This document shows positions 1-64,000 of a stretch of 64,000 nt of DNA, in pieces. Below the pieces are notes generated by a model, which was given only the letters and a program-made list of their open reading frames with translations, had not been told where the DNA came from and ran no database searches. Source of the DNA: Nitrosopumilus sp. K4 (GTDB lineage: Archaea > Thermoproteota > Nitrososphaeria > Nitrososphaerales > Nitrosopumilaceae); the NCBI RefSeq assembly GCF_018128925.1, contig NZ_CP067007.1:784164-848163 (forward strand), in the 5' to 3' direction. A program made the translations under genes and the position numbers. Each line of letters opens with the position of its first letter. The stretch's first letter is position 1.

Positions 1-554
1 ACAACATTGCACAATACTTGGGAGAGTTGGGAGTTGATTGCGATGTCATTAGAAATGACAAGATCACGCTACAACAAATCAAAGATGCAAATTATGATGC
101 AATAATAATTTCGCCAGGTCCAGGTACCCCAGAAGACAAGAAATACTTTGGAGTGTGTTCAGATGTAATAAAGCACATGGGTCCAACAAAACCAATACTA
201 GGAGTATGTCTAGGACATCAGGGAATTATCGATGCGTTTGGAGGCAAGGTAACAAATGCAGGATGTGTCAGACATGGAAAGACAAGCCCTGTGAAACATA
301 CAGACTCCAAACTCTTCAAAGACGTAAAGAATCCATTTAGGGCTACACGGTATCACAGTTTAGTAGGTGATAAAACAGTAATTCCAGAAATTTTGGAAGT
401 GACTGCAACTGCAGCAGATGACGGAGAAGTCATGGCAATAAGACACAAGGAATTTCTTATCGAAGGAGTTCAATTCCATCCCGAATCAATCATGACTGAA
501 GACGGGAAAAAGATTTTAGCAAATTTCATAGAACAGGTGAAAAAAAAGAAATGA
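1..554 (+). CDS. trpG: Anthranilate synthase glutamine amidotransferase subunit, 5' end missing
   Basis: Class I glutamine amidotransferase that supplies ammonia to TrpE for anthranilate synthesis. The open frame runs to the left edge (from base 3), and a TTG at base 18 is internal, so the N-terminus lies outside the window. Visible motifs are the SPGPGTPED oxyanion strand, the nucleophile elbow GVCLGHQ and the C-terminal HPES with the catalytic His and Glu. About 183 residues are present, so only a few are missing. The stop overlaps the trpD start by 4 bases (ATGA), which indicates translational coupling. The PabA-type role in folate synthesis is possible, but the trp context favours TrpG. 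Confidence 0.95.
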   Translation, partial: NIAQYLGELGVDCDVIRNDKITLQQIKDANYDAIIISPGPGTPEDKKYFGVCSDVIKHMGPTKPILGVCLGHQGIIDAFGGKVTNAGCVRHGKTSPVKHTDSKLFKDVKNPFRATRYHSLVGDKTVIPEILEVTATAADDGEVMAIRHKEFLIEGVQFHPESIMTEDGKKILANFIEQVKKKK

Positions 555-1597
555 TTTCAGATTTAATTTCAAAACTGCAAGAAAAGACAGACCTCACATA
601 TGACGAGATAAACGGAATAATGGCAGAGATGCTTTCAGGTAAAACAAATGATCAAGAAAATGCAGATTTTCTTTCACTTTTGGCAGACAAAGGAGAAACA
701 GATGATGAGTTGTTAGGCATGCTAGATAAAATGCAAGAATTTTCCCTCAAAGTTGAGCCTAAAAACAAAGGGACTGTGATAGACATGTGCGGTACAGGAG
801 GAGACAAGCTTCAGACGTTTAATGTCTCAACTACAGCATCATTTGTTGTTGCAGCAGCTGGTGGAATTGTTGCAAAACACGGAAACCGTTCAAGTTCCGG
901 AGTATCAGGCTCAGCAGACATCTTTGAGTATTTCGGATATGATCTAAATGCAGAGCCATCCCAGATTGCAGACATATTGGAAAAACACAACATCTGTTTC
1001 ATGTTTGCACAAAAATTTCATCCTGCAATGAGGCATGTTTCAACTGCTAGAAAGCGACTTGGAAAAAGAACTGCATTTAATTTACTAGGACCGTTATCAA
1101 ATCCAGCAGGAGTAAAAAATCAACTAGTGGGAGTGTTCTCAACAGAATATCTAGACAGACTTCCAATGATCCTAAAAAGAAAAGGAGCTGAAAACGTCAT
1201 GACAGTACGTTCAGATGACGGCATGGATGAATTTTCAACCAGCTCCACAAACAGAGTGTGTGTTTTACGAAACGACAAGGTATTGATGAATGCAATAGAT
1301 CCAGAAGTTATAGGATTGCACAAGTCAAAGCTAGAAGATATTCAGATTAAAACAAGAGAGGAAGCAATAAAGTCATTTGTAGATGTTTTAAATAACAGAG
1401 CAAACCAAGCAATGATTGAGACAACAGCACTAAATGCGGCGGGAGGATTAATTGTTGCAAACATTTCTAAGAACTTTGAAGAAGCTGTAGAAACTGCGTT
1501 AAATACAATTAAAGACGGGAAAGCCTTTTCATTATTAGAGAAATTTATACAAGATACAGGAGACATGTCAAAACTAAGGGAGATAATAGATGGCTGA
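551..1597 (+). CDS. trpD: Anthranilate phosphoribosyltransferase
   Basis: Transfers phosphoribose from PRPP to anthranilate, the second step of tryptophan synthesis. The 348 residues match the family length. The glycine-rich PRPP site (CGTGGDKLQTFNVST, near residue 80), the KHGNRSSSGVSGSAD loop and the RKRLGKRTAFNLLGPLSNPA anthranilate region are all present. The ATG overlaps the trpG stop, and the 3' end overlaps trpC by 8 bases. It is one cistron of a tightly packed trp operon running from the left edge to 4340. Confidence 0.97.
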   Translation: MISDLISKLQEKTDLTYDEINGIMAEMLSGKTNDQENADFLSLLADKGETDDELLGMLDKMQEFSLKVEPKNKGTVIDMCGTGGDKLQTFNVSTTASFVVAAAGGIVAKHGNRSSSGVSGSADIFEYFGYDLNAEPSQIADILEKHNICFMFAQKFHPAMRHVSTARKRLGKRTAFNLLGPLSNPAGVKNQLVGVFSTEYLDRLPMILKRKGAENVMTVRSDDGMDEFSTSSTNRVCVLRNDKVLMNAIDPEVIGLHKSKLEDIQIKTREEAIKSFVDVLNNRANQAMIETTALNAAGGLIVANISKNFEEAVETALNTIKDGKAFSLLEKFIQDTGDMSKLREIIDG

Positions 1598-2366
1598 AAA
1601 CATTTTGAGAAAACTAGTAAACAATTCTCAGGCAGCAATTGATGATGGCACGTATGATGTGCAATGTGACTTGCAAAAATCAAACAAAGATTTCATTCAG
1701 ATAATTAGAACAAATGCCCATGCCACTTTGCTAACTGAGGTAAAATTTTCATCGCCATCACTTGGAAAAATTCGTACATTAACGGATCCTGTAAGCATTG
1801 CAAGTCAGATGATTGCAGGGGGAGCACGTGCGTTGTCTGTGTTGACACAGCCTCATTTGTTTAATGGTTCGCCAGAGTATTTCATGAAAGTCAGGCAGGC
1901 AGTAGATGTTCCATTGCTCATGAAAGACATCATGATTGACAAGATACAGATTGATGCAGCAAAAAAGATAGGGGCTGATTACATGCTAGTAATCCAATCA
2001 CTGTTTGACCAAGGATTCCTCAAAGACATAGACGAGTTTATTGGGTATGGGCATAAACAAGGATTGGAGATTTTATTAGAAGTTCATACAAAACAAGAGT
2101 TTGAAAATGCTCTAAAAACAGAAGCAGATCTCATAGGAATCAACAACAGGAATTTAGACACATTAGAGATTGATTTGAAGACAACAGAAAAGGTTCTTGA
2201 AGGGTATGAAAAAACCAGACCGATCTTAAGTGAAAGCGGAATAGAAACTCCAGAAGACATTCAATATCTTAGAAAATGCGGAGCAGATGCTTTCTTAATA
2301 GGGTCCAGCATAATGAAAAGCGATAATATCGAAGAGCAGGTTAGAAATTTGGTGAACGCATATTGA
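1590..2366 (+). CDS. trpC: Indole-3-glycerol phosphate synthase
   Basis: A TIM-barrel enzyme that closes and decarboxylates CdRP to indole-3-glycerol phosphate. The 258-residue protein has the N-terminal lid helix, the catalytic [11 protein letters not shown] strand (near residue 50), LMKDIMID, the EVHTKQE strand and GINNRNL, and the phosphate-binding SESGIET and LIGSSIM loops. It starts at ATG inside the trpD 3' end and its TGA overlaps the TTG of trpB. It is monofunctional, because no TrpF domain is fused to it. Confidence 0.97.
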
Positions 2367-3553
2367 AATATCCTAAAGACGGCAGATTTGGAGAATTTGG
2401 TGGAAAATACATACCAGAAACGCTGGTTCCCGCAATTGAAGAACTAGAAGAAAATTATCTTAAATTCAAAAATGATAAGAATTTCAAAAAAGAGTTAGAT
2501 TACTATCTAAAACAATATGCAGGAAGGCCAACACCACTGTATTATGCCAAGAATTTATCTGAAAAAATAGGCGGTGCAAAAATCTACCTAAAAAGAGAAG
2601 ATCTGTTACACGGAGGAGCCCACAAAATCAACAACACATTAGGCCAGGCATTGCTTGCAAAAAAAATGAACAAAAAAAGAATCATTGCAGAAACAGGAGC
2701 AGGTCAACACGGAGTTGCAACTGCGATGGCATGTGCTGCATTAGGAATGAAATCTGAAGTATACATGGGTTACAAAGACACCATTCGACAAAAGCTGAAT
2801 GTTTTCAGAATGAATCTTTTAGGTTCAAAAGTCCATCCAGTAAAATCAGGCTCAAAAACACTCAAGGACGCAATTAATGAGGCAATTCGAGATTGGATTA
2901 CAAACGTAGAAACAACATACTATTTGCTTGGCTCTGCAGTAGGACCACACCCGTATCCGGTAATGGTAAGAGACTTTCAAAGTGTGATAGGAGAGGAAAT
3001 AAAATCACAAATGAAAAAAATAAACAGCAAGACGCCGGATAGTGTTATCGCCTGTGTTGGAGGAGGATCCAATGCAATAGGAACATTCTATCCGTTAGTA
3101 GATACAAACGCAGAGATAATAGGAGTTGAAGCTGCAGGTCACGGATTAAAGTCAAAATTACATTCAGCAACATTGTCTGCTGGAAGCAAAGGAGTGCTTC
3201 ATGGAATGATGACGTATTTGCTACAAGACAAAGAGGGACAGATTACAGAAACACATAGCATTTCAGCAGGTTTAGACTATCCAGGAGTTGGACCTGAGCA
3301 TTCTTATCTAAAAGACACTAAACGTGTAAAATACCACTCTGCAACAGACACCGAAGTGATTGATGCATTCTTGCTTCTAACAAGAACAGAGGGAATCATC
3401 CCTGCACTAGAATCAGCTCATGCAATTTCAGAAGCTGTCAAAGTCGCAAGAAAAGGAAAGAAATCAGAAACAGTAGTAGTCACATTATCTGGCAGAGGAG
3501 ACAAGGACGTCGAAGAAGTACAAAACTATTTGAATAAAAATGTCAAGGATTAA
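2363..3553 (+). CDS. trpB: Tryptophan synthase beta chain
   Basis: A PLP enzyme that condenses indole with serine to give tryptophan. The 396-residue protein starts at TTG overlapping the trpC stop and opens with the classical [13 protein letters not shown] of TrpB1. The PLP lysine is in HGGAHKINN (near residue 87), followed by [10 protein letters not shown] and the phosphate-binding GGGSNAIG. The length and N-terminus fit the canonical TrpB1 that partners TrpA, not the longer TrpB2. The 3' end overlaps trpA by 14 bases, consistent with co-translation of the alpha and beta chains. Confidence 0.97.
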
Positions 3554-4340
3554 TGAAAAATTTTCAGAGCTTGATGCCAAGAGCGAAAAGGCATTGATTG
3601 CATACATTATGGTAGGATTTCCAAATGAAAAGGCAACAATGTCAACCATAAGAGGACTGATCAAGGGAGGCGTAGACATAATCGAATTAGGATTTCCATT
3701 CTCAGATCCACTTGCAGATGGCCCTGTAATTCAAAATGCAAGTACAGTTTCATTAGAAAAAGGAACTAAAATTGATAAATTCTTTTCACTGGTGAAAAAG
3801 ATCAGAAAAGAAACAGACATCCCACTAATCCTAATGACATACACTAACATTCTATACAACAAAGGATATTCAAAGTTCATTAAAGAAGCAAAAAATGCAG
3901 GAATTGATGGGGTTATTCTGCCAGATATGTCTATCGAGGAATCAAAAGAATATCTGTCTGCCGCAAAAAATAATGCAGACACAATATTTCTCATATCACC
4001 AAACACTAGTAAGAAAAGAATTCAGAATATTGCAAAGGCATCATCAGGGTTCTTGTATTTGGTAGCAGTTTTTGGCACTACGGGTGTAAAGTCAGGAATC
4101 AAAGAATACACACTAAAGGCAATCAAAGACGTCAAGAAATTAACCAAAGGGAAAATTCCAATTGGAGTGGGATTTGGGGTTTCAACCCCAGAAGATGTAA
4201 AAAGATATGTCAAGACAGGGGCTGATGCAGTGATTGTAGGAAGTGCATTTTTAAAACTAATTGAAAAAACTCCACAAGCAAAACTAGAATCAAAAATCAC
4301 ATCATTTACAAAATCACTCAAGAAACAGACAATTCTATAA
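3540..4340 (+). CDS. trpA: Tryptophan synthase alpha chain
   Basis: Cleaves indole-3-glycerol phosphate to indole and glyceraldehyde 3-phosphate, and channels indole to TrpB. The 266-residue TIM barrel keeps the catalytic Glu in [16 protein letters not shown] and the catalytic Asp in the same segment, followed by the [10 protein letters not shown] and [11 protein letters not shown] phosphate sites and AVIVGSAF. It is the last gene of the trp run. It ends 10 bases before a convergent gene on the other strand, so the operon terminates here. No trpF was found between trpG and trpA. Confidence 0.97.
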
Positions 4341-4350
4341 CAAACAGGCT

Positions 4351-5751
4351 TTAACTGCTATCTACAGCACATCGGTTTGGACCAATTTCCAAGTCAGGAA
4401 TTTCAGTAATGTTTAATGGAACTTCCCCTTTGTTTATTGCAATTATTTTTCTATAATTCATAGGCCTTGGAACAGTTATTGCAACTACCTTGTTGATAAA
4501 TTCTTGTTTTGCAAGGTCAAGCCAAGGTAATTTTTTTGATTTTTCTATCGTAGAGTAAAAGGCGCCATCTGTGTCCAGGACTCCTTCACCATGATGAGTT
4601 GGAAACACCAGACATTGTTCAGAAAGAGAAAGCAGTTTGTCATGCAGTGTGGCGTATAATTTTTCTGCAAATTCTTCAGCTTGATCTCGCAGATCAGGCC
4701 TACCGATTGATTCAACAAATAAGATATCTCCTGTAAATACAAATTTGTCATCAACAAGATAGCTTAAACTTCCAGGAGTGTGACCAGGAGTGTGTATGAT
4801 TTTGAGGGTTGCATTTCCAAATGAAATTTCATCATCATCGCCAACAAAATTTGCATCAACTTCATATCCTTCATATTTTGAAAAATATAATTTTGCATTT
4901 GCATGTTTTGCAAGATTTCTGGCAGCTGAAACATGATCTGCATGCTGATGTGTGTCAAATACTCGTGTTATTTTGAATCCATGTTCTTTAGCGACATCAG
5001 AATATTTTTCAAAAGGATAAAGAGGATCAATTACTATTGCATCACCATTTGACACTACAATATAAGATAGACATCCTTTGCCGATTTTTTGAACTTGAAT
5101 TACTTTTGTAGGTCCATCCACAACAGTTACAGGCTTTAGGACTTGATTCCATCCTGCAAGTCCACCTTCAAGGGTTTTAGAAGAGATTCCTGCTTGCTCC
5201 AAGGCAAAGTTTGCAACCATTGCACGATTACCATGTGGACATATGGTTACAATTTCTTTGTCTTTTGGGATTTGCTCAAGTGTTTTTGTATCAAATATGG
5301 CATTTAGAGGAATATTTACACTTCCAGGGATTTTGTATTCGGAGAACTCATCAGCGTTTCTCACATCAAGTAAAAAAACATCATCAAGGTTTTCATACAA
5401 TGCATCAGGGGAAATTGTTTTGCCAGTTCTGCCTTTTACTGTTTTACCACTCCAAGAAGAGAACCCACCTTGCAGATAATGAGCATCTAGACCAAATGAG
5501 ACCATCATTTCTGCAATTTCTTTTGAAAAATCATCAGGTTCTGATATCAGAACAATTTTTGTGTCTTTTGGAATATTTGGCATGATTTTTTCTTTTGCAT
5601 CTGTATCACATACAGCATGAACAGAACCTTCTACATGCGATTCTTCAAAATCATCTCTCAATCTGAGATCAAATAACAGTAAAGGAACATGGTCTGCAAT
5701 ATTTTTGGTTAGTTCTTCAGAAGATATGCTCAAATCATCCAAATTTTTCAC
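4351..5751 (-). CDS. Double rhodanese plus metallo-beta-lactamase protein, persulfide dioxygenase-like
   Basis: A 466-residue three-domain protein. Residues 1-105 form a rhodanese fold whose active-site position reads LISEPDD, without Cys. Residues 110-205 form a second rhodanese domain with an intact loop (TICPHGNR, Cys171). From about residue 215 to the end is a metallo-beta-lactamase domain with THQHADH (His268, His270, Asp272, His273), HTPGHTPGS, FTGDILF and PTHHGEG. This order resembles bacterial and archaeal ETHE1-type persulfide dioxygenases fused to rhodanese, so a role in persulfide or thiosulfate handling is likely, though inferred. It is convergent with trpA and divergent from a single-domain rhodanese at 5846. 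A general hydrolase is the alternative. Confidence 0.85.
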   Translation of the reverse strand: MKNLDDLSISSEELTKNIADHVPLLLFDLRLRDDFEESHVEGSVHAVCDTDAKEKIMPNIPKDTKIVLISEPDDFSKEIAEMMVSFGLDAHYLQGGFSSWSGKTVKGRTGKTISPDALYENLDDVFLLDVRNADEFSEYKIPGSVNIPLNAIFDTKTLEQIPKDKEIVTICPHGNRAMVANFALEQAGISSKTLEGGLAGWNQVLKPVTVVDGPTKVIQVQKIGKGCLSYIVVSNGDAIVIDPLYPFEKYSDVAKEHGFKITRVFDTHQHADHVSAARNLAKHANAKLYFSKYEGYEVDANFVGDDDEISFGNATLKIIHTPGHTPGSLSYLVDDKFVFTGDILFVESIGRPDLRDQAEEFAEKLYATLHDKLLSLSEQCLVFPTHHGEGVLDTDGAFYSTIEKSKKLPWLDLAKQEFINKVVAITVPRPMNYRKIIAINKGEVPLNITEIPDLEIGPNRCAVDSS

Positions 5752-5845
5752 AGAATTTGCTTATCAATCATTCCAAATAAAACTTGAGGACCACATTCAA
5801 AAATAGAAGGGATGAAAATAAATTAGAATAAGGCCAACCACGCTT

Positions 5846-6142
5846 ATGGCAGAAAAAATTTCCGCTGAAAGCCTAAGAGCGCAAAAGGCAAACTTTGTAG
5901 TCATAGATGTAAGAGAAGCAGACGAATTAGAACTAGGAAAAATAGAAGGAGCAATACACATGCCTTTAGGATTGGCAATCAGAAATGCAAAGAAAAAACA
6001 AATCGAAGATCTTAGAGGCAAAAAAATTTGTACGTATTGTGGAACCGGGTATAGAGGAAATATTGCAGCTGACGAACTTGCAAAGGAAGGGTTTGATGCA
6101 GTAACATTAGAAGGCGGATACCCATCATGGAAGCAAGAATAA
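5846..6142 (+). CDS. Single-domain rhodanese
   Basis: A 98-residue sulfurtransferase domain. It has the early VVIDVREADELELGKIEGAIHMPLG region cut by short linkers, and the active-site loop YCGTGYRG with the persulfide Cys near residue 66, then the EGGYPSW end typical of the fold. It probably moves sulfane sulfur, but its partner is unknown. It is transcribed away from the double-rhodanese/MBL gene and shares a 95-base intergenic region with it, so the two may be coregulated. Confidence 0.88.
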   Translation: MAEKISAESLRAQKANFVVIDVREADELELGKIEGAIHMPLGLAIRNAKKKQIEDLRGKKICTYCGTGYRGNIAADELAKEGFDAVTLEGGYPSWKQE

Positions 6143-6292
6143 ATTAACCATCAGGTTTTTATCCATGATCAATTTCTTGTCCTTGCCGTCAAAAGGTTTG
6201 TAGGCACAACCTAGTTGGGTAATTCCATACGGAAAGAAAAACCTTCATCGACATCTACAATAACTAGAAAAACAGGTTAGCAAAGATCACTA

Positions 6293-6490
6293 TCAATCCA
6301 TAGTTCTCAGCTGTTTTTCAGTATCGCGGATAAAATCCTCATATTTCATTATCTGAGTAGTAAGACGAAATGAATTCATCTGATCCTCGTTATCTTTTGA
6401 GCCCAAAAATTTTTTTCGCATTGACATTAATTTTTGCTGTTCCTCATTTGCCTTGAGAATATCATTTTTTAGATCTTCTCTAGTTGCCAT
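6293..6490 (-). CDS. Small coiled-coil protein, unknown function
   Basis: A 65-residue, highly charged, helix-only sequence without Cys or membrane segments. The pattern of Leu, Ile and Met every three or four residues suggests a short coiled coil. It sits 38 bases upstream of the TPR gene end in the same direction, separated by a short AT-rich gap. The 150-base gap to the rhodanese at 6142 holds no further ORF. I do not recognise the family, and the gene is supported only by its composition and clean start. Confidence 0.55.
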   Translation of the reverse strand: MATREDLKNDILKANEEQQKLMSMRKKFLGSKDNEDQMNSFRLTTQIMKYEDFIRDTEKQLRTMD

Positions 6491-6528
6491 GAATACTATA
6501 CATCATTTTTGAACTTAAGAATTTCTTT

Positions 6529-7023
6529 TCATACTGTGATTTTTTTAAATTCAGTTAATTTTTTTATATGCTGAAAATCAACATCAAACTTTGCTTTTTC
6601 CTTAAAAGATGCATCCAATTGTATGACGTCAGATAAGAGACCTAAACCTTCATCGAATCTACCCGATTTGACAAGAGACGAAGCCTTGTTGTATAGAGCA
6701 GTGGTGTTGTTTGGTTTTGAATCTAAAACCATGTCAAAACACCTTATTGCAACATCGCATTCTCCAACATAATGATGAGCTAATCCTTTGTTCAGATAAG
6801 CTAGCAAGTTTCCAGAATCTTGTTGTATCACAGCATCATAGCAATCAATTGTGTTTTCGTATTTCCCAAGCTTGCCCAAAACATGTCCTTTTTTTAGCAA
6901 CGCTTCTTTGTGGGTAGGTTCTTGAAATAGAACCTTTTCATAAAGCACTAATGCTTCTTTTGGATTTCCCAAATTTAATAAGATTTGAGCATTTTTCAAA
7001 AGAAGCTCAATAGATTCAGACAC
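6529..7023 (-). CDS. TPR repeat protein
   Basis: A 164-residue all-helical protein with about four tetratricopeptide repeats. Each carries the G/A/Y spacing of the family, for example ALVLYEKVLFQEP, ENTIDCYDAVIQQD, DVAIRCFDMVLDSKP and DEGLGLLSDVIQLD. Such proteins are scaffolds and have no predicted enzymatic activity. I chose the GTG at 7023 because the five residues ahead of it (from 7038) look like read-through, but the longer start is possible. The partner is unknown. Confidence 0.75.
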   Translation of the reverse strand: MSESIELLLKNAQILLNLGNPKEALVLYEKVLFQEPTHKEALLKKGHVLGKLGKYENTIDCYDAVIQQDSGNLLAYLNKGLAHHYVGECDVAIRCFDMVLDSKPNNTTALYNKASSLVKSGRFDEGLGLLSDVIQLDASFKEKAKFDVDFQHIKKLTEFKKITV

Positions 7024-7118
7024 AATACAAATTATCAAAGTTATTTTATGAGATTTGCGGTTGTCTTACATGTTCTAATTTTTAAAATTACATATAGGAA
7101 CATAAAAGAGATACACAC

Positions 7119-7325
7119 ATGAGCATATTAGAAAAAACAATTTTAGAGTTTGTAAAAAACAGAGGTCAACAAAATGAAACTACAACCTCACGTCATATTC
7201 ATAGAAGATTTGACATACCAATAGAGAAAGCTGAAGAAATACTTACAAAATTGTCTGAAAAAAACATAATCAAAAAAATTTTTGATGAAGAATACCAAGA
7301 ATACAGATTCATGTTAAAAGAATAA
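7119..7325 (+). CDS. Small winged-helix protein
   Basis: A 68-residue protein consisting of one helix-turn-helix with a wing. Helix one is around ILEKTILEFVKN, the recognition part around HIHRRFDIPIEKAEEILTKL, and a short beta hairpin lies at the end. It is probably a DNA-binding regulator, or a domain acting with another protein. Transcription is monocistronic, 96 bases from the divergent TPR gene. The target is unknown. Confidence 0.6.
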   Translation: MSILEKTILEFVKNRGQQNETTTSRHIHRRFDIPIEKAEEILTKLSEKNIIKKIFDEEYQEYRFMLKE

Positions 7326-7409
7326 TTTCCCGATTTAGGGAATTTTTCAGAATTGTTTGTAATCATTAGAAATGACATTTTCTTAAATCATATTCTGACA
7401 AGAGTAATT

Positions 7410-7589
7410 ATGAAAACATCGTTTGATAACGACAGTAGATCAGAGATTGACGAGTCGCTAGAAGACATCTCACATTGTTACAATTGTTTGAGAAACGATA
7501 GCCTATGTAGTATTCATTCAGAAATGCTGAAAATAATTTTGTATAATGATATCATGAATTGGTTTGGAGAGATGCAAAAGACAAAATAA
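7410..7589 (+). CDS. Short protein with Cys pairs, unknown
   Basis: A 59-residue acidic protein starting at the ATG at 7410. An in-frame upstream TTG at 7353 would add hydrophobic residues that look like read-through. It has two Cys near CYNCLRNDSLC, a CxxC followed by a third Cys, and a later His, so it may bind zinc. It shows no similarity that I recognise. The following 199 bases contain an inverted repeat at 7619-7681 but no gene. Confidence 0.45.
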   Translation: MKTSFDNDSRSEIDESLEDISHCYNCLRNDSLCSIHSEMLKIILYNDIMNWFGEMQKTK

Positions 7590-7618
7590 TTCAAAAAAAA
7601 TGAAAACACCGTCAAAGA

Positions 7619-7681
7619 ATAGTGGCCGATTTTCTTTTGACTGCAATTGAGGGGAACTCTATTTCAGGCAAAGGCCACTAT
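7619..7681. ncRNA. Candidate structured RNA: 9-bp perfect inverted repeat with 45-nt loop
   Basis: ATAGTGGCC at 7619-7627 is repeated as its exact reverse complement at 7673-7681. The stem is GC-richer than the surrounding DNA. A smaller hairpin, GAG-GGGAA-CTC, lies inside. The strand is undetermined. The site could be a small RNA, a terminator after 7589, or a protein-binding palindrome. It has no box C/D signature. Confidence 0.35.
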
Positions 7682-7787
7682 CTAGATGTTCTCAAGATAT
7701 CATACTACAAAGATAAATAAAAAAATCTCGATATACAATCAAAACAAGTGTAAAAAATCTTTGAAAAATTTTAACAAGTGTTAAGAT

Positions 7788-8627
7788 TTAAAATCTAGGA
7801 AATTTAGATCGGGAAACCATTACTGCTGAAAGCACGCCAATGCCCAAAATAATCATTGTCAGTATTCCAAACTCAGGAATCACATGACTCCCCATTATCT
7901 TGATCTCTTTTGCACCAGGTTCAATTGGGATGATAAGTTTTGTACCGGTTTTTGTTACTTCAGTATCAAAGTCCGTTTGCATGCCATCAATCCAAACGGT
8001 GTTTGGATTTTCGATGAGTTCAGTAGGCAAGATTAGTGTAATCTGTTCATTTTGTGTTTCTCCTGTGATCAAAAAGGTCAGTGTACGTTCATCAGGCTCA
8101 ACATCTACAGTTTGTTGAAGAGTACTATCTAAGATGTATTTTACTTCAAATCCCACACCAGTTTGACTAAATCCTGATGCAACACCTTTGATAGATTTTA
8201 CACTGCCAGGATCTTTTACAACATGCACTACACCGTTCATCCAAGGATGAAGACTGCAAAAATAGTAAAAGTCACCTAATTCAGGAAATTGCTTTGTATA
8301 AAACTCACCTGCTGTAAAGAATCCACTATCAAACAAGTCATTTGGTTCTCCTTCACGGGTAACAGACGTAATGGTATGGAAAGCAGTGTCAGCATTTTCC
8401 CATGTAACAGAGTCACCTGGATGAATTGTAATTTCACCTGTTGTCACACCAGTGGTTTTTTCAGACCAAAAGTAAGGAGCATTTGGATCTGATGCGCCAG
8501 AGGGAATTTTAATCTCATAAGTTGTTGCAAATGCATCTACGCCAAGACCAACTGAAAAAAGAATAAAAAATGCAATTGGAAAATAACGAAGTTTCAACAA
8601 ATTCCATACAAAGTGCAAGTATTTCAA
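7788..8627 (-). CDS. Secreted cupredoxin (plastocyanin-like) with PEFG-type C-terminal anchor
   Basis: A 279-residue exported blue-copper protein. Residues 1-34 form a signal peptide (hydrophobic core around FPIAFFILFSVGLGV, then DAFA). The cupredoxin domain spans about residues 36-140, with type 1 copper ligands His84, Cys124, His127 and Met130 (the last three in FCSLHPWM). A second beta domain follows to about 245. The C-terminus has IPEFG, one membrane helix and a basic tail, matching the PEFG-CTERM sorting signal known from thaumarchaea. In these organisms such proteins are thought to carry electrons outside the membrane during ammonia oxidation; that role is inferred here. It is divergent from pyrG with a 44-base spacer. 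Confidence 0.9.
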   Translation of the reverse strand: MKYLHFVWNLLKLRYFPIAFFILFSVGLGVDAFATTYEIKIPSGASDPNAPYFWSEKTTGVTTGEITIHPGDSVTWENADTAFHTITSVTREGEPNDLFDSGFFTAGEFYTKQFPELGDFYYFCSLHPWMNGVVHVVKDPGSVKSIKGVASGFSQTGVGFEVKYILDSTLQQTVDVEPDERTLTFLITGETQNEQITLILPTELIENPNTVWIDGMQTDFDTEVTKTGTKLIIPIEPGAKEIKIMGSHVIPEFGILTMIILGIGVLSAVMVSRSKFPRF

Positions 8628-8671
8628 ATGATCGGCAAAACATACAAAAACCAGATACTCGTTTCATTAAT

Positions 8672-10273
8672 GTGCAGACGAAGTTTATTTTTGTCACTGG
8701 CGGTGTCATGTCAGGCCTCGGAAAAGGCGTCACAACATCATCTATTGCAAAACTTTTACAATTGGCAGATCAAAAAGTTTCTTGTATCAAAATCGATCCA
8801 TATCTAAACTATGACGCAGGAACTATGAATCCAGTAGCCCATGGCGAAGTTTTTGTCACGGACGATGGAGGTGAATGTGATATGGATATTGGAAATTACG
8901 AGAGATTCTTAAATCAAAATATTCCAAAAACACACAACATTACAACTGCTCAAGTTTATTCTTCGGTAATAGAAGCAGAGAGGAAGGGGGAGTACCTTGG
9001 TGCATGTGTCCAAATCATTCCCCATGTCACTGATGAAATAAAAAACAGGATTAGAGGGATAGCAGAAGATGAAAAGCTGGATTTTTTGATTGTAGAATGT
9101 GGTGGAACTGTAGGAGATATTGAATCTCTGCCATTTTTAGAAGCATTAAGACAAATGAGAGTAGAAGAAGGACCTGAAAACGTTCTATTTGTGCACGTTA
9201 CACTGGCACCATCATTAGATGTGGTAGGGGAGCAAAAAACAAAACCAACACAGCATAGTGCTCAAGAGCTTAGGAGAATAGGTATCCAGCCTGACTTTTT
9301 GGCAGTAAGATGCACATTACCTCTAGAAGAAAAAACAAAGAAAAAGATTGCATTATTTACAAATGTTACAGTAAATGACGTATTATCATGTCATGATGTA
9401 AAATCGATATTTCAAGTTCCACAGATTTTGTATGATCAGGGAATTTTAGATTCTATTTTCAAGAAGTTTGGCATTGTAGGAATGGTTAACGCATCTGCAA
9501 ATTGGGACAAGTGGAATAAAATCGCTGAATCAATGATTAATCATGAAGATCAAAAAGTCAGAATTGCAATGGTGGGAAAATATGTTACACTTCCAGATAG
9601 TTATGTAAGCGTAAATCACGCATTAAAACATGCAGGTGCAAAGCTTGGAAAATCAGTAAAAATTGATTGGATTGATTCTGAAACAATAACAGATTATGAG
9701 ATTTTTTCAAAATATGACGGAATCTTAGTGCCAGGTGGATTTGGAACAAGAGGTTCTGAAGGAATAATCAAAACAGCAAATTATGCAAGGGAAAAAAACA
9801 TCCCATACCTTGGAATATGTTTTGGATTTCAACTAGCTGCTATTGCATTTGGAAGAAACGTTTTGAATTTAGAAGATGCAAACTCTACAGAAATAAAAGA
9901 AGATGCAAAAAATCCGGTTGTGGATTTGTTACCAGAACAGAAAGAGCTTTCAGATATGGGTGGAACCCTAAGACTGGGAGCAAACGAGGTATTCATCAAA
10001 CAAAACACAATTGCACATAAAATTTACAAGACAGACACTATCTCAAAGAGACATAGACACAGATATGAAATAAACCAGAAATACATTTCAGAGTTTGAAA
10101 GGAATGGAATGATATTTCCTGCAGACAGTGACAATGGAAAAAGAATGGAGATGTTGGAGATTCCAAGCCACAAGTTCTATCTAGGCGTACAGTTCCACCC
10201 AGAATTTAACAGTAGACCGGGCTTTCCTGAAGAGGCCTTTGAGGCATTTGTAAAAGCAGCATCAGAAAAATAA
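8672..10273 (+). CDS. pyrG: CTP synthase
   Basis: Aminates UTP to CTP using glutamine. I chose the GTG at 8672 so that the protein begins just before [17 protein letters not shown], the universal N-terminus. The longer frame from 8570 adds 34 unusual residues and would overlap the cupredoxin gene. The 533-residue protein has the amidoligase P-loop, the [13 protein letters not shown] region and [11 protein letters not shown]. Its C-terminal class I glutaminase domain has GICFGFQ (nucleophile Cys) and HPEF with the catalytic His and Glu. It is the only gene of its unit with a clear housekeeping role. Confidence 0.96.
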
Positions 10274-10297
10274 GAAATCTTGCAATTTAGATGAAAA

Positions 10298-10507
10298 ATG
10301 ATTATTGGTAAAACAGGACCAAATGAAAAAAGAATAAAAATCAATCTGGATATTAATTGTACAAATTGTAATTGCAAGGTACCAGGAGGAATTCAAGTAT
10401 CCGAATCATATTATGAAACAGAGGAGTTTGAAAAAGAATTAGAACAATTCAAAAAAAACTATCTGTGTGGAAAATGCAGAGATGAAAAAAGAGTTGCAAA
10501 AAGATAA
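10298..10507 (+). CDS. Small zinc-ribbon protein
   Basis: A 69-residue protein with CTNC near residue 24 and CGKC near residue 59, two CxxC knuckles about 30 residues apart, which suggests one zinc site. It follows pyrG by 24 bases on the same strand and may be cotranscribed with it. It ends 2 bases before a convergent CBS gene. Function unknown; I do not recognise the family. Confidence 0.65.
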   Translation: MIIGKTGPNEKRIKINLDINCTNCNCKVPGGIQVSESYYETEEFEKELEQFKKNYLCGKCRDEKRVAKR

Positions 10508-10509
10508 AA

Positions 10510-11358
10510 TCACTTCATAAAGGCCAATGCCTTTATGATGTCAGTTTTACTAACAACACCGATAATATTTCCATGCCCGGATAGCACGCCAATACCGTTG
10601 ATATGTTCATCTAGCATAGTTTTTCCAGCTTTTGCCAAGTCATCATCATAATCCACAGATACAATGTTTTTGCTCATTATTTCATGTGCTTTGGTACTGC
10701 CACCAAATCCCGTTTCAGACACAAAGCCCTTTCTAGGAAAAATTACAGATATTACAGGATCCGTATTGTCAAGAACATCTTCTTGTTCACCTAGTTTCAG
10801 TGCAAGGTTAAACAAATCTCTAAAAGTCACAATTCCTACGGGGTTTTCTTGATCATCACGTAGTATCACCCTAGATATTTTCTCATCAACCATTTTCTGC
10901 ACAATCTTGTAAAGAGAAGTATCAGCATATTGCCAAGCATAGTAAGGCGACATGTATTCACCAACAGTTTTTTCACCAGAGTAAGATTTGGTAAAATATC
11001 GAACAAGATCAGTTTTTGTCAAAATACCAACAACCTCATCATTTGAAGAAACCACTAAAGAGCCAATTCCATTTTTTAGCATGATTTGTGCACATTCGTT
11101 AAGTTCTGTTTTCTCATCAACCGAAATAATTTTTTTAAAAATTTCAGACAGAGGTATTTCGTCTAATTTACGCTCGGATTTGTCAGTCAACAAAAAGAAT
11201 CCTAGATCTTTTTCAGATACAATGCCAGTAATTTTTCCATTTTCAGTAACTAAAATTCTACTTTTTTTCTCATCAAGTATTTTTTTTAAAATATCAGCTA
11301 GTGTGGATTCATATTTTATAGTTCGAGGGGAATTTAGGATATCTTTTGCATATTTCAT
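10510..11358 (-). CDS. Four-CBS-domain protein
   Basis: A 282-residue protein made of four CBS motifs in two Bateman modules, each with the pattern of a short helix, a V/I-rich strand, then GIVS/GILT/GVVS-K-DL. Examples are KITGIVSEKDL, EVVGILTKTDL, PVGIVTFRDL and NIIGVVSKTDI. CBS pairs bind adenine nucleotides and usually regulate a partner enzyme or channel, but none is fused here. I chose the ATG at 11358 because the 11 residues before it look random. It is convergent with the small zinc-ribbon gene. Confidence 0.88.
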   Translation of the reverse strand: MKYAKDILNSPRTIKYESTLADILKKILDEKKSRILVTENGKITGIVSEKDLGFFLLTDKSERKLDEIPLSEIFKKIISVDEKTELNECAQIMLKNGIGSLVVSSNDEVVGILTKTDLVRYFTKSYSGEKTVGEYMSPYYAWQYADTSLYKIVQKMVDEKISRVILRDDQENPVGIVTFRDLFNLALKLGEQEDVLDNTDPVISVIFPRKGFVSETGFGGSTKAHEIMSKNIVSVDYDDDLAKAGKTMLDEHINGIGVLSGHGNIIGVVSKTDIIKALAFMK

Positions 11359-11403
11359 ATGTTGACCATTACAGAGAGTTATAAAAAACACAGGATCATT
11401 TCC

Positions 11404-11556
11404 ATGAATGAAAATCGTCAGAGTAAATCAAAGAATGATAGACATTGCATGAATTCATGCCAATGCCAATCATTTGTGCTTGGTGAGCAATCCTTACAAA
11501 ATTTGTATTTAACAGAAATGGTCAATTCATTAGTTAGTCATTTATGCAATGAATAA
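11404..11556 (+). CDS. Short Cys-containing protein, uncertain
   Basis: A possible 50-residue protein with three clustered Cys (CMNSCQC near residue 15) and one more near the end. It lies divergent from the CBS gene and 58 bases before the histidine kinase. The evidence is only an open frame with an ATG and a composition similar to the other small Cys proteins in this window. Confidence 0.35.
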   Translation: MNENRQSKSKNDRHCMNSCQCQSFVLGEQSLQNLYLTEMVNSLVSHLCNE

Positions 11557-11614
11557 TGACGTGATTAATTTAATCATTAAAAAGGGGAAGATAAAAGTAA
11601 TAGAGATTTAAAAT

Positions 11615-12844
11615 TTGAAAGTAAAGCAAAAAATCGCATCCATTGTAATGGTACAGATCATTTTAATCATTGTTAGTTTTTTGGTGCTTGTATACATTGA
11701 AACAGAATGGCTTGATTTAGGAAATAGCATAGATTACGCAGGTCTGAATAGATTTTTGGCCCTAGGTTCTATAATGGAAATTCATCATGAGGAGAAGTAT
11801 TTTGATGAAAAGGACAAGATGATCAATATGCTTGAAAAAAATATCCTCTTGATAAAAAATGGAGGCAAAATAAACGGCGAAAGCCTCAAAGAACTTCCAA
11901 CAGAATTAGAAAAAGAATGGAATGAGGTTTATGAAAATTATTTAATTTTTAGAGAGAGTATTGAAAAACTAGACAGTACTAAATCGGAGCAAGAAAATAT
12001 ACATAGTGAAATAGAACAGAATGGAAAAGCAGTAATTCAAAGTTCAGATAAATTAGTAGAAGAGATTACAATATTTTTAGAAGGTAAAAACCAGTTATTA
12101 ATCAGATTAGAGATAGCACTTTTGATAACAAACACAATTGTGCATATAATACTGGTAATCATAGTTTTTAGAATTTTCAATAAAGAAGCACTAGAAAAAA
12201 TACAGTTAGAGAGATTTGCAACAATAGGCAAGATGGGTGCCAGCATTGCCCATGATTTAAGAAATCCACTAACAGTTATCAAAGGAAGTTTAGAAATGTT
12301 AAAAATAAAACAAAAAGAAGTGAATGAATTTCAGAAAGCACAGTTTGACAAGATAAGTAAAGCAGTTGATAAAATACAATATTTGACAAAAGATGTTCTA
12401 GATTTTTCAAAAACATCTTTAATGAAAAAAGAGGATGTTGAATTGTTAGAGATTCTCAATAACTCAATAAATGAAGTTGAGATTTCTGAACAGATTGAGG
12501 TCAAACTACCTAAAAATAATTACAAAATCAAAGTGGACAAGATCAAGATTCAAACGGTAATTACAAACCTGATTAAAAATGCAATCGATGCAATTGGAGA
12601 AAAAGGAGTGATAGAAATAGATTCAGAAGAAAGATATGATGACATAATGATTACAATTAAAGACACTGGAAAAGGCATTGATAGAAAAGATATTTCCAAA
12701 ATTTTTGAGCCATTATATACAACAAAACAGTCAGGAACTGGATTAGGATTAGCAAATTGTAAAAGAATCATAGAAGAGCATGGAGGAAAGATAGGTGTAA
12801 AAATAAATCCTACAATGTTTATCATAATACTTCCAAAAAAATAG
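11615..12844 (+). CDS. Membrane sensor histidine kinase
   Basis: A 409-residue kinase starting at TTG. Transmembrane segments are at about 8-28 and 165-187 and enclose a helical extracytoplasmic sensor. That sensor begins with a YAGLNRFLALGSI stretch like the first helix of PilJ/NIT-type four-helix sensors. The dimerisation box is SIAHDLRNPL with the phospho-His at 213. The ATPase N box is NLIKNAIDA, then DTGKGID and GTGLGLANCKR. It therefore looks complete and active. The response regulator is convergent, ending 2 bases away on the other strand. The signal is unknown. Confidence 0.92.
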   Translation: MKVKQKIASIVMVQIILIIVSFLVLVYIETEWLDLGNSIDYAGLNRFLALGSIMEIHHEEKYFDEKDKMINMLEKNILLIKNGGKINGESLKELPTELEKEWNEVYENYLIFRESIEKLDSTKSEQENIHSEIEQNGKAVIQSSDKLVEEITIFLEGKNQLLIRLEIALLITNTIVHIILVIIVFRIFNKEALEKIQLERFATIGKMGASIAHDLRNPLTVIKGSLEMLKIKQKEVNEFQKAQFDKISKAVDKIQYLTKDVLDFSKTSLMKKEDVELLEILNNSINEVEISEQIEVKLPKNNYKIKVDKIKIQTVITNLIKNAIDAIGEKGVIEIDSEERYDDIMITIKDTGKGIDRKDISKIFEPLYTTKQSGTGLGLANCKRIIEEHGGKIGVKINPTMFIIILPKK

Positions 12845-12845
12845 T

Positions 12846-13211
12846 CTATTTACCGTAGAATTTTTCTGTTATTTTCTTTAATTGTTCAGCAGAATAAGGT
12901 TTTTCAATTAATTCCAATACATTTTCTTTTTTTGCTTTTTCCCATTCTGAATAATCAGCATGAGCAGTCATCAAAACTACATTTGCATCATGAAACTGTT
13001 TTTTTAATTCAAAAAAGGTAGCATAGCCGTCCATCTTAGGCATTTTTACATCCAAAAATACCAATCCAGGTTTGAATTTTTTATATTTTGTGAGGGCATC
13101 AAGCCCATCATGTGCTTGAATTACATCATAGCCAAAGAACTCTAAAAAAGTGCAAGTAGTATCTAAAACAGCAATGTCATCATCAGCAACCAAAATTAAT
13201 CCCTTACTCAT
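12846..13211 (-). CDS. Stand-alone response regulator receiver
   Basis: A 121-residue CheY-like receiver without an output domain. The acidic pocket is ADDD near residue 10, the phospho-acceptor is Asp54 in VFLDVKMPKMDG, and LMTAHAD and IEKPYS supply the Thr/Ser and Lys switch residues. I used the ATG at 13211, 20 bases after the upstream gene. The convergent histidine kinase is the obvious partner, but direct phosphotransfer is inferred. With no DNA-binding domain, output may pass through the winged-helix protein encoded just upstream. Confidence 0.9.
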   Translation of the reverse strand: MSKGLILVADDDIAVLDTTCTFLEFFGYDVIQAHDGLDALTKYKKFKPGLVFLDVKMPKMDGYATFFELKKQFHDANVVLMTAHADYSEWEKAKKENVLELIEKPYSAEQLKKITEKFYGK

Positions 13212-13231
13212 AGCAATCACCAAAAAATACA

Positions 13232-14077
13232 CTAAGTAAAAGAAACATCCTCCAAGATATTTGAACGCTCTTTGTAATATTTTTTTGCAGAATCAACATA
13301 ATCCAAAAACCATTTTTCAATATTTTTTCTTTTTTTAAAAATTTGTTTTAGCATAAAGGAAGGCTTTCTCTTTTTTTCATGTTTTAAATTAGGAAAATAT
13401 AACAAAGTGATATAAAACCAGAGCGAAATTAATTCGCCTATTTTAGTTTCATTTAAAGACTGAGAGAGTTGATTGGATTTAATATTGAAAAACATAATTA
13501 GTTCATAAAATTCAGAATTATCTATAGTCAACACATGAAGATTGTCAAACAGCAACCCCTTTCCAAGTAACGATAAATTGTAAACATTATCCCCAATTAT
13601 TGATTTTAGTAAATCCCAGTTTCCAAAAACCAACGGAAGTACGACTGCATAATTTTTTGCCATTTTGTCAACCTCAAATTTTTCCAAATGAAGTCGATCA
13701 AGGCAATAGAGAATCCCAAACAGTGATAAGCGGTATTTGTTTCCAGGATTGCGTTTTGTAGATATGCTGTCAATTAGTACAAGTTTAAGACCCAATATAC
13801 CATCAGAATGTCTCCCCCTATCAGTACGCCCAACAAGAAGTCTACGGTACTCTTTTTCTTTTGAACGAATTTTTTCAATATCGTTTGGGAATCTGATTTT
13901 TGCCATATCCCACGTAGTCATCGGGCCGTTTAATGCAAGGATCTTTAAAATTCGGTGTACGTTTTGTTGATGTTTTGTTCTATTTGCATAGTCACCATAC
14001 AACCTATGAGCATTGGGTCTAATGTAGTACTTGTAGGTAAGAAGACTCGGCAATCTCTCTTCATTTAATATAACCAT
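13232..14077 (-). CDS. Winged-helix-containing protein of unknown function
   Basis: A 281-residue protein. Residues 35-110 contain a plausible winged helix (NVHRILKILALNGPMTTWDMAKIRF in short helices, then a basic segment), followed by a helical body without known motifs and a Lys-rich C-terminus. No membrane segment is present. It is followed within 21 bases by the response regulator on the same strand, so the two are likely cotranscribed and may act together. I do not recognise the family with confidence. Confidence 0.65.
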   Translation of the reverse strand: MVILNEERLPSLLTYKYYIRPNAHRLYGDYANRTKHQQNVHRILKILALNGPMTTWDMAKIRFPNDIEKIRSKEKEYRRLLVGRTDRGRHSDGILGLKLVLIDSISTKRNPGNKYRLSLFGILYCLDRLHLEKFEVDKMAKNYAVVLPLVFGNWDLLKSIIGDNVYNLSLLGKGLLFDNLHVLTIDNSEFYELIMFFNIKSNQLSQSLNETKIGELISLWFYITLLYFPNLKHEKKRKPSFMLKQIFKKRKNIEKWFLDYVDSAKKYYKERSNILEDVSFT

Positions 14078-14140
14078 ACCGCAAATGGGGTGATGTTCTT
14101 ATATAAGAATTATTATTTACTCATTATAAGGAGATATGAA

Positions 14141-14293
14141 ATGTCATCAAGAATAACCATCATGTTAGACAAAGATTTAGAAAAGAAGCTTAGAATCAAG
14201 CAATCCAAAATGATTCAAGATTCTGCTAAATCCATTAGTTTCTCACATGTAATTAATGAAGTGCTACGTTCCAGCATAAAAGGAACAAAATAA
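14141..14293 (+). CDS. Ribbon-helix-helix type DNA-binding protein
   Basis: A 50-residue protein with the short N-terminal beta strand SSRITIMLDKDL and two helices typical of MetJ/Arc repressors. An unusually good ribosome binding site, TAAGGAG, sits 7 bases ahead of the ATG at 14141 and decides this start over the in-frame GTG at 14090. It may be a repressor or the antitoxin half of a module, but no toxin-like gene follows on the same strand. Confidence 0.6.
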   Translation: MSSRITIMLDKDLEKKLRIKQSKMIQDSAKSISFSHVINEVLRSSIKGTK

Positions 14294-14296
14294 TTT

Positions 14297-14410
14297 TTAT
14301 TTTTTACGTTTAGGATTAGCTGTTTTTTTGTCATTTTTTGAGTCTTCAGTGTCATCAATGTTATTCTGAAATCCTTCTAGCAATTCCTCAGAGAGTCTAT
14401 CAAAATGCAT
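14297..14410 (-). CDS. Possible 37-residue basic-tailed peptide
   Basis: An open frame on the minus strand begins at ATG 14410, or at GTG 14440 for a longer form. It encodes an acidic helical start (DRLSEELLEGFQ) and a Lys/Arg-rich end. It ends 4 bases from the convergent ribbon-helix-helix gene. Evidence is only composition and a well-formed frame. The remaining bases up to 14535 are AT-rich with nothing recognisable. Confidence 0.35.
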   Translation of the reverse strand: MHFDRLSEELLEGFQNNIDDTEDSKNDKKTANPKRKK

Positions 14411-14534
14411 AGAAATGTACCATGAATTTGCATGAACCACGTAATATATAGGAAAAACTAGTAAAAAAAGATTTTATTAACATAATAATTTAAGACCATA
14501 ACAATCACAATATTCAAAAGAGGATGTAAAAAAT

Positions 14535-15485
14535 CTAACCCTTAATTCCATAACCTAAAAGTACAGAATAGCACCCCAAGCCACACTTCTCACAAATTGG
14601 CTTCATGGAATCATTTTCTGCACTTCCTATACAACAAGGGTGTTTTTCTCTTCCCATATGATCAACCGATGTAATTGCCCACGTAGGACAATCAATAGGA
14701 GTAGTTCCCTTTCCGCCCCAATTTTTCTTCATGACTTCTAATTGCTCTTTTGGATTAATTATGTAGTTTTTTAGATTACCAGATTTCAGTTCAAGAATCT
14801 CATCTATGACTTGATTACGTTCTTTTCCAAAAGGAAGCCATAAAGGATCTCCATCCATAAACGGAGTATGAAATTGAAACCCAATTTTATTTGAAAAGTC
14901 TTTCCAGTCTTCAATTACTTTTTTTACAGTTTTGTAGTTTTTTGTATTAATCGTCATGGTTATCCAAATGTCTTTCCAAGCTCCTGAGCCATTGTTTTGA
15001 ACATAGTTCACTACATTTTGTCTTGTTTTTCTCCAGGCACCATCACCCCTAATCTCATCATGGATTTTTTCATCCCCATCAATTGAAATCCAATAAAAGT
15101 AAATGTCATCAAAATGCGGAATAGGATACGTTCCATTAGTAACAACGCATGCTCTTTTAGGGAATTCTTTTACAAACAATTCAACAACATCAGGCCTCAT
15201 CATTGGTTCGCCACCAACAAGAGTCACAATAAAGATATGTTGTTTCTTGAATTTCTCGTCTATGATTTTTTTCCATTCTTTAAGGGAAAGTTCCTCATTT
15301 TCTTTTCTGTTCAACCACCAATAGCAGTGCTTGCAATGCAAATTACATACGTTGATAATATCAGCAGATCCATAAAAGGGACTTTTTTTACCAAATAGCT
15401 TGTATCCAACAAATTTTAGTCCCAAATGAAAGTAAAGAGGAGATTCTCTAACTATCTGTTTGAAACCACGACCCATGATTTCCAT
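14535..15485 (-). CDS. Radical SAM protein with C-terminal Cys cluster
   Basis: A 316-residue radical SAM enzyme. The CNLHCKHC motif near residue 47 (CxxxCxxC) binds the catalytic 4Fe-4S cluster, followed by the LVGGEPMMRPD SAM-binding strand. The last 50 residues hold at least six Cys (CPTW, CCIG, CEKCGLGC), consistent with an auxiliary cluster of the SPASM/twitch type. The substrate is unknown. The start may be the ATG at 15485 or at 15476. It is the last long gene before the microprotein region and has no obvious partner peptide directly beside it. Confidence 0.85.
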   Translation of the reverse strand: MEIMGRGFKQIVRESPLYFHLGLKFVGYKLFGKKSPFYGSADIINVCNLHCKHCYWWLNRKENEELSLKEWKKIIDEKFKKQHIFIVTLVGGEPMMRPDVVELFVKEFPKRACVVTNGTYPIPHFDDIYFYWISIDGDEKIHDEIRGDGAWRKTRQNVVNYVQNNGSGAWKDIWITMTINTKNYKTVKKVIEDWKDFSNKIGFQFHTPFMDGDPLWLPFGKERNQVIDEILELKSGNLKNYIINPKEQLEVMKKNWGGKGTTPIDCPTWAITSVDHMGREKHPCCIGSAENDSMKPICEKCGLGCYSVLLGYGIKG

Positions 15486-15666
15486 GGCATAAGTTACACT
15501 TCAAAAAATTTAACAGTTATCAAATTAATTTAATGACGACATGTTAGTTCTGTATAGCGCATAATCAACTAAATCACTTCAGTATTGATTAGAATTAAGA
15601 TATAATTTTGATTTCAGGTATGACAGTCCTGAGAGTTTCCTAAATACTAGTACAACATACAACTGT

Positions 15667-15816
15667 ATGAACTGTCATAAAAAAAGTGAAGCACATATTT
15701 GGAGATATTCCAAACACAATAAAATACGCAGATGTCTAAAGTGTAAATCCAGAGTCCCCATTTCCAAGGAAGAGTATTATCTCAAATGGGGCAGGCATGA
15801 AAACATTACAAAATAG
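15667..15816 (+). CDS. 49-residue Cys/His microprotein
   Basis: ATG at 15667. The peptide has CxxH at the start (NCHKK) and CLKCK in the middle, which together give two Cys/His pairs compatible with a single zinc site. The rest is Lys/Arg- and aromatic-rich. It is flanked by a 5-bp hairpin (15837-15851) and then by the next microprotein unit. Unknown function. Confidence 0.55.
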   Translation: MNCHKKSEAHIWRYSKHNKIRRCLKCKSRVPISKEEYYLKWGRHENITK

Positions 15817-15895
15817 ATAATCATTTTTTAATCAAGATGCCTTCCGGGCATTAAAAGACATTATTGATTTTTAGCAAATGGCAATAATTTCTGTC

Positions 15896-15903
15896 TTTAT
15901 ATG
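15896..15903 (+). promoter_or_regulatory. TATA box of the first microprotein operon
   Basis: TTTATATG lies about 25 bases before the ATG at 15925, the spacing expected for a leaderless archaeal transcript. No ribosome binding site precedes that ATG. Confidence 0.5.
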
Positions 15904-15924
15904 TAAGATACAGCCTAAATGATC

Positions 15925-16029
15925 ATGTTAAAAAATCTGTTAGCAAGACTGAAAGGAAAACAAGAAAAGACATCAAATGACGTAAATGCATTCAAAGAAA
16001 CCGAAGAGAGGAGAAAAAATGAAGTATAA
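15925..16029 (+). CDS. 34-residue charged peptide preceding a zinc-finger gene
   Basis: A short peptide with an amphipathic N-terminus (MLKNLLARLKGK) and a highly charged remainder. Its 3' end overlaps the zinc-finger gene by 11 bases, so translation is probably coupled. A similarly sized basic peptide precedes the paralogous finger at 16833. A promoter at 15896 fits a leaderless start. The peptide could be a short protein, or serve mainly to drive translation of the next gene. Confidence 0.5.
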   Translation: MLKNLLARLKGKQEKTSNDVNAFKETEERRKNEV

Positions 16030-16150
16030 TTGCAAAAACTGCAAATTTCATTGGGAAGGGAACATGGATAATTTTGACAAAGTATTGATTCATGAAAAAA
16101 CTCATTTGAAAAAAGATCAGGGTTTGTTGGAGAAAAAAATAGTTGTTTAG
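16019..16150 (+). CDS. Single C2H2 zinc-finger microprotein (copy A)
   Basis: A 43-residue protein with NCKNC at the start, then Phe, Trp-Glu-Gly, FDKV and HEKTH. This is a classical CxxC ... HxxxH finger with the HEKTH end familiar from eukaryotic-type C2H2 fingers. It is paralogous to the genes at 16833 and 17883, sharing MKYxCxxCxFxWxG and FDxVxxHEKxH. The tail after the finger is basic and hydrophobic. It overlaps the upstream peptide and the downstream membrane protein (16143). It likely binds nucleic acid or a protein partner; this is inferred. Confidence 0.75.
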   Translation: MKYNCKNCKFHWEGNMDNFDKVLIHEKTHLKKDQGLLEKKIVV

Positions 16151-16664
16151 TTTTTCAAATTTATTTTTACAGTTATCACAAGGGATTGATTTAGCGTTTG
16201 TTGCCATAGTAGTAAGTTCTACGACTGCAACAATTTTTGCATGCATGGTTTTTCTTACTTGGAAGAACATACGAGAGAACACAAAGGCAACATATTCCCA
16301 ACTTTTACGTGGTTTTCACGAAGATTTAACAAATCGTCTTAACAAAAACTCAGTACTTAAAACTACAGAGGATTGTGAACGATATGCAAATGATTATCTG
16401 AACACAGTAGATGAAATCGCTTTTTTGTACATCAATGGAAAAATACCCCACGGAATCGTCATGTATCTCAAGAGGTTTTTTGCGTATGGATTGAGCATAA
16501 TTGAGTGGTACAACAACATGATCGGTGAGGATTTCAAAAAGATTGCAAAAGTAAATTGGCCGAATTATTTTCTTTATTGCGAAAAACATGAAATTAATTT
16601 GGATCCGGAAGACAAACTTCCAAAGATAATGCGAGATTATAATCAACTAAAAGACAAAACATAG
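16143..16664 (+). CDS. Single-span membrane protein, unknown
   Basis: A 173-residue protein starting at TTG 16143, overlapping the zinc-finger stop by 8 bases. A transmembrane helix covers about 15-40, followed by a long helical cytoplasmic part with many aromatic and charged residues. No catalytic motif was seen. The overlapping starts make it the third cistron of the unit 15925-16664. It recalls the general layout of single-span helical families such as DUF4760, but I cannot assign it. Confidence 0.65.
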   Translation: MFSFSNLFLQLSQGIDLAFVAIVVSSTTATIFACMVFLTWKNIRENTKATYSQLLRGFHEDLTNRLNKNSVLKTTEDCERYANDYLNTVDEIAFLYINGKIPHGIVMYLKRFFAYGLSIIEWYNNMIGEDFKKIAKVNWPNYFLYCEKHEINLDPEDKLPKIMRDYNQLKDKT

Positions 16665-16693
16665 TCATGCGTGACAATTACGGTTTGCGCCGG

Positions 16694-16700
16694 TATATAT
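16694..16700 (+). promoter_or_regulatory. TATA box of the second microprotein operon
   Basis: TATATAT, 23-29 bases before the ATG at 16723, fits a leaderless archaeal promoter. The transcript would include the three overlapping microgenes to 17056. Confidence 0.5.
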
Positions 16701-16722
16701 CACAGAGAAGAACTATTATGCC

Positions 16723-16836
16723 ATGTTCAGAAAAATGATGAAAAAACTACAGTGTGAATCGTGGAAAATCACAAAGAAGACAAGCACCGTTCAAAAGATT
16801 AAAAAAGAAAAACAAGAGGATGTAAAAGAAAAATGA
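16723..16836 (+). CDS. 37-residue basic peptide preceding a zinc-finger gene
   Basis: A short Lys-rich peptide with one Cys, starting MFRKMMKK. Its TGA overlaps the ATG of the finger at 16833 (ATGA). It resembles the peptide at 15925 in size, basic character and position, but not clearly in sequence. Confidence 0.5.
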   Translation: MFRKMMKKLQCESWKITKKTSTVQKIKKEKQEDVKEK

Positions 16837-16937
16837 AATACCAATGCACTCAATGCAGTTTTAAATGGGAAGGGACATCACATACATTTGACAAAGTAAG
16901 AGAGCATGAGAAAACACACACAGGTAAAACAGAGTAA
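16833..16937 (+). CDS. Single C2H2 zinc-finger microprotein (copy B)
   Basis: A 34-residue protein with QCTQC, then FKWEG, FDKV and HEKTH, and a TGKTE end close to the TGEK linker of eukaryotic fingers. It is a paralogue of copies A (16019) and C (17883). The finger takes up nearly the whole protein. ATG overlaps the upstream stop, and its own TAA shares a base with the ATG of the zinc-ribbon gene at 16937, making a three-cistron unit. Confidence 0.75.
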   Translation: MKYQCTQCSFKWEGTSHTFDKVREHEKTHTGKTE

Positions 16938-17056
16938 TGGCTGTACGATGTAAAGTATGCAACACCACAAGGAAAAATCACAGAACATCTGAAAAATGGC
17001 AATGTCAGACATGTGGAAATCTACTAGACGACGATGGTCGCATAGTACCAGAGTAG
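16937..17056 (+). CDS. 39-residue zinc-ribbon microprotein
   Basis: Two CxxC knuckles (CKVC and CQTC), 15-20 residues apart, with basic residues between them, give a complete zinc ribbon. The end is acidic (DDDGR). ATG overlaps the previous stop by one base, so translation is coupled to the finger gene before it. Unknown function; the fold suggests nucleic-acid or protein binding. Confidence 0.7.
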   Translation: MAVRCKVCNTTRKNHRTSEKWQCQTCGNLLDDDGRIVPE

Positions 17057-17134
17057 CAGTTCTTGTTTATGGTATTTTTAGTTTAGATTTGTTATATGAT
17101 TCCCTTTTTACTTGAATTCCATTACAAATAGGAA

Positions 17135-17224
17135 ATGTCAAATCAATTGTATTGTGAAGTATGCCATAAGCTAAAGTATCCCAAGTTTAAAAAACAGCAA
17201 AAATGTGAATGCAAGAATAAATAG
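17135..17224 (+). CDS. 29-residue Cys-rich microprotein
   Basis: ATG at 17135. CEVC near residue 7 and CEC near residue 24 provide four Cys, with Lys/Gln between. It is 78 bases downstream of the zinc-ribbon gene and may be in its transcript. Such a short frame is supported mainly by its Cys pattern and its neighbours. Confidence 0.45.
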   Translation: MSNQLYCEVCHKLKYPKFKKQQKCECKNK

Positions 17225-17263
17225 TTCTCAAATTAAATTGGTTTATTTTGTGTTTTTAGTGTA

Positions 17264-17410
17264 TTATCTTTCTAGACTACCCACACCACTGTCAGCAGAC
17301 ACTTGCTCATAGTTGTTGGTATGACAGTTAGGGCATAGTCCTCTGGAAAATTTTTCAAAATATACAGTACCGCAATCAGAGCACACTCTCAAATCTTTTA
17401 CGTCGATCAT
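17264..17410 (-). CDS. 48-residue zinc-ribbon microprotein
   Basis: A minus-strand ORF with VCSDC and LCPNC, two CxxC knuckles about 19 residues apart, and an acidic, Ser-rich tail. It is a complete zinc ribbon. It is encoded alone, 54 bases downstream of the minus-strand Lrp-like gene, and is convergent with the plus-strand unit. Unknown function. Confidence 0.65.
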   Translation of the reverse strand: MIDVKDLRVCSDCGTVYFEKFSRGLCPNCHTNNYEQVSADSGVGSLER

Positions 17411-17464
17411 ATTGAATTACAGAAGCGTTCAAAGTTAAGCTTTGCTGTCATGTTTTTCTAAATA

Positions 17465-17797
17465 TCAACTAGTGAAAGAGGACTTGCAGTGTAAGGTCAT
17501 GGCACTTCGAACATTTGCCAGATTTTGTATTTTTTTGATTAAGAATTTTTGTAAATGATTAGAGGTAATGGACTCAATCTTTGCAATAATATCATATGCG
17601 CCGCATGTCTCTTGAACTTCTTTTACATCTGTCAGAATTTTGATTTCGGACAGCACATCTCCGAGTTTTCCTTCATTACATATGATTAAGAGGTATGCAG
17701 AATTTGATGCACACATGCCAATCTTACATGTTCTACAAAGATATTCACCAGAAGAGTTTTGGCACCCACAATCACAGGTGCACGTATAATCATTCAT
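17465..17797 (-). CDS. Lrp/AsnC ligand-binding (RAM) domain with Cys-rich N-terminus
   Basis: A 110-residue protein. The first 35 residues hold eight Cys, including CTCDCGC and CRTCKIGMC, probably zinc- or metal-binding. The rest is a RAM/AsnC-type ligand domain (AYLLIICNEGKLGDVLSEI, then VKEVQETCGAYDIIAKIES), which in Lrp proteins binds small effectors. No helix-turn-helix is present, so it resembles stand-alone Lrp-like regulators with the DNA-binding part replaced by a Cys cluster. ATG 17797 overlaps the upstream microprotein stop (ATGA), and it ends the four-gene minus-strand operon. Confidence 0.8.
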   Translation of the reverse strand: MNDYTCTCDCGCQNSSGEYLCRTCKIGMCASNSAYLLIICNEGKLGDVLSEIKILTDVKEVQETCGAYDIIAKIESITSNHLQKFLIKKIQNLANVRSAMTLHCKSSFTS

Positions 17798-17889
17798 TTC
17801 TTTAAACAATTGCACCCACAATCAAACATTCCGGCTTTGCCCATGCATTGATCATGATGTTCATTGTAACATTTGTTACAAATTAGCAT
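17794..17889 (-). CDS. 31-residue Cys-rich microprotein
   Basis: Contains CNKC, then CMG, then CGCNC near the end, seven Cys plus His within 31 residues. That is enough for one or two metal sites. Its start overlaps the finger gene stop by 7 bases, and its stop overlaps the Lrp-like start by 4 bases. The CGCNC end is similar in style to the CDCGC at the start of the following protein. Confidence 0.6.
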   Translation of the reverse strand: MLICNKCYNEHHDQCMGKAGMFDCGCNCLKK

Positions 17890-17993
17890 GAGTTTTTTCC
17901 TTTTTCATGGATTTTTTCATGTTTACGTACCTCATCAAACTTGTAGGAAGTACCAATCCAATAGAAATCGCATTTACTGCATCTGTATTTCAT
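17883..17993 (-). CDS. Single C2H2 zinc-finger microprotein (copy C)
   Basis: A 36-residue protein with RCSKC, FYWIG, FDEV and HEKIH, the same finger as copies A and B but on the opposite strand. It begins directly after the TAA of the upstream microprotein at 17994. Its end overlaps the next gene by 7 bases. The finger makes up nearly all of the protein, with a final Cys as an addition. Confidence 0.75.
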   Translation of the reverse strand: MKYRCSKCDFYWIGTSYKFDEVRKHEKIHEKGKNSC

Positions 17994-18092
17994 TTATTTT
18001 CCTATTTCCTGTGCACAGTTTGATGAACATGTTGTGTCGTTGTTCAAACTTTCGTATTCTCTTCCACAATGAAGACAATTCATAAAAGACAT
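17994..18092 (-). CDS. 32-residue Cys microprotein, first gene of minus-strand unit
   Basis: A CLHC pair near residue 6 and C-SSN-C near residue 22 give four Cys in a likely zinc site. The start is ATG 18092, with an alternative ATG at 18083. A TATA-like TTTTATAG lies 21-28 bases upstream, consistent with leaderless transcription of the four overlapping genes down to 17465. Confidence 0.6.
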   Translation of the reverse strand: MSFMNCLHCGREYESLNNDTTCSSNCAQEIGK

Positions 18093-18112
18093 GTATTGTT
18101 TACACGCTTATA

Positions 18113-18120
18113 CTATAAAA
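18113..18120 (-). promoter_or_regulatory. TATA box of the minus-strand microprotein operon
   Basis: TTTTATAG read on the minus strand, 21-28 bases before the ATG at 18092. A tandem repeat at 18165 lies a further 45 bases upstream and may be an operator. Confidence 0.45.
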
Positions 18121-18164
18121 GAAGTAGAAATATTTCTAAAAAAATTACAAATTAATTTCATCTG

Positions 18165-18186
18165 AGAAACATGTAAGAAACATGTA
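18165..18186. repeat. Two tandem 11-bp copies of AGAAACATGTA
   Basis: Two exact head-to-tail copies, each containing the palindrome ACATGT. ACATGT also occurs at 18090, at the start of the minus-strand unit. The repeat lies in the divergent space between the microprotein operon and eIF1A, so it is a plausible regulator site, though unproven. Confidence 0.5.
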
Positions 18187-18337
18187 ATTTTACTACAAAA
18201 GCTGTGAAACTAGTTGAAAAACTCAAAGATAAACAACATAATTCAAGAAATATATGAAAAATCAGAATTAGAAAACATGATTAGATGAAAAATGATGCAA
18301 TACCAACACTAATAGCACAAGCAAGGTATGAAATGCG

Positions 18338-18652
18338 TTGGGAAAACGTCAAGTAAAAAATGAAAGTGCATTAAAAGAAATCAGAATGCCAGAAGAAGAA
18401 GGAGAAATGTTTGGCAGAGTAATCAAGATGATGGGGGGAGAAAACGTCATGGTAAAATGCGAAGACAATGTTGCGCGAAGAGGAAGAATCAGAGGAAAAT
18501 TGAAACGACGAGTATGGATACGAGATAACGACATAGTGATAATTGCACCTTGGGATTTTGGAAAAGAAGAGAGAGGAGACATATTATGGAGATACACATT
18601 ACCGCAAGTACAGTGGTTAAAAGAGAATAAGCATATACCATTAGATTTTTAA
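18338..18652 (+). CDS. eif1A: Translation initiation factor 1A (aIF1A)
   Basis: A 104-residue OB-fold factor that helps the small ribosomal subunit find start codons. The sequence has MPEEEGEMFGRV, the MVKCEDNVARRGRIRG strand-loop region and WIRDNDIVI, APWDF, all characteristic of aIF1A. It starts at TTG 18338. A 23-codon frame, 18285-18356, overlaps this start and may be a leader or chance. The stop is followed by an overlapping integrase fragment on the other strand. Confidence 0.95.
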   Translation: MGKRQVKNESALKEIRMPEEEGEMFGRVIKMMGGENVMVKCEDNVARRGRIRGKLKRRVWIRDNDIVIIAPWDFGKEERGDILWRYTLPQVQWLKENKHIPLDF

Positions 18653-18997
18653 AAATTTTGTAATGAGGATTGCAAACCGATCAACATCAAAGATAATAGT
18701 TAAAATCGTCAGTCTCACGGAATAGAGTGTTAAATTCAACATGGGATGAGGATGCGCAAAGTTTAACCTACAAGTCCGAGACATCATCCAATTCTTTTGA
18801 AACATCCTACTAAGAATCATCTCCAGATGTTTTCTTCTTGTTGCTTTTACAAGAGATTCCCTTACCATCAATTTATCATATCTCATTACAAGATCGATGT
18901 TTTCAGGAGACAGTTCCTTGTGTACTGCCCTCAGAATAGAGGCAATTGCACCATCATAATTATGAATTTGGAATTTTTCTGTCTGTATAGTTTGCAA
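18641..18997 (-). pseudogene. Truncated tyrosine recombinase (integrase) fragment
   Basis: The first ~63 residues (EKFQIHNYDGAIASILRAV, then LVMRYDKLMVRESL and KATRRKHLEMILSR in pieces) resemble the N-terminal SAM-like core-binding domain of archaeal phage-type integrases. After this the frame becomes non-homologous, and a shift of frame reads a few plausible residues (DVSKELDDVSDL) to a stop at 18768. The catalytic domain is absent, and the remnant runs into aIF1A. It starts 44 bases beyond the 3' end of tRNA-Ser, the usual place of a tRNA-targeting integrase. It is probably the decayed scar of an old integration. Confidence 0.55.
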
Positions 18998-19040
18998 TGT
19001 GGATAAATAGGCAATTCAGGGTATTAAACTCAAAAGTGAA

Positions 19041-19122
19041 CGCCAGGTAAGGGATTCGAACCCCTGCACGCTTGCGCGTAGCCGTTTTCGAGACGGCCGC
19101 CTTACCGCTTGGCTAACCTGGC
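19041..19122 (-). tRNA. tRNA-Ser (anticodon CGA)
   Basis: The 82-nt minus-strand cloverleaf has a 7-bp acceptor stem (GCCAGGT / ACCTGGC) with discriminator G. The anticodon arm is GCCGT-CTCGAAA-ACGGC with anticodon CGA, a long class II variable arm (TACGCGCAAGCGTG), and the T arm GGGGTTCGAATCCC. CCA is not encoded. The gene is uninterrupted. Its 3' side faces the integrase fragment. Confidence 0.96.
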
Positions 19123-19173
19123 AGTTTTATTGAGATTAACTCCATAATTAAGCAAATCTGAAACAAACAGGAT

Positions 19174-19431
19174 CTAATCTATCTCAAATAATTCATCCTG
19201 AAATCTTTTCTTGATTTGAGATTTGGATTTTTTCCATTCTTCGTCAGATACAGAGTCAGAAAAAATAGAACGAAACCCATCACAAACTAATTTTTTGCCA
19301 AATAGTTTTTTTAGTTGATTTTTTTCAGTATCAGATAAAGGAAAATATGAAATTATTGAGACGTATCCATCATTTCTTTTTATTTCAAAAATTTTATCAG
19401 TCAAACGTTTTGGCAGAACAAAATCATCCAC
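19174..19431 (-). CDS. Small hypothetical protein
   Basis: An 85-residue protein with a mixed alpha/beta pattern and a helical, Lys/Glu-rich C-terminus. No Cys pairs, signal or membrane segment of note. It reads towards the tRNA and is separated from the next minus-strand gene by 103 bases. I do not recognise it. Confidence 0.55.
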   Translation of the reverse strand: MDDFVLPKRLTDKIFEIKRNDGYVSIISYFPLSDTEKNQLKKLFGKKLVCDGFRSIFSDSVSDEEWKKSKSQIKKRFQDELFEID

Positions 19432-19534
19432 ACATGATCATTTTCAAAATATTATAAAAACCAAATTTAAGACAAGACATGATTAGAATAATTGTGTTTT
19501 TATTGTCTCATGTTATCACAAAAAAAGATCGCAA

Positions 19535-19729
19535 TTATTTTTTCTTCTTGATGAATCCAACAGAAATCAAAACAACACCAACAAGAATCCAGCCTATTGC
19601 ATATCCAGAAATATCTTCTTGAAAGCTTACCGTTTCAGAAGCACCTGCGTTTAAGGCAAAACTTATGAATCCGCCAAGAACAAAGCTAATTCCTGCCCAA
19701 AGAAACCAATTTTGCATAAAATAAGTCAT
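19535..19729 (-). CDS. Small two-helix membrane protein
   Basis: A 64-residue protein with transmembrane helices at about 8-28 and 42-59 and a KKKK end that is probably cytoplasmic (positive-inside rule). It lies divergent from FEN1 across 78 bases. Function unknown. Confidence 0.65.
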   Translation of the reverse strand: MTYFMQNWFLWAGISFVLGGFISFALNAGASETVSFQEDISGYAIGWILVGVVLISVGFIKKKK

Positions 19730-19807
19730 AATTCTTAGAATATTGGTATTTGCCTTAATTCAAATCAATGATAAACACAAAATACTGCAAAAAACAGTCT
19801 CAAAGTA

Positions 19808-20830
19808 ATGGGTCTGAATCTGAAAGGACTAGTAGACAAAGAAAAAACAAAGTTAGAGTCATTTGCAAACAAAGTCATAGCAATTGATGCATACAATGCA
19901 ATTTACCAATTTTTGGCTATAATCCGAGGTCCAGATGGCATGCAATTATCAGATTCAGAGGGGAGAATCACCAGTCATCTGAGTGGATTATTGTATAGAA
20001 ATATCAATTTCTTGTCTCTAGGAATAAAACCAGTGTATGTATTTGATGGAAAACCACCGTCACTAAAGACAGCAGAGATAGAAAGAAGAAAGCAGATCAA
20101 AAAGGATGCTACTGTAAAATATGAAAAAGCCATTGCAGAGGGAAATCTAGAAGATGCAAGAAAATTTGCACAGCAGACAACAAGCATGAAAGATGGCATG
20201 GTAGAAGACTCTAAGACGCTTTTGAAGCATTTTGGAATTCCATATATTGATGCACCATCAGAAGGAGAAGCAACTGCAGCACATTTGACAAACACAGGAC
20301 AGGCATATGCATCTGCAAGTCAAGATTACGATTCAATTTTGTTTGGTGCAAAAAGACTAGTAAGGAATTTTACAAACAGTGGAAGAAGAAAAATTCCAAA
20401 CAGAAATAGCTACATAGACATAGAACCAGAAATTATCGAAACACAGAAAATTCTAGATTCATTAGAAATTACAAGAGAAGAGTTAGTAGATGTAGGTATT
20501 TTGATCGGTACTGATTTTAATCCAGATGGTTTTGAAAGAATAGGCCCAAAGACAGCATTGAAAATGATCAAACAGCATTCAAGACTAGAAGACATTCCGC
20601 AAATACAAGAACAATTAAACGAAATAGACTACGAGCAAATCAGAAAAATATTCCTAGAGCCACAAGTGGCAAAAGTAGAGGAAATAAAATTTGACGAAGT
20701 CAACTATAATGCAATAACAAATTATCTAGTAAATGAGAGGAGTTTTTCAGAAGACAGAATTCAATCTTCCCTGAATAGATTAAAAAAAGCACTAGAAAAG
20801 AAAAGCCAAAATCTAGATCAGTGGTTCTAG
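19808..20830 (+). CDS. fen: Flap endonuclease 1
   Basis: A structure-specific nuclease that removes 5' flaps in lagging-strand maturation and repair. The 340 residues match archaeal FEN1. The N-domain metal residues lie in [11 protein letters not shown] and VFDGKPP, and the I-domain acids in SEGEAEAA-like [22 protein letters not shown] and GTDFNPDG. The C-terminus QNLDQWF is a canonical PCNA-interacting box. Start is ATG 19808. Confidence 0.97.
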
Positions 20831-20871
20831 TCAGATTTTAATTTAATAATAAGACAAATGAAATCAGAAAA

Positions 20872-21405
20872 GTGCAGCAAACAGAAGCAAGAAAAATTCT
20901 AAAAGATGCCCCAATCATGTGGAGAAGGGTAAATTCTATCGGCGTAATTTTAGATTGTAATTCAACATATGCTGCAAAAATAGGATATGCAAAATCGGAG
21001 ATTCTGGGCAGACCAGTATTCGAACACGTTCCAAAAGAATCATGGGAGGCCATGAATGAGTCTCTAAAAACATGGTTTGAGACAGGAAAGGTATCTGAAA
21101 GAAAGATTAAGTTCAAAAAACAAAACGGGGATGAATTTCCTGGACTGTTGCAGGCAACAAGCTTGTATGACAAGAAAGGGGAGTTGATTGGAAGTAACAC
21201 TGTGATTTTTGACATCAATGATTTGACAGACCAAAAAATCGAAGAGTTGGAAAAGTATTTCAAAGATGCCAAAAAGCGATTAGATGAGATTAAAAAAACA
21301 GAGTACGACAAACTCGATGAAAATTCAAAATCAGAGTATGACGGGTTAAAGAAGATGTTCGATATGCTAATAGACACAGATCTTAAAGAATTACGAAATG
21401 AATAG
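20872..21405 (+). CDS. PAS domain protein
   Basis: A 177-residue soluble protein. Residues about 8-125 form a PAS fold (SIGVILDCNSTYAAKIGYAKSEILGRPVFEHV in short segments, then a typical ANATSLYD-like strand at the end), and the C-terminus is a charged helix. There is no kinase, cyclase or DNA-binding domain, so it likely senses a ligand or redox state and passes it to another protein. GTG start. It follows FEN1 by 42 bases and is convergent with acs. Confidence 0.85.
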   Translation: MQQTEARKILKDAPIMWRRVNSIGVILDCNSTYAAKIGYAKSEILGRPVFEHVPKESWEAMNESLKTWFETGKVSERKIKFKKQNGDEFPGLLQATSLYDKKGELIGSNTVIFDINDLTDQKIEELEKYFKDAKKRLDEIKKTEYDKLDENSKSEYDGLKKMFDMLIDTDLKELRNE

Positions 21406-23325
21406 TCATTTTTTCATAGATTTTTGTAACTCTTCAAAAGCATTTTGAACTTCGGTTACTGCTGCGCCATCTTCAAGAGTGCTGACATCACCAATTTTGT
21501 CATTGCTTGCAATTGCTTTGAGCAGCCTGCGCATTATTTTACCACTACGAGTTTTAGGAAGTTTTGAAACAAAATAAATTTCCTTAGGAGTTGCAATTGC
21601 ACCAATATCATTTCTGATTTTTGCAATTAATTCTTTTTTTAATTCAGTAGAAGGTTTAGAGCAATTTTCTTTTAAGACAACAAACGAAATAATAACCTCA
21701 CCCTTGACCTCATCTGGAATGCCACATACTGCCGATTCAGCAACATCTTCATGAGATACAATACAACTTTCAAGCTCAGCGGTACCAATTCGATGTCCTG
21801 CAACCTTTAGCACATCATCGGCACGACCAAGTAGCCAAAAATAACCATCTTCATCTTTAATTGCATAGTCACCAGGATAGTAACAGTTTTTGTATTTTGA
21901 CCAGTAAACATTTTTGTATTTTTCATCATCGCCCCACAATGTCAAAAGCATTCCAGGCCACGGTTTTTTGATTACAAGATATCCTTTGGTGTTTGCAGGA
22001 ACATCATCCCCTTTTTCATCAACTACAGATATGAACACTCCAGGAACAGGGTTTGTGCCTGAACCGGGTTTTAGTGGAATTGTTTCTAGGCCAGGAAGAG
22101 GAGAAATCATCATTCCACCTGTTTCTGTTTGCCACCATGTATCAATAATCGGACATTTTTCTTTTCCAATTACACGGTAATACCATTTCCAAACCTCAGG
22201 ATTTATCGGCTCACCAACTGTTCCAAGTAATCTAATTGAGGATAGATCAAATGAATTTGGAATATCATCACCAAATTTCATAAACATTCTCAGTGCAGTA
22301 GGTGTTGTGTAAAATATAGAAACTTTGTATTTTTGGATCACATCCCACATTCTAGATGCATCAGGGAAATCAGGAGCACCTTCGTACATAACTTCTGTTG
22401 CGCCATGCAAAAGCGGGGCATACACAACATAGCTGTGTCCCGTAACCCATCCAATATCAGCAGTACAGAAGAACACATCAGAGTCTTTGATGTCAAATGC
22501 CCATTTGAAAGTAGAATGTAGATGTGTAAGATACCCACCAGTGCCATGTAATACACCTTTTGGTTTTCCAGTAGTACCAGAAGTATAAAGGATGTAAAGA
22601 GGATGTAAGCTGTCAAGAGGTTCTGCCTCGCAGTTTTCCGATGCATTATTCATCAAATCTTTCCAAAGTTTATCTTTTTGATTAATTGTGATTTGGTTTT
22701 TTGTCCTTTCTAAAACAATAACATTTTTTACAAAATCAAAATCTTTTATTGCTTCATCAACAACATCTTTTAGTTTTACAATATTGCCCCTTCGATAACC
22801 ACCATCAGCAGTGATCACAATTTTTGATTTAGAGTCATCTATTCTGTCTCTAATTGATGATGCACTAAATCCAGAAAACACTACTGTATGAGTTGCCCCA
22901 ATTCTAGAACATGCAAGCATTGCAATTGGAAGCTCTGGCACCATTGGAAGATAAATTGTGACACGGTCTTCTTTTTCTACGCCTAGTGATTTTAGAGCAT
23001 TTGCAAGTTTTTGGACCTGAACCCACAAATCACGATAGGTCAATGTTCTTGACTCGCCATTTTCCCCTTCCCACAGAATTGCTGGTTTTGATGCTCGTTT
23101 TTCCTGATGAACGTCCAAGGCATTGTAGGAGGCGTTGATTTTTCCACCAACAAACCATTTTGCAAAGGGAGGATCCCAATCCAAAACATTGTTCCATTTT
23201 GAAAACCAATGGAGGGATTCGGCCTGTTTTCCCCAAAAAGACACAAAATCAGATTCGGCTGATTTTCGAGTCTCAGTATCATAATTTCCAAGCCCAATTT
23301 CATAGGTTTCAGGCATAAAAAACAA
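21406..23325 (-). CDS. acs: Acetyl-CoA synthetase (AMP-forming)
   Basis: Activates acetate, or related short acyl groups, to the CoA thioester. The 639-residue enzyme has the P-loop YTSGTTGKPKG, the WWQTETGG, YPGDYAIKDEDGYFWLLGRADD and KVAGHRIGTAE motifs, and the C-terminal acetylatable lysine in PKTRSGKIMRRLL. The start could be ATG at 23325 or three codons later at MPETYEI. In an autotroph it may also serve the 3-hydroxypropionate/4-hydroxybutyrate cycle as a propionyl- or 3-hydroxypropionyl-CoA synthetase; sequence alone cannot tell. Confidence 0.93.
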   Translation of the reverse strand: MFFMPETYEIGLGNYDTETRKSAESDFVSFWGKQAESLHWFSKWNNVLDWDPPFAKWFVGGKINASYNALDVHQEKRASKPAILWEGENGESRTLTYRDLWVQVQKLANALKSLGVEKEDRVTIYLPMVPELPIAMLACSRIGATHTVVFSGFSASSIRDRIDDSKSKIVITADGGYRRGNIVKLKDVVDEAIKDFDFVKNVIVLERTKNQITINQKDKLWKDLMNNASENCEAEPLDSLHPLYILYTSGTTGKPKGVLHGTGGYLTHLHSTFKWAFDIKDSDVFFCTADIGWVTGHSYVVYAPLLHGATEVMYEGAPDFPDASRMWDVIQKYKVSIFYTTPTALRMFMKFGDDIPNSFDLSSIRLLGTVGEPINPEVWKWYYRVIGKEKCPIIDTWWQTETGGMMISPLPGLETIPLKPGSGTNPVPGVFISVVDEKGDDVPANTKGYLVIKKPWPGMLLTLWGDDEKYKNVYWSKYKNCYYPGDYAIKDEDGYFWLLGRADDVLKVAGHRIGTAELESCIVSHEDVAESAVCGIPDEVKGEVIISFVVLKENCSKPSTELKKELIAKIRNDIGAIATPKEIYFVSKLPKTRSGKIMRRLLKAIASNDKIGDVSTLEDGAAVTEVQNAFEELQKSMKK

Positions 23326-23449
23326 AGGAACCCAAACTTTCTAAATGTTAATGATGTTTTTATTTAAAAACAGAATTCGTGCCTGAAAATTAATGTGTAA
23401 TTCAAATTACAAACACCTGATTAAGTACTAAATAGATCTACTAATTTTC

Positions 23450-23533
23450 ATGATGGATGAAAAACTAGAACCAGAAATGAACGAATTGTTAAAAATGACA
23501 GAGGCAGTTTTCACAAAACTAAGAAAAATATAG
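23450..23533 (+). CDS. Possible 27-residue acidic peptide
   Basis: A short ORF with two in-frame ATGs, encoding a helical acidic start and a basic end (KLRKI). It lies between convergent-facing genes acs and cdvA. Low support; it may be chance. Confidence 0.25.
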   Translation: MMDEKLEPEMNELLKMTEAVFTKLRKI

Positions 23534-23578
23534 AATATTCTCAAAAAAATCCATTAAAAATTAGAAAAAGGAAAAAAA

Positions 23579-24457
23579 TTATTGTGCTTCCATTCTAGCA
23601 AGCCAGTCGTTATCGTTGTTGTCATCTGATGTGTCTGCTGTCACCTGTTGGGGTGGTTCTGGAATTGTTGGTAGTGCTTCAGTTTCAGTTGGAGGTTCTG
23701 GTATTTTGGATTGAGCCTCAACCTCAAGAGGGGTTTCTGAAGATTCTGGTACTGGTTCTGTTGGTGCCTCTGGAAGGCTGGTCTGAACTACTTGTTCAGA
23801 ATTGTCCAGATATGAAACGGCTGATTCCTGTAGATGTTTTTGTGGAGGGGCAATAGTACTCTGAACTTCCATATCAAGATCTGAAATTCTTCTTTGTACG
23901 TTTGAGATTTCTGCAGTTTCGTGAGTAACATGCTCAATTACTTCAGTTGTGCATGATTTCACGGTCTCAAATGTTGCATCGGAGATTTCATTACTCTTGT
24001 ATTGTACTTTTGCATCAAATAGTAACATCTTTGCAGACTTCATTTGTTCATCTAACTCGGTCAATCTTGCCTCAAGTTTGGCTTTGATTTCACGTTCTGT
24101 CTCATCTAACGATACAAGTTTGGACTTGTATTTTTCATGAATTATTTCTGCATCTACTTTCATGTCATCGTTTTCAGAAACAATATCAATCAGAGCCTTT
24201 AGACGACGTAGAGTTAGTTGTTTTTCACGTAGAAGTCTTTGTGAGTCTAGTCTCCATCTTGGAATAAAAATAACAACATCGCCTTGAACTACTAGTTGCT
24301 CATACTGGATTTGCTGTAATCCTTGAGAACCGCAGTCAATGCCTACTGATTGGATGCTTCCATCGATGTCAGTTATTGTTCCAACGACTTTACCCATGAA
24401 TGTACCGTACATGTCTTTGACGTTCTTACCGATAATATCGATATCGTCGTGGGTCAT
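23579..24457 (-). CDS. cdvA: Cell division protein CdvA
   Basis: The archaeal division scaffold that assembles on the membrane and recruits ESCRT-III-like CdvB. The 292-residue protein has an N-terminal PRC-barrel (DIIGKNVKDMYGTFMGKVVG, then IQSVGIDCG), a long coiled coil (about 85-200) and a Pro/Glu/Thr-rich linker. The extreme C-terminus DWLARMEAQ is probably the segment that binds the ESCRT-III winged helix. ATG 24457 was preferred over 24490, which adds 11 residues. CdvB and CdvC are not nearby, as expected in thaumarchaea, where cdvA is separated. Confidence 0.92.
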   Translation of the reverse strand: MTHDDIDIIGKNVKDMYGTFMGKVVGTITDIDGSIQSVGIDCGSQGLQQIQYEQLVVQGDVVIFIPRWRLDSQRLLREKQLTLRRLKALIDIVSENDDMKVDAEIIHEKYKSKLVSLDETEREIKAKLEARLTELDEQMKSAKMLLFDAKVQYKSNEISDATFETVKSCTTEVIEHVTHETAEISNVQRRISDLDMEVQSTIAPPQKHLQESAVSYLDNSEQVVQTSLPEAPTEPVPESSETPLEVEAQSKIPEPPTETEALPTIPEPPQQVTADTSDDNNDNDWLARMEAQ

Positions 24458-24591
24458 GTGTAGTTCTTTAGAGATACGTATAACCCACAAAGGGTTAGTA
24501 AGGTTTCTAGTTTTAGTAAGATTATTTTTACCAACTAAAAATCACAGATTGATTGAGAAATTTTAAAATCCTATGAGAAAAAAACAATAGC

Positions 24592-24876
24592 ATGATTCAG
24601 CGTGAAGAACTAGAACAAATTTTGTACTTTGTCTCAAAAAGATGGATTGACATTACAAAGGAACCAAACAATAAAGCGATGGAAACACTTCCAAGTAATT
24701 TTTGGATGAATTCAGTCGGAGGAAAAGCTGGAAAAGGAAGATGGGTAACTGCATTGATGTACACAGAAAATGAAGCAGATGCAAATGCATTCAAAGAAGT
24801 CTTGCTAAGATGGCAGGCTAAAGGAAATGAAAAAAACCAATCACCCGATCTAATTCAAATTGGAAAAAAGAAATAG
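24592..24876 (+). CDS. Conserved small protein, unknown
   Basis: A 94-residue soluble protein with a mixed alpha/beta pattern and Trp-rich motifs (KRWIDIT, NFWMNSV, RWVTALMY). A basic tail ends it. It lies 32 bases before the tandem ThyX gene and may be cotranscribed with it. I do not recognise a family. Confidence 0.65.
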   Translation: MIQREELEQILYFVSKRWIDITKEPNNKAMETLPSNFWMNSVGGKAGKGRWVTALMYTENEADANAFKEVLLRWQAKGNEKNQSPDLIQIGKKK

Positions 24877-24908
24877 ACTATTAATAATTGGGAATAATGT
24901 AAAAGTCA

Positions 24909-26528
24909 TTGTCAGAGTTTTCAGATAAAGAAAAAAAGATTCTATCAGATCACTTTTCAAATACAGACGGAGACGTATTTGCAATAATAACCCCACAACA
25001 AGTTGATCGAGGAGCTCTCATGTCAAGATACAGTCGGACAGACAAGAGCATGCGACGAATTTTCTTAGATGAATTTTTACAAAATAAAAACCGCGGTGAG
25101 GAATTTTACAACAGAGTGCTTTTAGAGTACGGAGATGATTCAGTTGCAGAGTTAGGCGAAGCCCAAATCGCAATAGAAGGATTATCAAACATTGCAGTAA
25201 AAAAAATCGAAGATAGACGGATAGGATTATCATATTTAGAAAAATCATCAAGATACGTTGCATGGAATAAAAAAATTAATGGTAAGTACAGATTTTACAG
25301 AGATCCACAAATTATGAATTCAAAATTTGCAGATTTGTATTTAGATACATGTAATTTTTCATTTGATGTTTATTCAAGAAACATCGAGCCAATGATAAAT
25401 TATGTAAGAGAAAAATACCCTATTGAAAAATATACTTTCAAAGATTCCAGAGACGGTAAAGAAAAATCATTTTCAAAATTAAAAAATGAAAAAGATATCA
25501 AATCTGCAAACATGATTTACAAAGGATCTACAAAAGCCAAAGCATTAGATATTCTGAGAGGACTTTTACCAGCTTCAACTCTTACAAACGTAGGTATTAC
25601 AGGAAACGGCAGAGCCTTTGAATATTTGCTCACAGTTTTAGGCTCATCTGAGCTTAAAGAAGAGCAAGAGTTAGCCTCAAAAATCAAAAAAGAGTTAGAC
25701 ACCACAATCAAATCATTTGTGCGAAGAGCCGATGACAAATATGGAAAAGCATTACAGAAATATCTCAAAGACATCAAAAAGACTTCAAAAAAGATTGTAC
25801 AAAAACAAATCAAACCAAAAATCATCACAGGGGCACATACAAAGCTTGTAGATTACGAATCAGAAAAAAACGCACTTGACAAGATTGTCACAAGTATAAT
25901 GTATGAGCAATCACCAAGCACATCCTACCACAATATTTTGCAACAAGTAAAAAAGATGTCAATTCAAAACAAGGAAAAAATCATCAATTCGTTTGTAACA
26001 TTAAGAAAAAATCGCAGGCACAGGCCACCTAGAGCATTTGAAAGTGCATACTATACATTTGATTTATTAAATAACTTTGGAATGTTCAGAGACTTTCACA
26101 GACATAGGGCATTAACACTAGAAAGGCAACTCCTAACAACAGACCATGGATACAACATGCCAGAGGAAATCAAAATTTTAGGAATTGACAAAGATTACAA
26201 AGAGTGCATGGCAAAAACAAAAGAAACATTTGATAAGATGAGAACAAAATTTCCCGAACAATCCCAATACGTTGTTAACTTTGCATACAATTATCAGTAT
26301 TTTATGAAATTTAATTTGCGAGAAGCATGTCATCTTATAGAATTAAGAACTGTTCCTCAAGGACATATTGATTATAGAAGGGTGGCACAGCAAATGTTCA
26401 AAGAAATCAACAGAGTACATCCAAAGCTATCTAAGATCATAAAATTTGCAGACATGAAAGAGTATGATCTTGAAAGATTTGAATCAGAAAAAAGAACTGA
26501 AGAAAAAAGAAAAAAGCTAAATAGATAA
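24909..26528 (+). CDS. thyX: Tandem ThyX-like flavin-dependent thymidylate synthase, split motif
   Basis: A 539-residue protein of two ThyX domains. ThyX makes dTMP from dUMP with FAD and has the signature RHRxxSxNExSxRY. Domain 1 reads [14 protein letters not shown] (residues 103-116): it keeps Ser, Glu, Ser, Arg and Tyr but has lost the His-Arg. Domain 2 reads [14 protein letters not shown] (398-411): it keeps RHR but has lost the rest. Other landmarks are [16 protein letters not shown] in domain 1, and [13 protein letters not shown] in domain 2. The halves are complementary, so a hybrid site is plausible. Activity on dUMP is inferred. Long Lys/Glu-rich segments (residues 170-200, 255-300) separate the domains. 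Confidence 0.85.
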
Positions 26529-26559
26529 TCTTCTAATATCATCACGAACAAACCATATC

Positions 26560-26961
26560 ATGACAGATAGAATTTCAAAAACACGTGAAGAATGGAAGAA
26601 GGTACTCACACCAGAGCAGTATGAGATATGCATCAACAAGGGAACAGAGCCACCATTTAGTGGAAAGTATTGTGATAGTAAAGAGAACGGCGTATACAAA
26701 TGTGTGTGTTGTGGAGAAGAATTATTCAAATCAGATACAAAATTTGATTCTGGATCAGGTTGGCCAAGTTTTTGGCAGCCAATAGCAGATGAAAAGATAG
26801 AATATGTATCAGATACGTCTTGTGGAATGGTAAGAACAGAAGTAAACTGCAACAAATGCGGAGCGCATTTAGGACATGTTTTTGATGACGGTCCAAAACC
26901 AACTAATCAAAGGTATTGTATCAACTCTGTTTCATTGGATTTGAGTAAAGACAAGCAATAG
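26560..26961 (+). CDS. msrB: Methionine-R-sulfoxide reductase
   Basis: Repairs R-methionine sulfoxide in proteins, regenerated by thioredoxin. The 133-residue protein shows KYCD, the structural zinc pairs at Cys48-Cys51 (KCVCCG) and Cys97-Cys100 (CNKC), [20 protein letters not shown], and the catalytic Cys120 in RYCINS. It has no signal peptide, so it is cytoplasmic. A thioredoxin reductase is encoded at 47619 in the same window. Confidence 0.95.
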
Positions 26962-27086
26962 ACACAAAACGATGGGAAAGATTCAGACAGCATTCAAAAA
27001 TTATTAATAAAACGCAATTAATGATAAGAAAATCAAAGAGTGAATTAAATGAGCAATAATTACAAATCAGAAAGGAAAGAAGGAAT

Positions 27087-28097
27087 TTGAGAATAATACT
27101 TTGTGGATTTGGTGTTGTTGGCCAAAGTTTAGTTAAATTGTTTGTTTCAAGATCTGAAGACCTCTATGCAAAATACGGTCTAAAGCCAAGAGTAGTAGGG
27201 GTTTTTGATAGTAAAGGAAGTGCAGTTGATCAATCAGGATTAGACTTGGAGAAATTAATCTCTGTAAAAAAAGACACTGGAACTGTAAAAAACTATGCAA
27301 AAACAAAAAACAACTGGTCTGGAATAGACATGATAAAAAACCTTGAAGCAGATGTGTTAATTGAGACCACAGCAAGCAACTACAAAGATGCAGAACCTGG
27401 AATGACACACATCACAAATGCAATGAAACACAGAATGCATGTAATTTCAGTCAACAAAGGACCGCTAGCCTTAGCATTTCCATCACTCATGGAATTGGCA
27501 ACATACAATCAGGTAATGTTCAAGTTTAGCGGGACTGTTGGGGGAGGAACTCCAATTCTAAACTATGCAAAAAACAGCTTAAAAGGAGAAAGAATTACAT
27601 CATTTGCAGGAATCCTAAATGGAACGACAAATTATATTTTAACAAACATGGCAAATGGCCTGTCATTTGAGGAGGCACTCAAAGACGCCAAAAATAAAGG
27701 GTACGTAGAAGCAGATGAATCACTAGATTTAGACGGATTAGATGCTGCTGCAAAACTAGTAATTCTTGCAAATTGGGTTATGGATTTGAAAGTCACAATG
27801 CCAGACATAAAGTGCACTGGAATTAGAAAAGTGACTACAGAAGATATCGAAAAAGCTACAAAAAACAAATGTGCGGTAAAACTAATTGCATCATGCAATA
27901 AGGAATTAGAAGTAGCACCAATAGAAGTATCAGTAGATGATCCACTTTGCGTTAATGGAACACTAAATGCAATTGCATTTACATCAGAGCATTCAGGAAC
28001 ACAGACAATTATTGGAAGAGGAGCAGGAGGAATAGAGACGGCCAGTTCAATCCTACGAGACTTGCTAGACATCAGACAAGAGATTGCAAGAAGTTGA
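27087..28097 (+). CDS. hom: Homoserine dehydrogenase
   Basis: Reduces aspartate semialdehyde to homoserine for threonine and methionine synthesis. The 336-residue protein has the Rossmann GFGVVGQSL, the NKGPLAL nucleotide region, GTVGGGTPI and GILNGTTNYI, and the catalytic Lys in the DAAAKL segment. No aspartokinase or ACT domain is attached. TTG start at 27087. Its stop overlaps the next gene start, so the two are coupled. Confidence 0.95.
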   Translation: MRIILCGFGVVGQSLVKLFVSRSEDLYAKYGLKPRVVGVFDSKGSAVDQSGLDLEKLISVKKDTGTVKNYAKTKNNWSGIDMIKNLEADVLIETTASNYKDAEPGMTHITNAMKHRMHVISVNKGPLALAFPSLMELATYNQVMFKFSGTVGGGTPILNYAKNSLKGERITSFAGILNGTTNYILTNMANGLSFEEALKDAKNKGYVEADESLDLDGLDAAAKLVILANWVMDLKVTMPDIKCTGIRKVTTEDIEKATKNKCAVKLIASCNKELEVAPIEVSVDDPLCVNGTLNAIAFTSEHSGTQTIIGRGAGGIETASSILRDLLDIRQEIARS

Positions 28098-28570
28098 AAT
28101 CAAATCTAATTTCAAAAAGTGAGACATCTGCATTATTAAAAGAGGTGTCAGACAAATGGGGGGTTGAATTTCCAAAAATAAAAAATCTCAAAGTTCATCA
28201 AATAACAGATGATGCACAAATTATCACAGGAAATGGAATCAAAATACTAAAAACAGAAGAAGATTATCTCCCATTCTTATCAGAAACGGACACTTTGGAA
28301 AAATTTCCATATGTTATGGTAGACATGGGAGCTGTAAAATTCATGTGTAAGGGAGCAAATGTCATGAGGCCAGGAATTAAAAATAACTCAGAGTTCCAAA
28401 AAGATAAAATTGTATGCATAGTTGAAGAATCACAACATAAATTTTTAGCAGTTGGAAAAGCGCTTGTTTCTAGTGATGAATTGGAAAATATGGAAAAAGG
28501 TGAAGTGATAAAAAACCTTCATTACATCTCAGATAAATTCTGGGAGATTGGAAAAACAATTTATGATTAA
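28094..28570 (+). CDS. PUA-domain RNA-binding protein
   Basis: A 158-residue protein starting at TTG 28094, overlapping the hom stop. The N-terminal half is an alpha/beta pre-PUA-like domain and the C-terminal half a PUA fold (YVMVDMGAVKFMCKGANVMRPGI, then KIVCIVEE and LAVGKALVSS). The layout is that of archaeal MCT-1/Tma20-type proteins, which bind RNA on the small ribosomal subunit. It is convergent with psmB, overlapping by 4 bases. Confidence 0.85.
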   Translation: MKSNLISKSETSALLKEVSDKWGVEFPKIKNLKVHQITDDAQIITGNGIKILKTEEDYLPFLSETDTLEKFPYVMVDMGAVKFMCKGANVMRPGIKNNSEFQKDKIVCIVEESQHKFLAVGKALVSSDELENMEKGEVIKNLHYISDKFWEIGKTIYD

Positions 28571-29160
28571 ATTTTTTCAGTAAACTCTTCAGTTCCTTGC
28601 TCTGTAATTACAAGAATGTCGAGTCCATCACCGCTTGCAGAATCTCTTAATGCTGCTGCACGTACTGCCTTTTTTGCCAAATCAATTGCTTCTTCTTTTG
28701 TCATGTTTGGTTTGAACTGAGGATCCAAAACACCAAGTGCCATTTCAGCGCCAGTTCCAACTGCAGCATATTCATCAGGTAGGACAGAGCCTAACGGATC
28801 CAAAGTATACATGATAGGTTTGCCAACTACTCCACCCACTATTACCTGAGTCAAAAGAGGGAAAAATCTTCTTTCATACATCATGTTTGACATCATCTTG
28901 GCAACAGTATTTGGAGGAACATCTCTTTTGAGTTCCATCTTTCTAATTTTTGCCAATGCTGCAATTTGCAATGATAAAATTTGCATGTCTGCTACAAGAC
29001 CAGCACAAGTTGCACCAACTTTGGGTGTTATTGGGAAAGTTTTCTTCGAAGACTTACTTACAAGGAAATTTCCAAATGCGATCCTTTTTTCACTGGCAAG
29101 TACAATTCCGCCGTCAAAAGTAATCCCTACAGCCGTTGCACCTGGCATGTACATAGACAT
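28567..29160 (-). CDS. psmB: Proteasome beta subunit lacking the catalytic threonine
   Basis: A 197-residue 20S beta subunit. Aligned with the Thermoplasma beta N-terminus (G-TTTVGIT), this protein reads G-ATAVGIT, so mature residue 1 is Ala, not the nucleophile Thr. The downstream Glu17 (SEKRI), Lys33 (NFLVSKSSKK), and SGSG-like SASGDG loop are intact. The propeptide is only about 7 residues. It should assemble into the ring but not cleave peptide bonds. An active beta subunit must be encoded elsewhere. Confidence 0.9.
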   Translation of the reverse strand: MSMYMPGATAVGITFDGGIVLASEKRIAFGNFLVSKSSKKTFPITPKVGATCAGLVADMQILSLQIAALAKIRKMELKRDVPPNTVAKMMSNMMYERRFFPLLTQVIVGGVVGKPIMYTLDPLGSVLPDEYAAVGTGAEMALGVLDPQFKPNMTKEEAIDLAKKAVRAAALRDSASGDGLDILVITEQGTEEFTEKI

Positions 29161-29255
29161 ATCTCAAATCATTTCACAGCATAATAAAGGGCTTTCTACA
29201 TTCTGTTGAAAAATAATAAGAAAAATAGTTATACTAAAAAAAATCTCAGTTATCG

Positions 29256-29675
29256 ATGGCTACTAGCGAGATTAGTAAAAAGAGTTTAGTAGACATTTCG
29301 TTTATGGGATTAAGATCATCAATTGGTGTAATCTTTATTGTTGCAGGCATGTCAAAGTTAGGCAATCCAGGATTTGGAGGTTTCTTGAGCAACATCGGAT
29401 TACCAGCAGAGATGCACATTCTCATTGCACTTGCAGAAATTGTGCCAGGGATTCTTTTGATTATCGGGGTTTTGAGTAGAATCTCTGCATCATTGTTATC
29501 AATAATCATGCTAGGGGCAATTTTCCTAGTCAAGGAAGCTCAAAGCCTAACAGGGGATGGAGGATACAGAATTGACTTGATTTTACTTGCTGCATGTCTT
29601 GTAATTATTGCAGGAGGTCCAGGCAGAGTATCATTATCTCATATCGTAAAGAAACTACCAAGATGTCTTCATTAA
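29256..29675 (+). CDS. DoxX-family membrane protein
   Basis: A 139-residue protein with four predicted transmembrane helices (about 22-40, 55-75, 82-98, 105-125) and the family-like start RSSIGVIFIVAGMSKLGNPGF. DoxX relatives are linked to quinone or sulfur redox reactions in some organisms; here only the fold is suggested. It is divergent from psmB, with a 95-base gap, and convergent with the M20 peptidase. Confidence 0.8.
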   Translation: MATSEISKKSLVDISFMGLRSSIGVIFIVAGMSKLGNPGFGGFLSNIGLPAEMHILIALAEIVPGILLIIGVLSRISASLLSIIMLGAIFLVKEAQSLTGDGGYRIDLILLAACLVIIAGGPGRVSLSHIVKKLPRCLH

Positions 29676-31024
29676 GAGTTTCCAAATTTTTCCATTATCA
29701 AGCAAATACATTTTGTAGTTTTTTTGAGCAAATCAATTCGAGTAAATTCATTTGGAGAATGAATTCTTGAAAACATGTATGTGCTTCCTATGGAAATGCA
29801 CGGTGCCTTTAGTACATCAATAAAGGAAAACATAGGACCAGTTCCGGCATTTGAAACGTTAAGAATAGATTTTCCATAGGATTCGTCTGCTGCTTCTCTT
29901 ACATTTGTTACAAATGGATCAGATGGATTAGTTCTTGCTGCTGCCTCACCATGAAAAACTTTGATATTGACATCAGAAAATCCCTGAGATTTCAAATGTT
30001 TCTCTAGTCGCTCCACCTGTTTTTTTGGATTCATCTTTGGGACCAATCTAAAATCAATTTTTACCAGAGCCTTGCCAGGAAGAACTGTTTTTGCACCTTC
30101 TCCAGTATATCCAGAAACAAAACCGGCAATGTTGCATGTGGCACCGCCAACTAGAGCCTTTTTGGCTTCTAACCCATGTTTATTTCCAACAAAGGATTTA
30201 ATTCCAAATTCTTTTTTGAATGAATGTTCATCAAAAGGCTCCTTTGAAATGATTTGAAGATCTTTTTTAGATAAAGGAGCAACATCTTTGTACCAATCTT
30301 TGATGAGGATTTTTCCATCATCTCCTCTGATTGTTTTTAGGGCTTCAATCAATCGCCAAGCAGGATTTTTGATCAATACTGCCAAACTGGAATGAGCATC
30401 ACGGATTGATTCAGTCACAGATAATTCTACAAATAACAGCCCTTTCATTCCAAGACCAACAATAGGTCTATTCTTTGAATCAACATAACCAAACTCCCAG
30501 ATAACACCATCACATGAGAATTTCTTTTTGTATTTTTTTAGATAATCTTCAATGTGTGCACTACCTGTTTCTTCTTCTCCTTCAATTACAAATTTGATAT
30601 TGCATGGAACATCACCAGTAGTTTTCAAAAATGCCTCAACAGCCTTGATTCTAGTGATTAATTCTCCTTTGTCATCAGATGAGCCACGTCCAAAAATCTT
30701 GTTTCCCTTTACCTTTCCACTAAAAGGGGGATCATCCCATAACTCAAAAGGCTCAGCTGGTTGTACATCATAATGATTGTAAAAGAGTAAGGTCTTAGAT
30801 GGATTTGATTTTGATTTGATTTCACCGTAAACAACAGGAGCCACATTCTTTTTCAAACGTAAAATTTCAGATTTAATTCCAGATTTTTGCAGTAATTTTT
30901 TTACTAGTTTTGCACATTCTTCGATTCCTTCATTTTTTGCAGAAACACTTGGTTGCCTAATTAAGACTTGAAGATCTGAAACAAGATTCTTCATATTAGA
31001 GTCTACATGTGTTAGCGGTTTCAT
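29672..31024 (-). CDS. M20-family dipeptidase/carboxypeptidase
   Basis: A 450-residue zinc peptidase with a cocatalytic dimetal site: His84 and Asp86 in YNHYDVQP, Asp117 in GRGSSDDKGE, then EGEEETG near 148, and the dimerisation domain around residues 205-330. The C-terminal metal His is in SRIHSPNEF. It resembles the CNDP/ArgE/DapE group, acting on dipeptides or acylated amino acids; substrate unknown. It is followed by a coupled upstream gene: the NAD(P)HX dehydratase ends 4 bases before its start. Confidence 0.92.
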   Translation of the reverse strand: MKPLTHVDSNMKNLVSDLQVLIRQPSVSAKNEGIEECAKLVKKLLQKSGIKSEILRLKKNVAPVVYGEIKSKSNPSKTLLFYNHYDVQPAEPFELWDDPPFSGKVKGNKIFGRGSSDDKGELITRIKAVEAFLKTTGDVPCNIKFVIEGEEETGSAHIEDYLKKYKKKFSCDGVIWEFGYVDSKNRPIVGLGMKGLLFVELSVTESIRDAHSSLAVLIKNPAWRLIEALKTIRGDDGKILIKDWYKDVAPLSKKDLQIISKEPFDEHSFKKEFGIKSFVGNKHGLEAKKALVGGATCNIAGFVSGYTGEGAKTVLPGKALVKIDFRLVPKMNPKKQVERLEKHLKSQGFSDVNIKVFHGEAAARTNPSDPFVTNVREAADESYGKSILNVSNAGTGPMFSFIDVLKAPCISIGSTYMFSRIHSPNEFTRIDLLKKTTKCICLIMEKFGNS

Positions 31025-31028
31025 TTAA

Positions 31029-31892
31029 TCACACTATTTTATCAAAGGGTTTCATAACAGATGCGAGGTTTTCTAAAAGGTCCATAGACGTCATGTGTAA
31101 ACCAAGTTTTTTTTGAGTTGCTTTTCCTGCCAATCCATTGATAAAAGTAGCTGCTGCTGCAGACTCCAAGGGTTTGCGATTTTTTGACAACATGCCTGCC
31201 ACCAATCCAGATAGAACATCTCCAGTTCCACCAACAGTCATTCCAGGGGTTTTTTTCTCATTTAGAAAAGTGGTCTTCCCATCTGAAATAACATCAGTTG
31301 CGCCTTTTAGTAAAACAGTAATTCCATTTTCTTTTGCACATTTTTCTACCAAAGAAATTCTTTCTTTTTTTGAATTTGGAGGAGCAATTCCAAATAGTCG
31401 TTTGAATTCACCAGCATGAGGGGTCACAACTACATTCTTGTCTGCCAACAGGGGTAAGACTTCAGGAATTAAAGCACTTGCATCCAAAGACAATCTAACA
31501 TCTCTGTCTAAAAGAGATTGAATCAAAAGAAGTAATGCGTTTTTGTCTTGAACTGCCAATCCCATTCCAATTGTTGCAGAATCCAAGTTTCTTGGCAATG
31601 CACCAATCAGTTTGTTTACAGCGCCACGAGTTAATTTTTGATCAACTAATGGAATGACAATTAGGTTTGGAGATACAGAGCGAGTTGCTGAAACATTGAT
31701 TTTTGGAACAGCAGTGTAGACTAGGTCAGTGCCACATCTAAGGGCTGCAATAGAAGACAAAATAGGTGCGCCATGATAGATGTAACTTCCTCCAACTATC
31801 AAAACAATGCCGTTTTCACCTTTTCTGGATTTTGCCTTTCTAGAAGGGATGAATTTTTTTACTAAAGAAAGTGTCAGTGGTTTGCCTGCCAT
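31029..31892 (-). CDS. ADP-dependent NAD(P)H-hydrate dehydratase
   Basis: Repairs hydrated NAD(P)H, using ADP. This is the CARKD/NnrD kinase-like domain alone, 287 residues. Motifs are VGGSYIYHGAP near residue 38, VTPHAGEFKRLFG, LKGATDVISDG, and the conserved TVGGTGDVLSGLVAGML. The epimerase domain (NnrE) found in the bacterial bifunctional enzyme is missing, so NAXE may be encoded elsewhere. The ATG at 31892 is preferred over 31910. It probably forms a unit with the M20 peptidase. Confidence 0.9.
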   Translation of the reverse strand: MAGKPLTLSLVKKFIPSRKAKSRKGENGIVLIVGGSYIYHGAPILSSIAALRCGTDLVYTAVPKINVSATRSVSPNLIVIPLVDQKLTRGAVNKLIGALPRNLDSATIGMGLAVQDKNALLLLIQSLLDRDVRLSLDASALIPEVLPLLADKNVVVTPHAGEFKRLFGIAPPNSKKERISLVEKCAKENGITVLLKGATDVISDGKTTFLNEKKTPGMTVGGTGDVLSGLVAGMLSKNRKPLESAAAATFINGLAGKATQKKLGLHMTSMDLLENLASVMKPFDKIV

Positions 31893-31944
31893 ACAAATTG
31901 TCTTAAACAAAGAGGAATAAATCTTGTTTTAGTGAATTTGGAGG

Positions 31945-32763
31945 TTATTTATCAGTAGATTTTTTTCTCTTCTTTGGTTTTTCTCGTTCAAAAAATGCCT
32001 TTCGGGCATAACAAAGGTATGTTGTGTGTCCAATACCTTGAAAAGAGTGTCGTGTCTTTCCTTCTCGTGCTTCAATAGTTCTCAAAATATGCTCAGTTGA
32101 TTCAATGTCAGTAAATTCATTTTCAACCAGAGACTGAGTTAATTTTTCAAGTTGATTCATTGTAGGACATATTGCAAAAATGGCACCGCTTCCCTTTAGC
32201 ATTTTTCTAACTTGTGGAATTACGGTCCAAGGATCCCCCAAATCAATTAATGCAACATCTGCATCATCCATAGGAAGTTTCTTTGCAGTTTTCAAATCTA
32301 ATTTTTCCTGAGTAACATATTTTGATACTCCAGCTTTTTTGAGATTTTTTTCTGCAATTTTCATAAACTTTTCATCAACATCAAACGTGTAGACATGACC
32401 CCTTGGTTTTACAACACTTGCAACAAAAGAAGTAAGTGATGCACTGCCAGTTCCAATTTCTAAAATCTTTTGACCGCTTGTAATGCCAGCTCGTGCAATT
32501 ATGTATCCAATGTCTTTGGGATATACAATTTGAGTCCCATGTTGAATTTTCATTATGTAGTCGTAGATGGTTGGCTTCAAAAGATAGACATACTTGTCTT
32601 TGTTTGTTGTCAGTCTAGAACCGTATTCTTTTCCTATTGCATCAGCATGTTTTAGAACACCAATGTGAGTGTGAAGAGATTCTTTTTTTGATATTTTGAC
32701 TAGCCATTTTTTTGATTGATTATAATAAAACAAAACAGGAGAATTTTGTTTGATCTTTTCCAT
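31945..32763 (-). CDS. trmI: tRNA (adenine-N1)-methyltransferase TrmI
   Basis: Methylates adenine 58 (and 57 in archaea) of the tRNA T-loop. The 272-residue protein has an N-terminal beta domain, the QIVYPKDIGYIIARAGI region, SAM-binding ILEIGTGSASLTSF, DVALIDLGDPWTVIP and the C-terminal HTTYLCYARKA end. A basic tail follows. ATG 32763 removes 4 dubious residues of the longer start. Confidence 0.92.
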   Translation of the reverse strand: MEKIKQNSPVLFYYNQSKKWLVKISKKESLHTHIGVLKHADAIGKEYGSRLTTNKDKYVYLLKPTIYDYIMKIQHGTQIVYPKDIGYIIARAGITSGQKILEIGTGSASLTSFVASVVKPRGHVYTFDVDEKFMKIAEKNLKKAGVSKYVTQEKLDLKTAKKLPMDDADVALIDLGDPWTVIPQVRKMLKGSGAIFAICPTMNQLEKLTQSLVENEFTDIESTEHILRTIEAREGKTRHSFQGIGHTTYLCYARKAFFEREKPKKRKKSTDK

Positions 32764-32847
32764 GTTTGCTCCCAAAAAATTTTAGATAAGAATCTACTGG
32801 TTTTATAGATACGAATTCAATAAATACAGTAAGAAAAGTTCAACATT

Positions 32848-32982
32848 ATGGCAAATATGAAATGTGTTTCATGTGGCATCAGTTTCTTTTCCCCAATGGG
32901 TTCAGACAAATGTTCCAAATGTGCACCTAAAGAATCCCACGGTCATGAAGATCATTCATGTGGTTGTGGCCATAGCCATTAA
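32848..32982 (+). CDS. 44-residue Cys/His metal-binding microprotein
   Basis: A plus-strand ORF with CVSCG, CSKC and a His-rich end (HGHEDHSCGCGHSH), containing six Cys and six His. The CxxC pairs suggest one zinc ribbon and the tail a second metal site. It lies divergent from TrmI and overlaps the minus-strand microgene at 32927 by about 55 bases, so the two are antisense at their 3' ends. Confidence 0.7.
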   Translation: MANMKCVSCGISFFSPMGSDKCSKCAPKESHGHEDHSCGCGHSH

Positions 32983-33154
32983 TCCTATTTTTTGACTGAT
33001 TTAAGCACTTTTCACACAGTATCTCATCAAATTTGCTCACAGATACTGCAGTCCCACTGGTATAGCACCTATGACACAATCCCACATAGCAAGTAGGTGT
33101 ATGAGGGGAGGAAAAAGTCTCCCCACTTTTTGAGTCATCTGTTCTTTGATTCAT
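32927..33154 (-). CDS. 75-residue zinc-ribbon microprotein
   Basis: Starts at ATG 33154, overlapping the TGA of the previous gene by ATGA. It has a CHRC ... CEKC pair about 17 residues apart and, before them, a Cys at CYVG; the tail has His residues. The last third is antisense to the gene at 32848, which may mean only one of the two tails is functional. It is the last gene of the Hsp20 unit (34138 to 32927). Confidence 0.6.
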   Translation of the reverse strand: MNQRTDDSKSGETFSSPHTPTCYVGLCHRCYTSGTAVSVSKFDEILCEKCLNQSKNRINGYGHNHMNDLHDRGIL

Positions 33155-33330
33155 GCAAGAGCTGCTACTGTATGACACAGGACATCACCATACAGACATC
33201 CACTATGGAATTGGACTTCAGTAGTTTTGGCGCATTTAGTACAAATCATTTGCATTGGTTGACGGCATTGAGGACAAAGTAGGTGGGAATCCAAGTCCCC
33301 ACCGCATCGCCTACATAAGGTGTCTGGCAT
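33151..33330 (-). CDS. 59-residue zinc-ribbon microprotein, three CxxC
   Basis: Contains LCRRCGG, LCPQCRQ and ICTKCAK, followed by Cys at GCLYG and LCH, so up to eight Cys and two zinc sites. ATG 33330 overlaps the 60-residue membrane protein by 20 bases, and the end overlaps the next gene by 4 bases. A double zinc-ribbon adaptor is the simplest reading; function unknown. Confidence 0.7.
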   Translation of the reverse strand: MPDTLCRRCGGDLDSHLLCPQCRQPMQMICTKCAKTTEVQFHSGCLYGDVLCHTVAALA

Positions 33331-33493
33331 TTTCCATCACCCATGGAATTAACTTGTAGATATCTCCTGTCAAAAATGCAGTTGCAAGTCCTGCACCTAT
33401 TGGCATTCCCATTGCCATGCAAAGAAGATCAAAGGCAACCACTTTTTTGAATGGAGCATGCACATACTTGTTCCATGTACTTTGCGTCTTCAT
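33311..33493 (-). CDS. Small membrane protein of the Hsp20 operon
   Basis: A 60-residue protein with one or two hydrophobic segments (about 20-43), KYVHAPFKK ahead of them and a Met-rich core (MAMGMP). It starts at ATG 33493 behind a purine-rich GAGGTGAT site. It ends inside the next microprotein (20-base overlap). Unknown. Confidence 0.65.
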   Translation of the reverse strand: MKTQSTWNKYVHAPFKKVVAFDLLCMAMGMPIGAGLATAFLTGDIYKLIPWVMENARHLM

Positions 33494-33505
33494 TTTTGCA
33501 TCACC

Positions 33506-33628
33506 TCAAGGAAAGTTTCTTCTACCAATCCTCCATTTGTTTGGAAGTTCTTCAGATATTGAAGAAATCTTATCAAAGGAGGATTTGATAGAGTTTTTCA
33601 GGCTAGATAGAGACGTATACTCTTTCAT
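33506..33628 (-). CDS. 40-residue basic microprotein after Hsp20
   Basis: A basic, Ser-rich, amphipathic peptide. It begins 13 bases after the Hsp20 stop, with a strong ribosome binding site, AGGAGGTG, right behind the Hsp20 TAG. The strength of that site, in an organism with few such sites, supports real translation. No motif was seen. Confidence 0.6.
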   Translation of the reverse strand: MKEYTSLSSLKNSIKSSFDKISSISEELPNKWRIGRRNFP

Positions 33629-33640
33629 CTCAGACACCTC

Positions 33641-34138
33641 CTATTCAACTGACACTACCTTGCCTTTTGGTTTCTCTTCGGCAAGCTTGAGTGTCAGTTC
33701 AAGTATTCCGTTTGTGTATTTTGCTTTTGCAGAGTTTTCATCTACTTTGTACTTGAGTGGAACCTTGGCACTGTACTTTCTGTCTCCTCTAGTAGCAGAG
33801 ATAGAAACAGTGTTGTCTGCAATGTTTACAGATATGTCAGACTTTTCAATTCCTGGCATTTCTGTCACTAGTTTGAGCAGTTGTTCTTTTTCGTTGATTG
33901 TTTCATCAACGTATGGTTCTCTTGTGCCCGTCTCTGTTAGCGCAGTAGTAGGTTTTGTATTTCCCCATTCTCTAACATGGGGTTTCCCATCAGGCCCCAC
34001 AGTCATTTCATAGCCATAATAATATGGTCCATAAGATTGGACTTGGCCTCCAAATGGATATTCGAAGACGTCGCCCGAATTAAAAAAGCGGTCAGACAAT
34101 CTTCGAAATGTTTTTTCGAATTGGTCATCAAACCACAT
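33641..34138 (-). CDS. hsp20: Small heat shock protein (Hsp20)
   Basis: An ATP-independent chaperone that holds unfolding proteins. The 165-residue protein has a Gly/Tyr/Pro-rich N-terminal arm and the alpha-crystallin domain at about 75-160 (VTEMPGIEKSDISVNI, GDRKYSAKVPL, AKYTNGILELTL). The short C-terminus VVSVE takes the place of the usual IxI motif. It heads the unit of small genes reaching 32927. GGTGAT stands ahead of the ATG, and a TATA-like site at 34171 precedes it. Confidence 0.93.
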   Translation of the reverse strand: MWFDDQFEKTFRRLSDRFFNSGDVFEYPFGGQVQSYGPYYYGYEMTVGPDGKPHVREWGNTKPTTALTETGTREPYVDETINEKEQLLKLVTEMPGIEKSDISVNIADNTVSISATRGDRKYSAKVPLKYKVDENSAKAKYTNGILELTLKLAEEKPKGKVVSVE

Positions 34139-34170
34139 ATTATCACCAAGTGTATGTAATGTATCTTACA

Positions 34171-34180
34171 ATATTTAAAA
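34171..34180 (-). promoter_or_regulatory. TATA-like element upstream of Hsp20
   Basis: TTTTAAATAT on the minus strand lies 33-42 bases before ATG 34138, giving a short leader that includes a GGTGAT ribosome site. Assignment is by sequence only. Confidence 0.4.
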
Positions 34181-34259
34181 TTTTTTCATTAATTGTCTAT
34201 ATTTGACTGTATGTCATATTTATGACAAGATTAAAATATCAAAAATTGCATCGACAAGC

Positions 34260-34463
34260 ATGCAACATGCAGTATTAGTAAACGAACAACATGCAAAACC
34301 AAGAGAAGCAAGACAGGTTACATATTTTTGCAGGTTGTGCAGAAATTATGGAATTAAAACAAGAAAAGCACACTTACAAAACCACCACAATGCAAACAGA
34401 GACACTGTAACAAAAAGAAGTAATGATGATCTAGTCAATGTGATTTTCATAGAATCAAGATAA
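34260..34463 (+). CDS. C2H2-like zinc-finger protein, 67 residues
   Basis: Starts at ATG 34260 (the TTG at 34203 adds unlikely residues). One zinc finger is formed by FCRLC and a HLQNHH end, flanked by basic regions. It is different in sequence from the three-copy finger family of 16-18 kb. It is divergent from Hsp20 across about 120 bases, and two strong hairpins follow it. Confidence 0.65.
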   Translation: MQHAVLVNEQHAKPREARQVTYFCRLCRNYGIKTRKAHLQNHHNANRDTVTKRSNDDLVNVIFIESR

Positions 34464-34482
34464 TTTTTTGAAGATACATTTA

Positions 34483-34569
34483 TGGCGTGTCAAAAATCAA
34501 CCAAAATGATTGGTTTGCACGCCAACAGCCCAGAGAGACAGCCAGCATTCGTGCAGTGCACTCTCTGGG
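34483..34569. terminator. Two consecutive hairpins between convergent genes
   Basis: Hairpin 1 pairs TGGCGTG (34483-34489) with CACGCCA (34518-34524), and continues inward with CAAA/TTTG after a one-base bulge, then AATCA/TGATT. Hairpin 2 pairs CCCAGAGAG (34529-34537) exactly with CTCTCTGGG (34561-34569). They fill nearly all of the space between 34463 and argS. They may be a bidirectional terminator or a small RNA. Hairpins this strong are not typical of thaumarchaeal termination. Confidence 0.45.
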
Positions 34570-34572
34570 ACA

Positions 34573-36459
34573 TTACATCTTATCAGGTGCAGAAATACCT
34601 AGCAAGTCAAGTGATTTTTCAATTGCAGATTTGAATGCATTAACCAGACACAATCTAGAATCTTCTAATTTCTCATCACCCAAATCCAAAACATGCACAT
34701 GTTCATAAAATGAATTGAATGACACTGCCAAATCATGACAATATCTTGCAATCACTTTTGGAGAAAGGTTCTTTGCAGCATCACGAACTTGGATATCAAA
34801 CAAACCAATTCCCCTAATCAAATCCAGTTCTGATTTTTCATTCAGCAAACCATAATCAACATCAATGGAAGGAGTTCTTCCAGATTTCTCAATAATTCTT
34901 GCAGATCTTGCATGGGTATACTGTATGTATGGAGCAGTATCACCTTCCAAACTAAGAGATTTGGTCAAATCAAATGCAATAATTTTATCAAGATCTTGTT
35001 TTATCATTTCATAGCGAAGCGTTCCAACAGAAACCTGGTGGGCGATTTTTTCTATGTCTTCATTAGACATTTCCGGATGTCTCTTTTTTGTTTCCTCAAT
35101 TGTTTTGTTTTTCAATAATTCATAAACAGAATCTGCATTTACATACAAGCCTTTTCGGCCAGACATTTGAGCTTGTTTTCCATCAGTTTCCAATCCCAAA
35201 GTTTTTGCAGTATCTGCACTAAGAGTTACAGATTCGTATCCAAGATGAACATATGCATCATCAACAGATTTGAATTTGGCCATCAACGAGGTGATGATTT
35301 TTTGTAACCGCGCTTGTCTAGAATCAATTACAGTGATAACTTTCTGTCCTGAAAAATTCTGTTTTGGCTCTGTAGAGGAATTCAACGTAGTTTGCCACAA
35401 CTGTCTTCCAGAGGGTTGGTTTTTTTCATATTTTTCATAATTAAATGGATCATCTACAAGACCAAGTTTCCATGCAGCATAGGGAATGTCTTTTGCAATG
35501 TATGTAGCAGTACCATTACTGCGCACAATTACTTTATCTTCTTCTTTTCCCTCTCCTCTAATCACCCAACAACCAGAATTTTTCCCCTCTTTTTCAAATT
35601 CGATCATTCCCATTTCTTTGAGTTTTTCAAAGATTTTACTCCATAATCCAGAACGAATAATTTGAGATTCAAAGTTCAAGCAATCATAAGAGATTCCTAG
35701 GTTCCAGCAGGTTTCTAGTTGTGCGGACAATACACGTCTTGTAATCACATCAGCAAACTTTGCAGTATCAGAGTCACCCTCTTCAAGTTCTTTTAGAGTA
35801 TTTTTTCTTATTTCTTCCAAACTAGGATCTGTTTCGTATTTTTCAGTAGTTTTAACATAAACATCATCACCACAATAATGATCAAATTTTTTATCATTTG
35901 GAGGATCTTGATCAAATCCAAAGTGTCTAAAGCCAACTATAATATCAGCAACTTGTAATCCAGAATCATCAATGTAATTTAGAACATTTACATGGTAATG
36001 AGATTTGTCTAAAATTCTAGACACAGTGTCACCAATAATGATATTTCGAATATGGCCAATATGCAGAGCTTTGTTTGGATTTACACTGGTGTGTTCTACA
36101 ACAATTGTAGAATTTTTTCCAAGATCAATTTCACCAAATTCGGGCAAGACAGATTCAGATAAAATCAGTTGGCTGAGTTTTTTCCAGTCTGCAAAAAAGT
36201 TAAGATATCCAGACGTATGTGCTTCTGATTTTAAAACAAGTGTGTTTTGGCATTTTTCGTATTTTTCAGACAACATTTCTGCAATTTCCTTAGGGCTTTG
36301 TTTGAGTCGTTTTGCAAGTAAAAAAGAAACATTAGAACTGGCATCGCCAAAACCAGGTTTTGCAGGCTCCACAGAAAAAGGAATGTCTGATTGAGACAGA
36401 TCCTCTAGTATTTTCTTTAGATTATTTTCAATTTCATCAATAAGAGATTTAAACGACAT
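34573..36459 (-). CDS. argS: Arginyl-tRNA synthetase
   Basis: A class I synthetase that charges tRNA-Arg. The 628 residues begin with the ArgS-specific N-terminal domain. The HIGH motif is NPNKALHIGHIRN near residue 130, followed by IDDSG, and the KMSKS-equivalent is MSGRKG near residue 430. The C-terminal DALR anticodon-binding domain is SVGTLRYEMI, PYIQYTHAR and the end NAFKSAIEKSLDLLG. Start codon ATG. It is followed 3 bases downstream of the phosphatase gene, which suggests one transcript. Confidence 0.97.
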   Translation of the reverse strand: MSFKSLIDEIENNLKKILEDLSQSDIPFSVEPAKPGFGDASSNVSFLLAKRLKQSPKEIAEMLSEKYEKCQNTLVLKSEAHTSGYLNFFADWKKLSQLILSESVLPEFGEIDLGKNSTIVVEHTSVNPNKALHIGHIRNIIIGDTVSRILDKSHYHVNVLNYIDDSGLQVADIIVGFRHFGFDQDPPNDKKFDHYCGDDVYVKTTEKYETDPSLEEIRKNTLKELEEGDSDTAKFADVITRRVLSAQLETCWNLGISYDCLNFESQIIRSGLWSKIFEKLKEMGMIEFEKEGKNSGCWVIRGEGKEEDKVIVRSNGTATYIAKDIPYAAWKLGLVDDPFNYEKYEKNQPSGRQLWQTTLNSSTEPKQNFSGQKVITVIDSRQARLQKIITSLMAKFKSVDDAYVHLGYESVTLSADTAKTLGLETDGKQAQMSGRKGLYVNADSVYELLKNKTIEETKKRHPEMSNEDIEKIAHQVSVGTLRYEMIKQDLDKIIAFDLTKSLSLEGDTAPYIQYTHARSARIIEKSGRTPSIDVDYGLLNEKSELDLIRGIGLFDIQVRDAAKNLSPKVIARYCHDLAVSFNSFYEHVHVLDLGDEKLEDSRLCLVNAFKSAIEKSLDLLGISAPDKM

Positions 36460-36462
36460 TTG

Positions 36463-37170
36463 CTATATCTCCGATAATTTTGGTGCTAATTTATCTAGTG
36501 CTTCTAAAACTCCATCTCCAGCCTTAGCAGACACGACCATAGTAGCCTCAGATTGAACATCTTCTGATGCATTTCCAAGCGCAATGCTTGTTTTGGCAAC
36601 TTTGAATAACGGAACATCAGTTGCACTATCACCAATTGCAATCACATCATCTTTTGAAATAGAAAGGCGCTTCATAATTTCAGTAAATCCAAATCCCTTA
36701 TCAATACCTGCAGAGTTTATGTGAAATGCATATTGGCTGTCAGATAAAACAACATCTAGGTTTTTTTCATCAACAATCTTTTTTGCAAAATCTAAATCAA
36801 ATGTTCTTTCTAAAACAACTTCTGTCATCCTTGGAAATACAGGTTTTTCGATAACATTATCAATTTCTTTTCTAATTATTTGAAACGCTTCTTGGCATTT
36901 TGTGATATCTCCTAGTTTGACATGATCATAAGAATCAAGAGTTATACATCCACCATTTTCGCCAACAGCGATTTTAGTTGTTCCACCAAATACAGACAAA
37001 AGAAACCCTTCAATTGAGGAGCGGCCTGTTACAAAGATCACATTATGACCCATGTTTTTGAGGTGTCTAAGAGCAGCAAGAGCATCAAGATTAATTCTAC
37101 CGCCACCATTTTCAGTGATCGTTCCATCAATATCTACAGCAAATGTTTTAGGTTTCACAGAATTTCTCAA
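36463..37170 (-). CDS. HAD-family phosphoglycolate phosphatase-like
   Basis: A 235-residue HAD phosphatase of the Cof/archaeal PGP type. Motif I is VDIDGTITENGGG, motif II VTGRS, a Cap C2 lies at about 80-160, and motif IV is AIGDSATDVPLF. Phosphoglycolate, a toxic by-product, is the substrate of the archaeal relatives, but sugar phosphates are also possible. It is 3 bases upstream of argS. Confidence 0.88.
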   Translation of the reverse strand: MRNSVKPKTFAVDIDGTITENGGGRINLDALAALRHLKNMGHNVIFVTGRSSIEGFLLSVFGGTTKIAVGENGGCITLDSYDHVKLGDITKCQEAFQIIRKEIDNVIEKPVFPRMTEVVLERTFDLDFAKKIVDEKNLDVVLSDSQYAFHINSAGIDKGFGFTEIMKRLSISKDDVIAIGDSATDVPLFKVAKTSIALGNASEDVQSEATMVVSAKAGDGVLEALDKLAPKLSEI

Positions 37171-37192
37171 TTAATCCGAATAATAATTGCTA

Positions 37193-37543
37193 CTAAGCAT
37201 GGATTAAGTGAAGAATTTTTTTGATTATTTCATCATGATTGGAATCGGTATCCATACTTACAAGAAGCATTGTTTTTTGTTCTAAGGGAAATGTAACTCT
37301 CTTTACATTCTCATATTCAGCAAGAGCATATTTTATCTTTCCAAGTTTGTGCTCTTGCATTTGCCTGCCTTCCATTCGTTCAAAGGCATACCAGATGGAT
37401 TTTTCTAGTTCATCAGAATCCAGAATTCCGACAGTGTCAAATCTATAACCTCCAAACTTTTGTTTTCCTTCAACCACCGCCATGGAAAAGCGAATTTTAG
37501 AATCCAAAGACATGACATCTTTGCATAATTTTTCAAAATCCAT
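37193..37543 (-). CDS. Thaumarchaeal conserved protein, roadblock-like
   Basis: A 116-residue alpha/beta protein (KIRFSMAVVEGKQKFGGYRFD, then LAEYENVKRVTFPLE and TMLLVSMD). It resembles, from memory, the family known as DUF6659, with possible similarity to roadblock/profilin-like folds. No catalytic residues are obvious. It may be in the operon with the phosphatase 22 bases away. Confidence 0.6.
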   Translation of the reverse strand: MDFEKLCKDVMSLDSKIRFSMAVVEGKQKFGGYRFDTVGILDSDELEKSIWYAFERMEGRQMQEHKLGKIKYALAEYENVKRVTFPLEQKTMLLVSMDTDSNHDEIIKKILHLIHA

Positions 37544-37585
37544 GATCCTAATCGTCTAGGCTAATATTAGAAAATTTTGTATCAA

Positions 37586-37882
37586 TCACGACTCATATTC
37601 TTTTTTGAAAAGGTCAAGAGCCAGATTAACTCTACTTTGAATAAATTTTTGCTGTTCAGCAGACAATTTTTCAAAATTGCCCCCTTTCTTTGCAATCATG
37701 ATCGACAAACGAGACTCATATTGTGCACGTAGTTTACTCTCCATACCCTCTTCAAAAAACTGACCGCGAAACTGAATGACAATATCTTCCAATACATTCT
37801 CCACATAATCACATAGTTTTGATAAATCATTATCAGAAATATTGTTTGCAGACACATAATTCAAAAAAACATTGTAGAACAT
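37586..37882 (-). CDS. Helical protein, unknown
   Basis: A 98-residue, all-helical protein with charged surfaces and no Cys or membrane segment. The end reads ALDLFKKEYES. A leaderless start is possible. It is divergent from the UPF0248-like gene at 37903. Confidence 0.55.
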   Translation of the reverse strand: MFYNVFLNYVSANNISDNDLSKLCDYVENVLEDIVIQFRGQFFEEGMESKLRAQYESRLSIMIAKKGGNFEKLSAEQQKFIQSRVNLALDLFKKEYES

Positions 37883-37902
37883 ATCTTTTATCAGAATAGT
37901 TA

Positions 37903-38157
37903 TTGCCTAAAATTGATGCAGTATTCATACAAGATATGAAAAAAGGAGTCATCGAGGAAATTTTCAGTAAGGCACAATTTGCAGACAATCCAAGCGAGTA
38001 CAAAATTTACTACAGGGATTTTGAAAGAATAACAGAGACAACACTACCAAATTTTATCAAAGAATCAGATAATTTTCAAACAATTCCTATTTCGAGAATA
38101 GAAAAAATTGAAAGGAATGATACCGTTTTATTTGAAAAGAAAAAAGAGGTAGAATAG
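37903..38157 (+). CDS. UPF0248 (DUF504)-like protein
   Basis: An 84-residue protein starting at TTG. It has a basic/aromatic core (YKIYYRDFERI) and ends with IPISRIEKIERND, which fits the small DUF504 family, whose activity is unknown. It precedes the GTPase gene by a single base and is likely cotranslated. Confidence 0.6.
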   Translation: MPKIDAVFIQDMKKGVIEEIFSKAQFADNPSEYKIYYRDFERITETTLPNFIKESDNFQTIPISRIEKIERNDTVLFEKKKEVE

Positions 38158-38158
38158 A

Positions 38159-39268
38159 TTGGGAATTCCAGAAAAAATCAAAGCCATTCAAGATGAAATG
38201 GCAAGAACACAAATTAACAAAGCTACAGAACACCATTTAGGATTACTAAAAGCAAAAATTGCAAAATTAAAAAGAGAACAAGAAGACAAAGACACTAAAA
38301 AAAGTGGTGCAAAAACAGATGGTTTTGATGTAAGACGAGCTGGAGATGCAACTGTTGTTTTCATAGGGTTGCCAAGCGTAGGGAAATCTACATTGTTAAA
38401 CAAATTAACAGATGCAAAATCCACAGTAGGAGCATTTCAATTCACAACATTGACAGTAGTTCCAGGAATGATGGAGTACAGAGGAGCCAAAATACAGGTA
38501 TTAGATTTACCAGGAATTATCAAAGGGGCGTCAAGCGGAAAGGGGCTTGGAAAAAGAATTTTGTCAGTTGCAAGAAGTGCAGATTTAGTACTGTTGGTGT
38601 TAGATGTTTTTCAACCGTATCATGAAGATGTTTTGGTAAACGAATTAGGAAACATAGGAATTAGACTGAATCAGTTACCACCAAACATTACAATTGAGAA
38701 GGCACCAATGGGAGGAATCGCAGTTGCACAACAAGTCAAATTAACAAAAATTTCAGAAAAACATCTTAAAGATATTCTTCATCTTTACGGAATAATCAGT
38801 GCAAGAGTAGTAATCAGAGAAGACATCACATCAGAGCAATTAGCAGATCATATTGCAGGAAACATTAGCTATTCAAAATCACTGACAATACTCAACAAGA
38901 TAGATTTAGTAGACAAAGAATTCCTCAAAGATTTGAAAACAAAAATTAAATCAGATGTAATCGAAGTTTCTGCAAATTCAGATATTAACATTGAATTATT
39001 GAAAGAAAAAATTTACCAAAAACTCAGCTTTATCAGAATTTACATGAAACCAAAAGGAGGTGAAACAGATTACAAAGAACCATTGATTGCAAGAGAAGGA
39101 GACACAGTTGAAGACATTTGTAACAAACTTCATCGTCGGATGAAAAGAGATTTCAGATATGGGCTAGTATGGGGTAAAAGTGTTAAATTTGGGGGACAAA
39201 GAGTAGGATTGAATCATATTTTACAAGATGAAGATGTTTTAACAATAATTAAAAATCGAGGAGTATAA
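38159..39268 (+). CDS. DRG-type GTPase
   Basis: A 369-residue Obg-family GTPase, the archaeal DRG relative, involved in ribosome or translation quality. G1 is GLPSVGKST (near residue 72), G3 DLPGIIKGA, G4 NKID, and a C-terminal TGS domain at about 285-369. An N-terminal helical segment replaces the Obg fold. TTG start at 38159. Confidence 0.95.
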   Translation: MGIPEKIKAIQDEMARTQINKATEHHLGLLKAKIAKLKREQEDKDTKKSGAKTDGFDVRRAGDATVVFIGLPSVGKSTLLNKLTDAKSTVGAFQFTTLTVVPGMMEYRGAKIQVLDLPGIIKGASSGKGLGKRILSVARSADLVLLVLDVFQPYHEDVLVNELGNIGIRLNQLPPNITIEKAPMGGIAVAQQVKLTKISEKHLKDILHLYGIISARVVIREDITSEQLADHIAGNISYSKSLTILNKIDLVDKEFLKDLKTKIKSDVIEVSANSDINIELLKEKIYQKLSFIRIYMKPKGGETDYKEPLIAREGDTVEDICNKLHRRMKRDFRYGLVWGKSVKFGGQRVGLNHILQDEDVLTIIKNRGV

Positions 39269-39287
39269 TTCGATCAGAAGATTTCAA

Positions 39288-39464
39288 ATGGATCAAGAAA
39301 TAGAACATAGATGGTGCAAATATTGCATGACAAAAACAAAACAAATCCTTGTGTTTCTTCCAGAAATGGCAACATACAAGCGTAGAAGACAGTACAAATG
39401 TACAGTTTGTGGAAAAAAAAGTTGGTTGCAAGGAAGAAGACCATCAGCAGAAAGTGTTTATTGA
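39288..39464 (+). CDS. 58-residue zinc-ribbon protein
   Basis: WCKYC near residue 9 and KCTVC near residue 36 form one zinc ribbon, surrounded by basic residues (YKRRRQYK), which suits nucleic-acid binding. It starts at ATG 39288, 19 bases after the GTPase. It may belong to the same unit. Confidence 0.65.
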   Translation: MDQEIEHRWCKYCMTKTKQILVFLPEMATYKRRRQYKCTVCGKKSWLQGRRPSAESVY

Positions 39465-39577
39465 AAAAAAACGATCAAGAAAAAAATTTTTGTAAAAATT
39501 TCGTTGACAAATTGTTATCAAATTGTGTAACATTCTTTAGTTTAACTATAGAAAAAGAATGAAAATGTCGTTTTTTT

Positions 39578-39922
39578 ATGGCTACAAAAAGAAAAGCTGC
39601 AACTAAACGTAGATCAACACGAAAATCTACTGCTAAGAAAGCAGCTCCAAAGAGAAAAGCTACTAGAAAAACTGCAGCTAAGAAAGCAGCTCCAAAGAGA
39701 AAGGCAGCAAAACGCAAAGCCGCTCCAAAGAGAAAAACTGCAGCTAAGAAAGCAGCTCCAAAGAGAAAGGCAGCAAAACGCAAAGCCGCTCCAAAGAGAA
39801 AAACTGCAGCTAAGAAAGCAGCTCCAAAGAGAAAGGCAGCAAAACGCAAAGCCGCTCCAAAGAGAAAAACTGCAGCTAAGAAAGCAGCTCCAAAGAGAAA
39901 GGCAGCAAAAAGAAAACGATAA
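39578..39922 (+). CDS. Lys/Ala/Pro-rich histone H1-like repeat protein
   Basis: A 114-residue, extremely basic protein of only a few amino acids (K, R, A, P, T), built of AAPKRK and TAAKKAAPKRKAAKRK units. Similar sequences occur in histone H1 tails and bacterial Hc1/AlgP-type proteins that bind DNA. The central and C-terminal parts come from a 22-residue repeat (see the repeat entry). No folded domain is visible. A TATA-like TTAACTATA lies about 30 bases ahead. It probably binds nucleic acid nonspecifically. Confidence 0.75.
   Translation: MATKRKAATKRRSTRKSTAKKAAPKRKATRKTAAKKAAPKRKAAKRKAAPKRKTAAKKAAPKRKAAKRKAAPKRKTAAKKAAPKRKAAKRKAAPKRKTAAKKAAPKRKAAKRKR
39671..39921 (+). repeat. 66-bp tandem repeat within the Lys/Ala-rich gene
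   Basis: Three full copies start at 39671, 39737 and 39803, with a partial fourth at 39869. Copies are almost identical over 66 bases (22 codons), so the reading frame is kept through any gain or loss. The first copy is preceded by a diverged variant. Near-identity at the DNA level points to recent expansion. Confidence 0.9.
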
Positions 39923-39994
39923 ACTCGTTCAAAAATTAACAATCGTCACATGATGGCGGTTTGTTTTCCCTTTTTCTAATTTAATTTTTAAAAA

Positions 39995-40279
39995 TTAACT
40001 AAACATTTGTCCAGGTGGTTTGGTGCTTTTTCCTTTAATAGAATTTTTTTGTACTGAGAATTTTTTATCTGGAGGGGTAATAGATAATTTCACAGCAGTA
40101 TTAATTGCATAATGAGGAGTGCCATCAGGGTTAGTGTAGTTGATAGCTTTTCCAACTCGGTCTAAATCAACTTTAACTTTAACAATAGTTCCATCTTCCA
40201 ATTCAAATGAAACAAATTCATTTTCAAGACGTTTGTAATCTAACATTTCAAAATCTATTTTTTCTCTATTTTCACTCAT
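39995..40279 (-). CDS. Small protein downstream of the collagen-like gene
   Basis: A 94-residue protein rich in beta strands (FVSFELEDGTIVKVKVDLDRV, INTAVKLSITPPDK in pieces), with a basic tail. It starts 9 bases after the collagen-like protein stop, on the same strand. It may be a partner of that protein; I do not recognise it. Confidence 0.6.
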   Translation of the reverse strand: MSENREKIDFEMLDYKRLENEFVSFELEDGTIVKVKVDLDRVGKAINYTNPDGTPHYAINTAVKLSITPPDKKFSVQKNSIKGKSTKPPGQMFS

Positions 40280-40288
40280 GTCAATTAC

Positions 40289-41944
40289 CTAGTAAAGATA
40301 ACTCATTAATTTGATTTGTTCTTCAGTAGAAATAATATTTTTGTTGGTTAGAATTTCTAAAAGTTCTTTGAATATTGCTTTTTGTTCAGACGACATCCCT
40401 CCTGCTGGACCTTTTTCTCCGGGTGGACCGGGTGGACCTCTTGGACCTGCTGGACCGACTGGGCCTTGTTCACCTATTGGGCCTTGTTCACCTATTGGGC
40501 CCAAAGGACCTGTTGGGCCTCTTTCTCCTTGTGGACCTTGAATACCTTGTGGACCTTGTGGACCTTTTTCTCCTGGTGGACCTGCTGAACCTCTTTCTCC
40601 TTGTGGACCTTGTGGACCTTGTGGACCTTTGTCACCGACTGGACCGGGTGGACCTGTAGGGCCTTTTTCTCCAGGGCCACCTACAACACCTTTGTCACCT
40701 TTTTCTCCCTGAGGACCTGGGACTCCTGTAAGACCTTTAGCTCCTGCAGGACCTTGTGGACCTTGTGGACCTTTTTCTCCTACTGGACCTTCTGGACCTC
40801 GTTGACCTTTTTCTCCTATTGGGCCAGGTGGACCTAATGGACCTTTTTCTCCGTGTGGACCTGTGGGACCTGTAAGACCTTTGTCACCGACTGGACCGGG
40901 TGGACCGACTGGACCTTTTTCTCCTACTGGGCCGGCAGGACCTTTTTCTCCTACTGGGCCGGGGGGACCTTGAATTCCTTTTTCACCCTGAACACCAGCT
41001 TGACCTGTGGGACCTTTTTCTCCTGATGGACCTGTGGGACCTGTAAGACCTTTGTCACCGGGTGGACCTTGTGGACCTTTGTCACCTTTTTCTCCAACTA
41101 TTCCACGTAGTCCAGTGGGGCCTTTGTCACCAGAGGGACCTGTAGGACCTTTGTCACCTTTTTCTCCCAATGGACCTTTAAGTCCAGATGGACCTTTGTC
41201 ACCGGGTGGACCTGTAGGGCCTTTGTCACCTTTGTCACCGGGTGGACCTGTAGGGCCTTTGTCACCTTTGTCACCTTTGTCACCAGTAATTCCTTTGTCA
41301 CCAGAAATTCCTTTTTCTCCTGTTAATCCTTTGTCGCCTTGTGGACCTTTGTCACCAGTAGAACCTTTGTCACCGGGTGGTCCTTGTGGACCGGGCAGAC
41401 CTTTTTCCCCAGGAGGACCTTGTGGACCGGGTGGTCCTTGTGGACCTTTGTCACCGACTGGACCTTGTGGACCTGTAGGGCCTTTGTCACCTGGTGGACC
41501 TGTAGTAGGTGTTGAGATAGAAGGAGGAGTTGTTTTTTGTTTTGGTTTTTGTTTTGGTTTATCGGAAACTGTTTCAGTCTTTGTTTCAGATGTAGGTTGA
41601 GATTTTGATTTAACCTCAGATTTTCCACCCAAAGATACGTCAAAGACAGAATGTAATGAAGAGAAGAGATCTACTACTATAATCCAAATTTTATCATAAT
41701 CATAAACTGATTGAGGAATGGGATTTTCATTAGAACCCAAGGTTTCTGAAAATACACCATCTTTAACTCTCAGATGGTAATTTCCTCTCCATAATGACTG
41801 AAACTGTTTTGTTCTAATACTATCATCAGAAGGCTTTGATGTAGAAATTGAAATTTGAACCTCATATACACCTGATTGTTTAAAAGGAGCTTGGCCTTGA
41901 ATTTCTATTCTTGAAGAAGACACAATCGTTTGTGTGAATTCCAA
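40289..41944 (-). CDS. Collagen-like protein
   Basis: A 551-residue protein. Residues 1-110 form a beta-rich N-domain with no signal peptide. Residues 111-148 are a Lys/Pro/Thr linker. Residues 149-515 are about 122 uninterrupted Gly-X-Y triplets, mainly GPP, GPQ, GDK, GEK and GPT. The C-terminal 36 residues are a helical domain ([15 protein letters not shown]). Lys-Gly-Asp/Glu triplets, which stabilise bacterial collagens lacking hydroxyproline, are frequent. A cytoplasmic or unconventionally exported triple helix is suggested; function unknown. Confidence 0.92.
40400..41500 (-). repeat. Collagen-type Gly-X-Y repeat region
   Basis: Nine-base units encoding Gly-X-Y repeat about 122 times on the minus strand, with local higher-order duplications (for example [13 protein letters not shown]-like blocks near 41200-41280). 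The repeats are G/C-richer than the genome around them. Confidence 0.9.
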
Positions 41945-42039
41945 GTATTTCTATATTTTCAAGGATTTTTTCAGAGATTTTTAGGATTAGGCTCAATTCA
42001 GGATAGTATTTATCTAGATAAAATGGCAATTATGAGCTA

Positions 42040-43176
42040 GTGAAGAGACCGTTCGGTAAAAAAAAGAAGGAAAGTAAGGATTCTGTCGAAATCAAGGTAA
42101 AATCAGAGCCTGAAAAAAAAGAAGAAACAAGTCTTGTAGATTCAGATTATAATCGTAAAAAATTATTCAAAAAAGGCATCAACCTCATGGCTGATGAAAA
42201 ATTAGAAGAGGCAGCAGTAGTATTTGAGCAGGCATTAAGAATAGATCCACAAAATGTAGAAACTTTGATGAAACTAGGCTATGCAAGATTTCACTTAGAT
42301 GAACATGGAGAGGCACTCAAAGTATATGACAAAATTTTAGATATCGATGTTACAAATCCTGAGGCCTGGAATCTAAAGGCGCTGGTACATTATGAACAAA
42401 ACAATTATGCAAAAGCATTAGATGCAGTTGAGAAAGCAATAGAATCAGATCCAACATATGGAATGGCATGGTACAACAAAGCATGTTACCTATCATTGTT
42501 AAATCAAGTTCCAGAATCATTAGAAGCACTAAAACGGTCAATTGAAATCGATGTAAAGAATGCAAGAAAATCTGTCAGAGATAAAGACTTTGCAAATGTA
42601 AGAATTGAAGAAGGTTTTAAGAGAATTAACGAAGTCGTAGTTTTAGAATCCATCAGACAAGGATACCACACATTAGGGGCAATTGTTTGGACTACATTTT
42701 TGGATAAGGCAGATGCAGATGATGCATTAAACAAATTACTTGAGAAGGGATTGATTGTTCAAAATGAAAAACGTGATGGTCTTAGTAGAATTCCAGTTTA
42801 TGATCTTGCACCAGAAGTTGCCGATAAGATGGGAAAAGAGAAGAAAGGACTGTTTGGAATTACAAGAAAGAAATTACCAACGCCAATAAAGAATCTAAAA
42901 GAGCTCAGTCTTGCCATTCAATCAGTCAGGGATGCAATTGAAGAAGAAGATGTGGAAAAAACAATGAATGTTTTTGATGAATTTATAGACTCGACTAAAT
43001 CTGGAGAACAGATGATTGAGTTATTCTTTGACGAGCATAGAGAAATTAGATTGTGGAAAATCAGATTAAAAGACAGAGGAGTAGATTATTTGATTGAGAA
43101 CAAAGACAAGATGCTTAATCTGTTTGACAATGTCGAAGTAACAATTACAAAAAAACTAAGAAACGAAATCTCTTAG
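42040..43176 (+). CDS. TPR protein with charged N-terminus
   Basis: A 378-residue protein. Residues 1-40 are Lys/Glu-rich, 45-190 hold about four TPRs (EEAAVVFEQALRIDP, GEALKVYDKILDID, AKALDAVEKAIESDP), and the remainder is helical, with a possible winged-helix segment at 205-255 (DALNKLLEKGLIVQ). It likely acts as a scaffold. GTG start at 42040. It is convergent with the rhodanese gene (one-base gap). Confidence 0.8.
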   Translation: MKRPFGKKKKESKDSVEIKVKSEPEKKEETSLVDSDYNRKKLFKKGINLMADEKLEEAAVVFEQALRIDPQNVETLMKLGYARFHLDEHGEALKVYDKILDIDVTNPEAWNLKALVHYEQNNYAKALDAVEKAIESDPTYGMAWYNKACYLSLLNQVPESLEALKRSIEIDVKNARKSVRDKDFANVRIEEGFKRINEVVVLESIRQGYHTLGAIVWTTFLDKADADDALNKLLEKGLIVQNEKRDGLSRIPVYDLAPEVADKMGKEKKGLFGITRKKLPTPIKNLKELSLAIQSVRDAIEEEDVEKTMNVFDEFIDSTKSGEQMIELFFDEHREIRLWKIRLKDRGVDYLIENKDKMLNLFDNVEVTITKKLRNEIS

Positions 43177-43980
43177 CTATTCAGCAGATAAATCCCAATA
43201 GTTTGCATCTTCTTGTTTTTCAGTAGGTTTTTGCAAATTCTTCCATTCCTTAAAAGAACGAACATAGAGTTTTACATTTGGTAGTCCAACAGATTTGAGA
43301 GCATAGTAAGCTAATCCAGAGAGTGTTCCTACACTTCCACAATAAGTAATAATTTCAGAATCACCTGAAATTCCACGATTTTCTAGTAGCCGTTTCATAT
43401 CATCTCTTGGGCGCAAAATCTTGTCATTTTTTGCCAAAGTTCGATAAGGAAGACTAATTGCACCTGGAATGTGTTGTTCAAGATAATTCAGTCGTTCTCT
43501 ATTATCAATTAGGATCACATCTTCTTTTTCTTTTGAGTTTTCAAGATAATCAGATGTAGCTAAAATTTCAGGTTTTAGATGTAAAGAATGCTCTTTTGTT
43601 GGTATGTCGGGTGTTTGAGTTTCATTTTCTAATCCAAGAGACTTCCAATGACTATAGGTGGTTTCAAGTAATGTAACGTCAGAATGACCAATGTATTCCA
43701 ATGTCCACGCAACACGAGATGCAAGAGCTCCAAAAGTATCATCATAAACTACAACACGTGTTTCATCATCAACACCTAAAGAGTTGAAGATTTTTTGAAC
43801 TCTTTCAGGGCTATCGTCAGATAGTAAATTTGCCAAAGGCAAATTTACTGCAGTAGGGATGTGATTTTGTTTATAGTCATCTTCACGTCTAACATCAATT
43901 ACGCGAACACTCTTGTCTCTAATTTCAGAACGAAGGGTATCAATATCAGTTGTAGTCTTGACAGTTTTTTCTTGGCTCAT
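43177..43980 (-). CDS. Two-domain thiosulfate/3-mercaptopyruvate sulfurtransferase
   Basis: A 267-residue tandem rhodanese. The first domain lacks an active-site Cys (VVVYDDTFG), and the second carries it in ITYCGSVG, the normal arrangement. ATG 43980 overlaps the TGA of the siroheme reductase by 4 bases (ATGA), so it is cotranslated with it. Transfer of sulfide or sulfane sulfur made by the reductase is a sensible role, but not proven. Confidence 0.9.
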   Translation of the reverse strand: MSQEKTVKTTTDIDTLRSEIRDKSVRVIDVRREDDYKQNHIPTAVNLPLANLLSDDSPERVQKIFNSLGVDDETRVVVYDDTFGALASRVAWTLEYIGHSDVTLLETTYSHWKSLGLENETQTPDIPTKEHSLHLKPEILATSDYLENSKEKEDVILIDNRERLNYLEQHIPGAISLPYRTLAKNDKILRPRDDMKRLLENRGISGDSEIITYCGSVGTLSGLAYYALKSVGLPNVKLYVRSFKEWKNLQKPTEKQEDANYWDLSAE

Positions 43981-45785
43981 GCAGCACATTCACCTTTTCC
44001 AGTTTTTGTATGATAGCTTGAATCACTGCCATAGTCAGAGTAAAAGTCAGGATCCTCTTCTTTTGTGGGTGGAACTGTAAAGGGCTCCAAAATTTTTCTC
44101 ATATCATTAATGGATTTTATTTCAGAATCTTCTTTTCCATTTGCAACTCGGTGAATCCATTCTTTTAGAGTGTCGTCAGGTTTTTTGTACTGTTTGAACA
44201 ATTCAATGATTTTCAAGATAACAGGAATCACTCTTTTTGCAGGGATTCTAGCACATGTTTGAGCAAGCATTGTTTCTCCATCTGAACGGCCACCAAGTAG
44301 CATTTGGTAGTTAGGATACATTTCTTTTCCAACTCTACCCCCACCACCAAAGAATCCAATTGTTGCAATTCCATGTTGGCCACAAGAGTTAGGGCATCCA
44401 CTAATCTTAATTGAAGAATCACGGAGATCATCATCCTCATCTAGTTTTAGTTCAAGGAATTTTCTTTGAATTTCTTTTGCCAATCTGTGAGAATTAGTCA
44501 GGGCCAAATTACAAGATGTCGTGCCTGAACAACCAATAGGGGCAGTCATAGTTAATGCTCCAGATTTTGCCAAGCCTACCTCTAGCAATTTTGAGTATAA
44601 TTTTGGTAGATCATCCTCATGAACAAATCTCAACGCGATATTTTGATTAAATCCAGCTCTGGCCATACCTTCAGCAGAAAAGTCTTTGACAATTCCGCCA
44701 AGAGCAGTAAGTTGATTTGCAGTAATATCACCAGATTCAAGTGTGATAAATACAGAACGATAGTCAGATTGTTTTTGTTTTACAGTGTTTGTTTTTAACC
44801 ATCTTGCAAACCCATCAGGGGTTGGGGCTCCACTTTCATCAGATATTCGAATAGGTCTCTTTACAGATACAGGTGTTTCATCAACATCAAGTTGTGTGAT
44901 TACAGATTGAGTTGCTTTAACAAGAGCACGTTCTTTGAAAACAAGATTTTGGAATTTATCCCAACCCATGTCATTTACGAGATACCGCATTCTATTTCTT
45001 GCAAGATTCTTTCTATCTCCAAGTCTATCAAAGATTCTCATCACTGCAATGGATGTATACAATAATTCTTCTTCGGGTGTAAATTCCTCCAATTGGTGAC
45101 CAACAAAAGAACGATTACCTAAACCACCACCTAAGAAAATTTTGAACCCTTTTTGTTTAGTGCCATCAACATCTCTAATTTGTGGAATTAATCCAACATC
45201 CACCATTCTTACCATCCCATGTTTTTCACAGCAAGTAAAATTGAATTTGAATTTTCTTGGAAGACTTTGTGCCATTGGATTTCTTAAAAAGAATTTAGCA
45301 GTAGCTAAAGCATATGGAGTAGCGTCAAACTCTTCATCAGGACAAACCCCTGACATAGGACTACACATGACATTCCTAACAGAATTCCCACATGCTTCTC
45401 GTGATGTAAGGCCAACTTCAGCAAGACCTCTGAAAATTTCTGAAACATCTTCTAAAACTACCCAATGCAGTTGGATATTTTCTCTAGTGGAGAAATGCGC
45501 ACTGCCAATTGAGTATTGTTCACTAAGCTGAGCAATTTTTTCAAGTTGGTGAGGATAAACTTCGCCAGCAGGTAGTTTGATTCTAACCATTGCATAATCA
45601 CTAGTCATTCGGGTACCATATGCGCCATTTTGGAGACGATACCTTCGAAAACTTTCATCGTCGTATTTTCCCTGACGATAAAGCTTTACAGTTTCTGCAA
45701 AGTTATCTGCTTCTTCAAGACGTCCCCAGTTAATTTTGGGTTTGACCGAATCAGGACTAGATTGTTTAAGTTCAGGTGTTGTCAA
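43977..45785 (-). CDS. Siroheme sulfite/nitrite reductase, ferredoxin type
   Basis: A 602-residue six-electron reductase. Two ferredoxin-like half domains and the siroheme/4Fe-4S Cys motif GCSGTTSC ... GCPNSCG identify the family. Substrate sulfite is favoured because the gene is coupled to a rhodanese and not to nitrate or nitrite transport; nitrite cannot be excluded. The C-terminus is a Tyr/Ser-rich tail ending KGECAA, with one Cys three residues from the end. Start is ATG 45785. Confidence 0.9.
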   Translation of the reverse strand: MTTPELKQSSPDSVKPKINWGRLEEADNFAETVKLYRQGKYDDESFRRYRLQNGAYGTRMTSDYAMVRIKLPAGEVYPHQLEKIAQLSEQYSIGSAHFSTRENIQLHWVVLEDVSEIFRGLAEVGLTSREACGNSVRNVMCSPMSGVCPDEEFDATPYALATAKFFLRNPMAQSLPRKFKFNFTCCEKHGMVRMVDVGLIPQIRDVDGTKQKGFKIFLGGGLGNRSFVGHQLEEFTPEEELLYTSIAVMRIFDRLGDRKNLARNRMRYLVNDMGWDKFQNLVFKERALVKATQSVITQLDVDETPVSVKRPIRISDESGAPTPDGFARWLKTNTVKQKQSDYRSVFITLESGDITANQLTALGGIVKDFSAEGMARAGFNQNIALRFVHEDDLPKLYSKLLEVGLAKSGALTMTAPIGCSGTTSCNLALTNSHRLAKEIQRKFLELKLDEDDDLRDSSIKISGCPNSCGQHGIATIGFFGGGGRVGKEMYPNYQMLLGGRSDGETMLAQTCARIPAKRVIPVILKIIELFKQYKKPDDTLKEWIHRVANGKEDSEIKSINDMRKILEPFTVPPTKEEDPDFYSDYGSDSSYHTKTGKGECAA

Positions 45786-45972
45786 TATAAGAAAAGTCGT
45801 CGAGTTGTGATATAAATTTTTGATAAATGGATGTTTTAGGAGTCAAACATCCAAGACTAGCAGTATATTTCCCATATTTTGACAAATTATTTTACATGTC
45901 TAGAACAATTAGTGGATCCTAATTTTCAATTATGTGGCAAAGTATTAATGGGTTCTAGGCAGTAATTTTTTC

Positions 45973-46791
45973 ATGCAAGAAGCAACAGTTGCCGAACAAT
46001 CATCAAAAATATTTACCGATGTTAGAGAAGTTGAAATTACACGTGCAATAGCTGATGAATTCCATTCCGTTCTAATTGACAGGGCAGAATCAGATGTAAT
46101 CATTATTGGTGCAGGACCTGCAGGATTAACTGCAAGTAGAGAACTGTCAAACATGGGATTCAAAGTACTAGTTATTGAACAAAACAACTACCTTGGCGGA
46201 GGTTATTGGCTTGGAGGTTATATGATGAATCCCGTTACAGTTAGAGAACCAGCTCAAAAAATTTGGGATGAGTTAGGAATCCCATACAAAAAAGTCAGAG
46301 AAGGACTTTACTTAACACCAGGACCACATGCAGTATCAAAATTAATTGCAGGAGCTTGTGATGCAGGGGTAAAATTCCTAAACCTTACAAAGTTTGATGA
46401 TCTTGTTTTGAAAAATGGCAGAGTGGCAGGAATCGTAGTTAATTGGATGCCGGTTTCAGCATTACCAAGAAACATCACATGTGTTGATCCAGTTGCTTTT
46501 GAAGCAAAAATAATCATTGATGCATCAGGACATGATTCAGTAGCAGTAAAAAGACTTGTAGACAGAGGACTAGTAGAATGGAAAGGAATGAATCCAATGT
46601 TTGTCAACGAAGGTGAAGAACACGTTGTTGAAAAAACAGGCGAAGTGTATCCAGGTCTAGTCGCAGCAGGAATGTCTGTCACTGAAACTCACGGATTGGC
46701 AAGAATGGGACCAACATTTGGTTCAATGCTATATTCTGGAAAAAGAGCAGCAGAAATTGCAGCAGCAAAAATTAAAGAGTTAGAAAGATAA
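45973..46791 (+). CDS. thi4: Thiamine thiazole synthase (Thi4) with Cys at the sulfur position
   Basis: Makes the thiazole of thiamine from NAD+ and glycine. The 272-residue FAD/NAD-fold protein has IIIGAGPAGL, LGGGYWLGG, and the GHD and TFGSMLYSG regions. At the position where yeast has the suicidal Cys205 and Methanocaldococcus has His176 (LHVDP), this protein reads ITCVDP with Cys170. This favours the single-turnover type, where the enzyme gives its own sulfur. Start is ATG 45973. No TPP riboswitch was identifiable upstream. Confidence 0.9.
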   Translation: MQEATVAEQSSKIFTDVREVEITRAIADEFHSVLIDRAESDVIIIGAGPAGLTASRELSNMGFKVLVIEQNNYLGGGYWLGGYMMNPVTVREPAQKIWDELGIPYKKVREGLYLTPGPHAVSKLIAGACDAGVKFLNLTKFDDLVLKNGRVAGIVVNWMPVSALPRNITCVDPVAFEAKIIIDASGHDSVAVKRLVDRGLVEWKGMNPMFVNEGEEHVVEKTGEVYPGLVAAGMSVTETHGLARMGPTFGSMLYSGKRAAEIAAAKIKELER

Positions 46792-46814
46792 ACAATCAGC
46801 GTTCTTTTAATTTA

Positions 46815-47591
46815 TTGAAAATATCTAGAATTATTTTCTATGATGAGCCTTCTGTGCCTGAAATTGATCTTGATAATTTAGTCAAATTTACACAAAATAC
46901 ATTTGGTATTTTACCAGAAAAAAGAAAATCAATCCTCACATTAGCTGATGAAGAGATCCCAAAAGACATTGCTGGAACAAGAATATTCAAACTAAGTGTT
47001 CCATACACCAAACACATTCCATCATTTGAAGAAATTGAATTTGAAAAAAAGAATGTCATAGATACATCAGCCAATCAAAATATTACATATTATGACGGTT
47101 TTGAGTTACAAAATATTTTGGGAAAAATTATTCCAAAAGATGAACTAGGAGAAGACACATTTCATGTAATTTTTACAAACAAACTTACTTGTACGTATGA
47201 CTATAATGATTATAGATATCACGGAAGGGCATTGATTGGGTCAAATCCTGTAATAATTTCAACAACGGGAATCATCGAAGCCCCTGCAAAACCCAGGGAA
47301 TACTATATGGAGTTAATTACAAAATCAAGACAAGGTGTAAACATAGATCATCTAAAAGAAAAATACAAAGGAACTTTTCTTGAATATCACGATTCCAGAT
47401 TATCTAAGATTGTCGAAGGGTATTTTCTACAAGCACTGTTTTATTATGAAACACTAGAACCTTTTTGCGAAAATAAGGAATGTAGATTGTTTAATGCGCA
47501 TTGGCAAAAAGATCTTTTGTATTCTCAGTTAGAATCAACAAAACTATGTCAAAAACATCAAGAGATCTTAGAAAAAATGACAATAACTTAA
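46815..47591 (+). CDS. Putative metallopeptidase-like protein, DUF6775-type
   Basis: A 258-residue protein starting at TTG. It has an alpha/beta N-terminus and a Cys-containing C-terminus (FCENKECRLFNAHWQKDLLYSQ cut here as FCENKEC and LFNAHWQKDLLYSQ), reminiscent of the end of archaemetzincins. However, I see no HExxH zinc motif, so activity is doubtful. It follows thi4 by 24 bases. The DUF6775 assignment is from memory. Confidence 0.55.
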   Translation: MKISRIIFYDEPSVPEIDLDNLVKFTQNTFGILPEKRKSILTLADEEIPKDIAGTRIFKLSVPYTKHIPSFEEIEFEKKNVIDTSANQNITYYDGFELQNILGKIIPKDELGEDTFHVIFTNKLTCTYDYNDYRYHGRALIGSNPVIISTTGIIEAPAKPREYYMELITKSRQGVNIDHLKEKYKGTFLEYHDSRLSKIVEGYFLQALFYYETLEPFCENKECRLFNAHWQKDLLYSQLESTKLCQKHQEILEKMTIT

Positions 47592-47618
47592 ATTGTTGAA
47601 GTAAAAACACGATACATC

Positions 47619-48611
47619 ATGATGGCAGCAGATGACGGTGCTACAATCCTTCAAGAAAAAGACGAGCCACCAAAAATGCCAGACAAAAATCAGACAAAAT
47701 TCGACGTGATAATTATCGGAGCAGGACCATCAGGATACACTGCAGGAATTTACTGCTCAAGAGCAGGGTATGATACTTTGATTTTATCAGGATTACTTCC
47801 AGGAGGACAATTAGTCAACACTACAGAAGTTGAAAACTATCCAGGATTTGAAAAAGGAATAATGGGTCCTGATTTAATGATTGAAATGAGAAAACAAACC
47901 CAGAGAATGGGAACAACAATAATAGACGATGAAGCAGTAAATGTAGATTTTAGGCATAAACCATTCAAGGTTTTAACAGCATCTGAAGAGTACGAAGCAA
48001 AAGCAGTCATCATTGCAACAGGTGCAAATCCCAGAAAACTAGGATTGGAAGGAGAGCAAACATTTGGTGGAAAAGGTGTTTCATACTGTGCAACATGTGA
48101 TGGGCCATTTTTTAGAAATCAAGAATTAATCGTAGTTGGAGGAGGAGATTCAGCTATAGAAGAAGCAACATTTCTAACAAAATTTGCAACCACAGTACAC
48201 GTAGTACACAGACGAGACGAATTAAGAGCAAGTAAAGCAATGCAAGAAAGAGCATTTAACAATGAAAAGATAAAATTCCATTGGGATTCAGAAGTCACAG
48301 ACATTAAAGGAGATCAAAAGATGCAACAGGCAATTTTAAAAAATCTCAAAACAGGAGAAGAGAAAACACTTGATGCAGGAGGGCTATTTGTTGCAATAGG
48401 ACACGAACCAAACACAAAATTATTTAAAAATCAAATTGATCTAGACGAAGAAGGATACATCATTCTAAAAAACAAGACACACACAAACATCGAAGGAGTG
48501 TTTGCTGCAGGTGATGTCCATGATAGAAGGTACAGACAAGCCATCACAGCAGCAGGTTATGGATGCATGGCAGCAATTGATGTTGACAAATATTTGACTG
48601 AAAAACCCTAA
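47619..48611 (+). CDS. trxB: Thioredoxin reductase
   Basis: An FAD/NADPH enzyme that reduces thioredoxin. The 330-residue protein has IIIGAGPSGYTAG, the redox-active pair CATCDG, VVGGGDSAIEEA, HRRDELRASK and the C-terminal AAGDVHDRRYRQA. The first ~25 residues are an extra stretch. It may support MsrB and other thiol systems encoded nearby. Confidence 0.96.
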   Translation: MMAADDGATILQEKDEPPKMPDKNQTKFDVIIIGAGPSGYTAGIYCSRAGYDTLILSGLLPGGQLVNTTEVENYPGFEKGIMGPDLMIEMRKQTQRMGTTIIDDEAVNVDFRHKPFKVLTASEEYEAKAVIIATGANPRKLGLEGEQTFGGKGVSYCATCDGPFFRNQELIVVGGGDSAIEEATFLTKFATTVHVVHRRDELRASKAMQERAFNNEKIKFHWDSEVTDIKGDQKMQQAILKNLKTGEEKTLDAGGLFVAIGHEPNTKLFKNQIDLDEEGYIILKNKTHTNIEGVFAAGDVHDRRYRQAITAAGYGCMAAIDVDKYLTEKP

Positions 48612-48626
48612 AGAAATTTTACAAAG

Positions 48627-48839
48627 ATGAAAAATGCACAATGTACTAGGTGTACTAGACGATTTCATGAAAAAGACATCTATACAATTCAACAATTACA
48701 ATACAGAAAAGAGCCAAACTACGAATGGTCAAAAAAATTTTTAGAGACAATAATCGGAGAATGGGATTCATTGTGTGAAGAATGTGTAAAACATTATTCA
48801 GATATTTCGCGTAAGGCATGGCAAAAAGAGAATAGATAA
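48627..48839 (+). CDS. Small Cys protein, unknown
   Basis: A 70-residue protein with CTRC near the start and CEEC near residue 50. The two pairs may form a zinc site or a redox disulfide. It follows trxB by 15 bases, so the proteins may work together. Not recognised. Confidence 0.65.
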   Translation: MKNAQCTRCTRRFHEKDIYTIQQLQYRKEPNYEWSKKFLETIIGEWDSLCEECVKHYSDISRKAWQKENR

Positions 48840-48866
48840 TTAGAAAAGAATAATGAAAAGAAGAGT

Positions 48867-49346
48867 ATGGATAAAGAAATAACTGAAATTACAGAATCTT
48901 TAAAAATACACAGTAATGAATTGGCAAAATTAGGTTCAGAACTATCTGAAATTCAATTTAATTACAAAGTATTAGACAAAACAGACCATACGTATTGGGA
49001 AAAACGCGTTGACGATTTCAAAAAATATCATGACAAAGGAATGGAATATTACAAAAAAATTCATTCAATGATGAGTCTCGTAGAAAAAGATGAAGCAGGA
49101 ATGTTTTTGCTCAGAATAAGTAAATTACATCAATTAGGAGACAAACTTTTTGAATTGTTAGGAGAAGTCAAAGAAAACCCAAACATCATGTCATCAAAAG
49201 ACAAACAGCAAAGTAAATGGAGTAAAGAACTCAAAGAGCAATTAATTGAACAAAGTAATAAAACACTACATCATGAAATGGATATGAATGCAAACTTTCG
49301 TGAATTCTATGAAAAACACCTAAAGAAACTACTAGAAGATCAATAG
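48867..49346 (+). CDS. Coiled-coil protein, unknown
   Basis: A 159-residue, all-helical, heavily charged protein with no motif. It is 27 bases after the previous gene and overlaps the convergent cysteine synthase stop by 7 bases. Probably cytoplasmic. Confidence 0.65.
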   Translation: MDKEITEITESLKIHSNELAKLGSELSEIQFNYKVLDKTDHTYWEKRVDDFKKYHDKGMEYYKKIHSMMSLVEKDEAGMFLLRISKLHQLGDKLFELLGEVKENPNIMSSKDKQQSKWSKELKEQLIEQSNKTLHHEMDMNANFREFYEKHLKKLLEDQ

Positions 49347-50332
49347 GCTAATTCAGACATGTGTTTTGCATCCTTTAATGCATTGTCAAATTCTTCTTCA
49401 GACATTACATTTTGTTTTGCATAAACACTCTTGAACTTTCTTCCATCATCAGCAAAGATTCCAACCACACATGCTTTACCATCAATGGGGTATTTTTTCA
49501 TGCATGCATAAACTGCAGCAGAAGACGGACTAATCAATAATCTATCTTTAGAATACACTTCCTTTACAACAGAAAATGCTTCTTCATTATCTACAGATAT
49601 CCAATCATCAACTACGTTTTCACGTTTCAAGAACAGATCTGGTTTTGCAGATTCTTCAAAGTTTCTCCATCCTTGAATCAAATGGTTTTGTTGAGGTTGG
49701 CAACCAATTATTTTGACATTCGGATTTTTTTCTTTCAAGTAGGTCCCAATTCCAGTAATAGTACCACCAGTTCCTACACCAGTAAAGAAATGAGTTATTT
49801 TACCATCAGTCTGTTTCCAAATCTCAGGGCCAGTTCCAACATAATGGCCCTTGAAGTTTGCTTCATTTGCGTATTGGTTTGGAGAATAATAAGTATCAGG
49901 CCTAGAAGAGGCAATAGAAGTTGCAAGAGCGATGCTTTGATCAGTGCCTGCACCAACCTTAGGACACAAATCATCGCTTGTTTCAAAGATTTTGGCACCA
50001 AGTTTTCTAATGATATCTTTAGTTTCATTACTTGCTTTTTCAGGGATAACAATCTCAACTTTGTAACCAAGTAAATTAGCAATTCCAGTCAAGGCAATTC
50101 CAGTATTTCCAGAAGTTGGTTCAATGATGATGCTCTTTCCTTTTGTCAGTATTCCTCGTTCTTCACCATCTTTGATCATCCAATAAGCTGCCCTGTCTTT
50201 TACAGAGCCAAATGGATTGTGACCTTCTAATTTTGCAAAATATTCAGCATTTTCATTTGACAACGAATCTAATTTTACAAGAGGAGTGTTTCCAACACGG
50301 TTAAGAACATCAGTATCAGCAACAGTTGTCAT
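49340..50332 (-). CDS. Cysteine synthase (PLP, CysK/CysM type)
   Basis: Makes cysteine from an activated serine and sulfide, or cystathionine-type products. The 330-residue protein shows NPFGSVKDR with the PLP Lys, PTSGNTGIALTG and GVGTGGTITGIG, and ends without CBS domains. It lies 8 bases downstream of tusA on the same strand, so sulfur from the pathway may feed it. O-phosphoserine or O-acetylserine as the substrate is not decided. Confidence 0.93.
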   Translation of the reverse strand: MTTVADTDVLNRVGNTPLVKLDSLSNENAEYFAKLEGHNPFGSVKDRAAYWMIKDGEERGILTKGKSIIIEPTSGNTGIALTGIANLLGYKVEIVIPEKASNETKDIIRKLGAKIFETSDDLCPKVGAGTDQSIALATSIASSRPDTYYSPNQYANEANFKGHYVGTGPEIWKQTDGKITHFFTGVGTGGTITGIGTYLKEKNPNVKIIGCQPQQNHLIQGWRNFEESAKPDLFLKRENVVDDWISVDNEEAFSVVKEVYSKDRLLISPSSAAVYACMKKYPIDGKACVVGIFADDGRKFKSVYAKQNVMSEEEFDNALKDAKHMSELAY

Positions 50333-50340
50333 GATCTGTT

Positions 50341-50571
50341 TTATTTCACCTTTTTAATTTGAAAAGTAATTACGCTGCCATCTTTAGACATATCTAACAA
50401 TTCATGACCATTTCTTGTAACCCATCTAGATATATCGTCTTCAGCTGCGGGATCATCTGCAGAAACAGTTAGAACTTCACCAACCTGCATTTTTTCAATT
50501 TCAATTTTTGTTCTAAACACAGGTTCAGGACAGAACAATCCTGTTGCATCTAATTTTTTTTCAGCAGACAT
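50341..50571 (-). CDS. tusA: TusA-family sulfur carrier
   Basis: A 76-residue TusA/SirA protein with the CPEP motif (Cys14) that carries persulfide. The start is ATG. It is directly upstream of cysteine synthase, which suggests sulfur trafficking to cysteine or tRNA thiolation; the recipient is not shown. Confidence 0.93.
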   Translation of the reverse strand: MSAEKKLDATGLFCPEPVFRTKIEIEKMQVGEVLTVSADDPAAEDDISRWVTRNGHELLDMSKDGSVITFQIKKVK

Positions 50572-50639
50572 TTTTATCTAATTTCAGAAGGTCGTTCTGT
50601 CATATTAAAAGTTATTTGAGTTTAGCTTGACCTATTTTG

Positions 50640-51554
50640 CTAAATAGCCATTTTGAACATAGTTGAAAGATTTCTGTCCTTCATAAAAGAAGGGTCATGA
50701 TTTTGAAAATTAATTTTTTGGGAAATTCTTTTCATCAAATGAATTGCAATTTTATAAAATAGTGACCAAAGATGACTGTTTTGATTTGAGTTATAAATTC
50801 GAAGCAGCAAAGTCAAAAGCCATTTTGTGTTTGGATAATGCTCAGAAATATAATCTACAAGATATTCTTTAGAATTGTTAATTTTGTATTTTAGATGGTC
50901 CATGGTTTCATCTTGTAAAGCATAACCTGTTTGAGAAATTTCAATTTGTCCTTTTTTCATAGACTGTAAAATATCGTCCAAATCATTTTCTGAATCAATC
51001 ACATTTACACATCTTCCAAGCGTAGACAGCACATGAGAGTCACTGCCAGAAACCTGAATCATATTGTTATCAAGCGCAAATTGAGTGGCCTTAGCATTAG
51101 ATAAAACATCTATGTTGTTGCTATTAAAGACCTCAACCATATCACATTTTTTTGCACTATCTCTTAATGCATCTAACAAACTAAATGGGTGAGGTGCAGA
51201 TGTAATTCCGCCTTGTTTATGAACTTCATCAATTAACTCATCTAATGTTATTCCAGACTTTATTTCATCATGAATGCCATATGCCAATACATGCGCACCA
51301 GTATCAATGGTTATTTCTTCAGCAGGAAATACAGAAATATTTTGGAATTTAGAATGATTGTTTTTGTATTCTAGTAATTGTCTGTAACCATCTAATGTGT
51401 TATGATTTGTAACAAAAATTGCATCCAGACCTAAACTGTATGACCGCTCAAGTTGATCCCTAATAGAAATATTGCAATCATATGGAGGTTCTTCTTCTCC
51501 AACATGAAAATTTGAAAAGGAATTATGACAATGTAATTCAGTTTTTACAGGCAA
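50640..51554 (-). CDS. PHP-domain metal-dependent phosphoesterase
   Basis: A 304-residue protein starting at TTG. It has the PHP motifs HCHNSF near residue 8, VTNHNT, SAPHPF and GSDSH, which bind a trinuclear metal centre. Enzymes of this class hydrolyse phosphates such as nucleotides. The last 80 residues are helical and basic, without obvious motif. Substrate unknown. Confidence 0.88.
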   Translation of the reverse strand: MPVKTELHCHNSFSNFHVGEEEPPYDCNISIRDQLERSYSLGLDAIFVTNHNTLDGYRQLLEYKNNHSKFQNISVFPAEEITIDTGAHVLAYGIHDEIKSGITLDELIDEVHKQGGITSAPHPFSLLDALRDSAKKCDMVEVFNSNNIDVLSNAKATQFALDNNMIQVSGSDSHVLSTLGRCVNVIDSENDLDDILQSMKKGQIEISQTGYALQDETMDHLKYKINNSKEYLVDYISEHYPNTKWLLTLLLRIYNSNQNSHLWSLFYKIAIHLMKRISQKINFQNHDPSFMKDRNLSTMFKMAI

Positions 51555-51607
51555 TATTTGGAAAAAGATTGCCTTTAGATTATAATCCTATTGCAAGAAA
51601 TCAATTT

Positions 51608-52333
51608 TTAACGAAACAGATCTTCACTTTCAGGTCTTAATAGAACATCAATTGATGATGAATCTTTAGGAAATGTAAAACCTCTAATAATTGCTACAGG
51701 GCATTTTGTAGTTTTTTTCATAACTAATTCTGCAGCAGATGAAAGCTCATCAGCTATTGCAATGGCAGTTACACGTAGAACATTTCCAAAAGTATCAGAC
51801 GTCCCTGCATAGTCTAGCACAGGATTAATTCCAGAAACTCCTATTGCAAAATTTGTTTGTCCCACTCTAAAAGGACGCCCAAAAGTATCAGAAATAATCA
51901 CACCAACGGATTTGTTTGTTTTTTCAAAAATAGATCTTCGTATTTTTTCAGCTGATTCATCAGAATTTTTTGGCAATAATGTTGCATAACCATCTTTTAC
52001 ATTACTTTCATCAATTCCAGCATTAGCACAAATGAATCCATTGTTTGTTTCAACAACGATTATCCCGTTTTGCATTCGGATAATACGTTTTGATTCTTGT
52101 AGAATTAATTCCACAATCCTAGGATCTTTTTCATATTGGGAACCTATACCTTCTGCCAATAATGATGGAGTAACGGAAGATAAATTTACTAATCGCCCCT
52201 CTTGCTTTGAGATTATTTTTTGTGCTAAAACTATAATGTCATTGTCTTGAATGTCTTCAACATTTAAGATAAAATTTACAATATCATCGCCAGATTCAAT
52301 TTCTTTGTCGATAAACACAGGTAAAATATTCAA
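51608..52333 (-). CDS. cofE: F420-0:gamma-glutamyl ligase
   Basis: Adds glutamate to coenzyme F420-0 in a GTP-dependent reaction. The 241-residue protein shows AQKIISKQEGR, ANAGIDESNV, GVIISDTFGRPFR and ATDELSSAAEL-like IADELSSAAEL, all in the family. TTG start. It shows that F420 is made in this organism. Confidence 0.93.
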   Translation of the reverse strand: MNILPVFIDKEIESGDDIVNFILNVEDIQDNDIIVLAQKIISKQEGRLVNLSSVTPSLLAEGIGSQYEKDPRIVELILQESKRIIRMQNGIIVVETNNGFICANAGIDESNVKDGYATLLPKNSDESAEKIRRSIFEKTNKSVGVIISDTFGRPFRVGQTNFAIGVSGINPVLDYAGTSDTFGNVLRVTAIAIADELSSAAELVMKKTTKCPVAIIRGFTFPKDSSSIDVLLRPESEDLFR

Positions 52334-52365
52334 CGATAGGTATCTAAAAGACAGACAAATATTGG

Positions 52366-53016
52366 TTATGCAGTAGTCGTAGTTTCAAGTTCTAATTTGT
52401 AGTGCTTGTTAATTATATCTAAAATTTTGGAAAGATCTTTTTCTTCTAATGTGGTAGTAGCGAGGTCCTTTACCAAATCTTGTGCTCTATATGCAATTCC
52501 TAATCCACAGATATCAAACAATTTAACATCATTTGCGCCATCAACAACACAAGCAATGTTTTCTTTAGTTTCTCCCCACTCTTCAATTTTTATTCTAGCT
52601 GATTTAGCTTTATCAGAATCAACGTTAATCTTTACACCATCTAGTTTTCCATCTTTGAAAAGTAGTTCATTAGAATAAACATGATCTAACCCTAGTTCTT
52701 CTTTTAGTCTATCAGTCATAATTGTAAATCCGCCAGAAACTGCCATGATTTTCCATCCTGCAGCTTTTAAAACTCTACAAGCTTCCTTTGCACCAGTCAT
52801 TATAGGTAATTCATCTGCAACTTGTTTACAAGTTTCATAATCTAATCCTTTTAGTGCCTTAACTCTAGTTCTTAGACCCTCTTCCCAATTTATGACTCCC
52901 TGAATACCTTTTTTAGTAATTTCCCAAATTTCGTCTTCTTTGTTTAGTTTTTCTGCAAGAATTGGCAAATACTCTGCATCATACAAAACCCCTTCAACAT
53001 CAAAAATTACTAACAA
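52366..53016 (-). CDS. Phosphoserine phosphatase-like HAD protein
   Basis: A 216-residue SerB-type HAD phosphatase. Motif I reads FDVEGV, with nucleophile Asp6, but the second acidic residue is Glu8, not the usual Asp. VSGGF (motif II), the Lys of motif III and VVDGANDV (motif IV) are present. It would produce serine from phosphoserine if active. TTG start at 53016. The variant motif I makes substrate and rate uncertain. Confidence 0.85.
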   Translation of the reverse strand: MLVIFDVEGVLYDAEYLPILAEKLNKEDEIWEITKKGIQGVINWEEGLRTRVKALKGLDYETCKQVADELPIMTGAKEACRVLKAAGWKIMAVSGGFTIMTDRLKEELGLDHVYSNELLFKDGKLDGVKINVDSDKAKSARIKIEEWGETKENIACVVDGANDVKLFDICGLGIAYRAQDLVKDLATTTLEEKDLSKILDIINKHYKLELETTTTA

Positions 53017-53140
53017 GTGTTATCTGATTTGCAAAAAAATTGCTAATTATATTAAAGTAACCACACATTTTTGCTAATTAAATCACATTTTTCAAGAATT
53101 CAAGAAGGAATTGTTTTCGTAGAAGACAAAAGAGATCATA

Positions 53141-53374
53141 TTATTTTTTCTTATTTTCCAATTCTTTCAATAGTTCTCTTAAGATAAGAATCTCTTGTTC
53201 ATGATGACCATTTTGATCTTTTAGTCCATCATTTTCTTTCTCATGTTTCGATTCTCGAGATCTCAGTAATTGTATGTACCACGGAAGTTCATCATCATGA
53301 CTTCTTAAGAAGTCAGTTAATTCCAAAGTAGGCAAATCTTTAACTCGTTCCCAGTCAGGACATATATGGCTCAT
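53141..53374 (-). CDS. Coiled-coil small protein, unknown
   Basis: A 77-residue protein, charged and helical, with a possible coiled-coil C-terminal half (ILILRELLKELENKKK). It begins HICPDWERVKDLPTLELTDFL. Not recognised. The gap upstream to 53531 contains a small hairpin, TGGTTTTAG / CTAAACCA, near 53468-53493. Confidence 0.55.
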   Translation of the reverse strand: MSHICPDWERVKDLPTLELTDFLRSHDDELPWYIQLLRSRESKHEKENDGLKDQNGHHEQEILILRELLKELENKKK

Positions 53375-53530
53375 AACTTAATATAAAATGAATGACATTT
53401 AAAGATGTTAAAACAAATTACAAATTTTACAAGTTATTTAAATAATAAGTGAGTGCAAACAGAAAAATGGTTTTAGGTTTAAAGTCTAAACCAGTTTTAT
53501 GATCAAAAAAACGTTAGTAATAAATCAAAG

Positions 53531-53836
53531 ATGATAGTGATACCGAGTATGGCAGAATTAGAACATAAATTCGAAGTAGAAGTTCAAACAACTGAAAAAA
53601 GACAAAAACTAACTGATGAAGTAAAGGCAGAATTAAAAGCATCAGGAATGATGGATGACAAAGGCAAACTCAAACTCAAAGGAGTTAGTCCAAAAATGCT
53701 CAAGAGGATGAAACAAGAATTTGTGGATTGCCCTGTTTTGAAGGCAGAAACTCATTTTATCCAATGTTTTGTATGCCCAAATTTCCAAAGCAGAGTAACT
53801 GGAAAAGTACTCTGTAAAGGAGACAAATTAAAGTAA
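53531..53836 (+). CDS. Small Cys protein, unknown
   Basis: A 101-residue protein with a helical Lys/Glu-rich start and Cys residues CPVL, CFVC and CKG towards the end, possibly one zinc site. The real start may be the Met at residue 7. It lies 38 bases before proS and may be cotranscribed. Confidence 0.6.
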   Translation: MIVIPSMAELEHKFEVEVQTTEKRQKLTDEVKAELKASGMMDDKGKLKLKGVSPKMLKRMKQEFVDCPVLKAETHFIQCFVCPNFQSRVTGKVLCKGDKLK

Positions 53837-53873
53837 AAATCCAAAATTCACGAAAGGCTCATTAGTAAAATCT

Positions 53874-55331
53874 TTGTTGGAATCATGTTTGAGTAAAGAA
53901 GATAAAGGGATCACAGTTTCGAAAAAAGAAGATTTTAGCGAGTGGTACACGCAAGTAGTTCTAAAAGCAGAACTTGCAGATTATGCACCAGTTAAAGGAT
54001 TAATTGTCCTAAGACCAGACGGATATTCTATCTGGGAATTACTTAGAGACACTTTTGACAAAAAATTTTCAAAGAACGGAATTAGAAATGGATTCTTACC
54101 AGTACTCATCCCAGAATCATTATTAGGAAAAGAGCAAAAACACTTTGCAGGGTTTAATCCAGAGGTATTTTGGGTAACACATTCAGGAGAAAACGAAGTA
54201 GGAGACAAACTGGCATTAAGACCAACATCAGAAACATTAGCATATACATTATATTCCAAATGGATTCAAAGTTGGAGAGATTTACCACTAAAAATTAATT
54301 TTTGGAACACAGCACTTAGAGCAGAGATAAAAGCTACAAAACCATTTCTTAGAACATCGGAGTTTTTGTGGCAAGAAGGCCATACAGTTCACACAACACA
54401 AGATGAAGCAGAAAAAGAAGTAATGAAAATTCTTGACATTTATAAAAATACTGTTGAAAATGAATTAGCAATCCCAGTAGTAACAGGAAAAAAGAGCGAG
54501 AAGGAAAAATTCGTTGGTGCTGTATACACAACCACAATGGAATCAATCATGCCAGACGGAAAAGCACTACAAATGGGAACATCGCATTTTCTAGGTCAGA
54601 ATTTTTCAATTCCATTTGAAGTAAAATTTGCAGATAAAGACAATGTAGAACATTTTGCATGGCAAACATCATGGGGGGTCTCGTGGAGATTAATTGGAGC
54701 AATGATAATGGTCCACGGAGATGATAAAGGACTAGTATTACCACCCAAAGTAGCTCCAATTCAGATCGTAATTGTTCCAATTTACAAATCAGAAGAAACT
54801 AAAGAACAAGTAATTCAAAAAGCAAAAGAAATCAAAGAGGAATTAGAAAAACAGGACATCAGAGTCCATATAGATGACAGAAGTGAGTTAACCCCAGGTT
54901 ACAAATTTAATGACTGGGAGATGAAAGGAGTTCCATTAAGAATGGAAATAGGGCCAAAAGATCTTGAAAAACAAAGTGTGATGATTGCAAAGAGATACAA
55001 TAAAGAAAAATTAAGCATGCCCATTTCAGAAATTAAGAATATCAATTCAATCTTAGAACAAATTCAAAAAGACATGTTAGAAGTAGCAAAGAAACAAGGA
55101 AAAGAAAACACAGTAGAAATTTTAGATTATTCAGAGTTTAAATCAAAAATCTCAAGTGGGGGATTCTTTAAAGCATATTGGTGTGGCAATCAAGAATGTG
55201 AAGAAAAGATCAAGGAAGAAACAAGTGCAGACATCAGAGTTATACCATTTGGGTCAGAAGATGTATCTGGAAAATGTCTTTATTGTCAGAAACAAAGCCA
55301 ATCAAAGCCAATTTTTGCAAGAGGCTATTAA
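53874..55331 (+). CDS. proS: Prolyl-tRNA synthetase
   Basis: A class II synthetase of the archaeal/eukaryotic type. The 485-residue protein has motif 2 and 3 regions (RPTSETLAYTLYSKWIQ, LRTSEFLWQEGHT, WQTSWGVSWR), the anticodon-binding domain (KVAPIQIVIVPI) and a C-terminal zinc-binding end (CGNQECEEK, CLYCQK). TTG start at 53874. No bacterial insertion domain. Confidence 0.96.
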   Translation: MLESCLSKEDKGITVSKKEDFSEWYTQVVLKAELADYAPVKGLIVLRPDGYSIWELLRDTFDKKFSKNGIRNGFLPVLIPESLLGKEQKHFAGFNPEVFWVTHSGENEVGDKLALRPTSETLAYTLYSKWIQSWRDLPLKINFWNTALRAEIKATKPFLRTSEFLWQEGHTVHTTQDEAEKEVMKILDIYKNTVENELAIPVVTGKKSEKEKFVGAVYTTTMESIMPDGKALQMGTSHFLGQNFSIPFEVKFADKDNVEHFAWQTSWGVSWRLIGAMIMVHGDDKGLVLPPKVAPIQIVIVPIYKSEETKEQVIQKAKEIKEELEKQDIRVHIDDRSELTPGYKFNDWEMKGVPLRMEIGPKDLEKQSVMIAKRYNKEKLSMPISEIKNINSILEQIQKDMLEVAKKQGKENTVEILDYSEFKSKISSGGFFKAYWCGNQECEEKIKEETSADIRVIPFGSEDVSGKCLYCQKQSQSKPIFARGY

Positions 55332-55526
55332 AAATCAAAGAAGACAGTGATTCATAATTTTTAGCAGTTTCATAAAATTTGCGCAGGTTTAGATATCAAC
55401 GATTCAGATTTTTGTACATAATTTTCATTCAAGACACGACACAGATCACATAACGAATACAGAATATTGATTTCTAAAAAGAAGGTATCCAGGGGCAAAT
55501 ATAATAGTGGAGAAAAATAATTTTCA

Positions 55527-56840
55527 GTGTTGACGACCAATCCAGAGTTAACAAGCCACAAATCACTCATTGACCAATTCAAAGAGACAAGGAAAAGAAC
55601 TTTAGAATTAGTCAAAACATTAGAAAAAGATGATTTTGTAGTGCAAACTGCGTTTTTTATGAGCCCACCTAAATGGCACATAGGACATGTTAGTTGGATT
55701 TATGAGGCAATATTGAGTAAAATTGATAAAAATTATGAATTTTATTCAAAGGAGTTTTCAGAGTACCTAAACTCATACTATCAACAATTTGGTGTGCCTC
55801 ACGATAAAGGTCTAAGAGGCATAATTTCAAGACCAACAGTTGATCAAATTTTTCAATATTTCAATACAATTAATCAACGCGTTGAAAAATTTATTCAATC
55901 ACAAACACTAAGTGATAAAGCAAAAAAACTAATCATCATGGGATTTCATCACGAATGTCAACATCAAGAACTTTTAGTTTATGACTTACAGCATTTACTT
56001 GCAGAACAATATAGACCAGTAAGAAAAAATGAAATGCCAAAACCAGGAAATACAGAACAAAAAACAATTATGATCAAAGGAGGGTTATTTTCATTAGGAT
56101 ACAACGGAAAAGAGTATTGTTATGATATTGAATTACCACAACACAAAGTTTACCTAAATGATTTCAAAATAGACGCATACCCTGTAACAAACAAGGAATA
56201 TTTGAAATTCATAGATGACGGAGGATATCAAACCTACAAACACTGGTTATCAGATGGTTGGGAGAAGGTAAAGAAGAATGAATGGAAATCGCCCATGTAT
56301 TGGGAAAAAATAGATGGCCAATGGCACATAAGGGATTTCCTAGGAATTAGAAAAATAAATCCAAACGAGCCAGTATGCCATGTTAGTTTTTACGAAGCAG
56401 CAGCATATTGTAAATGGGCAGGAAAAAGATTGCCAACAGAAGCAGAATGGGAAAAGGCAGCATGTTGGAATGAAGAAAAACAAGAAAAGACGATATTCCC
56501 ATGGGGAAATGAAAGCCCATCAGAACAAAATTGTAATTTACTAGAATCATATCATTGGGGAGTAACTGAAATTGGGTCATATCCAAGTGGTCAAAGTCCA
56601 TCAGGGTGTCATCAAATGATAGGAGATGTATGGGAATGGACATCATCAGAATTTGTAGGATATCCAGGTTTCAAAACAGGATTTGACGAGTATAACGACA
56701 AATGGTTTACAAATCAAAAAGTATTACGCGGAGGATCATTTGGTACACCACAAATGTCAATCAGAGGAAGTTACAGAAATTTTTTCAGGTTAGACGAGAG
56801 ATGGTTATTTTCAGGTTTTAGATGTGCTGAAGACATCTAA
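55527..56840 (+). CDS. egtB: Ergothioneine-type sulfoxide synthase (EgtB)
   Basis: A non-haem iron enzyme that joins a sulfur donor to trimethylhistidine. The 437-residue protein has an N-terminal DinB-like domain with GFHHECQHQE supplying iron ligands, and a C-terminal formylglycine-generating-enzyme-like domain (PVTNKEYLKFID, AAYCKWAGKRLPTEAEWEKA, GDVWEWTSSEF, LRGGSF). GTG start at 55527. It is convergent with egtD with a one-base gap. Ovothiol-type OvoA is the alternative, but OvoA carries a methyltransferase domain that is absent here. Confidence 0.9.
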   Translation: MLTTNPELTSHKSLIDQFKETRKRTLELVKTLEKDDFVVQTAFFMSPPKWHIGHVSWIYEAILSKIDKNYEFYSKEFSEYLNSYYQQFGVPHDKGLRGIISRPTVDQIFQYFNTINQRVEKFIQSQTLSDKAKKLIIMGFHHECQHQELLVYDLQHLLAEQYRPVRKNEMPKPGNTEQKTIMIKGGLFSLGYNGKEYCYDIELPQHKVYLNDFKIDAYPVTNKEYLKFIDDGGYQTYKHWLSDGWEKVKKNEWKSPMYWEKIDGQWHIRDFLGIRKINPNEPVCHVSFYEAAAYCKWAGKRLPTEAEWEKAACWNEEKQEKTIFPWGNESPSEQNCNLLESYHWGVTEIGSYPSGQSPSGCHQMIGDVWEWTSSEFVGYPGFKTGFDEYNDKWFTNQKVLRGGSFGTPQMSIRGSYRNFFRLDERWLFSGFRCAEDI

Positions 56841-56841
56841 A

Positions 56842-57864
56842 CTAATTTTTTGAAGCCAAAGTCAATGAAAAAAGATTGTTTTTATCAAGCCATATTTTTT
56901 GAATTTTAAAACCAGTTTTCCCAAGTAACTCCTTAATTTGTTCTATTTTGAATTTATGAGAATATTCAGTGTGAATCAATTCATCTTTATGTAATTCTAG
57001 TGAAAGATTAGATTTTGATATAATCACAGACTGATTAACAAGAGATTTTAGATACATTTCAACACGTTGATCTTTTTCATTGTAAATTGCATAATGTTTA
57101 AAGTTTGAAAGATCAAAATCAGCATCTAGTTCATCGTTTATTCTAGATAATACATTTAGATTAAATTCTGCAGTAATTCCCTTGGAGTCATCATATGCTT
57201 TTTCTAAAACAGATGTACTTTTCACCAAATCCAATCCAATTAGAAATAGATCACCATGCTTCATTGTTGAGTTGATTTTTTCTAAAAATTTAGCACCTTC
57301 AATTGGAGAAAAATTTCCAAAACTTGAACCTAAAAACACGATTAAATTTTTCTCGCTGTCATAATTTTGTATAAATTCCAAACCCCCTTCATAAGTATCA
57401 ATTATGCCGGTTATAGACAGATTTTCATAATCTTTTAAGAGTAATTCTGAGCTTTCAGTGAGAATTTCAGAAATATCAATTGGAAAATATTCAATTTTAT
57501 CATATTTTTTGTTAAAAACATCCAAAATTAGTCGTGTTTTTACAGATGCACCACTGCCCAGCTCTACCAACCTAAAAGAACCATCAAGTAGCTCAAACAA
57601 ATCATTCTGAATTGATTTAAGAATAGAGATTTCAGTTCTTGTAGGATAGTATTCATCTAAAGTGCAAATTTTTTCAAATAATTCAGAGCCTTTTTTGTCA
57701 TAAAAAAATTTAGGATGAATAAATTTTGAATCTCGGTTAAGACTAAAAGAAATTTCTTCTGAAAAGCTTTTTTCAATTTTTGTAGAGTGTGGTTTAAAGT
57801 ATTTGAGTCTAGAATCTATAACATATTTTTTATAATTTAGATTGTCTTGTATTGTTTCGTTCAA
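56842..57864 (-). CDS. egtD: Histidine N-alpha-methyltransferase (EgtD)
   Basis: A SAM enzyme that trimethylates histidine to hercynine. The 340-residue protein has FYDKKGSELFEKICTLDEYYPTRTE (in pieces: FYDKKGSELFEKI and LDEYYPTRTE), VELGSGASVKTRLIL for SAM, and FLGSSFGNF. These are characteristic of EgtD. TTG start. Together with egtB it forms the two-gene minimal pathway to ergothioneine-type thiols. Confidence 0.92.
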   Translation of the reverse strand: MNETIQDNLNYKKYVIDSRLKYFKPHSTKIEKSFSEEISFSLNRDSKFIHPKFFYDKKGSELFEKICTLDEYYPTRTEISILKSIQNDLFELLDGSFRLVELGSGASVKTRLILDVFNKKYDKIEYFPIDISEILTESSELLLKDYENLSITGIIDTYEGGLEFIQNYDSEKNLIVFLGSSFGNFSPIEGAKFLEKINSTMKHGDLFLIGLDLVKSTSVLEKAYDDSKGITAEFNLNVLSRINDELDADFDLSNFKHYAIYNEKDQRVEMYLKSLVNQSVIISKSNLSLELHKDELIHTEYSHKFKIEQIKELLGKTGFKIQKIWLDKNNLFSLTLASKN

Positions 57865-57958
57865 GTATTAAAACAAAATTTTTTGAACTTAAATGTTTTA
57901 TCCTAAATTAGCCATTTGAAACATATCTCTTGATATAGATGAAAAGATTTGTCTATAC

Positions 57959-58924
57959 ATGGATGAAATATTACAAATCGAGAATTTGAGTAAGTATTTC
58001 ACTAAAAAAGGGATATTTTCATCAAAAACAATCACTGTAAAAGCTACCGATGATGTTTCATTCACATTAAAAAAAGGAGAAGTTTTTGTATTGGCAGGAG
58101 AGTCAGGATCTGGAAAATCAACAATTGCAAAATTAATTTTAAAGGCAATTGATGCAGATTCAGGAAGAATAATTTTTGAAGGAAGTGAGATCAAAGACGA
58201 TAAAAAAAGTTTAGAAAAAATTCGAATGAATTGTCAAATGATTCAACAAGATCCATATGACTCTATAAACCCCAGAATGAAAATAGGAGACATTATTGCA
58301 GAGCCATTGGAAATACACGGTTTAGGTACGAAAGATGAAAGACATCAAAGAGTAATCGACGTATTACATGAAGTAAAGTTAGAACCAGCAGAAGAAATCG
58401 TTAAGAAGTTTCCACATATGTTATCAGGAGGTCAAAGACAAAGAATTGTTTTGGCAAGGGCATTGGCAGTTAACCCAAAAGTCATCTTAGCAGATGAACC
58501 CGTATCTATGCTTGACGTGTCCATAAGGGCAGAGATGTTAGAATTGATGAGAGAATTGCAAAAAAAACACAACATTTCATTTATGTACATAACGCATGAC
58601 CTTGCAACGGCAAGATTTTTTGGACAAAGGATAGGGATTTTGTATCAAGGAAAAATCGTAGAAATGGGACCAATTGACGATGTGTTATTGAGCCCCAAGC
58701 ACCCGTATACTCAAGCACTAATTGATGCAATATCAGAGCCAGATCCAGAAAATCGCCTAAGAGAAAAACACATCAGAATAAAGGAACCAACAGAAAAACA
58801 AGATTTCAAAGGATGTAGGTTTAAGCCAAGATGTCCATATGCAATAGAAAAATGCGCTACAGAACCAAATCTGGGTGAAAAAACCTCAAACCACTTTGTT
58901 GCATGTTATGTAGATTTGGATTAG
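57959..58924 (+). CDS. Oligopeptide-type ABC transporter ATPase
   Basis: A 321-residue DppF/OppF-type ATPase. Walker A GESGSGKST, Q-loop region MIQQDPYDSINPRM, signature LSGGQRQR, Walker B VILADEPVSMLD, H-loop THDLATA and the C-terminal OppD/F zinc-type tail with Cys residues (CRFKPRCPYAIEKC). It has no permease or binding protein in the window, so the partners must be elsewhere. Its 3' end overlaps the convergent smc stop by 4 bases. Confidence 0.93.
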   Translation: MDEILQIENLSKYFTKKGIFSSKTITVKATDDVSFTLKKGEVFVLAGESGSGKSTIAKLILKAIDADSGRIIFEGSEIKDDKKSLEKIRMNCQMIQQDPYDSINPRMKIGDIIAEPLEIHGLGTKDERHQRVIDVLHEVKLEPAEEIVKKFPHMLSGGQRQRIVLARALAVNPKVILADEPVSMLDVSIRAEMLELMRELQKKHNISFMYITHDLATARFFGQRIGILYQGKIVEMGPIDDVLLSPKHPYTQALIDAISEPDPENRLREKHIRIKEPTEKQDFKGCRFKPRCPYAIEKCATEPNLGEKTSNHFVACYVDLD

Positions 58925-61900
58925 GTGGCTTTTACAGAAGGAGCTCTTTTGTCCTTATACGTTACAACTTGAGATACACCATTCTTTGGATAAACACCAT
59001 AGATCAACTTGGCTTTTTGTACTACAGAATCTTTTAGAGAAACCATAATGAATTGACTTTCTTTTGAACGCTCTTCTAAAATATTGGAAAGTTTCTCAGA
59101 GTTTGGTGCATCAAGATGTGCATCAACTTCATCAAACAAGTAAAACGGAGAGGGCTTTAGTTTTTGAAGTGCAAGTACAAATACAATAGCAGCCAGAGTC
59201 TTTTCACCACCACTAATCGATGTAGATTCTCTTTTTGGTTTGTTTGGAAATTGGATCAAGTAAGAAATTCCAGAATTAAAGATATCATCTTCATTTTGTA
59301 ATTCTAACCAAGCATTACCCTTAGTCATTTTATTGAAAATTAACCTAATTTCCTTATCGACTTTATCAAAAGCATCTAAGAAAGTTTGGCGCTTGTCTTT
59401 TTCAATATCTTCAATAAATTTGACTATAGAGTTGCGCTCTTCTTCTAGAGAATTCTTACGTGTTGACATTGAACGATATCCATGAGATACCTCAAGGTAA
59501 GTTTCAGGAGCTTTAGCATTTAGTGCATTTAATGAATTTTGTTCAGATGTCAAACCCTGAACGATAGATTCAACATCAAATGTTTCCATATTTTGATCAA
59601 ATCCAAATGTAGATAGAATTTGTTGTAATTTCGTTTCATTTTCAACCAAATCATGCAAGTCACGGTTCAAAGAGTCCGATTGTCTTTCCAGTGTGTTAAT
59701 TTGTTTTGACAGTTCTCGATCTTTATCACTCAGAATTTTTAATTTGTCATCAAATTCTTTTAGTTGTCCTATAGAAGAACCAGAGGTAGAAATTAGTTCT
59801 TGTTCTTTCTCTCTTAGTTTCACCAGGTTTTCATTTTTAATTGATTTCTCTTTTTCCAGAGATTCAATTTTTTGTTGTAATTCTTCACGTTGTGTGACAA
59901 GGGAGACTTCTTCTTCATGAAGGCTTTTTGCCTGTGATTTTTCTCGATTGTCTTCTGTTTGTAATGCAGTAAGATTAGATGACTTATCACGGTATTCATT
60001 CATTATTTGTGTGTATAATTTTTCAATTTCAGATTTTTTGGCATTGATTCTGGACAACTCATGGGCGATACGTGTTTGTTCCCCACTGGCATAATTTTCC
60101 TCAACAAGTGCAATTCTTTCATTAAGAGATTCAACATGAGATTCATGTGTAGATATCTCAGTTAGAATATCCTGATTTCTTTGAGTGAGTTTTGAGATTC
60201 TTTCGGCAAACTGTTCTTTCATACTAAGTGCTGATGAAATTCTCGAGTTCAGATTAGAGAAATTTTCATCAGTAGAGGCCAAGCTTTTTTCAGACATAGA
60301 TAGTCTCTGAGAATACCCATGTATGGAGTCCTCAATTTTTTTCAGGGAGAGTTTTTTCTTTTGAACATATTTTTTGAGGAGGTTGATGGATTGAATTAAT
60401 CCCTCAATATCAGTACTCATAGAGATGATTTTTGTGAGTTTTGAGATTTTGGAGTTAATATCAATAATTACGGCACCACCTTTGGCCTCAAAATATTCAC
60501 CATCAAGCGTTACTGTTTTGTAGCCTTTCTTTGAAATTCTATGTGCAGCATCACGGCTTTCTGTAAGAATCACATTTCCAAACAGAAATGTTTTCAGAGC
60601 AGAATATTCTGGTTTTGAGTGCACATAGTCAGAAAGCACTCCAACAACACCAGAATCTTTTGGAAGATCTAGTTTGAATTTTGGAATAGCTTCAAGAGGA
60701 ATAATTTTTAATTTTGGTAAGTTTTGCGAGCGTGCAACTTCTGCAATACTAAGCAATGTTGCAAAGTCTTGAACCACAATAGCCTTAATCCAATCAGAAC
60801 TCACCGCAAGAACCGAGCGTTCGTATTGTTTATCCCAAGTGATCATTTCATAAACTAGTCCAACAATTCCAAGTTTTTCAGCATCTTCTTTTAATTTTGC
60901 AACAGTATAGTCCTCATGCATTATTCCTTTGACAGTTTTAATTTTTGTTTCATATTGAGCTGCTGCTTTGCTCGACTTTTCAAGAATGAGAGTAAGTTCT
61001 TCGATATCATGAATTATTTTAGACTTTTTAGAATTAAGTTTCTCAATTCTTGTTTTAATCTCTCTTATTGTGGCATTATGATTATTAATCATAGATTCAA
61101 GACGAGTTTTCAATCCAGTTAATTTTTCAATATCTGTTTCAAGGGAAGAAAGTTTTTCAGAATTAAATTTAATTTTAGATTCAGATTCTTGTTTTTCGTG
61201 TTCAACTTTAGACAGTTTTAATTTAGTTTCGTTAAGTTGTGTTGAAAGGGATTTTATTTTATTATCAATTTCAGATTTTTTAGATGCAGCTATAGATTGT
61301 TCATTTAGAATTTTAGTTCTTTCTGAATCAATTAATTCCAAATCATCATTAATTTTTTTCTTTTTGGATTCAGTTTCTTCAATTGAGTTTTTTATTTCCT
61401 GAATCTTATTTTCAATTTCATTTCTTGTAGAGTTGATTGTTTCTAATTCATTTTTTATTTCAGGTATACGATCATTAATCTGTTGAATTCTTTTTGTTGA
61501 AGCTACAATTGCGCTGTTATCAATTTCATATTGCTCCATTGCAGCACTTAACTCTGCATCAATTGCAGCTTTGGCCTGACTGTAATCATTTGCCTGGGCC
61601 ATTAGTTTTGATTTTTCTGATTCTAATTGTTCAATTTGAGTTCTAAGAATACTTCTTTCATCATCTAAAGTCTTAACTTCAGAATTGATATTTCCAAGGG
61701 TTTCTTCTTTTGAGCTCTTTTGATTTACGATGACTTTGAGTTTATTTGCAGCTGCAATTGCTTTATATCGATTCAGTTCACGCTCAAGAATATCATAACG
61801 AAGTTTCTGGTTTCGCTCTTCTTCTAGTTCATCAATTCTTTTCTTAATCTCGCCCATTTTTGCAAGTGCAATTTCTAATCGCCTATCAGCTTCATCAAGT

Positions 61901-62451
61901 TGTTTGATAGCTTCAGCCTTTTTTTCATCAAAATATGAAAGGCCAATAAGATCTTCAATCGTTTTCCTTTTTTCCTCAGATGTGAATTCCGAAATCCTCG
62001 TAACAGTTCCTTGCTGAACTGCATTTAATTGTCCTAGACCGGCATTTGCCATATCAAGCAAATCCAAAATATGGCTACGGTTTGTCTTCTTTTTGTTAAG
62101 ATAGTAAGTATTTTCTCCAGATTCATCCATTTCCCTTGTAATTTCAACAACGTCAGAATCAACAGGGATTTTTCTATCAGAATTGTCAAAATGAACGCTT
62201 GATCTTGCCATTTTTGGCCCACGTCGACTCCCTTCAATATCATGAATTAGAGAACGAAGTTTATCGACTCTCATTATTTTGGGTTTATTCTCACCCATTG
62301 CAAAGATAATGGCATCTAAGATGTTACTTTTGCCTGAACCGTTTGGTCCAGATATTGAAACCAATCCAGGTTCAAAATTTACAGTAGTATTCTTAAATCC
62401 AAACGACTTGAAACCAAAGATCTCTACTTTTTTGACATGTACCAATAACAA
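58921..62451 (-). CDS. smc: Chromosome segregation SMC ATPase
   Basis: Builds DNA loops and condenses the chromosome. The 1176-residue protein has Walker A GPNGSGKSN near residue 35, two long coiled coils separated by a hinge (about 510-670, with GVVGVLSDYVHS), the signature SISGGEKTLAA and Walker B YLFDEVDAHLD. TTG start is at 62451, with an alternative in-frame TTG two codons later. ScpA and ScpB are not in the window. Confidence 0.96.
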   Translation of the reverse strand: MLLVHVKKVEIFGFKSFGFKNTTVNFEPGLVSISGPNGSGKSNILDAIIFAMGENKPKIMRVDKLRSLIHDIEGSRRGPKMARSSVHFDNSDRKIPVDSDVVEITREMDESGENTYYLNKKKTNRSHILDLLDMANAGLGQLNAVQQGTVTRISEFTSEEKRKTIEDLIGLSYFDEKKAEAIKQLDEADRRLEIALAKMGEIKKRIDELEEERNQKLRYDILERELNRYKAIAAANKLKVIVNQKSSKEETLGNINSEVKTLDDERSILRTQIEQLESEKSKLMAQANDYSQAKAAIDAELSAAMEQYEIDNSAIVASTKRIQQINDRIPEIKNELETINSTRNEIENKIQEIKNSIEETESKKKKINDDLELIDSERTKILNEQSIAASKKSEIDNKIKSLSTQLNETKLKLSKVEHEKQESESKIKFNSEKLSSLETDIEKLTGLKTRLESMINNHNATIREIKTRIEKLNSKKSKIIHDIEELTLILEKSSKAAAQYETKIKTVKGIMHEDYTVAKLKEDAEKLGIVGLVYEMITWDKQYERSVLAVSSDWIKAIVVQDFATLLSIAEVARSQNLPKLKIIPLEAIPKFKLDLPKDSGVVGVLSDYVHSKPEYSALKTFLFGNVILTESRDAAHRISKKGYKTVTLDGEYFEAKGGAVIIDINSKISKLTKIISMSTDIEGLIQSINLLKKYVQKKKLSLKKIEDSIHGYSQRLSMSEKSLASTDENFSNLNSRISSALSMKEQFAERISKLTQRNQDILTEISTHESHVESLNERIALVEENYASGEQTRIAHELSRINAKKSEIEKLYTQIMNEYRDKSSNLTALQTEDNREKSQAKSLHEEEVSLVTQREELQQKIESLEKEKSIKNENLVKLREKEQELISTSGSSIGQLKEFDDKLKILSDKDRELSKQINTLERQSDSLNRDLHDLVENETKLQQILSTFGFDQNMETFDVESIVQGLTSEQNSLNALNAKAPETYLEVSHGYRSMSTRKNSLEEERNSIVKFIEDIEKDKRQTFLDAFDKVDKEIRLIFNKMTKGNAWLELQNEDDIFNSGISYLIQFPNKPKRESTSISGGEKTLAAIVFVLALQKLKPSPFYLFDEVDAHLDAPNSEKLSNILEERSKESQFIMVSLKDSVVQKAKLIYGVYPKNGVSQVVTYKDKRAPSVKAT

Positions 62452-62575
62452 TATTGTGTAAAATCATGAGATAATCGATTGTTAACAAGTTTAGTTGACA
62501 TAATTGCATAATTTTTCTTGTTTTACTATCAAATTTTTCGTATTGGTGGGTATTATGAAATATCCATTCAAGATC

Positions 62576-62592
62576 GTGTGCCTAAAGCACAC
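62576..62592. other. Short perfect hairpin
   Basis: GTGTGC at 62576-62581, loop CTAAA, GCACAC at 62587-62592. On the plus strand it is followed by a T-rich stretch around 62602. It sits just downstream of the possible minus-strand peptide and may be a terminator. Confidence 0.4.
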
Positions 62593-62597
62593 ATAGA

Positions 62598-62702
62598 TCA
62601 AGTTTTTTCTTGTTTAACATTTGAATGATTTTTGGTTTCTAAATTTTTCAGAGTTTTTAATTCATATTCAATCAACCTGATTAGTTCTGCTGGAAACTCC
62701 AT
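62598..62702 (-). CDS. Possible 34-residue peptide
   Basis: An ATG-started minus-strand ORF with an amphipathic helix (ELIRLIEYELKTLKN) and a charged end. It fills part of the 340-base gap between smc and the hydrolase. No family, weak support. The rest of that gap, 62461-62575 and 62703-62803, is AT-rich with nothing recognisable. Confidence 0.3.
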   Translation of the reverse strand: MEFPAELIRLIEYELKTLKNLETKNHSNVKQEKT

Positions 62703-62803
62703 AAACAAAATGAAGTGTGTTTTGTATTTAACCAGAACTACAAAATTATTCTAGTGCCCAAAATCAAGCCTACCTATAATTATCCATTAATCAAAAAACA
62801 ATC

Positions 62804-63541
62804 ATGGTCAAAATAGGCATCATCCAAACAAAATCATACAGAAATAACAAAGTAGGGATTAGTTCAGTTTCAAGATTGCTGAAGAATCTTGGAAAAAAAG
62901 AAACAGATCTGGTATGTTTGCCTGAACAATGGTTACAAGATAATAGAATAACAGATTATGACAAAGAATTTTTAGATTTTAAAAAAATTGCAAGAGATTT
63001 TTCAATGACCATAATTCCAGGAGCATTTTATGAAAGAATAAAACACAGAATGGCCATATCATCTCCAATAATAGGTCCAGAAGGAGAAATTGTTGGCAGG
63101 CAAGAAAAAATCCACCCGTTTGACTATGAGAGAAATCTTGTGAAACCAGGCAGAGAAGCAAAAATTTTCAACACATCATGCAAGTTTGGCGTGATCATTT
63201 GTTATGACATGGTTTTTCCAGATGTAGCAAACACACTTGTCAAAAAAGGTGCAGAAGTACTAATCTCACCCAGCAGGATTGTCAAAAGAGGTATAAATCC
63301 ATGGCAAATGTACGTACAAGTACGAGCATTAGAAAACAGAGTGCCCATTCTGGCAGCAAATGTAAACAATCACAGGTTTGGAGGAAATAGCATTATCGTA
63401 GATCTTGTTGAAAAAAACAAAGTTGTCATTCCAAAGATAACTCATCTAAGAGGAGAAAACGCTACAGCAAAAGAATTCAATCTATTAAAATACAATCAAA
63501 TTCGAAAAACAAGATTTTCAGATGAGCGGAGTTTCAAATAA
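62804..63541 (+). CDS. Nitrilase-family carbon-nitrogen hydrolase
   Basis: A 245-residue member of the nitrilase superfamily. The catalytic triad is Glu in CLPEQWLQ, Lys in RQEKIHPFDYE and Cys in GVIICYDMVFPD. Possible substrates include omega-amides or N-carbamoyl compounds; sequence does not decide. ATG start, and it is convergent with ino1 (2-base gap). Confidence 0.88.
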   Translation: MVKIGIIQTKSYRNNKVGISSVSRLLKNLGKKETDLVCLPEQWLQDNRITDYDKEFLDFKKIARDFSMTIIPGAFYERIKHRMAISSPIIGPEGEIVGRQEKIHPFDYERNLVKPGREAKIFNTSCKFGVIICYDMVFPDVANTLVKKGAEVLISPSRIVKRGINPWQMYVQVRALENRVPILAANVNNHRFGGNSIIVDLVEKNKVVIPKITHLRGENATAKEFNLLKYNQIRKTRFSDERSFK

Positions 63542-63543
63542 AA

Positions 63544-64000
63544 CTATTCGCCTGCAACAAATTTTTCACATGCTGCCTTTGCTGCAACATCAGAAGTTTG
63601 TTCAATAGGATGCTTCATCAAGTATGCACTTGCAGGTTTTATTGGACCACCAATTCCACGATCAAGAGCAATTTTTGCCAATCGAACTGCATCAATTACG
63701 ATGCCAGCAGAGTTTGCTTTATCATCAACCTCTAAACGAACTTCCATGTTATATGGAATGTTTGCCCATTGCCTTCCCTCAATCCTCATAAACATGAGTT
63801 TTGTGTTACCTAAGAAAGGAATAAAGTCAGAAGGACCAACATAGATTTGATCATCATCTAACCTTTCATCAAGTTGGCTTTGAACGCTTTCAGTTTTAGA
63901 AATTTTCTTTGAGACTAATCGGTCTTGCTCTTTCATGTTAAGAAAGTCAGTGTTACCACCAACATTGATTTGATATGTTTTTTCAATTTTTGTACCACGG
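63544..64000 (-). CDS. ino1: Inositol-3-phosphate synthase, C-terminal part (gene runs off the window)
   Basis: The C-terminal ~150 residues of myo-inositol-1-phosphate synthase, which converts glucose 6-phosphate to inositol phosphate, precursor of archaeal phospholipid headgroups. GNTDFLNM, KSKK-like LVSKKISKTE, IYVGPSDFIPFLGN, RIEGR, LEVDDKANSAGIVIDAVRLAKIALDRGIGG (in parts) match the family. The frame continues open beyond an internal ATG at 63936 to the right edge, so the N-terminus is missing. Confidence 0.93.
   Translation of the reverse strand, partial: RGTKIEKTYQINVGGNTDFLNMKEQDRLVSKKISKTESVQSQLDERLDDDQIYVGPSDFIPFLGNTKLMFMRIEGRQWANIPYNMEVRLEVDDKANSAGIVIDAVRLAKIALDRGIGGPIKPASAYLMKHPIEQTSDVAAKAACEKFVAGE

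Follow-up and report, generated by a model that had tools for sequence, protein, structure and literature searches.

A small heat shock protein locus with microproteins and a recurrent C-terminal tail in Nitrosopumilaceae

Gene content of the Hsp20-2 locus

A small heat shock protein gene followed by four short open reading frames (ORFs) was found on the minus strand of the 64,000-nucleotide stretch analyzed here (the window; G000:C1:784164-848163), which lies within the 1,645,909-base genome of Nitrosopumilus sp. K4. The first gene encodes Hsp20-2 (33641 to 34138; positions are those of the window unless a contig is named), a 165-amino-acid protein that matches the archaeal Hsp20 model NF041800 over residues 5 to 165 with a full-length bit score of 176.2, above the curated cut-off of 140, and that shares the alpha-crystallin domain of the Pfam HSP20 family (PF00011; 1.4e-08). 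Twelve nucleotides downstream, and preceded by AGGAGGTG, lies P (33506 to 33628), a 40-amino-acid basic peptide ending in KWRIGRRNFP. A further 12-nt gap separates P from M (33311 to 33493), a 60-amino-acid one-helix membrane microprotein with GAGGTGAT ahead of its start. M overlaps by 20 nt the gene for Z (33151 to 33330), a 59-amino-acid zinc protein whose ligands (C6, C9, C19, C22, C30, C33, H42, and C45) are invariant among 12 aligned members, and Z in turn overlaps by 28 nt Z83 (32927 to 33178), a zinc-knuckle ORF (GLCHRC...CEKC) with an uncertain C terminus and an uncertain start, either GTG or an ATG at 33154. All five ORFs lie where the original prediction placed them, and its description of an Hsp20 gene trailed without real gaps by microproteins whose starts follow ribosome sites or overlap the preceding gene was borne out.

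P and M share one reading frame and are separated by a stop plus four codons; in a relative, G002, this stop is replaced by a sense codon, giving a single P-M ORF of 107 amino acids. The stop of P overlaps the Shine-Dalgarno sequence of the next gene in most loci. Because the genes lie on one strand, keep a conserved order, and are separated by 12-nt gaps or overlap, with no space into which promoters would fit, we infer that Hsp20-P-M-Z-Z83 is transcribed as one message.

Divergent from Hsp20-2 is C67 (34260 to 34463, plus strand), which encodes a 67-amino-acid C2H2-like protein with no Pfam or NCBIfam match and dN/dS values of 0.02 to 0.20. At three other loci (L131, L137, and L139), a C67-like C2H2 gene was observed away from Hsp20, upstream of an apparent ribosomal protein L15e gene. 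The region between the two divergent genes contains a TATA-like box for Hsp20 (minus-strand sequence, AAAATTTTAAATAT; 34171 to 34184), recognized by eye and conserved in position in aligned promoters, a proximal palindrome of the form TGTAAT-N4-ATTACA, here with one mismatch, between this box and the Hsp20 start (34155 to 34170), and a distal palindrome, TGTCATATTTATGACA (34212 to 34227). C67, the palindromes, the common frame of P and M, and the recurrence of the tail of P described below were absent from the original prediction.

Pairwise comparisons of loci gave dN/dS values of 0.10 to 0.23 for Hsp20, 0.13 to 0.34 for P, 0.15 to 0.23 for M, and 0.06 to 0.41 for Z. With values below 0.5 in every tested pair and with the genes and their order shared by other genomes, chance is excluded as a source of P, M, and Z, and the comparisons clearly argue that all three are genes. 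Z83 (dN/dS, 0.15 to 0.45) is probably also a gene, the least certain of the set. It was found in about ten operons, sometimes weak or degenerate; in G002 its start and first CxxC motif are lost, and in G003 P is followed by a 30-amino-acid version. Its C terminus in the window is doubtful, because the last approximately 20 residues lie opposite another ORF (32848 to 32982, plus strand). This 44-amino-acid, Cys/His-rich ORF was seen, among the loci scanned, in the window's genome only.

Conservation of the operon in Nitrosopumilaceae

The search covered 151 Nitrosopumilaceae genomes, 23 of which (the window included) contain an Hsp20 of this type; these fall in genera g1, g11, g14, g18, and g22. 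P was recognizable in 20 of the 23 operons, and Z was found downstream in 21, one of them interrupted by a stop; in one further genome the contig ends too early. C67 is divergent in 18 of 23 genomes, and M is present in 6 operons. All 25 distinct full-length P sequences, drawn from all loci fetched in the family, lie 13 to 23 nt behind an Hsp20, and in three g14 genomes a diverged ORF (KLWMGKFFP) occupies the place where P normally sits. The other main Hsp20 gene, which precedes Cdc48, is accompanied by no P, M, or Z. Judged by gene content, Hsp20-P-Z forms the operon core, usually accompanied by a divergent C67, and P and Z are its constant members. Translation of P as a read-through extension of Hsp20 was considered and rejected, as the frame of P relative to Hsp20 varies among genomes.

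The genomes of g17 and of Candidatus Nitrosotenuis chungbukensis contain a second Hsp20 followed at approximately 80 nt by Z, without P, so that the Hsp20-Z pair may predate P. A quick Hsp20 tree set the P-bearing proteins apart, except for that of G172, which fell near the root; deep support in this tree was weak. The entire operon is absent from G004, which belongs to the same genus as the window. G002 contains a second copy of the locus (L145, on C46), which lacks Z and M and comprises C67, Hsp20, P, and a zinc knuckle resembling that of Z83.

P, M, and Z recur in the same order in related genomes, a check that the original prediction had named. Its proposed tie between Hsp20 and small zinc and membrane proteins held for zinc, a link conserved in at least five genera, and not for the membrane protein, which is no core member, being found in 6 of 23 operons and belonging to a multicopy family. 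The loss from close relatives that had been named as evidence against such a tie was found for M and Z83 and not for P and Z, G004 apart. The locus thus exceeds what was originally claimed for it in its palindromes and tail and falls short in its optional membrane protein.

The M and Z families are both multicopy and mostly located away from Hsp20. At seven other loci without an Hsp20 (L012, L015, L025, L026, L027, L032, and L073), a Z-family gene is divergent from an M-family gene within approximately 500 nt, and the pair often lies beside a gene that, as read from its sequence, resembles one for an ArsR-type regulator. Since M and Z pair independently of Hsp20, they would share a wider role. 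Z resembles DZR and Zn_ribbon_6 (PF07191) in its paired CxxC motifs and in weak matches that fall below the curated cut-offs (20.4 versus 25 for Zn_ribbon_6 and 16.5 versus 27.3 for DZR), but its last ligand pair is H...C and its predicted fold is of low confidence (mean pLDDT, 68; best PDB match, E = 0.38).

Promoter palindromes and the C-terminal tail of P

Of 60 distinct Hsp20 promoters, 55 carry the palindrome TGTMAT-N4-ATKACA at -29 to -40, approximately 35 nt ahead of the start, 50 of them with an exact match; G071 is represented among the 55, as are genomes that yielded no C67. A second copy is present in 24 promoters, all of this operon type, at a spacing of 57 bp in 19 of 23. In aligned promoters the proximal copy lies between the TATA-like box and the start, and the second copy lies midway to C67. 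Five genomes were found to contain one to five distinct sites each, with at least one upstream of an Hsp20 in every genome. Because in some genomes the reversed pattern, used as a control, was about as frequent, the evidence for the palindrome is its position and not its count.

The palindrome precedes both main Hsp20 paralogues; in Nitrosopumilus sp. K4, a copy at G000:C1:1529417-1529432 exists besides the two in the window. One regulator common to both main Hsp20 genes would be the natural reading, and TGTMAT-N4-ATKACA is a candidate stress operator of the Nitrosopumilaceae. C67 is disfavored as this regulator, because many palindrome-bearing Hsp20 promoters belong to genomes in which no C67 was found. 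The operators of Phr in Pyrococcus and HSR1 in Archaeoglobus likewise place a palindrome near the TATA box and the Hsp20 start; TGTMAT-N4-ATKACA is not known to be among these heat shock operators.

The N-terminal half of P is variable, and its end, KW[KR][IF]GR[RK]N[FY]P, is nearly invariant. A search with a P profile returned additional matches, mainly over this end, and the proteins that carry it are otherwise unrelated to P: most are 26 to 44 amino acids long (e.g., MTKNRDLEEYERKRLEKWKIGRKNYP), and one is a DUF1059-like protein (PF06348) of approximately 90 amino acids that ends in RLDKWRIGHRNFP, P itself being without the DUF1059 part. Several are encoded near genes whose sequences read as those of regulators, transcription factor B among them. 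The tail was also seen at G000:C1:1070581-1070643 and at L181 and L191 to L207; some of the genomes concerned have the Hsp20-2 operon, and others lack it.

When the motif plus a stop codon was searched as a DNA pattern, 20 genomes yielded 18 matches, with none for the control, and dropping the stop from the pattern returned exactly the same 18, so that in those 20 genomes the motif is C terminal only. Extended to 300 genomes of the class, the search gave 39 matches in 29 genomes, all of them Nitrosopumilaceae, and none for the reversed pattern. The codons of the tail vary and its residues hold, which indicates that selection acts on the protein. Tail-bearing proteins are present in G071, which lacks this operon; the partner of the tail would therefore not be Hsp20-2 alone.

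The tail is reminiscent of the HbYX tails by which PAN and other activators dock on the proteasome, in that both have a free C terminus and an aromatic second-last residue. Unlike in HbYX tails, however, Asn (Asp once) rather than a hydrophobic residue occupies the third-last position, and conservation extends over ten residues. A test for hydrophobic-Tyr-X as the last three residues failed because of this Asn, the tails mostly ending in N-[FY]-[PS]. A PDB search with the P profile gave a chance match alone (E = 9). In an AlphaFold2 run of Hsp20 and P, for which the in-frame TAG between them was read as Q to give a single chain, P was not docked on Hsp20 and had a pLDDT of approximately 40, a result that supports neither side.

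Possible roles of the microproteins

We favor, at somewhat less than even confidence, a stress-regulated operon in which the microproteins are adaptors or auxiliary factors and P docks by its tail on a shared partner. A putative dimeric regulator would bind the TGTMAT-N4-ATKACA palindromes and would control both Hsp20-1 with Cdc48 and Hsp20-2 with the microproteins. Under stress, cells would produce Hsp20-2, acting as an ATP-independent holdase, along with P and Z, auxiliary factors encoded on the same message. P would act as the adaptor: its variable N-terminal half would associate with Hsp20-2 or clients of this chaperone, and its conserved tail would dock on a partner shared with the other tail-bearing microproteins. 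Z could be a zinc-stabilized binding or sensing module, and M, where present, may tether the system to the membrane. Stress induction would fit a paper that uses hsp20 to mark stress in these archaea (PMC11334935) and does not cover the microproteins. The genes, their order, the selection on them, the palindromes, and the C-terminal-only tail are observed, whereas the single transcript, the induction, the adaptor role, the partner, and the stress-response complex of the original prediction are proposals.

This adaptor model is supported by the gene order kept in 23 genomes of five genera, the constant placement of P behind Hsp20, the lack of room for internal promoters, and purifying selection, as well as by the palindrome on both paralogues, the C-terminal tail on unrelated proteins, and the P-M fusion ORF of G002. 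Counting against it are the lack of an AlphaFold2 pose, the tail carriers of G071, and the location of most Z and M family members elsewhere. The absent pose and the many copies of M and Z, which pair with each other without Hsp20, would equally suit simple coregulation, in which P, Z, and M would each be a stress gene in its own right, for zinc buffering or membrane protection, using the Hsp20 promoter without ever touching Hsp20 or its clients. We regard this as possible but doubtful, since P occurs exclusively behind Hsp20 (25 of 25) and the order is kept despite differing gene contents.

For the tail itself, we read the sequence pattern as that of a docking tail that would require a free C terminus, with a degron as the main rival. 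Were it a degron, the tail-bearing microproteins would be short-lived regulators destroyed by the proteasome or another protease, and the level of P would report or limit Hsp20-2 action. The strictly C-terminal position on small proteins, several of them encoded near regulator genes, speaks for this reading; we consider it unlikely, because the tail is basic and aromatic, all ten residues are conserved, beyond the need of most degrons, and we know of no archaeal degron of this sequence. It is very improbable that P acts as a translated leader or as a coupling element whose conserved end merely positions the stop codon and the next ribosome site: the overlap of this stop with the following Shine-Dalgarno sequence would agree with such a role, but the tail codons vary synonymously while the residues stay, and unrelated proteins encoded in other contexts have this same ending. 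Returning to docking, we tentatively suggest, as a possibility short of probable, that W[KR][IF]G[RKH]xN[FY][PS] at a free C terminus is a Nitrosopumilaceae-specific address tag read by one receptor. The tag would bring several mutually unrelated microproteins, including the one linked to Hsp20, to the same machine, and the Hsp20-2 operon would be the stress branch of this system.

Among the open papers searched, none was found to describe this operon or a link between Hsp20 and microproteins in such archaea; subscription journals may differ. Little is known about stress control in ammonia-oxidizing archaea, which rank among the most abundant cells on Earth. The locus offers for testing a conserved peptide linked to Hsp20, a candidate operator common to Hsp20-Cdc48 and a second Hsp20 operon, and a recurrent C-terminal tail. 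Standard annotation easily overlooks proteins of 26 to 44 residues, so part of the answer may already lie unread in existing expression and proteomic data. The locus suggests that ammonia-oxidizing archaea have a stress module not described before and a new kind of protein tail.
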